Assembly: GCA_937948705.1 (NCBI GenBank)
Contig: CALECF010000203.1
Span: 1-30,782 of the forward strand
Origin: an uncultured Anaerosolibacter sp.
GTDB lineage: Bacteria > Bacillota_A > Clostridia > Peptostreptococcales > Thermotaleaceae
DNA length: 30,782 bases
Direction: 5' to 3'
The notes beneath the pieces are model-generated. The model was not told the origin of the DNA. It did not search any database and saw only the letters and a program-made list of their open reading frames with translations. Positions 1-30,782 of the stretch are shown one piece after another. The stretch's first letter is position 1. Each line of letters begins with the position of its first letter. Position numbers and translations under genes: made by a program.

Positions 1-1591
1 TTTTAGGGTCTTTGGAGCTATTAAACAAAGTATATACTAGCTTTGGCCCATGATCCTCAAAGAATGTTGCCCGGGCTTTATCCTGTCCAATGACGCCCGC
101 GGTACTTGGAAACTTTGCTTCGTCATTCCACATGCATCGAAGAGATTGAATCGATCCCGTCTTCCTATCCAGTTCGATGCTAATAGCATCCTCTCCATAG
201 CTGATTCCATTCACGATTCTAGGAAAATGATAATAGTAATATCGCTGCTCTACCTCTTTCCCATTAAAAAAATTGGGATATTTTATATGCATTTGCTCCG
301 TCTTAATCTCCTTTATCTTCTGGGGGAAAAACTCCGATATGCTTTCTATCGCCTTATCATATCCCTCTTCCCAAGTAAGCTTAGGCTCAAACTTTTCTTC
401 CATATTGGCCCAATTGTGACTGGCAATGGTGATCATTTCTCCTGTAAGGGCGTTGATATTGATCTGTCCCATATCATTAAAACGGCTACCCCCTTCTTTT
501 TTTACAAACTGACCCGACCAAGCTTTCTTGCCCGATGATTCCCAATAATTTTCATTTTCAAGGTAGCGTAAATTTTCTAGTTCATAGCCTTCGCCAAATA
601 TGTTCTTGATATGGTCTTTCATGATTTGAGATGCCTGTTTCTCATCGATCTCTTTGGCGGGGGTTTCTATCTTCTTCCCATTCTTGAAGATCTCTTCCTT
701 CTGTTTTTCAGTGATATTCTTCTCAATTCTATTTTCTTGAACCCTTCCACTCCAGTCTAACATCTTTCCCTCTTTGGCATCCAATTGATCCCCCAGGGTA
801 AATGTAGGACTATATACCAGCTTGATGGTCTTTATTCCCCTGTCATAATCATAGGGTTCTGTTCGATAGGGTATATAGTTTAGTTCCATTTTTATTTCTT
901 TTTCAAATAAAGTTTTGGCCTTTTCTTCACCAATAACATCCTTCACCGCTGGAAATGTTAAACCTTCTTTCCATCGATGACTAAAACCACTAATCTTCCC
1001 TCTGATACCGTCTACATCTATGGATATATAATTTGGTTCAAAGGCCAATCCGTTGACCATTTGCACATATCTGAACTGATAATTCGTAGAGTAGTACCTT
1101 TTGGGACCATAACTGAGGGCACCATCACCCACCAATTTTACCTGCTTGTATATTTCAGGATGAAACTTCTGAACAAATTCATCCGCCATCTTTTTCCCTT
1201 GTTCTTCTGTAATTTTTGCAATGGTTGCCCTTTCCTGACTATGAATGTACTCTTGACTTGAAAGATTGAGTACCTTTCCATCCCTACCATCTACAGATCC
1301 ATTGATATGAAAACTCTTGGTATTGTCGTTATAATCCCACCCGATTTCCCAAACAGAATTTTGAGGATTTTCATAATCCTGTCTTAGCTCGATTCTTGTG
1401 GTGAATTTTTTTTCATCTACGTCTACATCCAAATAAGCCTTCAATTGCTTCATAAGGATTTCCTTCGCCTGATCCTTTGAGACCTTCACATTCTTTTCAC
1501 TGACCCCTGCATTTCCTTCCTCTGCAAATGCTGGAATCATCATTCCCCATACCAACATCAGTGCGAGCACCATACTTAGAATTTTTTTCAT
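1..1591 (-). CDS. Secreted YcdB/YcdC-repeat protein, C-terminus beyond the window
   Basis: The frame is open from an ATG at 1591 to the left edge, giving about 530 residues without a stop. The protein starts with a lipophilic signal peptide ending in IPAFA, with cleavage expected near residue 23. Then come repeated units of the YcdB/YcdC (PepSY-like) type: a helix of the 'KDQAKEILMKQL' kind, then strands rich in W, Y and N, with motifs such as 'EEQGKKMADEF' and 'DGRDGKVL'. The same layout is seen in the 780-residue protein just downstream, so the two are tandem paralogues. By analogy the missing C-terminus may hold SLH domains that bind the cell wall, but this cannot be seen. It is probably extracellular; function in this family is unknown. 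The ribosome binding site is a G-rich tract about 12 bases before the ATG. Confidence 0.85.
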   Translation of the reverse strand, partial: MKKILSMVLALMLVWGMMIPAFAEEGNAGVSEKNVKVSKDQAKEILMKQLKAYLDVDVDEKKFTTRIELRQDYENPQNSVWEIGWDYNDNTKSFHINGSVDGRDGKVLNLSSQEYIHSQERATIAKITEEQGKKMADEFVQKFHPEIYKQVKLVGDGALSYGPKRYYSTNYQFRYVQMVNGLAFEPNYISIDVDGIRGKISGFSHRWKEGLTFPAVKDVIGEEKAKTLFEKEIKMELNYIPYRTEPYDYDRGIKTIKLVYSPTFTLGDQLDAKEGKMLDWSGRVQENRIEKNITEKQKEEIFKNGKKIETPAKEIDEKQASQIMKDHIKNIFGEGYELENLRYLENENYWESSGKKAWSGQFVKKEGGSRFNDMGQININALTGEMITIASHNWANMEEKFEPKLTWEEGYDKAIESISEFFPQKIKEIKTEQMHIKYPNFFNGKEVEQRYYYYHFPRIVNGISYGEDAISIELDRKTGSIQSLRCMWNDEAKFPSTAGVIGQDKARATFFEDHGPKLVYTLFNSSKDPK

Positions 1592-1860
1592 TGTTTACCC
1601 ATTCCCCCATTCCCTTTTATGGACTTATCCCCCATCTACAAGATATGTCCTCTTCCAAAATCTACCTTTCTATTCTACCATATTTTTCCTTATATTATGA
1701 ATGATTGGCTATTTTGTAATCCTAATGTAATATATCCTTGCGAAACACAGGGGCGTCATACCCGGGCGGGAAAACCCCGTTCCTAGCAATGTGTATAGCA
1801 TTTCGTAGGGTGTGTCCACCCGTTGATTCTTGTACCCTTTCTTCGGGCTATTCCGCTTTC
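1592..1860. other. Intergenic region with a GC-rich block
   Basis: About 140 bases of AT-rich upstream DNA for the leftmost gene hold a possible extended -10 (TGGTAGAAT on the minus strand) but no convincing -35. From about 1736 the base composition turns GC-rich, with short imperfect palindromes such as GGGTG-TGTC-CACCC near 1818. This leads directly into the inverted repeat at 1861. No credible gene was seen; the short open frame here lacks a ribosome binding site. Confidence 0.5.
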
Positions 1861-1921
1861 GTAGGGGCGATCATTGATCGCCCGATATCTGTCAATACGG
1901 GCGAACACTGTTCGCCCCTAC
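1861..1921. repeat. Compact inverted repeat, REP/MITE-like
   Basis: Two 24-base arms begin and end with GTAGGGGCGA / TCGCCCCTAC and face each other. Each arm is itself a small palindrome: GGGCGATCATTGATCGCCC on the left, and GGGCGAACACTGTTCGCCC on the right. The arms match except in the seven central loop bases. Such hairpins in intergenic DNA are typical of REP-like or MITE-like elements. A related but longer element lies at 13282-13439. No transposase is present nearby. Confidence 0.7.
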
Positions 1922-1969
1922 AAACTAACCCGCTATCTTAAAATGCCCACATAGAACGATAGAACCGCC

Positions 1970-2006
1970 TCAAAAACAAATATAGGGGAGACTTTCGTCT
2001 CCCCTA
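1970..2006 (-). terminator. Probable intrinsic terminator of the SLH protein gene
   Basis: A perfect 10-base-pair stem (TAGGGGAGAC / GTCTCCCCTA) with a TTTC loop lies 13 bases past the stop codon. On the minus strand it is followed by a T-rich run. It resembles the GTAGGGG repeat hairpins next door, so it may be one of these elements used as a terminator. Confidence 0.6.
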
Positions 2007-2018
2007 CCTAGTTAATGC

Positions 2019-4361
2019 CTAACGATTCACATGTCCTAATGCTTTATAGATCATATCAGCAGTTTCTGCCATCGTTGCTTGATCACCTGGTCTAAAGCTT
2101 CCATTGCCATCCACAATTTTTAATCCTTGGGCAATGGCAACATAACCTAGCAACTCTGGTTTGATGCTGCCCTTATCTTTAAAGGAGATCTGGAATATAT
2201 CACTGGCTTTGGCCAATGCATCGTACCGCAGCATTTTCACCAGCATCACTGCCAATTCCTCACGTTTGATCACTTCGCTGCCGTTAAACTTACCTTCTTT
2301 GTTTTCAATAATTCCATGTCTCATGGCCATGTAGATGAATCGTAAATCTCCATCATCCTCTTGGACATCAGAGTATTTTAATTCTTGAGCTGCTTCCTTC
2401 ATCGGATAGTAATGATCCATTCCCCTAGACATAACCAGCATCTTCACGGCTTCTAATCTAGAAATTCCTTGATCCGGGCTGAAGGTGCTCTTATCAATAA
2501 TCCCCTGTTGGGCAAGGATTTTTGCTTCCTTCTCTACCCAGTGTCCCTTGATCTTTTCACTAAAGTCACCCTGGGAGATCTCAGGCATTGTTTTTCCATT
2601 GTAATCAATGAATTTTCCATTCACCGCATCGATCAAATTGTACTGAGGTTTTAAAGACATAAGCCTATAAGTTAATTTCGTATCAAATTTTGGATTTTGA
2701 TAATCATTGTTTGTATTATATCTAAGATATGCTAGTTCTACTTCATTGATCCCAAAAAACTTATCCTTGGCTGCCTCTAAAGAAATCACTTTATCCTTAA
2801 CTGGGAAGTTTAGACCCTCGTTCCATCTTGCATTATAGTTTTGGAGCTTCCCTGTTTTTGTATTGAAGCTTACATTGATCTGATTGTCTTCATAGAGTAT
2901 GCCATTTACCTTTCTGGTAAAGTTGAAGTAATACTCCATTGGAGGGATTTCTTTTCCATCAATCATTTCATTGTATTTAATAAAAACCTGTTCTGTTTTA
3001 ACCTGATCAATTTTGTCAGGCTGATACTTTTTCACCACATCGATGGCCTTATTATATGCTTGTTCCCATGTTAGCACCGGTTCAAAAGGCTGACCATAGA
3101 TCATATCATTCTGCCAATTAGAGAATGCCAATACTTCCTCTGTCAAAGCATCAATCATTACCCTGCCATTGTGCATCGGCATGATTGCCATCTTTGCATC
3201 GGCCTTCCCATCCACCTTATTTTCTACCGTAAAATCAATATTCCATGCTTTTCTTCCAGCTGCCTCCCAATAACCATCGCCTTCCACATAACTGATGTTA
3301 TTGATTTTGGCTTCACCTTGTACTTCATTCTTTAAGATTGCCAAAGCAAGTTCCTTGGCTCTTTCTTGGGTAATGGTCTGGGCCTTTTTTACAATAGGCT
3401 TGGCACTCTTCTTAACTTCTGCGATTTGCTTCTCTGTTAAGCCAGCTGCTTGAACCTGCTGATCTTGCTCCTTCCCATTCCAACCTATCATTTTTCCTGT
3501 TTTTGCATCCAGGATGTTCGCAAAGTCATACCCAGGTCTATAGGCTAGTTTTAAAGACTTTGGAATAGGTTGATAATTAAATTCATCACGAACTGGTAGA
3601 TACATTAATTCCATTTTTGTCTTATCTCTGAGAATCTTACTTGCCTCTGCCATGGTAATGACCCCTGACATGGTCGGTAATTGTAATTCATCCTCCCAGC
3701 GATAGCCAAAGTTTCTTACATCTCCTGTAGCACCGTCGATCCCTACGTTAATATAGTTTGCCTCATATTTCGCACCATCTACCACCCTCTGATAATTGAA
3801 ATGATAGAAAACTGGATTTGGATTTCCATAAGGTATTGGACCATGATCCTCATACATAGGCATCATCTTTGTTTGCTGTACATAACCTGGAAGGATCTTT
3901 TCAATAAATGCTTCTGCTTTTTCTTGGGCCTCTTCCCTGGTGATGAGGGTCTTCTTTGGTGTTTGATCTCCGTATTTTCCGCTATCCTTGTTCATCTCTA
4001 TAATCTTCCCGGATTTACCGTGGATGGTGACCCCCGCATAGGCATATTCCATAGGATCATTATAGTTCCAATTCATAGCCCAAACATAGGTGTCGGGATT
4101 GTTCCAATCCTTACGATACTCGATATTAGACTGGTACTTCTTTTCGTCTAGTGTGAAGTTAAAATGTTTCTTCAGTGCCTCCTTGGCAATTTCCATTGCC
4201 TTCTCTTGACTAATGGCAGGCTTTGGTGCATCCTGACTCGCCGCAATTGGTGCAGGTGGTGCTATTGCTCTCGTTGTCATGACACTGTCTGCGAAGACAG
4301 GGGTCACTGTGCTCATGGCCAGTGTAAAAACCAAGCCAGCAGCTAATTTTTTACCTTTCAT
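2019..4361 (-). CDS. S-layer-homology protein with YcdB/YcdC repeats
   Basis: This 780-residue secreted protein has a signal peptide in residues 1-25 (Lys-rich start, hydrophobic core, end at PVFA). Residues about 45-595 hold two long YcdB/YcdC-type units, each built of PepSY-like alpha-beta segments ('SQEKAMEIAKEAL', 'ITREEAQEKAEAF', 'ITQERAKELALAI'). Residues 600-780 hold three SLH domains: one around GHW...GIID..FSPD..ISRLEAV, one around YSDV...HGIIE..FNGS..IKREELA, and one ending in FRPGDQATMAETADMI. SLH triplets normally anchor proteins to pyruvylated secondary wall polymer, so a cell-surface location is expected. The start is supported by a TAAGGAGGT site 9 bases upstream. It is a tandem paralogue of the gene on its left. 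The biochemical role is unknown. Confidence 0.92.
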   Translation of the reverse strand: MKGKKLAAGLVFTLAMSTVTPVFADSVMTTRAIAPPAPIAASQDAPKPAISQEKAMEIAKEALKKHFNFTLDEKKYQSNIEYRKDWNNPDTYVWAMNWNYNDPMEYAYAGVTIHGKSGKIIEMNKDSGKYGDQTPKKTLITREEAQEKAEAFIEKILPGYVQQTKMMPMYEDHGPIPYGNPNPVFYHFNYQRVVDGAKYEANYINVGIDGATGDVRNFGYRWEDELQLPTMSGVITMAEASKILRDKTKMELMYLPVRDEFNYQPIPKSLKLAYRPGYDFANILDAKTGKMIGWNGKEQDQQVQAAGLTEKQIAEVKKSAKPIVKKAQTITQERAKELALAILKNEVQGEAKINNISYVEGDGYWEAAGRKAWNIDFTVENKVDGKADAKMAIMPMHNGRVMIDALTEEVLAFSNWQNDMIYGQPFEPVLTWEQAYNKAIDVVKKYQPDKIDQVKTEQVFIKYNEMIDGKEIPPMEYYFNFTRKVNGILYEDNQINVSFNTKTGKLQNYNARWNEGLNFPVKDKVISLEAAKDKFFGINEVELAYLRYNTNNDYQNPKFDTKLTYRLMSLKPQYNLIDAVNGKFIDYNGKTMPEISQGDFSEKIKGHWVEKEAKILAQQGIIDKSTFSPDQGISRLEAVKMLVMSRGMDHYYPMKEAAQELKYSDVQEDDGDLRFIYMAMRHGIIENKEGKFNGSEVIKREELAVMLVKMLRYDALAKASDIFQISFKDKGSIKPELLGYVAIAQGLKIVDGNGSFRPGDQATMAETADMIYKALGHVNR

Positions 4362-4438
4362 TCTACTCTACCTCCTTATGTATTGTCCCATTCTCTTCCT
4401 TATATTAGAAAGAGAGGGGTTCTCTTTAAAATTCATTC

Positions 4439-4467
4439 CTTATATACTTATGACGAAGGATATCCAA
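4439..4467 (-). promoter_or_regulatory. Candidate sigma-A promoter for the SLH protein gene
   Basis: On the minus strand TTGGAT and TATAAG are separated by exactly 17 bases, about 75 bases before the start codon. The leader that follows contains a small hairpin (AAAGAGA / TCTCTTT, 4409-4427). Confidence 0.55.
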
Positions 4468-4500
4468 AAAAGTTTCATGAATGTAAAAATATATTTTTTA

Positions 4501-4543
4501 GTTGTTAGTGAGATTATGTTAGGACAACACTTGACTGTCAAGG
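4501..4543. repeat. Diverged copy of an intergenic element also present at 6621-6663
   Basis: The first 19 bases (GTTGTTAGTGAGATTATGT) match 6621-6639 with one difference. The motif CTGTCAAGG recurs at exactly the same offset (+34) in both copies, with a diverged middle. The two copies flank arcC-arcB. In this copy the TTGTTAG unit occurs once; in the other it has grown to ten. Confidence 0.55.
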
Positions 4544-4552
4544 AAACAAAGA

Positions 4553-4577
4553 GAGATCTAAGCTTTTTGCTAGATCC
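4553..4577 (-). terminator. Possible terminator of the arc operon
   Basis: A stem of GATCTA plus GC closes a run of A residues on the minus strand about 15 bases past the arcC stop, with one bulged base. The following tract (TCTCTCTTTGTTTCC) is T-rich but interrupted, so the call is tentative. Confidence 0.35.
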
Positions 4578-4588
4578 CCCCTTCTTAA

Positions 4589-5536
4589 TTATTCGTTTAC
4601 AAGGACTGTTCCTGTTCTTCCTTCAATACCTTCCTTCGCCTTTTCCAAGGAGGTGATTAAAGCTTTTCTTCCCGGTTTTGATTCTACAAATTTCATGGCC
4701 GCTTTTACCTTTGGCAGCATAGAACCTGGGGCAAAGTGTCCTTCTTCAATATATTGCTTGACCTCAGCCACAGTCATCCGATCTAAATCCTTCTGATTTG
4801 GCTTGTTAAAGTGAATGGATACTTTTTCAACAGCGGTTAGAATGATTAGATAATCTGCATCTAAAATTTCTGCAATCTTTTCCGATGCGAAATCCTTGTC
4901 AATTACCGCTGGGACCCCTTCAAGGACGCCATTTCCTTTATCAATAACCGGTACCCCGCCCCCACCAACAGTTATGACGATATGCCCTGCATCTAGCAAG
5001 GTCTTTACAATCGGCGCTTCTACCACACCCACTGGCTCTGGTGATGCGACTACCCGTCTCCAGCCCCTACCTGCATCCTCCTTCATCACATAACCCTTTT
5101 CATCCTGTAGTCTTTGGGCCTCTTCTCCAGAGAAGAAGGAACCCACAGGTTTCGTTGGATTTTGGAATCCTGGATCATTTTTATCAACAATCACCTGGGT
5201 AACGATGGCGGCAACACTTTTATCAATTCCCCTATGGAACATTTCCTCACGGATAGCTTGTTGTAGATGATACCCAATATAACCTTGGCTCATAGCACCA
5301 CACTCTGGAAACGGCATAGTCGGTACACCTGCTGCTGCTTCATAAGTGGCTATAAGCTGGCCTACCTGAGGCCCATTCCCATGGGCGATGATAAGTTCAT
5401 GGCCATCTGCAATGAGATCCACCAATGGCTTTGCTGTGGACTTCGCAGTGATTAACTGAGATTCTGCTGTTGTATCCTTGGGATCTGCTTGCAGGGCATT
5501 TCCCCCAAGGGCAATAACAACTCTATCTTTTTTCAT
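4589..5536 (-). CDS. arcC: Carbamate kinase
   Basis: This 315-residue protein has the normal carbamate kinase length. It catalyses ATP formation from carbamoyl phosphate and ADP, the last and energy-yielding step of the arginine deiminase pathway, in the cytoplasm. Seen directly: the N-terminal 'VIALGGNALQ' nucleotide-binding start, 'IAHGNGPQVG', 'FPECGAMSQGYIGY', the 'VITVGGGGVPV' loop, and 'AVIDKDFASEKIA', which carries the lysine and aspartate usual in this amino-acid-kinase family. The C-terminal 'FAPGSMLPKV' is also typical. It starts 12 bases after the arcB stop, behind a GGGGGAAG site. It is the last gene of arcA-arcB-arcC. Confidence 0.97.
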   Translation of the reverse strand: MKKDRVVIALGGNALQADPKDTTAESQLITAKSTAKPLVDLIADGHELIIAHGNGPQVGQLIATYEAAAGVPTMPFPECGAMSQGYIGYHLQQAIREEMFHRGIDKSVAAIVTQVIVDKNDPGFQNPTKPVGSFFSGEEAQRLQDEKGYVMKEDAGRGWRRVVASPEPVGVVEAPIVKTLLDAGHIVITVGGGGVPVIDKGNGVLEGVPAVIDKDFASEKIAEILDADYLIILTAVEKVSIHFNKPNQKDLDRMTVAEVKQYIEEGHFAPGSMLPKVKAAMKFVESKPGRKALITSLEKAKEGIEGRTGTVLVNE

Positions 5537-5548
5537 GTTATCTTCCCC

Positions 5549-6544
5549 CTACGCTATGGTTGCAACGATCACTGCCTTGATGGTATGAAGTCTATTTTCA
5601 GCTTCATCAAACACTTTAGAATGCTTACTTCTAAATACCTCGTCAGTAACCTCCATTTCTTTCAAGCCATATTTTTCAAAAACTTCTTTCCCTACCTTTG
5701 TCTCAAGATCATGGAAAGCAGGCAAGCAATGAAGGAAAATAACATCTGGATTACCAGTCTTATTGATCATATCCATGTTTACTTGATATGGATGAAGCAT
5801 TTTGATTCTCTCATCAAACTGATCCTCTTCTCCCATGGACACCCATACATCAGTGTAAATCACATCAGCGTCCTTGACTGCTTCCTCTATATTCTCTGTG
5901 AGTTCAATGGTTGCCCCTGTTTCTTTTGCTACCTCTCTCATGTCAGCTACCAAGTCCTCTGCTGGGAATAGTTCCTTTGGCGCCAATGCCACGAAATGCA
6001 TTCCCATTTTAGCAGAGCCGATCAACAATGAATTTCCCATGTTATTTCTAGCGTCTCCAACATAGACAAACTTCACTTTATTTAAAGGCTTCGCCACATG
6101 CTCTTCTATGGTAAGCAAGTCTGCAAGAATTTGTGTAGGGTGATACATATCTGTTAAACCATTCCATACTGGAACCCCTGCATGCTTTGCCAATACCTCT
6201 ACGGTTTCTTGTTTAAAACCTCTGAACTCGATACCATCATACATTCTTCCCAATACCTTTGCGGTATCTTCTAAAGATTCTTTTTTGCCTATTTGGCTGT
6301 CACTTGAGCCTAGGAAGGTCACCCCTGCTCCCTCATCCATTGCGGCAACTTCAAAGGCACATCTTGTTCTTGTAGACGCCTTTTCAAATAACAATACAAT
6401 ATTTTTTCCATCTAATAACTTCTCTTTTCCACCGACTCTTTTTTTGTTTTTCAAGTCCTTAGAGAGATTTAATAAGTACCTAATCTCTTCCGGTGTAAAA
6501 TGTCTTAACGTTAAAAAATGTCTTCCTTTTAAATTCACTGCCAT
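5549..6544 (-). CDS. arcB: Ornithine carbamoyltransferase
   Basis: This 331-residue protein is the middle enzyme of the pathway. It splits citrulline by phosphate into ornithine and carbamoyl phosphate; the same fold can run in the biosynthetic direction as ArgF. Visible hallmarks are the carbamoyl-phosphate motif '[12 protein letters not shown]' (about residues 56-67), '[11 protein letters not shown]', '[11 protein letters not shown]', and the ornithine-site 'HCLPAFHD' near residue 270. Position between arcA and arcC argues for the catabolic role. The start is fixed by an AAGGAGG site. The (TTGTTAG)10 array touches that site directly upstream, leaving no room for a normal leader. Confidence 0.96.
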
Positions 6545-6558
6545 TGTTTTATTCCTCC

Positions 6559-6628
6559 TTGTTAGTTGTTAGTTGTTAGTTGTTAGTTGTTAGTTGTTAG
6601 TTGTTAGTTGTTAGTTGTTAGTTGTTAG
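6559..6628 (-). repeat. Ten-copy heptanucleotide tandem repeat before arcB
   Basis: Exactly ten perfect copies of TTGTTAG (CTAACAA on the coding strand) fill 70 bases between arcA and arcB. The last two bases of the array form the first A residues of the arcB AAGGAGG site. The array then passes into the element shared with 4501-4543. Perfect identity of all units suggests recent slipped-strand expansion. Confidence 0.95.
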
Positions 6629-6674
6629 TGAGATTTTGTCACGGCTCTATACTCCTGTCAAGGGGTTTTGACTT

Positions 6675-6700
6675 CAACCTTAACCTTAACCTCAACCTTA
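6675..6700. repeat. Short AACCTT-type repeat after arcA
   Basis: About four hexamer units (AACCTT with one AACCTC) lie 20-45 bases past the arcA stop. Related TTAGAGGTTA motifs occur at 13236, 13542, 16032 and 16221, always between or at the ends of genes. Confidence 0.6.
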
Positions 6701-6720
6701 TCCCACTCTTAATTTTATCC

Positions 6721-7980
6721 CTAAATCCCTTCCCTATACAGCGGCATGCTCATACATCTAGGGCCACCCCGGCCTCTTACCAGTTCGGATCCTTCTATTT
6801 CCACAACCTCAATGCCATACTGTCTTAGGGTTGCATTGGAGGCTTCATTTCGATCATAGGTTACCACGACACCTGGTGCAATGGCTAGAGTATTGGTACT
6901 GTCATTCCACTGTTCACGGGCTGCCGTTACCTCATCCCCACCTCCACTTTGAATAAACTGGATCGTGGGTACCTTCAATGCCTGCTTCAATGCATCTTGA
7001 AGATTTCCCATGGGCTCCACCTTAGGACAAGTCTTTCCTTCTGTGAGGCAGAAAGCTTTCACCTTATCCTCTACCCCTGGGTAAATGGTAAACTTATCAT
7101 AGTCCACCATGGTAAATACTGTATCCAAATGCATGTAGGCGCGGGTAAAAGGTATCTGTACTGCAATCACCTTCTTGATCTTCCCATCCCCTCTGAAAAG
7201 GTTCATGGCTAGATCCTCAATGCCTCGGGCAGAGGTTCTCTCACTACAGCCTACGGCGATAACGTTTTCTCCCAGTACAAGGATATCTCCACCCTCAAGG
7301 CTATATCTCCTATCATAGTCATACCAAAGAGGGCTCAGCTCCTTCTCAAAGCTTGGGTGATAGGTATAGATATATTTCAGTATCATCGTCTCCCTATCCC
7401 GGGCGTGGGTATTCATGGCATTTATTGAGAGTCCATTGCCGATCACAGCCCCAGGATCTCTGGTAAAATATAAATTGGGCAGTGGATTGATATAAAAAGG
7501 ATATTCTTCCTTAATATGATCAACCAATCGTTTTTCCCGTTGAATATCGGGAAAATCCTTCTTATGGAGTCCCGCGATCATGACCTCCGCAACATCCTGA
7601 GGTGTTTTCTCCATTAAAAAGCCTTTGATCAGTTCTTCAAGATCTGGATTTGCAATATTACACTTTGTTAAGACCTCTGTCACCAGTTGGTCTTTCACAT
7701 GGTCATCCTGGAGGATATCTGCCAACATTTCCTCGTAGTAATACACAGCACAGCCTCGCATTCTCAATGCATCTGCAAACCCATCATGCTCTATTCGCAT
7801 TTTTTTCAGCCATGGAATATCATCGAACAGCAGCTCATGTAAATATTGTGGTGTGATCCTTTCTAATTCTCTTCCAGGTCGGTGCAACATAACAGCTTTT
7901 AATTTTCCGATTTCTGACCTCACATCTAGAAATGGTTTTCTATCTGTTGTCAATTTGCTTCCCCCCAATACATAGGACAT
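6721..7980 (-). CDS. arcA: Arginine deiminase
   Basis: The enzyme hydrolyses arginine to citrulline and ammonia, the first step of arginine fermentation. Family motifs are plain: 'SEIGKLKAVMLHRPGREL' near the start, 'FTRDPGAVIGNG', 'YSLEGGDILVLG', 'HLDTVFTMVD', 'SGGGDEVTAAREQWNDSTN', and the catalytic cysteine in 'RGRGGPRCMSMPL' close to the C-terminus. The ATG at 7980 (419 residues) follows an AAAGGTGG site with tight spacing. A GTG lies two codons before it. A TTG at 7953 follows GGGGGGAAG at good spacing and would give 410 residues, a typical family length, so the true start is uncertain. It is the first gene of arcA-arcB-arcC. Confidence 0.97.
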   Translation of the reverse strand: MSYVLGGSKLTTDRKPFLDVRSEIGKLKAVMLHRPGRELERITPQYLHELLFDDIPWLKKMRIEHDGFADALRMRGCAVYYYEEMLADILQDDHVKDQLVTEVLTKCNIANPDLEELIKGFLMEKTPQDVAEVMIAGLHKKDFPDIQREKRLVDHIKEEYPFYINPLPNLYFTRDPGAVIGNGLSINAMNTHARDRETMILKYIYTYHPSFEKELSPLWYDYDRRYSLEGGDILVLGENVIAVGCSERTSARGIEDLAMNLFRGDGKIKKVIAVQIPFTRAYMHLDTVFTMVDYDKFTIYPGVEDKVKAFCLTEGKTCPKVEPMGNLQDALKQALKVPTIQFIQSGGGDEVTAAREQWNDSTNTLAIAPGVVVTYDRNEASNATLRQYGIEVVEIEGSELVRGRGGPRCMSMPLYREGI

Positions 7981-8025
7981 TTCCACCTTTTGTCGTTTTA
8001 TGAATAATCTAACTTTTCTAAATTA

Positions 8026-8054
8026 AGTATACAACTATTCCTATGTCGTTTCAA
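8026..8054 (-). promoter_or_regulatory. Sigma-A promoter of the arc operon
   Basis: TTGAAA and TATACT are spaced by 17 bases on the minus strand, about 45 bases before the arcA start. The rest of 7981-8265 is AT-rich with no gene. It would hold the control sites of the operon. Confidence 0.7.
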
Positions 8055-8103
8055 GTCTTGATTATTCACGGGTTCATGCGATTTTACATATTTTGTAATT
8101 TTG

Positions 8104-8115
8104 ATGAATATTCAT
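8104..8115. promoter_or_regulatory. ATGAATATTCAT palindrome, possible ArgR site
   Basis: This perfect 12-base palindrome is followed 4 bases later by a second ATGAATAAA half-site, about 50 bases upstream of the arc promoter -35. It resembles half-sites of ARG boxes (ATGAATAAA type), but the spacing differs from the classical box, so ArgR/AhrC binding is only an inference. Confidence 0.35.
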
Positions 8116-8265
8116 GAGATGAATAAATTGGAATTTTTTTACTTATTTTTTTAACTTTCCAATATCATCCAATTCCTCAAAATGTTTCGCATCCGTAAAT
8201 TATTCACCCTATGTATAAACATTGGATTAAATTTATAAAAATTTTTTTGAATTTCCTTCTTCATG

Positions 8266-8308
8266 GTAAAAAAAGAAACCGCCTAAAAAGATAATGGGCG
8301 GTTTCTTT
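8266..8308 (-). terminator. Intrinsic terminator of veg
   Basis: A perfect 12-base-pair stem (AAAGAAACCGCC / GGCGGTTTCTTT) is followed on the minus strand by a run of seven T residues. The stem begins inside the veg stop codon. Confidence 0.93.
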
Positions 8309-8573
8309 AGCTTACCTGTACTTTCTTTTCGTCCTTACATAAAGTAATTTCCACGGTTTCTGTCAGTATATCTGAATAGCTATAGGAAACTCTTCTTACA
8401 GTGTTATAACCTCCGTCGATACATACCACAAAGATGTTAGGATAAGTTGTTTCAAGGATACCTTCTTTTACGGATACCTTTTTTCTTCCTTTGTTGGCTT
8501 TCAATCTTACTTTCTCTCCAACAAGGTGCTCCACATTCCTTTTAATCTCGGCCAATGTATTTTTAGTAGCCAC
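8307..8573 (-). CDS. veg: Veg family protein
   Basis: This 88-residue basic, cytosolic protein matches the Veg (DUF1021) family in length and pattern: 'LAEIKRNVEHLVGEKVRLKANKG', then 'ILETTYPNIFVV', then 'VRRVSYSYSDILTETVEI'. In Bacillus subtilis Veg is strongly expressed and has been linked to biofilm gene control and spore outgrowth; its biochemical action is not settled. The start is a GTG at 8573 behind AAGGTGATT. Its neighbour on the upstream side is the SpoIID/amidase gene and then yabG, echoing the yabG-veg order of Bacillus. Expression should be high, given two consensus promoters and a strong terminator of its own. Confidence 0.95.
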   Translation of the reverse strand: MATKNTLAEIKRNVEHLVGEKVRLKANKGRKKVSVKEGILETTYPNIFVVCIDGGYNTVRRVSYSYSDILTETVEITLCKDEKKVQVS

Positions 8574-8604
8574 CTAATCACCTTCTTTCAAAGTATACAG
8601 TATT

Positions 8605-8632
8605 ATTATATCACATTGTACCAATTTGTCAA
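8605..8632 (-). promoter_or_regulatory. Consensus sigma-A promoter of veg, proximal
   Basis: TTGACA and TATAAT, both perfect, are separated by 16 bases on the minus strand, about 32 bases before the GTG start. Confidence 0.85.
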
Positions 8633-8646
8633 ATTTTTGGCCAAAT

Positions 8647-8675
8647 ATTATACAATGATTGACATCGAATGTCAA
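8647..8675 (-). promoter_or_regulatory. Consensus sigma-A promoter of veg, distal
   Basis: A second perfect TTGACA-17-TATAAT sits 42 bases further upstream on the same strand. Tandem veg promoters are also known in Bacillus subtilis. Confidence 0.88.
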
Positions 8676-8746
8676 CAAATCTCCATTTGTCTATATTGGT
8701 ATCATTTTCCTATTCAATTTCTTGCCTTTATGATACCCTATAGCAG

Positions 8747-8773
8747 AATAGAAGAACGTTGCGTTCTTCTATT
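8747..8773 (-). terminator. Hairpin after the SpoIID/amidase gene
   Basis: A perfect 12-base-pair stem (AATAGAAGAACG / CGTTCTTCTATT) with a 3-base loop begins next to the stop codon. There is no clean T-run after it, so termination may be partial or Rho-assisted. It separates this gene from the veg promoters. Confidence 0.55.
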
Positions 8774-8774
8774 T

Positions 8775-10211
8775 CTATTGGTAGCTGTAATATTTGATAA
8801 GGGCTTTCGCAATGGCTTGAGCTGCATCTTCCTGGAAACCATCGTCTTTGATCTTATGTTCCTCTTCTGGATTTGATATAAAGGCAACTTCTATTTGAAT
8901 AGCTGTTGTTTTTACTTCCCTTAACAAATAAAAATCTGCAATTTTTACGCCTCTTTCTGCTGTTCCCAAATTTTGAGATAGTTCTTTTAAAATAAGGTTT
9001 CCCAATGCTTCCCCATCTGAATCTCCTCTATAGCGATATATCTCACTTCCTGAAATATTTGGATTTGCGAATGCATTTTGGTGTATACTTAGAAAGAAGT
9101 TTGGTCGTATGCGATTAGCCAAGGCTGCTCTTTTCCCCAGAGGCACATAAACATCTTCCGTCCGAGTTTCATAAACCTGTGCGCCAGCTGCCCTAAGGAT
9201 TTGAGCTAACTTCATGCTAATGGATAGATTTACATCCTTTTCTCTCACACCTGTTGGACCTTCATTGTCCTCTGAGTTATCTCCGCCATGCCCAGGATCC
9301 AATACAATTATTTTTCCCATTAAGGGCATACTTATACTTCTTTTCTCAAATTCTTTAATGTGCACACCTGTGAAATAATAATTTAAAATTTCATTTGCGT
9401 TTTTTCCTTCCAGTGCCATGGCATTTGCACCATACTGACAAAGACCTAAGCCGTCTCCCTTTCCACCGATCTCAAACCTAAATGCAACTGGTTTCCATCC
9501 AAATCTTGTGGAATCAAGGCCTAGCAATTCTACAAGATCAGTACCCTTGAAAGATGTTCCACCTATTCTCATTTCTACGATACGACCGTCTTCATCTCGT
9601 TCTACATTCTCAATCATACCCTGAATCCAAGGTCCTCCCATGGATGAGGTTTCTGACATGCGTATATTTAATTTTTCTTCGATCTCATCTATGCTCATTT
9701 CAATGGTTTGTTTCCAATGGGGCGAGTCACTGCAGTAGCTACATAGTACTTTTCGTAAGTATAGCATTTTGTTTCCTTTGACGTTCTCCGAGTTCTCAGT
9801 GGCTCCACCACAAGTGATATGATATCTAGGCTCAATGAGTTTATTGTTCATTGTAATAATCTGCTCTTGCGTTTCTTCTACGGCTTGCGTTAGTTTGCTC
9901 CAATTTATATAAAAATTACTGCCCCATAATTCTATTAAGCTTTCCTTTGAAATCCATTCTCCACAATGGCCTTCTATACAAAGATCAGCATCTCCGTACT
10001 TGCTACAGCCATTTCCACCTAAGGCCTTCATCTTCTTTATTAGAAAAGTTCTTACAATAATAGCTTGCGCCTTAAGGGCCTCTATTTCAAAGGATATGGG
10101 CATCTGGGCAGCAATCATTTCTTTCATGAATTCCGCCATCGGTCTCAAAGCGATTTGCTTTGTGTGATGGTCATATACTTTTAAATATATCATTTCGTTT
10201 TGACTATCCAA
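8775..10211 (-). CDS. SpoIID/LytB-type lytic transglycosylase fused to N-acetylmuramoyl-L-alanine amidase
   Basis: One chain carries two peptidoglycan-cutting domains. Numbered from a TTG start at 10211 (478 residues), roughly residues 1-275 are a SpoIID/LytB domain with 'FEIEALKAQAIIVRTF', whose Glu matches the SpoIID catalytic residue, and the closing 'GDGLGLCQYGANAMA'. Residues about 295-478 are an Amidase_3 domain: 'IVLDPGHGG', Glu in 'GVREKDVNL', His in 'LSIHQNAF', and Glu in 'IQIEVAFISNP', the complete zinc and catalytic set. No signal peptide is visible. The TTG follows AAAGGGGGG at good spacing and clears the yabG stop by 31 bases; an upstream in-frame start at 10307 would overlap yabG by 65 bases. 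With yabG upstream, a role in cortex or engulfment peptidoglycan remodelling is likely. Confidence 0.9.
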   Translation of the reverse strand: MDSQNEMIYLKVYDHHTKQIALRPMAEFMKEMIAAQMPISFEIEALKAQAIIVRTFLIKKMKALGGNGCSKYGDADLCIEGHCGEWISKESLIELWGSNFYINWSKLTQAVEETQEQIITMNNKLIEPRYHITCGGATENSENVKGNKMLYLRKVLCSYCSDSPHWKQTIEMSIDEIEEKLNIRMSETSSMGGPWIQGMIENVERDEDGRIVEMRIGGTSFKGTDLVELLGLDSTRFGWKPVAFRFEIGGKGDGLGLCQYGANAMALEGKNANEILNYYFTGVHIKEFEKRSISMPLMGKIIVLDPGHGGDNSEDNEGPTGVREKDVNLSISMKLAQILRAAGAQVYETRTEDVYVPLGKRAALANRIRPNFFLSIHQNAFANPNISGSEIYRYRGDSDGEALGNLILKELSQNLGTAERGVKIADFYLLREVKTTAIQIEVAFISNPEEEHKIKDDGFQEDAAQAIAKALIKYYSYQ

Positions 10212-10242
10212 CTTCTGCCCCCCCTTTAACGATTTGCACTTC

Positions 10243-11127
10243 CTATTGATAGGGTGATTTAGGAAGTCCATGTCTATACTTACCTCTCGTTTGCATTCCT
10301 CCCACACCCTTCAGGCCTGTGATTGTATTTTCTAAGATTTCCTCAATGGGTATAAAGCGATCCACGCTCGAGTACGCGATTTTTTCACAAATAAATACTG
10401 GGTCTAAGCAATGGATTAGTATGCGATGGGGTGAACTGGCAAAATTTGCCCCCGCCGATAAAATAGCTTCATAATGGGATTGACAAGCACCTGCGAAAAT
10501 CACAAGATCATCCATATTTGGCTCATATCGCCTCGCCTCTTTTACAGCCTCAATAAAATATTTAGAACTTCGATAGTTTTGAATGTTGGTAAAATCTTTA
10601 TATCCTCTTAGGAGCCCATCATGGCCTGTGATCACCAAAATATCTGGTGCATACTCTCGCAAGAGGTCTGATATGACCCGGGGTTGATCAGACTCCGCTA
10701 TTTTCTTGCCGACAGCTTCTATTTCCAACTGTTTATATGTTTTTAGACAAACATCAAGGTATTCGCCATCTCCATCTAGATGCAATACCCTTCCAGATTT
10801 TCCAAAGGGTACCCCTCCTCTGATATGTTCAGGTATTGTTCTTGTTAATCCACCGTATCCTTCGTGTTTCTGATTCCTTTCCTTCATGATACGCTTCACA
10901 ATTTTATCAATTTTTTTGGTATACGAATGGTGAAACTCATTTAGCTTGTTCAGTGGTATCTTTTGGAGATCCTCTTCAGGAGCATCAGCTATGATCCTTA
11001 GATCCACACCCTTTAACACGATGGTACTTTGTCTCCCTGGCCGTTCAACAATATCTACAACCTTGAACAATATATCATAGTCATATGACTTTCTTGCCAC
11101 CAAATCTCCTATCCTTAAATAGTTCAT
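10243..11127 (-). CDS. yabG: Sporulation-specific protease YabG
   Basis: This 294-residue protein matches YabG (peptidase family U57) along its length. It opens with 'IGDLVARKSYDYDILFKVVDI', a small beta-barrel-like segment, followed by the conserved core 'PGRVLHLDGDGEYL'-type region around residue 110 ('GRVLHLDGDGEYL'), 'PDILVITGHDG', 'FAGACQSHYEA', and 'ASSPHRILIHCLDPV'. The conserved Cys and His in those last two motifs are the likely catalytic positions. YabG is made in the mother cell under sigma-K and trims coat proteins; in Clostridioides difficile it also processes germination proteases. It starts at an ATG behind AGGAGG and heads a likely operon with the SpoIID/amidase gene. Confidence 0.96.
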   Translation of the reverse strand: MNYLRIGDLVARKSYDYDILFKVVDIVERPGRQSTIVLKGVDLRIIADAPEEDLQKIPLNKLNEFHHSYTKKIDKIVKRIMKERNQKHEGYGGLTRTIPEHIRGGVPFGKSGRVLHLDGDGEYLDVCLKTYKQLEIEAVGKKIAESDQPRVISDLLREYAPDILVITGHDGLLRGYKDFTNIQNYRSSKYFIEAVKEARRYEPNMDDLVIFAGACQSHYEAILSAGANFASSPHRILIHCLDPVFICEKIAYSSVDRFIPIEEILENTITGLKGVGGMQTRGKYRHGLPKSPYQ

Positions 11128-11162
11128 TCAATATTTCCTCCTGGATAAATTATTCTGTAATA

Positions 11163-11192
11163 TCATAGTATGTGCCAAAAATAGGAGTGGTG
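11163..11192 (-). promoter_or_regulatory. Candidate sigma-K promoter of yabG
   Basis: CACC and CATACTATG are 16 bases apart on the minus strand, close to the sigma-K pattern AC-N16/17-CATAnnnTA with one mismatch. It ends about 35 bases before the start codon. Sigma-K control of yabG is known in Bacillus. Confidence 0.5.
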
Positions 11193-11296
11193 CATAATCA
11201 CTTTTAAAATGTCCACCTCGTAATATATAGTGATAGGCAGATGACATAGAGCTTCTATGCTCGCTTCTAGCCTTATATGGAAATGGGGTAGTGTTT

Positions 11297-12088
11297 ATGA
11301 TTTGCACGGTCGTTCCCGTAAAGGATGAGGAGGAAAAGATCGGTTATACTCTTCATATGCTATTAAAAACCCAGACGGATCAAATTATTGTAGTACTCAA
11401 TGGCTGCAAAGATGGATCTTTCGATATCGTAAAGGATATGGATGACCCCCGTATCGAATATATTTACTGTAATAAACCCCTGGGCATGGATATTCCAAGG
11501 GCCATAGGTGCCTGGGTTGCTTTACAACGAAAAGCTAAGGGCGTCATATTTGTGGATGGGGATATGAATGGGGATCTATCTTCCATAGTAGACACCCTCA
11601 TCGATCAGCTCCGAGGGGGGAAGGTAGATATGGCTCTCACAAACTGCTATCCTGAGGAATCATCAAAAAGCTCCATGGCACGCATGCTTTTGTCCTTTCG
11701 CAAACAACTCAATCTTGAGCTTAACCTTTTTGATAAAATTGGCTATGGCGTTCCTAGTCATGGTCCCCATGGTATATCCAACAGACTTTTGACCAAGATA
11801 CCCATCCAAGAGCTGGCCATTCCACCTGTGGCTTTGGCCCTGGCTGCAAAGAATAACTTGGTGATTTCCGTTGCCGCTTCTATCCCCACAGGGTTACTCC
11901 AGTCTACAACCCGAGATGAATATCATGCACAACAGATTACGAAGACCATCATCGGAGACTGCATTGAAGCTGTTCAAGTCTACCGTGGTAAAGAACGAAA
12001 TCGAGGGTATGACGGTATCATCTTCACAGGGTATCATAAAAATCGTCGCTTTGATCTATTAGAGGCTTTTATGGAAAATACAGTATGA
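11297..12088 (+). CDS. Family 2 glycosyltransferase
   Basis: The protein has about 263 residues and an N-terminal GT-A fold: 'CTVVPVKDEEEKIGYTL', then 'IIVVLNGCKDGS', and the metal-binding DxD-type site in 'GVIFVDGDMNGDLS' near residue 90. No membrane segment is evident, so it should be cytosolic and would transfer a sugar from a nucleotide donor. The acceptor is unknown. Divergent from yabG and close to several CotS genes, it probably belongs to spore-surface glycan synthesis, but this is inference from context. The ATG at 11297 follows TGGGGT by about 8 bases; a GTG two codons upstream is possible. It ends in a strong terminator, so it appears monocistronic. Confidence 0.85.
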   Translation: MICTVVPVKDEEEKIGYTLHMLLKTQTDQIIVVLNGCKDGSFDIVKDMDDPRIEYIYCNKPLGMDIPRAIGAWVALQRKAKGVIFVDGDMNGDLSSIVDTLIDQLRGGKVDMALTNCYPEESSKSSMARMLLSFRKQLNLELNLFDKIGYGVPSHGPHGISNRLLTKIPIQELAIPPVALALAAKNNLVISVAASIPTGLLQSTTRDEYHAQQITKTIIGDCIEAVQVYRGKERNRGYDGIIFTGYHKNRRFDLLEAFMENTV

Positions 12089-12097
12089 AATAATATT

Positions 12098-12128
12098 AGA
12101 GATAGGGAATTCCTATCTCTTCTCTTTT
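12098..12128 (+). terminator. Intrinsic terminator of the GT2 gene
   Basis: A 9-base-pair stem (AGAGATAGG / CCTATCTCT) with loop GAATT is followed by TCTCTTTT. Confidence 0.9.
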
Positions 12129-12168
12129 AACATTCACTTCATCTTGATCTCAACGGTAGCCTTTCCTT

Positions 12169-13164
12169 CTATAGAAACTTCTTATGATATTTCTCTAAGA
12201 AGTCCATCTGAAACGGAAAATCATCGGCGGTTTCTACCAAATGCTTTAAAAATACGTCGTCTGACCAATTATATTTTTCATAGTAATAGCGGCTACAAAT
12301 TCGCCAGAATTTCTGGGGAAACTGAAATAGAGTCGCCATGAGCTTTAGTTCGATATCCGATAGACTCCGAGTTTGATTATATGCCTCCAAAAGCTCCATG
12401 GCCATGTCAAAATCCCAGTAAAACCGTCGCATATTTCGCATAATGAAGTGGGCTAAATCATAGCATCTCAGCTCATGTTTACAATAATCAAAATCGATAA
12501 CATGTGGGCTCCCATCAGAATCTAAGATGATATTATGATAAGTATAGTCATGGTGGCATAAGTAACCTTCTCTATCTTCTAATGCTACTTGTTGATCATA
12601 GCCATGGTCTTGGAGCATTTGGATAGCACTCACGCCCATTCGATAGCACATGTCTACATTTCTTAAAAAGAGCATATCTACGGTTTCTTTTATGGATTTC
12701 ATTTTCACTAAACTTTTTATGACAACGAGATCTTCACACCGCTTCAAATAAATTTTAGGCCATTTCCCCAGATCTGACTTTACCTTACTGGTTTCAGGCG
12801 CTGTAAATCCCTTAGAGGCTATGTGTAATTTCCCTAAGTTCACTGCAGCAGCCTTTACTTCTATGGGGTTATGGAAATCGCACTCTCTACCATCAATCCA
12901 TTTGGTCATAATATATAAATCATTCTTATTTCTCGCAAAGGGTCTTTGATAAGCCAATCGATAACGATCTATATGATAAAACCCATTTTGAGCCAAATGC
13001 TCTTTTGCACTGTACAGGAATAGAAGTTTATCCTCTTCGTAGTTAATCTTCTTTAAGCAGAATCGTCCCTCATTACTATCCACAAGATATACCGCCCGGA
13101 GGGGAATGATACTCTTTACCCTTAGGCCAAATTTTTTTACAATTTCTCTAAGTTTTGCATCCAA
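12169..13164 (-). CDS. CotS-family spore coat protein, kinase-like fold
   Basis: This 331-residue protein belongs to the CotS/YutH group, spore coat proteins with the aminoglycoside-phosphotransferase fold. Visible: an N-lobe with 'FCLKKINYEEDKLLF', whose Lys pair suits ATP binding, 'MTKWIDGRECDFHNP', 'LGKWPKIYLKRCEDL', the catalytic loop 'YLCHHDYTYHNIIL' (HxDxxxxN pattern), and 'VIDFDYC' in place of DFG. The C-terminal half is helical with many Tyr and Trp. It therefore keeps the residues needed for phosphotransfer, although no substrate is known for the family. The start follows GGGGGAGG by about 11 bases. A sigma-K-like promoter directly upstream fits late mother-cell expression. It stands alone, away from the cotS operon at 17.8-21.3 kb. 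Confidence 0.93.
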   Translation of the reverse strand: MDAKLREIVKKFGLRVKSIIPLRAVYLVDSNEGRFCLKKINYEEDKLLFLYSAKEHLAQNGFYHIDRYRLAYQRPFARNKNDLYIMTKWIDGRECDFHNPIEVKAAAVNLGKLHIASKGFTAPETSKVKSDLGKWPKIYLKRCEDLVVIKSLVKMKSIKETVDMLFLRNVDMCYRMGVSAIQMLQDHGYDQQVALEDREGYLCHHDYTYHNIILDSDGSPHVIDFDYCKHELRCYDLAHFIMRNMRRFYWDFDMAMELLEAYNQTRSLSDIELKLMATLFQFPQKFWRICSRYYYEKYNWSDDVFLKHLVETADDFPFQMDFLEKYHKKFL

Positions 13165-13184
13165 GATCCATACCTCCCCCTGTA

Positions 13185-13214
13185 TATACTATGCGGTACA
13201 AATGGGATTGGGTA
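13185..13214 (-). promoter_or_regulatory. Candidate sigma-K promoter of the lone cotS gene
   Basis: On the minus strand TACC and CATAGTATA are separated by 17 bases. The -10 is a perfect match to CATAnnnTA. The -10 ends only about 20 bases before the start codon, so the leader would be very short, which lowers confidence. Confidence 0.4.
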
Positions 13215-13281
13215 CGGGTCGCTTGAGGTTAAATGTTAGAGGTTAAATTTTTAATAATATATTTAGTTAGATTCTCTCATC

Positions 13282-13439
13282 GTAGGGAGCGGCCCCTGTG
13301 CCGTTCCGTCGTGCTGTTGCATGAAGATGATAGTCATAACAATGAAACTATCCTCATAATTTAAACACATACGTTTTTTTCGACAGGTTCAATGATATTT
13401 CTGCTCTATAAGCGGAACGCCACAGGGGGCGCTCCCTAC
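13282..13439. repeat. MITE-like element with 27-base inverted ends
   Basis: The outer 27 bases face each other with two mismatches; they begin GTAGGGAGCG and contain CCCTGTG. The inner 104 bases are AT-rich and hold no gene. The ends share GTAGGG with the element at 1861-1921. The surrounding gap 13165-13547 otherwise contains TTAGAGGTTA motifs near 13236 and 13542, which also face each other, and AT-rich DNA. Confidence 0.7.
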
Positions 13440-13489
13440 ATATTATATTAAACTCAAAATGACAACTACATTTATATATGTTCTAAGGA

Positions 13490-13534
13490 TTAAAATAAAA
13501 ATATCAGATGTAAGCTTTTCACTTTACATCTGAT
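13490..13534 (-). terminator. Intrinsic terminator of the lipoprotein gene
   Basis: An 11-base-pair stem (ATCAGATGTAA / TTACATCTGAT) is followed on the minus strand by ATTTTTATTTTAAT, 14 bases past the stop codon. Confidence 0.88.
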
Positions 13535-13547
13535 ACTCTTCTAACCT

Positions 13548-14378
13548 CTAAGTTCTTGGGATTGCTCTCCTGAACATAGTTTGTACTCGATCTATAAAGC
13601 CTGTAACTGGTTTTCCTCCACGTCTATCATTTCCAAAGCCTCGAAGTTTGCCTACCGTATCTGGATCTGAGGATACATATACCCTTGTGATGGTAGGTTC
13701 TGCTGTACGAATACGGTTGATTACTTCATCACGGACATAGTCAGCATCTTCATCTCCCATGGTTGTTCCTGTATCTATTCCTACATATGCAATCAGATTA
13801 TTTCTTGTAGTATTATTTGTTCCAGTATTATTTGTTCCAGTATTATCAATAAACACTACTGCATTTCTTACCCCTGCCACTCTTTCTGCTTCTCTAATGA
13901 TCCTTGCTTCCATGGCATTATCTCCACCATCAGTTCCACCTGTACCTGTACCTGTACCACCTATTGTTCCTGTTCCGCCAGTTGCTCCCGGTGCAATAAG
14001 ATCTGATGTTCTATCTGTTCCTTGAGTTCTTCCTAATATATCGCTCTCTTGTCCTCTAGCTCCACCTTGAGTATCTCCAGGTGTATTGGCATTGTTTGTA
14101 TCCATTGGGGCTGTATTCCTAGCCATATCATTTGTTGTCCCAGGCGTTCTTACAATCCCATTATTGGTATCAGGTGTACCCATTCCTGTAGTTCCACCCA
14201 TTCCTGTTCCTGTTCCACCTGCTCCAGTTCCTCCAGTTCCTCCAGTACCTGTGCCTGTGCCTGTTCTACCAGGTGCTGGATCAGTGATAGGTCTTCTTGC
14301 AGGTGTACAACCTACAATCAGTAAAGAAAAAATCAAAAGAACTGTCAAAATTCTAAAACCATATTTTCCAAATCTCAT
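13548..14378 (-). CDS. YhcN/YlaJ-type sporulation lipoprotein with a Gly/Thr-rich insert
   Basis: The 276-residue form starts at an ATG at 14378 behind AAAGGAGAAG; an in-frame ATG 14 codons upstream lacks such a site. A hydrophobic signal ending in 'LLIVGCT' gives a lipobox cysteine near residue 24. Residues about 30-155 are a low-complexity stretch of Gly, Thr, Asn and Pro with GTG and GGTG units. The C-terminal 120 residues look like the YhcN/YlaJ domain: 'EARIIREAERVAGVRNAVVFID', 'NNLIAYVGID', 'EVINRIRTAEPTITRVYVSSDPD'. Members are spore-associated lipoproteins, often under sigma-G; exact function is unknown. Expected location is the outer face of a forespore membrane. The repetitive codons (GGT, GGA, ACA in hexamer runs) make length change by slippage likely. 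Confidence 0.85.
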   Translation of the reverse strand: MRFGKYGFRILTVLLIFSLLIVGCTPARRPITDPAPGRTGTGTGTGGTGGTGAGGTGTGMGGTTGMGTPDTNNGIVRTPGTTNDMARNTAPMDTNNANTPGDTQGGARGQESDILGRTQGTDRTSDLIAPGATGGTGTIGGTGTGTGGTDGGDNAMEARIIREAERVAGVRNAVVFIDNTGTNNTGTNNTTRNNLIAYVGIDTGTTMGDEDADYVRDEVINRIRTAEPTITRVYVSSDPDTVGKLRGFGNDRRGGKPVTGFIDRVQTMFRRAIPRT

Positions 14379-14513
14379 TATTCTTCTCCTTTCGTGAGAA
14401 AAGTATTGTTTTATTCTCATTGTTATTTTCTTATTTTTTTATCTCCTTTACACCTTGTAAAATCTAATAAAAATATATAAGAATGGATGAAAAAGAAACA
14501 ATATGAAAATCCC

Positions 14514-14546
14514 ATAAAAAAATACACCTTTAGCAAAAGATGTATT
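14514..14546 (-). other. Hairpin with a T-run on the minus strand
   Basis: An 11-base-pair stem with one mismatch (AATACACCTTT / AAAGATGTATT) and a 4-base loop is followed on the minus strand by seven T residues. It lies between two divergent genes. It could be a backup terminator for transcripts arriving from the threonine aldolase gene, or part of the lipoprotein leader. Confidence 0.45.
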
Positions 14547-14617
14547 TTATGCTTTCAATATAATATAATAGTCTATAGCATACTAAATTTACAATATTTA
14601 AAGAAAAAGGTGATTTT

Positions 14618-14806
14618 ATGGGTAAACGAACTTTGGGCTATTTGATTTTTATCGTCTTATTCTTGTTGTTGACCTTCTTTGGGATAGGTCCTGTTCTTAT
14701 GGCCGACGGCTCCACAAATGAACGAGTCATAACCCTCATTTTTGTCCTTCTAGGATATACCATTCTAGGTGGTGTATTCCGTTTCTGGCGTAAAAAAGAC
14801 AAATAG
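14618..14806 (+). CDS. Small two-helix membrane protein
   Basis: This 62-residue protein has two hydrophobic segments, about residues 8-28 and 37-54. A short polar loop ('ADGSTNER') separates them, and a basic tail (RFWRKKDK) follows. I do not recognise a characterised family. It has a convincing AAAAGGTGATTTT site before its ATG, and its codon use is like that of its neighbours, so it is probably expressed. The tail suggests the C-terminus lies in the cytoplasm. It is divergent from the lipoprotein gene and convergent with threonine aldolase. No function is proposed. Confidence 0.8.
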   Translation: MGKRTLGYLIFIVLFLLLTFFGIGPVLMADGSTNERVITLIFVLLGYTILGGVFRFWRKKDK

Positions 14807-14870
14807 CATTTTTTAACAGTCTATGGGACACCTGAACTTTCCCCATGGGCCTACCTCTGTAGCATCAAAA

Positions 14871-14900
14871 GCCCTTGAGATCTTATCCATCGTCAAGGGC
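14871..14900 (-). terminator. Terminator between two convergent genes
   Basis: Stem GCCCTTGA / TCAAGGGC with a 14-base loop lies 18 bases past the threonine aldolase stop. On the minus strand only TTTT follows. It may also serve the small membrane protein gene on the plus strand. Confidence 0.5.
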
Positions 14901-14917
14901 GTTTCTTCCTCATCCCG

Positions 14918-15949
14918 TTATCCTATGGCAAACAGATCCTTCATTGTCTGTATCACATAATGGATATCTTCCACACCGACCCAATAGTTGGTCACAAAAC
15001 GCATGATTCCGTCTTCTGCTGGATTGATCTTAATTCCTCGACTGAAAAATTCCTCTACCAGACGATCGGAATCATATCCCGTATCCTTCATGTCAAAAAA
15101 CACCATATTCAAATGAATGTCATCCATATCCACCTTGATTCCAGGTATTTTGGAAAGCTCTTTTCCTAAAAGCAATGCATTTTCGTGATCTTCTTTTAGC
15201 CGCTGGATCATGTCTTGTAACGCTACTAACCCTGCTGCCGCCAAGAATCCTGACTGGCGCAAACCACCACCCATAAGCTTTCTGCCCTTCCTCGCCCTGT
15301 CGATAAAATCTTTTGACCCCGCTAAAATAGAACCCACAGGGGCACATAATCCCTTAGAAAGGCAACACATGACAGAATCACAATATTTTGTAACTTCCTT
15401 CACATCTACCGCTAAGTAGGCAGCAGCATTGAATACCCTGGCCCCATCTAAATGCACAGGAATTCCATGATTTTTAGCTATTTCATAGATTTCCTCCATG
15501 TTTTCTAAGGATACTACTCTTCCATTTGAGTGGGCATTTTCAAGACAGATAAGGCCGGTGGTTGGATAATGAATATCTTCTCCTCTTATTTTTGAAGCCA
15601 CTTCTCTAGGGTCCATTTCCCCCTTCTGAGTAGGCAGTGTTCTTAGCTGCACCCCAGCAATGACAGAAGCTCCACCAACCTCATGCATAACAATGTGGGA
15701 ATCATCGGACAGAATCACCTCGTCCCCTCTTTTACAATGGATGAACAGGGCAAGCTGATTCCCGAAGGTTCCGCTAGGTACGAATAAAGCTGCCTCTTTA
15801 CCTAGAAGTGCAGCTGCATAATCCTCTAGTTTGCTTACCGTGGGGTCATCCCCATATACATCATCCCCTACTTCAGCCTTGTACATGGCTTCCCGCATGG
15901 CATCCGTAGGCATAGTCACCGTATCACTTCTTAAATCAATCACTCTCAT
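14918..15949 (-). CDS. ltaE: Low-specificity L-threonine aldolase
   Basis: This 343-residue PLP enzyme splits threonine or allo-threonine to glycine and acetaldehyde. Family motifs are clear: '[19 protein letters not shown]', '[15 protein letters not shown]', '[13 protein letters not shown]', '[14 protein letters not shown]', '[12 protein letters not shown]', and the PLP lysine in '[12 protein letters not shown]' near residue 200. Arginines after it ('[12 protein letters not shown]') bind substrate in known members. The ATG at 15949 follows AAAGGAGGAACC, which decides against an ATG 14 codons upstream. It seems monocistronic. Its place amid spore genes may be chance, though glycine supply could serve the Gly-rich lipoprotein next door; that link is speculative. 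Confidence 0.95.
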
Positions 15950-16031
15950 TTTGGTTCCTCCTTTTGTATGTATAAATTTGATATCATCCATATTTTATGG
16001 GTGCATGTATAGAAATTCTTTACCCGCTTCA

Positions 16032-16232
16032 GGTTAGAGGTTAAAGTTAGAGGTTTTTAAAACCCCGCTGTATCAAGCCGCATCCCATGATTCTTCTATT
16101 TCTTATTATACTCCATTGGTGCCTTATCTTAAAGATTTTTGAAATTATATTATATATAGAAGTGAAACTAACTTGCCAAGATTAGTATCTTTTCACTTCA
16201 TAGTGTAACCCCGACACATCTAACCTCTAACC
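16032..16232. repeat. Intergenic segment bounded by a 12-base perfect inverted repeat
   Basis: GGTTAGAGGTTA at 16032-16043 and its exact complement at 16221-16232 enclose about 177 AT-rich bases. Inside is a 9-base-pair hairpin (GAAGTGAAA / TTTCACTTC, 16159-16199). The gap 15950-16356 has no gene. The end motif recurs around 13236 and 13542 in the same facing arrangement. Confidence 0.55.
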
Positions 16233-16356
16233 ATTACTAAGATAGCTTTAGGGCACAATTAAATAAAATAAAAATAATCCATCTATGCAAATAGTTATCA
16301 TCATCCCATTTTCCCGCATATAATGATATATCATGTGTTTGGATGGAGGATAAGCA

Positions 16357-17469
16357 ATGCGAATTGGTATTGATGGCCGAGGAGCTGTATGGTATAGGGG
16401 TACCGGTATTGGTACCTATACGAATCAACTACTGCATCATCTTCATGCCCTAGACGAGAAAAACACATACTCTATTTTCTTTTCTCAAGATGCACCATTT
16501 CCATGGATAGATTTAGGGAACTTTCAATCAATACAGCTCAATACCCATAAGGATACCTATCTACAGGACACTGTGGTGGATCAATTCCTCAAAACCCAAC
16601 CTTTTGATGTCTACCACATACCACAAAACGGCATTGGACTTCCAAGGGATAAGCATTGTCCCTATATCATTACCCTTCACGATGTGATTCCCTATGTTCT
16701 ACCGGAAACCTGCAGCAAGACTTACTTAAAAACTTTTATGGAACAGATGGATCATATCATCAAAAATGCTGACCATATCATTACCGTCTCAAATCATGCC
16801 AAGAATGATATTTATCAGGTCCTAGGGGTTCCCACATCTAAAATCACGGTAACGCCTTTAGCCCCTGAAAAAATATATCGCCCCATGGACAAGAAAACAT
16901 GTATTGACTACCTTAAAAATCGCTATGGCCTTGACCGTGAATATATTCTATATATCGGCGGTATGAACCCTAGAAAAAATATAGGTGCTCTCATTGATGC
17001 TTTCCATTTATGTCAAAAAAAGCTATCTAAAAACTACTGTATTGTTATCGGAGGCTCTCATGGTAGAAGCTACGAGAGCTTACGCTTACGCTGCGAAGCC
17101 CTAGGTTTAACCAATGACATTATTTTTCCTGGCTATATTCCACTGGAGGAGCTTCCTGTCTTCTACAATGGAGCCTCCCTATTTGTGTATCCTTCCTTAT
17201 ATGAGGGTTTTGGTTTGCCACCTCTAGAAGCTATGGCCTGTGGCATCCCCACCATTTGCTCCAATACCACGTCAATCCCTGAGGTTGTCGGAAATGCTGC
17301 CCTGCTCATAGATCCCTATGATGTGGAAAATTTAGCAGAAAAAATAACCCTGGTGCTAGAGAGCTCGTCCACCTACGCCATCATGGTCCATAAAGGCCTG
17401 CAGCGGGCAAAACAATATACCTGGGAGAAAACTGCAAAAAAAACTCTCGAAATATACCTTTCTTTCTAA
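16357..17469 (+). CDS. CotSA-like family 4 glycosyltransferase
   Basis: This 370-residue retaining glycosyltransferase has a GT-B fold. The start 'MRIGIDGRGAVWYRGTGIGTYT' gives the Gly-rich first loop, 'FDVYHIPQNGIGLPR' and 'IITLHDVIPYVLPET' follow, and the C-terminal domain shows 'YILYIGGMNPRKNIGALI' and the nucleotide-sugar motif 'YEGFGLPPLEAMACGIP' with the E-x7-E pair. No membrane segment or signal is present. It is a close paralogue of the protein at 21464-22579. CotSA is a spore coat glycosyltransferase-like protein in Bacillus, and CotS genes are beside it here, so a spore-surface role is likely; donor and acceptor are unknown. Start at an ATG behind TGGAGGAT. A CATATAATG box 30 bases upstream is sigma-K-like but lacks a clear -35. 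Confidence 0.93.
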   Translation: MRIGIDGRGAVWYRGTGIGTYTNQLLHHLHALDEKNTYSIFFSQDAPFPWIDLGNFQSIQLNTHKDTYLQDTVVDQFLKTQPFDVYHIPQNGIGLPRDKHCPYIITLHDVIPYVLPETCSKTYLKTFMEQMDHIIKNADHIITVSNHAKNDIYQVLGVPTSKITVTPLAPEKIYRPMDKKTCIDYLKNRYGLDREYILYIGGMNPRKNIGALIDAFHLCQKKLSKNYCIVIGGSHGRSYESLRLRCEALGLTNDIIFPGYIPLEELPVFYNGASLFVYPSLYEGFGLPPLEAMACGIPTICSNTTSIPEVVGNAALLIDPYDVENLAEKITLVLESSSTYAIMVHKGLQRAKQYTWEKTAKKTLEIYLSF

Positions 17470-17501
17470 TATTTGTTTAACACTTTCCGTTGGACAGAAT
17501 A

Positions 17502-17526
17502 TATTGATATGGGAAGGACCCATATC
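17502..17526 (+). promoter_or_regulatory. Perfect inverted repeat in the leader of the Cys-rich gene
   Basis: TTGATATGGG and CCCATATCAA, 10 bases each with a 5-base loop, sit 9 bases before the GGGAGG ribosome binding site. No T-run follows, so it is not a standard terminator. It could be an operator or an mRNA-stabilising hairpin. Confidence 0.6.
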
Positions 17527-17546
17527 AAAATTAGGGAGGTATATAT

Positions 17547-17780
17547 ATGAGCCATAAACGTCATGATAGATGTAAATGTGTAGATAGAGACGATGCAAGA
17601 TGTAAAGCTCTTTTGTGCAAGCTTGAAGAAGAATATTGCAGAAAAAGATGCGCATTAAAGGATGCTATCAAAGACGCCGAGTGCCGTGTGAAGGCACTTA
17701 GGGATGAACTCGATGCTCTAGAGAAATGCTATGAGAAAGAAAGAAGAGCTATCAAAAGAGAATGTGAGCGTCGCTGCTAA
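17547..17780 (+). CDS. Small Cys-rich, highly charged coiled-coil protein, candidate spore coat component
   Basis: This 77-residue protein has ten cysteines (13%) and is otherwise almost all Lys, Arg, Asp, Glu, Ala and Leu. Residues about 20-76 form a single long helix with heptad-like Leu/Ala/Cys spacing, so the cysteines at 24, 31, 35, 46, 61 and 73 could cross-link parallel helices. The N-terminus 'HKRHDRCKCVDRDD' is a short His/Cys-rich tip and may bind metal. I do not recognise a named family. It has a strong GGGAGGT site, its own terminator, and lies between a CotSA-like gene and a cotS operon. A cross-linked coat or exosporium protein is a reasonable guess; a metal-binding role is the alternative. 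Confidence 0.85.
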   Translation: MSHKRHDRCKCVDRDDARCKALLCKLEEEYCRKRCALKDAIKDAECRVKALRDELDALEKCYEKERRAIKRECERRC

Positions 17781-17786
17781 GAATAG

Positions 17787-17820
17787 GAAATGACCGGGAT
17801 TACATCCCGGTCATTTCTTT
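17787..17820. terminator. Bidirectional terminator overlapping a cotS 3' end
   Basis: A perfect 14-base-pair stem (GAAATGACCGGGAT / ATCCCGGTCATTTC) with a 3-base loop lies between convergent genes. Its right arm encodes the last five residues and its loop holds the stop of the minus-strand cotS gene. Only short T-runs follow on either side. Confidence 0.85.
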
Positions 17821-18858
17821 GAAATCCTGTAGAAAATCTTCTCGCAAATCCTTCCACTCAGATTTGTCTATGATCTTTCCCGTATAGGTTTCATCATGCC
17901 ATCGTTTATTTTCCAAGTAAAACTGGCTGGCAATTCTCCAAAAATCCATGGGGAACCTCAAGTATACATAGATTGCCTTTAATTCATCCTGACTGAGGCT
18001 GCTGTGCCGTTGATATCCATCCAATATATACTCAGCCCGCTCAATATCCCAGAAACACTTTTTAAGATTTCTATGAATAATACTACCCACATCATTAATT
18101 CTTAGATCAAAAATACAGTATTCGAAATCCAGGACAGCTACTTCCTGGTGATCGTAGGATATGAGTAGGTTGTGGTAGGCATAATCGTTATGGCAAAATC
18201 CTTTTTCCTTCCTGGCTTTTTCTACAAGCCCCTCATAATCAAAATTTCTTAATCCCTCACAGGCTGCCAAGGCATCCTCATAATAATAATCCACATACTT
18301 GAGAAATATTTCATCAAATTGAATCTTATCTTGTTTTTTCTCTGCCATTTCCTTCATCAGCAGCAGCTCTTCACTTCGCTTTTTATAAACCTCTGGCCAT
18401 TTCCCCAAAAGATTCCGGTGTTCATCTCCAAAATTTGTGGTGAAGCCTTTAGATGCTTCATGGAGCTCTGCCAAGGTCTTCACTGCAATATCCAATTCTA
18501 TTGGATTTTCATAATCACACTCCCGGCCATCGATCCAGTCCATCATAAAATACGTATCTTCCCCATAGGTCAAAAATAGATTCCCATCTAAGGTTCTTCG
18601 AATTCTCGAGACCTTGTGGAAGCCATTTTGTGTTAAATGTTCAATGGCATCGTGGGTAAAGTAAATATTTCTATAATCCGCCTTTATCTTCTTTAAACAT
18701 TTAAAACCTTGGTCTGTCTCGATTCGATATATGCCCCTTTTCGGCACAATATCTATCACCTTCAGCCCGTAGGCCTTGAATATATCTGGTGTCAGCATAT
18801 AATCTACAAGAATGGCCGCTTCCTCCTCTCTGCTCATTTCAATAGGCTCATGCATCAT
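17800..18858 (-). CDS. CotS-family spore coat protein, kinase-like fold
   Basis: This 352-residue CotS paralogue has the catalytic loop 'FCHNDYAYHNLLI' (HxDxxxxN) and 'VLDFEYC' in the DFG position, plus 'FKCLKKIKADYRNIYF', 'MMDWIDGRECDYENP' and 'LLGKWPEVYKKRSEEL', shared nearly word for word with the protein at 12169. It therefore keeps the phosphotransferase residues; substrate unknown. It is the last gene of a four-gene minus-strand operon. Its start overlaps the end of the upstream CotS-like gene by 11 bases, with the ribosome binding site GAGGTGG inside that gene, which points to translational coupling. Two adjacent ATG codons could serve as start. Expected in the mother cell and on the spore coat. 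Confidence 0.93.
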   Translation of the reverse strand: MMHEPIEMSREEEAAILVDYMLTPDIFKAYGLKVIDIVPKRGIYRIETDQGFKCLKKIKADYRNIYFTHDAIEHLTQNGFHKVSRIRRTLDGNLFLTYGEDTYFMMDWIDGRECDYENPIELDIAVKTLAELHEASKGFTTNFGDEHRNLLGKWPEVYKKRSEELLLMKEMAEKKQDKIQFDEIFLKYVDYYYEDALAACEGLRNFDYEGLVEKARKEKGFCHNDYAYHNLLISYDHQEVAVLDFEYCIFDLRINDVGSIIHRNLKKCFWDIERAEYILDGYQRHSSLSQDELKAIYVYLRFPMDFWRIASQFYLENKRWHDETYTGKIIDKSEWKDLREDFLQDFKEMTGM

Positions 18859-19858
18859 CCTTCACCACCTCGCATAAGTCTAAATTTTTCATGTCTTTCT
18901 GCAGTTTCTCTACCTTGAGTACCTTCTTCAGCTTTTTGCTCCAATGGCTATCGGATTCACTACTCCTGTTTTTGTAATAGCGTTCTATAAACTTAAAATA
19001 CTCGTGAGGAAATTGAATATATGCTTGGATCAGCTTTATCTCATCCCCACACAGAGGATAATGACGGTGATATGTGTGTATAATCTCCTTCGCTCTTTCT
19101 GACTGCTCCATATTGGCTAAAATCAAATTGGCCACATCCACGGAATGCATATCATGCTTTGCGCCTTCTAGGGATGCAATTTTAACGATATCATCTTTCC
19201 CCTTTACAAAACTCTTTTTTGTAAAGTGATTGATGCAGAGCTCTCTTTTCTCCATGGATGCGCTTACCATATCTAAGTAGGGTATTTCCTTCAGAATAGC
19301 AATACAGTCGTTGCCCTGCTCCAAATGCCTATCTATGCTTTCTAAAATTCCCTTTTCCGACTTCTCTCGATGATGTTTTTCTCGGATCTGCTGCCTTACT
19401 TTATTCCCTAGGGTAACATAGGCTTGAAAAACCCAAGGCCACCGCCCCCACTCCGTTCGAATTTTGCTTCCTGGAATTGCTTCAAAATCCACGGAGGATT
19501 GGTGGAATAGAGCCATGGTGTGAATGACTTCATTTAATATCTCTATGGATTCATAGTTTGCGAAATTGTAATCCTCCCAAGGTATGATTTGAAAAAGGTC
19601 TTCCCCCATGGCCATATAAGGCTTTCCATCTCTAGTGGGCAAGATATCTAAAATACAATGAAGTCCCCTCTTTTTGATTTGTTGGTAAATAGAGTAGTGG
19701 AAAAGTGCCTCTGCTTCACTACGAGCCATGACCTCTACTCGAAATCTCCCCTGGTTTGTATCTAAAATCCAGCCCTTTTGCTGGGCAATGATCTCATAAA
19801 CATCCAAGCCATAGTTTTTTCGAATGCTCACTACTAAAGGCTTAGTTTCCTCAGCCAT
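18848..19858 (-). CDS. CotS-like protein lacking the catalytic motifs (pseudokinase candidate)
   Basis: This 336-residue protein follows the CotS layout: N-lobe 'RKNYGLDVYEIIAQQKGWILDTNQG', 'GRWPWVFQAYVTLG' for the GKWP motif, and a C-terminal 'IKLIQAYIQFPHEYFKFIERYYKN' matching 'FPQEFWQIGLQYYLEK' of its neighbours. The active-site segments are gone: the HxD loop reads 'LCINHFTKKSF', and the DFD/DFE motif reads 'IASLEG'. The N-lobe Lys pair is replaced by 'FRVEVMAR'. The frame is intact, it has a GGGGGG ribosome binding site and sits 14 bases after its upstream neighbour, so it looks selected rather than decaying. A structural or regulatory partner of the two active-looking CotS proteins in the same operon is the simplest idea. 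Confidence 0.82.
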   Translation of the reverse strand: MAEETKPLVVSIRKNYGLDVYEIIAQQKGWILDTNQGRFRVEVMARSEAEALFHYSIYQQIKKRGLHCILDILPTRDGKPYMAMGEDLFQIIPWEDYNFANYESIEILNEVIHTMALFHQSSVDFEAIPGSKIRTEWGRWPWVFQAYVTLGNKVRQQIREKHHREKSEKGILESIDRHLEQGNDCIAILKEIPYLDMVSASMEKRELCINHFTKKSFVKGKDDIVKIASLEGAKHDMHSVDVANLILANMEQSERAKEIIHTYHRHYPLCGDEIKLIQAYIQFPHEYFKFIERYYKNRSSESDSHWSKKLKKVLKVEKLQKDMKNLDLCEVVKDDA

Positions 19859-19872
19859 ATCTTTATCCCCCC

Positions 19873-20295
19873 TTAGTCGTGACTATTTTTATATTTAAAC
19901 TCTTCTCTCAGTACCTTATACTCGTCCTCTAGGGCTGGGTCAAGACGATCTTCTTTATATAACTTCCTCAAAATCTTATATCGTTTCATCTTCTTTTCTT
20001 CCAGCTCTTCTTTTTTCTTTCTGAGTTTCTTTAAATACTTGATTTCTTGTTTTGTCTCATTGATCTTCTCTTCATAGGCCTCCAGATCTCTATGCTGGAC
20101 ATAGGCGCTCTGATTAATTTCTTTCTCAATTTCCACAAACTCAATGGTTCTTGACATATAGGTTTTCACCGCAGCCCGATCCTCCGCAGACATTCGATGC
20201 ATCGTATCTAAAATGAACTCCAGCTCTTCCATCCATTTCCTGCGATACTCTTCGATACTGGATATACGAAGAATTCTTTCATGATCCTCTTCCAT
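19873..20295 (-). CDS. Coiled-coil orphan in the cotS operon
   Basis: This 140-residue, highly charged protein has no signal peptide or membrane segment. Residues 1-60 form helices with 'EYRRKWMEELEFILDTMHRM' and 'AVKTYMSRTIEFVEIEKEI'. Residues about 68-125 are a dense Lys/Glu coiled coil, followed by 'YKEDRLDPALEDEYKVLREEF'. I recognise no family. It lies 14 bases from each neighbour in the cotS operon, with a GAGG/GGAG site next to its ATG. It probably acts with the CotS proteins, perhaps as a coat scaffold or adaptor; that is inferred from context only. Confidence 0.85.
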   Translation of the reverse strand: MEEDHERILRISSIEEYRRKWMEELEFILDTMHRMSAEDRAAVKTYMSRTIEFVEIEKEINQSAYVQHRDLEAYEEKINETKQEIKYLKKLRKKKEELEEKKMKRYKILRKLYKEDRLDPALEDEYKVLREEFKYKNSHD

Positions 20296-20309
20296 CCTCC
20301 GACTCCCCT

Positions 20310-21320
20310 CTATACCAAAAATTTTTTCATAAAAACTTCTCGTAAAGGTATATCCTCTAAAATGCGATCTAGCCTTCTATGAAATACCTCTTCTTCCCAT
20401 GGTTGTTTCTCCAAATAGTATTGAAGACCAATCTGCCAAAACTCCTGGGGAAATTCCATAAATGATTTTATGGCACCAATCTCTTCAGCCAAAATTGACT
20501 TCTCTCGATTATAGGTATTCCATATAAAATATGCCTTGTCTAGGGACCAACAACCATACCGTATGTTTCGAATGATCAAACTGGCCAAATCATGAATAGG
20601 CATATCCAATATACAGTAATCAAAGTCAATCAAGTACACGTTCTGATCCTCTGTAATCAGTACATTATGATGGGCAATATCATGGTGACAAAAGGTACGA
20701 TCACGACGGCTGTTTTCGGCCAGCCTATCGTAGCTGGTGTTCTCCAAATCTCTGATTGCCCGAATGCCCCAGTCATAGAAATAATCCGTATATCGAAGGA
20801 ACTTTTGGTCAAATGCATCCTTTACTTCCTTACTCTGGGCAATTTCTTTAAACATTTGTAAATCTTTACAACGTTTTTGAAAATGCTTCATCCACTTTCC
20901 CCAAAACACCCTACCCTCTATGGTGATACTCGGTTCAAATCCCTTGGCTGCATGGTGAAAATGGGCTAGGGCACTGGTTGTTAACTCTAAATCTAAATAG
21001 TCGTCATAATTTGCTTCCCTTCCATCGATCCACTGGCTTACCATGATGACTCCGTCATCCACCTGTATTCCTTGTCTCCCATCCAATGTCTCCATAACCT
21101 TCGGAATATGATAAAACCCATGATTCCGTCCATGGGTCATGGCTTCTATTGTGAATAGATATCGATCGTAAGGTGCATTCACCTTCTTTAAAAGCTTCAT
21201 CCCATCATCGGTGAATATTTTAAACACTCTTTTTTTTTCTTCCCATTCAAATACCTTTATACCATAGTGTTCGACGATGAGTTGTTTTAGGTTATTGCAC
21301 AATATGAAAGGTTTTCCCAT
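20310..21320 (-). CDS. CotS-family spore coat protein, kinase-like fold
   Basis: This protein of about 336 residues heads the four-gene operon. Catalytic loop 'FCHHDIAHHNVLI' and 'LIDFDYC' are intact, with 'MKLLKKVNAPYDRYLF' in the N-lobe, 'VSQWIDGREANYDD', and 'FWGKWMKHFQKRCKDL'. The C-terminal helical part 'FMEFPQEFWQIGLQYYLEKQPW' is strongly shared with the other CotS proteins. The start is unsure: an ATG at 21320 follows a weak GGGATGTGA site, and a GTG lies three codons upstream. A sigma-K-type promoter ends about 35 bases before it. It is divergent from the CotSA-like gene at 21464, so the two may be switched on together. Confidence 0.93.
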   Translation of the reverse strand: MGKPFILCNNLKQLIVEHYGIKVFEWEEKKRVFKIFTDDGMKLLKKVNAPYDRYLFTIEAMTHGRNHGFYHIPKVMETLDGRQGIQVDDGVIMVSQWIDGREANYDDYLDLELTTSALAHFHHAAKGFEPSITIEGRVFWGKWMKHFQKRCKDLQMFKEIAQSKEVKDAFDQKFLRYTDYFYDWGIRAIRDLENTSYDRLAENSRRDRTFCHHDIAHHNVLITEDQNVYLIDFDYCILDMPIHDLASLIIRNIRYGCWSLDKAYFIWNTYNREKSILAEEIGAIKSFMEFPQEFWQIGLQYYLEKQPWEEEVFHRRLDRILEDIPLREVFMKKFLV

Positions 21321-21352
21321 CTTTATCACATCCCAACATCAGAGTTCTATTG

Positions 21353-21379
21353 TATTATATGACCAAAATGGGAATGTGT
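21353..21379 (-). promoter_or_regulatory. Candidate sigma-K promoter of the cotS operon
   Basis: On the minus strand AC is followed after 16 bases by CATATAATA, a perfect match to CATAnnnTA. The -10 ends about 33 bases before the start codon. Confidence 0.6.
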
Positions 21380-21463
21380 GACTTGTTCAAGTAACCATCG
21401 GCCTCTCTGCTGAATATGATGGTATATTATATGAAGCGAGATACATAACGAGGAGGTATTCTT

Positions 21464-22579
21464 ATGTTGATTAGTATAGATACCCGGGGTGCAAAGCTCT
21501 ATGCAGGTACAGGAATTGGCACCTATACCCATGAGCTCATGAAAAACATCCTAAAATTGGATCATAAGAATCAATATCTATTTTTCTGGCCTGGTGAGGG
21601 ATATGATCAATTCCAACGCCATGCCAATATTGATGTGCATTTGGTGGGAACAAAGAATAAAACCTTTTGGACTTACGATTATATTCCCCATCATGTAAAA
21701 AAGAGCAGTGCCAAGCTTTTTCATATTCCCCAGAATGGCCTAGGCCTTCCCAAGGAAAAATTCTGCAGATACGTAGTTACGATCCATGATCTCATCCCTT
21801 TGATACTTCCTGAAACGGTGGGTTATAGTTATCGACAGAGATTTGTCGAGGAAATGCCCGCCATCGTTGAAAACGCCGATGCCATCATCACTGTATCTGA
21901 GTATTCTAAAAAGGATATCATTCAGTATTTTGGCATACCTGAAGAAAAAGTAGTGGTGACGCCTCTAGCAGCTGATGAAATCTATCACCCTATTCATCAT
22001 GTAGAAGCCAAGCGATTCATGAAAGCTTCTTATGGCATCGACCATGAATTCATCCTATACTTGGGAGGCTTTAGTGCTAGAAAAAATGTCTTAGGCCTTA
22101 TCCAAGCCTATGCTAAATCTCTTGATTCCCTTAAAAGTACCTATGATTTGGTTATCGCCGGTGCTCCAAATGACTCCCATGACGAGATTGTCTCTACCAT
22201 TGATCGTCTTGGATTAAAGGATCGCGTTATTTTCACAGGTTTTGCACCCTACAGCCACTTACCCTATTTTTATAATGCAGCCTCCCTATTTGTCTATCCC
22301 TCCCTTTATGAAGGCTTTGGTTTGCCTCCCCTTGAAGCCATGGCCTGTGGATGCCCCACCATTACCTCTAATCTAACTTCGATCCCCGAGGTAGTAGGGG
22401 ATGCAGCCATACTAATCAATCCCTATGATGTGGATGAACTCTCCCAATCCATCATTCGGGTTCTAGAAGACAAGAAGCTCTCCATGAAATTAATCGTCAA
22501 GGGATTGGAGCAGGCGTCTCATTTTTCATGGGAGAATACGGCGAGAAGTACGCTGAAGGTCTATGAATCCCTTCAATAG
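21464..22579 (+). CDS. CotSA-like family 4 glycosyltransferase
   Basis: This 371-residue GT-B enzyme is a clear paralogue of 16357-17469: 'ISIDTRGAKLYAGTGIGTYTHE' at the start, 'LFHIPQNGLGLPKEK', 'VVTIHDLIPLILPETVG', 'FILYLGGFSARKNVLGLI' and 'YEGFGLPPLEAMACGCP' with the E-x7-E pair. No signal or membrane segment is present. It should transfer a sugar from a nucleotide donor to a spore-surface acceptor; GDP-mannose made by the ManC at 24.1-25.2 kb is a possible donor. The ATG follows AGGAGGT by 7 bases. It faces away from the cotS operon across 134 bases. Confidence 0.94.
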   Translation: MLISIDTRGAKLYAGTGIGTYTHELMKNILKLDHKNQYLFFWPGEGYDQFQRHANIDVHLVGTKNKTFWTYDYIPHHVKKSSAKLFHIPQNGLGLPKEKFCRYVVTIHDLIPLILPETVGYSYRQRFVEEMPAIVENADAIITVSEYSKKDIIQYFGIPEEKVVVTPLAADEIYHPIHHVEAKRFMKASYGIDHEFILYLGGFSARKNVLGLIQAYAKSLDSLKSTYDLVIAGAPNDSHDEIVSTIDRLGLKDRVIFTGFAPYSHLPYFYNAASLFVYPSLYEGFGLPPLEAMACGCPTITSNLTSIPEVVGDAAILINPYDVDELSQSIIRVLEDKKLSMKLIVKGLEQASHFSWENTARSTLKVYESLQ

Positions 22580-22662
22580 TCGAAATGTTTTTCTTTCATT
22601 TACCAAAATTATGGAATAAAATGGATATATAATCTTATTTTCCCAATGGAGGTATGCATCCT

Positions 22663-23364
22663 ATGACTGTAGAAGGGTATCCATCTTCTTTTCAATTGAT
22701 TGAAAAAGGAATATGCTCAGGCATTACCAACTGTGTTTCAGCTTGTAATGGGAAAGGGGCTTGCTGTCAGAGCTACTCCCCCCGATTCAGCCTTTTGGAA
22801 TTAGGCCTTTTAGCAGCCTACGATATTTCCTTGGCAAAAGAGATTATTCAAAAAGGTACGCCCCTAGAAGTCTATGGATTTGATCCCGAAAAGGAAGATT
22901 CCTGGAAGCTGACTTTTCGTCTAGGCCAGAGGAATGACCCCTGCCCTTTCCTTACCATGGAAGGATGTGCTCTACCCTATGAGGTACGCACCCTTCCTTG
23001 CAGAACATATCTATGTCTGAGAGGCCAATTTTACCTTCTGCTGCATACCTCCCATTACAAGAAATATAAAAAACTGGTGAAGCACGTTGAAAAATATGAT
23101 CAGTGGTTTTATCATCACTTTTTTGAAATGCTAGAATCCTATAGTGTTCTTCAAAATAAACCCTTAGAGTTTACCAGTGATCCATGGTTAGATCAATTCC
23201 TTCCCATACTCATGAAGGAAGGCCAACGATATGATAAGATTTTCCATGATTTTTTAGCATCCCATTGGGACCCTGCATACCGACCCGAGCTTCATTATCA
23301 CTATTTTATTGATGACTTTTGGAGGGATATGGAGAGCTCCATCACAGCAGATGCTCATTCATAA
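22663..23364 (+). CDS. YkgJ-type cysteine-cluster protein
   Basis: About 233 residues. The N-terminal half has the cysteine pattern of the YkgJ/CxxCxxCC family: 'CVSACNGKGACC', then 'DPCPFLTMEGCALPYEVR', then 'LPCRTYLCLRG'. Eight or more cysteines in this order usually hold a metal or iron-sulfur centre; the reaction is unknown. The C-terminal half is rich in His, Tyr and Phe ('HYKKYKKLVKHVEKYDQWFYHHFF'). The second ATG at 22663 is chosen because GGAGGT lies 9 bases before it but touches the first ATG at 22654. It is cytosolic by appearance. It follows the CotSA-like gene by about 80 bases, perhaps co-transcribed. Confidence 0.85.
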   Translation: MTVEGYPSSFQLIEKGICSGITNCVSACNGKGACCQSYSPRFSLLELGLLAAYDISLAKEIIQKGTPLEVYGFDPEKEDSWKLTFRLGQRNDPCPFLTMEGCALPYEVRTLPCRTYLCLRGQFYLLLHTSHYKKYKKLVKHVEKYDQWFYHHFFEMLESYSVLQNKPLEFTSDPWLDQFLPILMKEGQRYDKIFHDFLASHWDPAYRPELHYHYFIDDFWRDMESSITADAHS

Positions 23365-23435
23365 TTTTCCAGTTCATTACAAAAATTACATTCATTTTAC
23401 AATATGATTACATTTGATTTTTCAGAATTTTTCTA

Positions 23436-23444
23436 TGCTATAAT
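23436..23444 (+). promoter_or_regulatory. Extended -10 promoter of the 38-residue ORF
   Basis: TGCTATAAT (extended -10) lies 30 bases before the ATG. A TTGATT lies 19 bases upstream of TATAAT, a poor spacing for a -35. The rest of 23365-23474 is AT-rich and shows nothing else. Confidence 0.55.
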
Positions 23445-23474
23445 GAATTAACTTAAATGATGGTGGTGATAGGT

Positions 23475-23591
23475 ATGGAAGTCCTTCTAATTGCTCTATG
23501 TGCTCTTATATATATTTCTATTGATAAAATAGATACAAAAGAAGAATTGGATCAGGATCCTACCTGTGATTATATGGAAGTCCAACAATAG
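23475..23591 (+). CDS. 38-residue membrane micropeptide
   Basis: The short frame encodes a hydrophobic N-terminal helix (MEVLLIALCALIYISI) followed by an acidic tail with 'KEELDQDPTCDYMEVQQ'. It has a GGTGGTGATAGG ribosome binding region, its own promoter and a strong terminator, which together argue for a real gene. The single helix suggests a membrane-bound small protein; alternatively the transcript acts as RNA. No family is recognised. Confidence 0.6.
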   Translation: MEVLLIALCALIYISIDKIDTKEELDQDPTCDYMEVQQ

Positions 23592-23610
23592 AACCAATTC
23601 CTCCCCATAA

Positions 23611-23650
23611 AAATACTCCCGACTACCCTAGTCGGGAGTATTTATTTTAG
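23611..23650 (+). terminator. Strong intrinsic terminator
   Basis: A perfect 15-base-pair stem (AAATACTCCCGACTA / TAGTCGGGAGTATTT) with loop CCC is followed by ATTTTAG. Confidence 0.95.
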
Positions 23651-23744
23651 TTCTTCCTATGAGTTGATTTATTGATATTTATCACAGACAGTTTGGAGAA
23701 ATTCCTCTATTCTCTATATAGAATTATCTGTAGGAGGGTCTTCC

Positions 23745-24071
23745 ATGGAAAAAATCGGCATTATTAACTGCTTTGAGATATCACAACGCTGCAGTGGCTC
23801 AGGGTGCACAAAGGCTTTTCATCATAGAACCGGGGCTTTTGAAACCTATGATCAGGGGGATGAGATCATCAGCTTTGTCCACTGCAATGGCTGTAGTGAA
23901 GAATCCGTTCAACAGGTTTTAGATCAGGCGGAAGAAATGAAAGAAGTGGGTGTGACATCCATTCACCTTTCTACTTGTGTCCGCTCCAAGTGCCCATGGT
24001 ATGATCAGTTTATGACAGAGTTGTCTAAAAGCTTTAGGGTAGAAGGCTATAGTCATGGAAAGAAAAGATAA
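23745..24071 (+). CDS. CGGC-domain protein
   Basis: This 108-residue cytosolic protein matches the CGGC domain family, thought to bind metal through cysteines. Motifs: 'IGIINCFEISQRCSGSGC', 'FVHCNGCSEE' in place of the name-giving CGGC, and 'IHLSTCVRSKCPWYD'. The pattern of paired Cys and the helix between them agree with the family's short versions. Role unknown; often found in anaerobes. The ATG follows TAGGAGGGT. It is convergent with manC, and its stop codon lies inside the shared terminator. Confidence 0.88.
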   Translation: MEKIGIINCFEISQRCSGSGCTKAFHHRTGAFETYDQGDEIISFVHCNGCSEESVQQVLDQAEEMKEVGVTSIHLSTCVRSKCPWYDQFMTELSKSFRVEGYSHGKKR

Positions 24072-24112
24072 ACAGGAGAGACAAATGGATTTGTCTCTCC
24101 TGTTTATCTTTT
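24067..24112. terminator. Bidirectional terminator between CGGC gene and manC
   Basis: A perfect 20-base-pair stem begins GATAAACAGG and closes on a two-base GG centre. T-rich tracts follow on both strands. The CGGC stop codon is in the left arm; the manC stop is just to the right. Confidence 0.93.
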
Positions 24113-25184
24113 ATATGAACTTTGTAAGCTCCTGTTGTTCTACGATAATTTTTAATAGTTCTTTAATATCTTGATCTCTGGATTTATCGCAAACCAATAC
24201 CACGTCTCCCGTGTCTACGATGATCAAATTGCTTACCCCAATGGTAGCAATTAGACGATCTTCTCCAAAAATGATACACTCTCTTGTATCAATTTTAGAG
24301 TTCAGGGCTTTGACAATATTTCCATTTTCATCTTTATCAAAAAATCTTTCAAACGCCGTCCAGCTTCCGATATCATCCCATCTAAAATCAGCCTCAATCA
24401 CATTGACCCTGGTACTTCTCTCCATGATGCCATAGTCTATAGAAATGCCATCGATCTCCTCATAGGTCTCTTCTAAGACCGCCGCTGCCTGGTCCGTACC
24501 AATGGCATCACTAATCTTCATGAGGCTAGTAAACAGATCCGGAAGAAAGCGCTTGATTTCCTCCATTAGTACCGATGCCTTCCACACAAACATACCACTA
24601 TTCCAAAGATAAGTGCCTTTGTTCACAAATTCGATAGCCTTCACCTTATTGGGTTTCTCAATAAACCTTTTTGCTACGTAAACTGGGCAATCATACTGAG
24701 CGATGGACTTACCCGCCTCAATATAGCCATAGGCAGTTTCCGGTCTCGCGGGCTTGATTCCCATGGTCATTAGACAGTTCGTTTCTTCTACGATGGTGAT
24801 GGCATCATGAATCACTTCAACAAATTTATCCTGATCAAAGATCAGGTGGTCCGAAGGAAGTACTACCATCGTTGCATTTGGATCCTTTTTTAACAAATGT
24901 ACAGCTGCAAGACCTATACATGTGGCAGTGTCTCTATTCATAGGCTCAATTAAAATATTCTCCGAAAGAATTTCCGGGATTTGCGTCTCTAGGGTGTCTA
25001 TATATTGACTACTGGTTACAATATATATCCGATCCATGGGCACGACTTTGCTGATCCGATCTACTGTTGTTTGTATCATTGTCTTTGCTCCCACGGTTCT
25101 AAGGAACTGCTTTGGTCTACTCTTACGGCTTTTGGGCCAAAATCGCGACCCTACACCACCGGACATGATGACTGCGTATACCAT
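24111..25184 (-). CDS. manC: Mannose-1-phosphate guanylyltransferase
   Basis: This 357-residue enzyme makes GDP-mannose from GTP and mannose 1-phosphate. It shows the nucleotidyltransferase signature 'GGVGSRFWPKSRKSRPKQFL' near residue 9, 'IEPMNRDTATCIGLAA', 'VVLPSDHLI', the 'FIEKPN' motif, 'YLWNSGMFVWKA' and 'ADFRWDDIGSW'. Length fits the single-domain form without a fused phosphomannose isomerase. The ATG follows AAGGAGGCG. It stands alone on the minus strand. In this setting GDP-mannose would feed spore-surface or wall glycans made by the two CotSA-like enzymes, an inference from proximity. A 90-base piece of this gene is copied at 28296-28386. Confidence 0.95.
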   Translation of the reverse strand: MVYAVIMSGGVGSRFWPKSRKSRPKQFLRTVGAKTMIQTTVDRISKVVPMDRIYIVTSSQYIDTLETQIPEILSENILIEPMNRDTATCIGLAAVHLLKKDPNATMVVLPSDHLIFDQDKFVEVIHDAITIVEETNCLMTMGIKPARPETAYGYIEAGKSIAQYDCPVYVAKRFIEKPNKVKAIEFVNKGTYLWNSGMFVWKASVLMEEIKRFLPDLFTSLMKISDAIGTDQAAAVLEETYEEIDGISIDYGIMERSTRVNVIEADFRWDDIGSWTAFERFFDKDENGNIVKALNSKIDTRECIIFGEDRLIATIGVSNLIIVDTGDVVLVCDKSRDQDIKELLKIIVEQQELTKFI

Positions 25185-25234
25185 TTATGTCTCGCCTCCT
25201 TAATATTCACTATATGGCAAGACGAATGGATTGG

Positions 25235-25508
25235 TTACTTAATTTGAAAGCATTCCATTCTTTTAGGTGTATTATCTGGGATGAATAGATATTCTTCATT
25301 CTCCGGCTGCTTTTCCGGTTCAAATATCTTTGTATATGGGTACAGAGAGACCAGCAACCTCTGCCCTGATCCCTCTTATAATAATAGTTACTATCAAATA
25401 TTAAATTGTACTATAAAACCATGGTATTTCCTTTTCTTCCCCATAAATATATACTGGCTCGATTTCAAAAAGAGCTATTAACTCCCATAATTCAGGTAAC
25501 TCTTTCAT
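25235..25508 (-). pseudogene. Frameshifted remnant of an unrecognised gene
   Basis: An ATG at 25508 behind GGTGGT opens 35 codons starting 'MKELPELWELIALFE' and ending 'EIPWFYSTI' at a stop (25401). Another frame then gives protein-like sequence ('GQRLLVSLYPYTKIFEPE', 'NEEYLFIPDNTPKRMECF') up to a stop at 25235. Together these look like one protein of about 90 residues broken by one or two frameshifts. I do not recognise the family. It lies between manC and the first immunity-like gene, and nothing else was seen in 25185-25572. Confidence 0.45.
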
Positions 25509-25572
25509 TTAACCACCGTTCCTCTGTCTCAGAATATAAGCGAAATATGAACACAGGCTATAGTCACAATCG

Positions 25573-26163
25573 TTATTTCTTCAGCTTTTGTTTTTCATTT
25601 AATAGTCTTTCTTTGTTAGGACGAGTGTCGTCTAATAAAAAATCTGCCCAATCAAGTTCAAATTCATCGGTATTTTCTTGCCAATACAACAGACGATTAT
25701 AATAGTAATCTACCTTTTCACTGACTGGTTTTGGAAAGCTATCTTCTCCATATTTTAAGACTATTGCTGTCAATTCATAGATAGGCAGCCCCAAAGCGTG
25801 TGTTTCTACATGTACCGTAGCTCCAGCATGACCAATTGCGTGACACAAAGCACCATATTCCCTATCATCAATTTCTTTAGCCACAGCATGTGAATCTAAA
25901 ATAGCCCGTTTTGCTAGGGGCATTTTAATTTTACCCCTTGCCCAATCCTCACAAAGCTCCAAACAGGTTCTGGGTCTTCGTTCATCGGGGTATTTTGCTT
26001 CAAATTGTTCTAAAGTCAGTTTGGCACAATCTAGCGCCCACATCACAAGGGTTCGATGCTTTTGTAATTGAATTAGGTTTATCAAGGCTTGTAAGCATTG
26101 ACTGTCACGGGAAAACAACATTTTATTTCTTTTCTTTAATTTGATCTCTACATCTGAAAACAT
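25573..26163 (-). CDS. Putative immunity protein (Imm-5-like)
   Basis: This 196-residue soluble, mainly helical protein has the pattern I associate with 'putative immunity protein' families: 'LFSRDSQCLQALINLIQLQ', 'KHRTLVMWALDCAK', 'CEDWARGKIKMPLAKRAI', and 'LCHAIGHAGATVHVETHALG'. The conserved His and Cys in the last block suggest a binding site. The ATG at 26163 follows GGAAGGG by 9 bases; a TTG six codons earlier is less likely. No toxin gene is adjacent, and the name comes from sequence class rather than tested function. A related shorter protein is encoded next door. Confidence 0.75.
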   Translation of the reverse strand: MFSDVEIKLKKRNKMLFSRDSQCLQALINLIQLQKHRTLVMWALDCAKLTLEQFEAKYPDERRPRTCLELCEDWARGKIKMPLAKRAILDSHAVAKEIDDREYGALCHAIGHAGATVHVETHALGLPIYELTAIVLKYGEDSFPKPVSEKVDYYYNRLLYWQENTDEFELDWADFLLDDTRPNKERLLNEKQKLKK

Positions 26164-26312
26164 AGTATAATTCCCTTCCAAATTATATATAGTCTATAAT
26201 TCACATAATTCTACAGTCATGAAGTAGTATAAAAAAATGTGAATTAACTTAACTTCCTATTGTGCTCATAATCTCTCCGATAAATCGCAATTCATAACGC
26301 TAAATCTTTTTA

Positions 26313-26792
26313 TTAGACACTCTTCATGAATTCAATTTGGATTTTTCTTTCTTTTCTTACTTCCTCTAAGTTTTTAGGATACACTAAATTTATTAAAGTT
26401 ATTACATACTCTGATGCTATCAACCCATGTCTCTTTACGTGAGGAATAAGAGTAACTTGTACCACAACTTTCAAGACTTTAACTTTTACTGGGTCTTTCT
26501 CTGCACGTGCCAAGTCAGGTATCATGGCAGCTGCTTGTCTAGTCTCTTGGTATGTAGCTTTTCCTTCTTGCCATCTTCTGCTAACGTCAATACATTCATT
26601 TATTGCATCACAAGGTTGCACATTTGTAAGACTTAACACATGTTGTACTAACAACAGACCATAACGTGAGATGTCTTTTTTGCTTTTACTTTCAAAAACT
26701 GCAATAAGTTCATCTTTCAATTCTGGAATATCATCAATTTTTTTTATTATTCCTACATTACTCATATCACTAGTTTCTTTCTTATTTCTCAT
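26313..26792 (-). CDS. Putative immunity-like protein, shorter relative
   Basis: This 159-residue helical, cytosolic protein is similar in plan to its neighbour: 'CIDVSRRWQEGKATYQETRQAA' matches the 'CEDWARGKIKMPLAKRAI' block, and 'IPHVKRHGLIASEYVITLI' matches 'VHVETHALGLPIYELTAIV'. The C-terminal 'NLEEVRKERKIQIEFM' is a charged helix. Similarity was judged by eye, so the family link is tentative. The ATG follows AAGGAG by 8 bases. The 150-base gaps on both sides suggest separate transcription from its neighbours. Confidence 0.7.
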   Translation of the reverse strand: MRNKKETSDMSNVGIIKKIDDIPELKDELIAVFESKSKKDISRYGLLLVQHVLSLTNVQPCDAINECIDVSRRWQEGKATYQETRQAAAMIPDLARAEKDPVKVKVLKVVVQVTLIPHVKRHGLIASEYVITLINLVYPKNLEEVRKERKIQIEFMKSV

Positions 26793-26945
26793 AATGACAG
26801 CTCCTTAAATTTCTATTTGCAGACCAGTCAGAATACATAAATAGTCTTTGGTTCACATTTTTCTGCTATTGCGATACGAAGCCCATAATTATCATTATGC
26901 TCTGCTATCGAAGTACTGTTCCTGAAAACAAATTTGTCTTTCTAT

Positions 26946-27458
26946 TTATATTTTTGTGAAAGTCATATTTAGGGGTGCTGCCACTCTATTGTTTATCTCC
27001 ATGGTCATCCAAATGATTTCATCGTCTTCATCATATTGGATATCATCCTTTATAAAACTCACTTGCCCATAAAAGTCATATCCGGTTCTACTGCTAGGCA
27101 CATGGAGAAGATCAATATTCATATTTTTAGCCTTATGAAAAAGATGATTAAATAAGGCTTTTCCTATGCCTTTCCTATGCAATTCAGGTTTTACGTAGAA
27201 ATTCGATATACTATACTTGGGTGTATCTGCATCCCCAAAGTTGGCAAGGGCACCTGTGGCAACTACTTCTCCTTCAATCTCTACCACGTATATATCTTTC
27301 CAGGTCATTTGATTCTTTAAGTCTTCAGCTTTATTGCGGTCCCTAAACTTCTCTACAATTTCTTGAGAATGCTTTTGAATGAGTACTTCATCAAAATTTC
27401 GTTGGATGATTTGGGCAACAGCTGTAAGGTCGCGTTCATTAATTTTCCTGATAACCAT
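26946..27458 (-). CDS. GNAT-family N-acetyltransferase
   Basis: This 170-residue protein has the GNAT acetyl-CoA loop in 'ELHRKGIGKALFNHLFHKA' near residues 93-111, preceded by the beta-strand 'ISNFYVKPE' and followed by 'IDLLHVPSSRTGYDFYGQVSF', the usual beta-5 and C-terminal strand region. It should acetylate a small amine or protein; substrate unknown. The GGGGGAAG ribosome binding site supports the ATG. It diverges from the Nudix-type gene at 27554 over 95 bases. Confidence 0.9.
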   Translation of the reverse strand: MVIRKINERDLTAVAQIIQRNFDEVLIQKHSQEIVEKFRDRNKAEDLKNQMTWKDIYVVEIEGEVVATGALANFGDADTPKYSISNFYVKPELHRKGIGKALFNHLFHKAKNMNIDLLHVPSSRTGYDFYGQVSFIKDDIQYDEDDEIIWMTMEINNRVAAPLNMTFTKI

Positions 27459-27553
27459 GTTTACTTCCCCCAGTATAAGTTGGTTTTTGTTTTTACCTAT
27501 TATATCATAGGAACTAGAAAATATTTACAATTTATATTTGTAAGGAGACTATC

Positions 27554-28231
27554 ATGAGGATAAGATGTTCAGCCCGTGTCATCGCCATAAATAAGGACAA
27601 GAGAGTTTTATTGTTTAAATATGAAGCCGACAGCATATTTGGCTCCCAAGGTCCAATAGGTAAACCATTTTGGGTAACCCCTGGGGGTGGAGTGGAAGAT
27701 CAAGAAACCTATGAAGATGCAGCCAAGCGAGAACTGTTTGAGGAGTCTGGTCTTGTTCCGGTAGCTTTAAGTAAATGCATATGGAATAGAATAATAGAAT
27801 TGACCTGGAAGGGAGAACTCATCCAATCACAGGAGAAGTACTATGTGGCTTACGTAGAAGAAGCAGATATTAAATTGGATAACCTGACTTTAGAAGAGAG
27901 AGATTTGGATAGTTTTAAATTGCTATTTTTTTCAAATGCCTATTTAATGTCTGTACGATTCGATATCAATGAAGAGGTTATATCTTTGCCTTTAGATGTT
28001 ATTACCTATGTTTCAGGACTCGATAAATTTTTGAAAACGAAAGATTTTTACGAATATGGATTTAATTATGAGATACACATTTTTGGTAATATCACTCATG
28101 TCTATAGTGAATATGAAGCAAAGGCATCTTTAGAGGCTATTACCCCGGTAAAAAGCGGGGTCAATTTTGTTCAATTAATAAATGCTGGTGGTAAATGGAA
28201 GATATTAAACATATTATGGCAAGATAAATAA
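27554..28231 (+). CDS. Nudix hydrolase fused to a truncated NTF2-like domain
   Basis: Residues 1 to about 115 are a Nudix domain with the box 'GGGVEDQETYEDAAKREL' followed by 'FEESG', fully matching Gx5Ex7REUxEExGU; such enzymes cleave nucleoside diphosphate derivatives. From about residue 117 the sequence changes to an NTF2/SnoaL-like fold: 'FKLLFFSNAYLMSVRFD', 'PLDVITYVSGLDKFLKTKDF', 'YEIHIFGNITHVYSEYEAKA', and 'GVNFVQLINAGGKWKILNI', which is the typical end of that fold. The usual C-terminus of the Nudix domain and the first helix of the NTF2 domain are missing, so the gene may have arisen by a deletion joining two neighbours. The frame is intact. The ATG follows AAGGAG. Confidence 0.82.
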   Translation: MRIRCSARVIAINKDKRVLLFKYEADSIFGSQGPIGKPFWVTPGGGVEDQETYEDAAKRELFEESGLVPVALSKCIWNRIIELTWKGELIQSQEKYYVAYVEEADIKLDNLTLEERDLDSFKLLFFSNAYLMSVRFDINEEVISLPLDVITYVSGLDKFLKTKDFYEYGFNYEIHIFGNITHVYSEYEAKASLEAITPVKSGVNFVQLINAGGKWKILNILWQDK

Positions 28232-28295
28232 ATATATTGTACCAATAACGCTACTTCAATATCCAAGGGGTCCCCCCTTATACCTTATATCCAGA

Positions 28296-28386
28296 TGGTT
28301 ACAATATATATCCGATCCATGGTCACGACTTTGCTGATCCGATCCACTGTTGTTTGTATCAGTGTCTTTGCTCCCCTCGTTCCTAA
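28296..28386 (-). pseudogene. Copied fragment of manC
   Basis: This 91-base stretch matches 25013-25103 inside manC with few differences (for example G to T after CCATG, and T to C in GATCTACTG). It corresponds to manC residues about 27-57 and is in the same orientation. No flanking part of manC was copied and no coding capacity remains. Confidence 0.85.
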
Positions 28387-28402
28387 CCAAAGCTCATATA
28401 TT

Positions 28403-28885
28403 CTATCTTTCAGCTATTGGTATAAATTTCACTATGAAACTCCACATCACTCTGATTAGACATACTTTATATAAAGCTTGACTAGCAAATGTGTGCCAAA
28501 TACTCCACCTGCTCTCATTGTATTGAATTAATCTGGTTTTAATCAATATCCAGTATTCAATCAAGGTTTGAAAGGCAGAATAAACCATGCTTTGCCCTAC
28601 AATAGCACTGTAACTTGAATTTGATGTGGTTTGACAATATAGAACAAATATCGAAGGTCCTATTAGCCAATCATATACTATAGAACTTTTAAAGGTTTTT
28701 GGAAAATATCTTACTGGATAACTAAAATGATGTTTTCTCATTAACAAGCTAGAAATCAATATATTAGAAATAGCAGAAAAAATAAATAATATAAAGGATT
28801 GCTTTCTATATCTTCTTCTAAATAGAATCGGCATAAAACATAATCCTATCCCTGTTGCAATGTGCATAATTCTTCGACTACTCAT
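28403..28885 (-). CDS. CBO0543-like membrane protein
   Basis: This 160-residue protein has about four to five hydrophobic segments, and the block 'YPVRYFPKTFKSSIVYDWL' and 'SAIVGQSMVYSAFQTLIEYWI' that I associate with CBO0543-family membrane proteins of Clostridium and Bacillus. The start at 28885 is taken because GGGAG lies 8 bases upstream, rather than an in-frame ATG 11 codons earlier. Function is unknown. Its composition is AT-rich with many rare-looking Ile and Ser codons, like other accessory genes here. Confidence 0.75.
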   Translation of the reverse strand: MSSRRIMHIATGIGLCFMPILFRRRYRKQSFILFIFSAISNILISSLLMRKHHFSYPVRYFPKTFKSSIVYDWLIGPSIFVLYCQTTSNSSYSAIVGQSMVYSAFQTLIEYWILIKTRLIQYNESRWSIWHTFASQALYKVCLIRVMWSFIVKFIPIAER

Positions 28886-29290
28886 TTCAATCACTCCCCA
28901 TGATAGTATTATTCTCATCTACCTCAGTTTTATCATAATATTTCTACTTATCATAGAATCAGTACCCCCCATACCTCATTTAGTCTGCTCATTTGAATAA
29001 AAATAACCCTTATGTAAAGAATCTGCTAAAAAGATTTACTCCTACTTGATTGGATGGATTCTAATGATTAGCCGCTACTCTCGGTTTAATTATTTGTTTG
29101 ATAGATTTATCAAGGAACAAGAAATATTTGTACATTAAGTTGATGAATAGTGGCTACTGTTTTATCCCAGCATCATTACAGTTCATTCTTGAGAGAGCTA
29201 TGTAGGCGTGGTTGAAATCAGTAAGCTATTGGTTTCAGAACAGCGATATCCCTTTGGTAAACTAAAAATTTTTCGTGCCGTAATTGAAGA
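28886..29290. other. Gene-free accessory gap with one coding-like remnant
   Basis: About 400 bases hold no intact gene. From 29202 the plus strand reads 'VGVVEISKLLVSEQRYPFGK' and continues 'LKIFRAVIEERE' before the terminator hairpin. It looks like the tail of a lost gene, but it has no start codon and an upstream stop. Confidence 0.35.
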
Positions 29291-29322
29291 AAGGGAACCC
29301 TTCATTTTTTCAAGGTTCCCTT
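29291..29322. terminator. Terminator-like hairpin
   Basis: A 9-base-pair stem (AAGGGAACC / GGTTCCCTT) with a 14-base loop, no long T-run on either side. It could end the remnant on the plus strand, or serve the YbaK gene on the minus strand. Confidence 0.5.
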
Positions 29323-29436
29323 AGTTTAAATGATACTCATTTTGTTAGTTAGTTATTTACGTTTTCTTCCTTCTGCTTTTCATTTTATTTCCCCTTTTGC
29401 TTTATGGGTAATTTTATTTCATGCAAATCATATAAA

Positions 29437-29919
29437 TCAGCTTTCACTTTCTTGCCACCCCTTGCATACATCGACCCATTCCAAACTCTTCGAATATTCT
29501 TCCAGCTCATCTGGCGTTAACTCAATGGCACTATTACTACTCCCACACGCCGGAAAGACTGTGCTAAATCTTCTTATAGAGATATCCAAATATACCCTGA
29601 CACTTTCATTTACGCCGAAAGGACATACCCCGCCAATTTCATGACCAACAAATTCTATTACCTCATCTGATGCAAGCATCTTAGCTTTTGTCCTAAATAG
29701 TCCCTTAAATTTTGCATTATCAATTTTTGCATCGCCTGCAGCAACAATCAGTACACACCTGTCATCAACCTTAAATGATAACGTCTTTGCAATACGCTCC
29801 GGCTCGCAATGCAACGCCTGTGCCGCCAGATCAACAGTTGCGCTCGACACATCAAACTCTTGTATCTTTACATCCTTGTTCCACTTTTTTAAATATTCCC
29901 TGACTTTATCGATTGCCAT
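29437..29919 (-). CDS. YbaK/EbsC-family aminoacyl-tRNA deacylase
   Basis: This 160-residue protein matches the YbaK/ProX family, which removes wrongly attached amino acids such as Cys or Ala from tRNA-Pro. Visible: 'ATVDLAAQALHCEPERIAKTL', 'IVAAGDAKIDNAKFK', and the Gly-rich 'GHEIGGVCPFGVNESVRVYLD'; the Lys and the GxxGG loop are the known active-site features. The ATG at 29919 follows AAGGAGGGT, excluding an earlier in-frame start 17 codons upstream. Freestanding; not near a proline synthetase gene. Confidence 0.9.
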   Translation of the reverse strand: MAIDKVREYLKKWNKDVKIQEFDVSSATVDLAAQALHCEPERIAKTLSFKVDDRCVLIVAAGDAKIDNAKFKGLFRTKAKMLASDEVIEFVGHEIGGVCPFGVNESVRVYLDISIRRFSTVFPACGSSNSAIELTPDELEEYSKSLEWVDVCKGWQESES

Positions 29920-30121
29920 TTTACATACCCTCCTTACGAATTTCACAATACTATTTTCTATGTATTCCACTTATTTCCTCCTAGTATGCAAAGGTCACGT
30001 CATATAAAATCTCTACCTTTTATCTTGAAGGGGAATGATGGAAAATGTCGAAGTAATCATTCAAGCAGCTTTAAGATATATCTTTTTACCAATACGTTAC
30101 GAATATTCGAAAGGAGAAATC

Positions 30122-30514
30122 ATGGAAGAAAATAAGAAAGTCTTTAAATCAATTGATGAATACATTGGTCAATTTTCTCCTGAAGTTCAGGAAATACTAC
30201 AGGGGTTAAGAAAGATTATAAAAGAATCGGCACCGAGCGCAGAAGAAAAGATTAGCTGGCAAATGCCAACCTTTGTTTTGTACGGAAATTTAGTACATTT
30301 TGCTGCCCATAAAAACCATATAGGTTTTTATCCTGGGGTTAGTGGAATTGATGCCTTCAAGCATAAGCTATCGGAATATAAGGGATCAAAAGGCGCCGTG
30401 CAGTTTCCTATAAACAAGCCGCTGCCTTATGAATTAATAAGGGAAATAGTTAAATTTAGAGTTGCTGAAAATACAAAAGAAGCAGAGGCCAAATTGAAAA
30501 AAAGAAAACAATAG
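30122..30514 (+). CDS. DUF1801 (YdhG-like) protein
   Basis: This 130-residue protein matches DUF1801: 'SIDEYIGQFSPEVQEILQGL', 'EEKISWQMPTFVLYG', 'HFAAHKNHIGFYPG' and 'GAVQFPINKPLPYELI'. Members include YdhG of Bacillus, suggested to chaperone iron; biochemistry is limited. The ATG at 30122 follows AAAGGAGAAATC and yields a normal family length; an ATG 29 codons earlier adds an untypical tail. A small hairpin (ACAATAG / CTATTGT) overlaps the stop. Confidence 0.88.
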   Translation: MEENKKVFKSIDEYIGQFSPEVQEILQGLRKIIKESAPSAEEKISWQMPTFVLYGNLVHFAAHKNHIGFYPGVSGIDAFKHKLSEYKGSKGAVQFPINKPLPYELIREIVKFRVAENTKEAEAKLKKRKQ

Positions 30515-30540
30515 TTTCCTATTGTCCCTATTATAAACAA

Positions 30541-30782
30541 TTAAAATGGCCACACGAATAGAATCAATGGTGCTCCAACGAGAAGGATCAGAATCGATAA
30601 GGGTAATCCCAGTCGCCAGTAATCTTTAAAATGGTATCCACCAGGACCCATGACCAACATATTGGATTGATGTCCAATTGGTGTTAAAAATGCTGCAGAC
30701 GACGACACACAAACACCCATGAGCAGCGGATCTTGTGAGACACCCATAAATCCAGCCAAACTGATGGCAACGGATGCCATTA
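30541..30782 (-). CDS. C-terminal part of an SLC13/CitT-type transporter
   Basis: The last 80 residues of a membrane protein; the N-terminus lies beyond the right edge. It contains 'SSAAFLTPIGHQSNMLVMGPGGYHFKDYWRLGLPL', a pattern of DASS/SLC13 anion symporters where 'TPIGHQSN' lies in the second substrate and sodium hairpin (only part quoted: TPIGHQSN). The final segment is a hydrophobic helix. Substrate (dicarboxylate, sulfate or similar) cannot be told. Confidence 0.85.
   Translation of the reverse strand, partial: MASVAISLAGFMGVSQDPLLMGVCVSSSAAFLTPIGHQSNMLVMGPGGYHFKDYWRLGLPLSILILLVGAPLILFVWPF

Follow-up and report, generated by a model that had tools for sequence, protein, structure and literature searches.

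A conserved coiled-coil gene within a CotS-family pseudokinase operon of an uncultured Anaerosolibacter

The main text of Scheeff et al. 2009 (PMC2860764) describes in Clostridium an operon of bacterial spore kinases (BSKs), BSKC2-BSKC6-BSKC1, in which two putatively active members enclose a pseudokinase, with two flanking CotSA-like glycosyltransferases (GTs) and a further BSK, BSKC4, nearby. BSKC6 lacks the catalytic residues and the N-lobe and keeps the structural His and Asp, while BSKC6L of Caldicellulosiruptor and Anaerocellum has the N-lobe. According to the same text, no sigma-E site precedes the BSKC1/2/6 operon, and a link to spores may be lacking for some of the clostridial BSKs. 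A C. sporogenes gel band of exosporium/spore-surface protein contained a CotS-family protein, according to a passage of PMC4942563. The main text of PMC2860764 states that, by 2009, activity had not been assayed for any spore-coat kinase, and that there was no explanation of why the family had lost catalysis repeatedly; our literature searches found no later work on clostridial BSK members.

Here we show, by profile similarity and a unique linkage to the first kinase gene, that a coiled-coil gene lying inside such an operon in an uncultured Anaerosolibacter sp. is homologous across 25 loci and not an orphan. Two kinase-like genes around a pseudokinase are a known trio, that of the BSKC2-BSKC6-BSKC1 operon, published with its flanking GTs (PMC2860764). 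What is new here is the conservation of a coiled-coil gene in the slot after the first kinase and before the pseudokinase, which sets the locus apart from the Clostridium operon; the word "coiled" is absent from the main text of that paper.

A four-gene operon and its neighbours

On the minus strand of the window, the whole stretch of 30,782 nucleotides that was analysed, open reading frame calls give the order CotS-A (20310..21329), the 140-residue coiled-coil protein CC (19873..20295), the motif-less CotS homologue psi (18848..19858) and CotS-B (17800..18858). Gaps of 14 bases separate CotS-A from CC and CC from psi, and psi overlaps CotS-B by 11 bases. Order, spacings and the motif-less third gene are as the initial annotation had read them; its "active and inactive pairs" are instead a trio, whose middle member has no motifs and whose outer two have them.

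CotS-A carries HHDIAHHN...DFD and CotS-B HNDYAYHN...DFE, so that HxD....N and DxD/E are intact in both; the corresponding positions of psi read NHFTKKSF...SLE, with neither HxD nor DFD. Both motif-bearing proteins exceed the curated cut-off (172.7 bits) of NCBIfam TIGR02906, the CotS / bacterial spore kinase family, with 313 bits for CotS-A and 337 for CotS-B; CotS-A also matches B. subtilis YtaA/CotI (2q83) by phmmer at E 1.2e-35, and its catalytic Asp is present in 35/35 rows of the comparative set. Judged by motif only, CotS-A and CotS-B, in the operon positions of BSKC2 and BSKC1, are putatively active kinases. The annotated start of CotS-A is GTG; translation may in fact begin at an ATG in frame at 21320.

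The locus resembles the cotS-cotSA-ytaA(cotI) genes of B. subtilis, where BSKs are linked to CotSA-type family-4 glycosyltransferases (GT4s), are under sigma-K/GerE control and have a coat location, and where assembly of CotSA into the spore requires CotS (main text of PMC2860764). CotS-A and CotS-B stay well below the cut-off of the CotI equivalog NF053880 (550 bits), CotS-B scoring 147.7 and CotS-A 139.8, and Bacillus-like "HQD" CotS and GT4 pairs occupy separate loci in other genomes (L139-L144; L230, L231), with neither triad nor CC. Like YutH and YsxE of Bacillales, which that main text describes as non-catalytic spore-coat members of the BSK family, psi has lost its catalytic motifs, but the genomic context differs, and CotS-A, psi and CotS-B reach 35-77 bits on profiles whose cut-offs are 215-264.

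Around the operon lie two CotSA-like GT4 genes on the plus strand, each matching Pfam PF00534. GT4b (21464..22579) diverges from the operon, and of the 33 testable loci with adjacent CotS-A and psi (A-psi loci), 32 have a divergent GT4 upstream of CotS-A, within 1.5 kb; GT4a (16357..17469) has an opposite-strand counterpart downstream in 22/35 loci, at distances of 18 bases to 8.1 kb. The minus strand further carries a lone CotS, CotS-L (12169..13164; PF01636), BSKC4-like by position, with intact motifs (HHDYTYHN...DFD) and a promoter-like AC-N18-CATAGTATA 20 nt upstream. A lone CotS lies downstream in 30/35 A-psi loci, and a branch with SH-aLRT 95 has 30 lone-CotS rows to the same side of it. 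The spore-coat protease YabG (10243..11127, minus strand; PF05582), near the operon in 28/35 loci, is a syntenic marker of the cluster. A ManC-like mannose-1-phosphate guanylyltransferase (24111..25184, minus strand; PF00483 and PF22640) scores 324 bits against TIGR01479, below the cut-off of 372.95.

The pseudokinase across genomes

The TIGR02906 score of the window's psi, 168.0 bits, is just below the cut-off, which the psi of three close orthologues exceed (179.6-191.8 bits); its homology to CotS therefore rests on an hhalign match to motif-bearing CotS (E 2.2e-41) and on structure, the AF2 model (pLDDT 88.9) having YtaA 2q83 as its best PDB match (TM 0.78). The same two matches rule out a non-homologous insert. 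psi has lost the catalytic Asp (D239 of YtaA), retains the equivalents of His148 and Asp269, and shares an operon, flanked by GTs, with a putatively active BSK on either side of it, as do BSKC6 and BSKC6L. With 336 residues and a modelled N-lobe, which strict BSKC6 lacks, it corresponds to BSKC6L. From operon order, motif loss and the single psi clade we assign it as BSKC6/BSKC6L-like.

Our search for psi covered 70 genomes chosen for having two or more CotS matches (46 of 97 CotS-bearing genomes of the class, 17 of 30 from the phylum sample and 7 of 15 from the order sample; G001-G003 were known beforehand). Every one of the 18 short-psi matches was taken and the full-length-psi loci were hand-picked among the matches listed, so that the latter number at least 17. 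Of 36 rows one was dropped, L226 psi-B, where the motif of B has no N; the count also leaves out L225 (G463), because its CotS-A is on another contig. L195 is truncated at both contig ends, and in L218, with 72 N in its stretch, CotS-A is split into two ORFs, the first of which was used unchanged.

Across these 35 loci CotS-A and then psi directly, with GT4, CotS-L and YabG as neighbours, is a recurrent arrangement, and the genes whose joint conservation the initial annotation had proposed to look at are indeed kept together, though occurrence of the system in the group to which the window belongs is patchy: a strong CotS match occurs in 15/198 genomes of its order, and psi in 3/16 genomes of its family. 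A branch with SH-aLRT 98 has the 35 psi rows together to one side of it, with psi between CotS-A and CotS-B in 32/35 loci. None has an intact HxD (0/35); the Asp column is still D in four N-lobe-less rows, whose His is lost. The structural His is present in 32/35 rows and the structural Asp in 35/35.

Among the window and three close relatives, omega of psi is 0.054 and 0.072 in the 2/6 pairs with unsaturated dS, within a range of 0.03-0.13 for the genes tested in such pairs; from these ratios we conclude that psi is under purifying selection. Far below 1 where measurable, they rule out a recent pseudogene, as does the retention of psi in 35 loci. Carriage on plasmids was also considered and set aside, with no tblastn match to psi in the plasmid set.

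The coiled-coil companion of CotS-A

The initial annotation had called the coiled-coil protein an orphan, wrongly: a CC homologue occupies the slot between CotS-A and psi in 25/35 loci: that of the window, those of its three close relatives, and those of 21 among 31 further genomes. A profile of 21 short CCs, built with the window's own type excluded, finds the window CC at E 3.7e-7, the next other ORF among 7,356 standing at E 0.022. Residue shuffles of CC were reported at E <= 100 in 0/2,000 cases, and 8,000 shuffles that kept the heptad register reached at best 17.3 bits, none attaining 25, vs 25.7-32.4 for the real proteins. Run on the class sample only, the CC profile A7 (without L220, a near copy of L219) gives strong matches in 24/391 genomes, directly behind CotS-A in all 24 and nowhere else. 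None of the 10 CC-less loci is among these 24 genome matches, which disposes of a relocated CC; apparent cases of CC without psi, in G463 and G389, have CC behind CotS-A at contig ends (contigs of 7,823 and 4,367 bases).

CC reaches the cut-off of no Pfam or NCBIfam model, and shows how a small protein without a family model can go unnoticed within a known locus. Its AF2 model predicts a helix over residues 37-114, with block means of 92-97 pLDDT over residues 71-130 and a pTM of only 0.45. Omega is 0.073-0.092 among the window and its three close relatives (3/6 pairs with unsaturated dS) and 0.055-0.181 among short CCs (4/10 pairs).

Promoter and possible joint function

Upstream of CotS-A lies a sigma-K-like promoter, AC-N16-CATATAATA (21353..21379, minus strand), whose -10 element CATATAATA occupies 21353-21361 and is followed after 23 nt by the GTG start; AC-N15-18-CATAnnnTA is what we take to be the sigma-K consensus. 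The -10 is weak evidence by itself, since CATAnnnTA is frequent in the window (38 occurrences vs 25.8 expected; largest of 100 shuffles 37). The element noted in the initial annotation is nevertheless unchanged in 4/4 orthologous loci, and the consensus with its AC element precedes CotS-A in 18/34 loci vs 1.15 expected. It is absent in 16/34, and 10 of 12 testable full-length-psi loci outside the window's close group are without any CATAnnnTA. The enrichment before CotS-A fits sigma-K control and would, going by sequence, place the operon in that regulon.

The reading that we favour, and to which we give an even chance, is a conserved operon, probably transcribed by sigma-K in the late mother cell, that encodes one spore-coat complex of two kinases, a pseudokinase and a long-helix adaptor. 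Keeping the fold and not the catalytic residues, psi would most likely act with CC as a scaffold for CotS-A and CotS-B, whose catalytic motifs are intact, and the two would dock the kinases, with the flanking CotSA-like GT4s, onto the forming coat. The substrate of CotS-A and CotS-B there may be a sugar or a glycan precursor, phosphorylated for use by the GT4s, with ManC as a possible GDP-sugar supplier. That so many relatives keep CC at this place hints at joint action of the four at the spore surface. We infer that they form a complex, that it sits on the coat in this species, and that CotS-A and CotS-B are active as kinases on such a substrate. Several points weigh against this reading: the lack of a sigma-E site and the doubtful spore link of some BSKs in Clostridium (PMC2860764), the ten loci without CC, the loci without the promoter element, and the patchy occurrence near the window. 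The spore-surface glycan setting and linked function that the initial annotation proposed are supported by synteny over 35 loci and by the promoter, and joint function is still one that we infer. With a conserved coiled-coil gene placed between those of a kinase with intact motifs and of a dead one, such a complex becomes concrete and testable. More tentatively, CC could be an undescribed dedicated adaptor that joins the pseudokinase, the two kinases and the GTs in a four-protein spore-surface assembly predating the split of the sampled lineages, an adaptor made dispensable where psi lost its N-lobe.

Coat operons often bundle unrelated structural proteins. A credible, if less probable, explanation makes psi either a structural protein of the coat or a co-transcribed leftover of duplication and CC an independent small coat protein, sharing timing and forming no complex. 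psi evolves faster than its neighbours (73-77% identity between the window and loci L150 and L151, the latter from Anaerosolibacter carboniphilus DSM 103526, which has the quartet, vs 82-86% for CotS-A and CotS-B), is short and without its N-lobe in 18/35 loci, and CC is missing from 10/35; against this stand the low omega values, the single clade and steady position of psi, and the place of CC directly behind CotS-A wherever it was found.

Rather unlikely, in our estimate, is that CC binds the psi N-lobe or lobe interface specifically and, after N-lobe loss in a single lineage, became dispensable and was lost several times there. CC is present in 17/17 full-length-psi loci sampled and in 8/18 N-lobe-less ones, and the four changes in CC that parsimony needs all fall within the N-lobe-less clade. 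This link is not independent evidence, because the N-lobe was lost in a single event on the tree: the Fisher p of 3e-4 ignores kinship, an independent-pairs test has one pair only, no more than two CC changes are required if well-supported branches alone are counted, and eight N-lobe-less loci still keep CC. Hardly credible is that the window CC is a lineage-specific orphan whose similarity is convergent composition: coiled coils are alike in composition, the window CC is only 22-36% identical to short CCs and a profile of the long type alone matches in only 3/198 genomes of the order, but the profile match, the shuffle controls and the shared genomic slot led us to reject convergence.

At the downstream end of the operon, a terminator-like hairpin of 14 pairs (17787..17817, minus strand; one of 5 such sites in the region, against an expected 2.8) lies between CotS-B and a convergent small Cys-rich gene. 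The latter, at 17547-17780, encodes a small Cys-rich coiled coil whose relatives, in the loci scanned, are confined to the three close relatives of the window.

The operon and its surroundings

We found the four open reading frames (ORFs) of the operon on the minus strand, placed and spaced as the initial annotation had described: the motif-bearing CotS-A (20310-21329; 313 bits against the NCBIfam model TIGR02906, spore_CotS; HxD....N and DFD kept), the coiled-coil protein CC (19873-20295), psi (18848-19858; 168 bits, neither motif) and the motif-bearing CotS-B (17800-18858; 337 bits, HxD....N and DFE kept). The gaps are 14 (A/CC), 14 (CC/psi) and -11 bases (psi/B), and a 14-pair terminator-like hairpin marks the operon end. 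CotS-A and CotS-B score above the TIGR02906 cut-off of 172.7 bits and psi below it, and the reading as two motif-bearing CotS proteins with a motif-less one stands. CC had no match in an NCBIfam search and none over cut-off in Pfam. The GTG start of CotS-A at 21329 may lie too far upstream, an in-frame ATG at 21320 being the alternative. Precomputed annotation assigns the Pfam accession PF27663 to psi and its closest homologues (proteins P0001-P0005); a Pfam search returned no match.

The operon surroundings are sporulation-related: profile searches of the window recovered two GT4 enzymes, a GT2, the lone CotS-L and a ManC-like enzyme, together with YabG, a SpoIID/amidase protein and a YhcN/YlaJ lipoprotein. 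A plus-strand gene (17547-17780), which converges on CotS-B at a distance of 19 bases, encodes a coiled-coil-like protein of 77 aa that has 10 Cys and the N-terminus MSHKR, possibly a disulphide-linked coat protein. Its counterparts in the loci of the three close relatives are 78-88% identical to the window protein (omega 0.058-0.128 in 5/6 pairs), and the other loci scanned yielded none. Arginine deiminase pathway genes (ADI, OTC and, in some, an amino-acid-kinase-fold gene) adjoin the SpoIID/YabG cluster end in the window (4589-7986) and in L145, L171, L172, L220 and L226.

A kinase-pseudokinase trio in Clostridia

Conservation of the gene order in related Clostridia, which the annotation had left to be checked, was borne out: all four genes stand together in Anaerosolibacter carboniphilus, an Anaerosolibacter MAG and Thermotalea metallivorans. 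CotS matches at E <= 1e-30 occurred in 97/391 genomes of the class; a pseudokinase profile was searched against 70 genomes, each carrying two or more CotS matches, and the regions were then read. CotS-A is directly followed by psi in at least 35 loci, comprising the window, these three relatives and 31 further class genomes. Near the window the locus is patchy, with psi in 3/16 genomes of the family and a strong CotS match in 15/198 of the order. CotS-B follows psi in 32/35 loci; in L207 and L223 the sequence ends within 323 bases, and L215 has no B in the following 6.8 kb. Of the 33 testable loci, 32 have a divergent GT4 no more than 1.5 kb upstream of A. A lone CotS lies downstream of the operon in 30/35, YabG is present in 28/35 and ManC, anywhere in the examined stretch, in 11/35.

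In a quick tree of C-lobe columns, in which psi branches are long, A, psi and CotS-L each fall on one side of a branch (SH-aLRT 95, 98 and 95), and the B grouping needs two changes. The catalytic Asp is kept in all A (35/35), B (32/32) and L (30/30) rows; HxD is intact in 0/35 psi rows. The structural His and Asp of psi are retained in 32/35 and 35/35. Four psi rows that lack the N-lobe still have D in the Asp column, with the His lost, and in three psi rows D stands at the first Asp of DFD. Profile comparison links N-lobe-less psi to window psi (E 3.3e-15) and to motif-bearing CotS (E 1e-17), and window psi to motif-bearing CotS (E 2.2e-41). The psi model (pLDDT 88.9) best matches B. subtilis YtaA (TM 0.78).

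Among all B rows, two have Gly in place of the first Asp of DFD, and one has Ser in place of the Asn. By pattern, CotS-B lacks DFD in L222 and L224 and HxD....N in L226, all on long branches, and this subclade seems, from its sequences, to have lost the motifs. Separately, the lone CotS that neighbours GT2 and YabG in L145-L148, from four genomes of the order, lacks HxD....N by pattern and still scores above the TIGR02906 cut-off.

The trio is already known: Scheeff et al. 2009 (PMC2860764), in a study of bacterial spore kinases (BSK), place BSKC2, BSKC6 and BSKC1 in one operon in most Clostridium, with BSKC4 near and two glycosyltransferases (GTs) flanking. There, the pseudokinase BSKC6 lacks an N-lobe; BSKC6L, which has one, occurs in Caldicellulosiruptor and Anaerocellum. 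Window psi is the counterpart of BSKC6L, judged by gene order, loss of the motifs and full length; A, B and CotS-L were matched to BSKC2, BSKC1 and BSKC4 by position alone. Among the open-licence papers searched, that one alone uses the names BSKC6, BSKC1 or BSKC2.

The coiled-coil family

The coiled coil had been called an orphan, a label that no longer applies: a small, charge-rich ORF lies between A and psi in 25/35 loci, sharing the core Y...I...K.EIK.LKKL.KKKEK.E.LE.EK..I.KK. It is 137-140 aa in the window and its three close relatives and 63-87 aa, as first listed, in the other 21. A profile built only from the 21 short forms recovers all four long forms, with E-values of 4.3e-8 to 5.3e-6 (for a database size of 10,000), and no other ORF among 7,356 falls below E 0.022. 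No hit was reported among 2,000 residue shuffles, and the top score of 8,000 shuffles that preserved the heptad register was 17.3 bits vs 25.7-32.4 for the real long forms.

The joint profile matches 24/391 class genomes, with one strong match each and a single weak extra match (E 5.9e-4, G325). Twenty-two of the strong matches are the CC ORFs described above between A and psi; those in G389 and G463 lie behind a CotS (best match CotS-A) at a contig end. None of the ten A-psi genomes that lack CC at this position was hit by the profile. Where dS is unsaturated, CC is under purifying selection (omega 0.073-0.092 for long CC, 3/6 pairs; 0.055-0.181 for short CC, 4/10 pairs). The AF2 model (mean pLDDT 82.9, pTM 0.45) has a long helix (37-114) and is confident in the conserved core. 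None of the open-licence papers searched combined coiled-coil, CotS, Clostridium and spore coat.

Among the A-psi loci examined, CC is present in 17/17 with full-length psi, a lower-bound count, and in 8/18 with short psi. The tree needs one N-lobe loss and four CC changes, all inside the short-psi clade, of which well-supported branches alone force two; a tie between CC presence and full-length psi is suggestive only.

Promoter and proposed complex

The sigma-K consensus was used as AC-N15-18-CATAnnnTA. By itself CATAnnnTA is frequent (38 copies in the window vs 25.8 expected). The site preceding CotS-A does not vary across the four close orthologues (4/4). The full motif occurs within -150..+30 of CotS-A in 18/34 loci, those four included, vs 1.15 expected (maximum 5 loci in 300 simulated sets). 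The window holds 12 matches vs 4.5 expected, three of them upstream of genes vs 0.38 expected, at distances of 23 nt (CotS-A), 20 nt (CotS-L) and 99 nt (an SLH-type ORF at the window edge). Against a sigma-K-like promoter, the motif is missing in 16/34 loci, and even the -10 in 10/12 testable full-length-psi loci outside the close group; Scheeff et al. (PMC2860764) also observed no sigma-E site at this operon.

Reports on other clostridia, whose cotS genes and proteins are not assigned to individual trio members, describe a CotS-family protein in a gel band of exosporium/spore-surface proteins of C. sporogenes (PMC4942563), five cotS spore-coat genes in C. beijerinckii (X276_24750, 24745, 24740, 24730 and 22470; PMC6362236), cotS CPR_2192 beside yabG CPR_2191 among C. 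perfringens sporulation genes (PMC4433262) and one cotS gene clustering with sporulation genes in C. acetobutylicum (PMC2530871).

The best-supported reading is that the operon would be co-expressed late in the mother cell and encode one coat complex, in which psi and CC would scaffold the two kinases and the GT4 enzymes for spore-surface glycan work. In B. subtilis, CotSA assembly requires CotS, as cited from Scheeff et al. (PMC2860764), and a BSK is thus able to recruit a GT. From the neighbourhood and from fold neighbours, among them N-acetylhexosamine 1-kinase (TM 0.71 to the psi model), we would guess at a putative sugar kinase supplying ManC and GT4.
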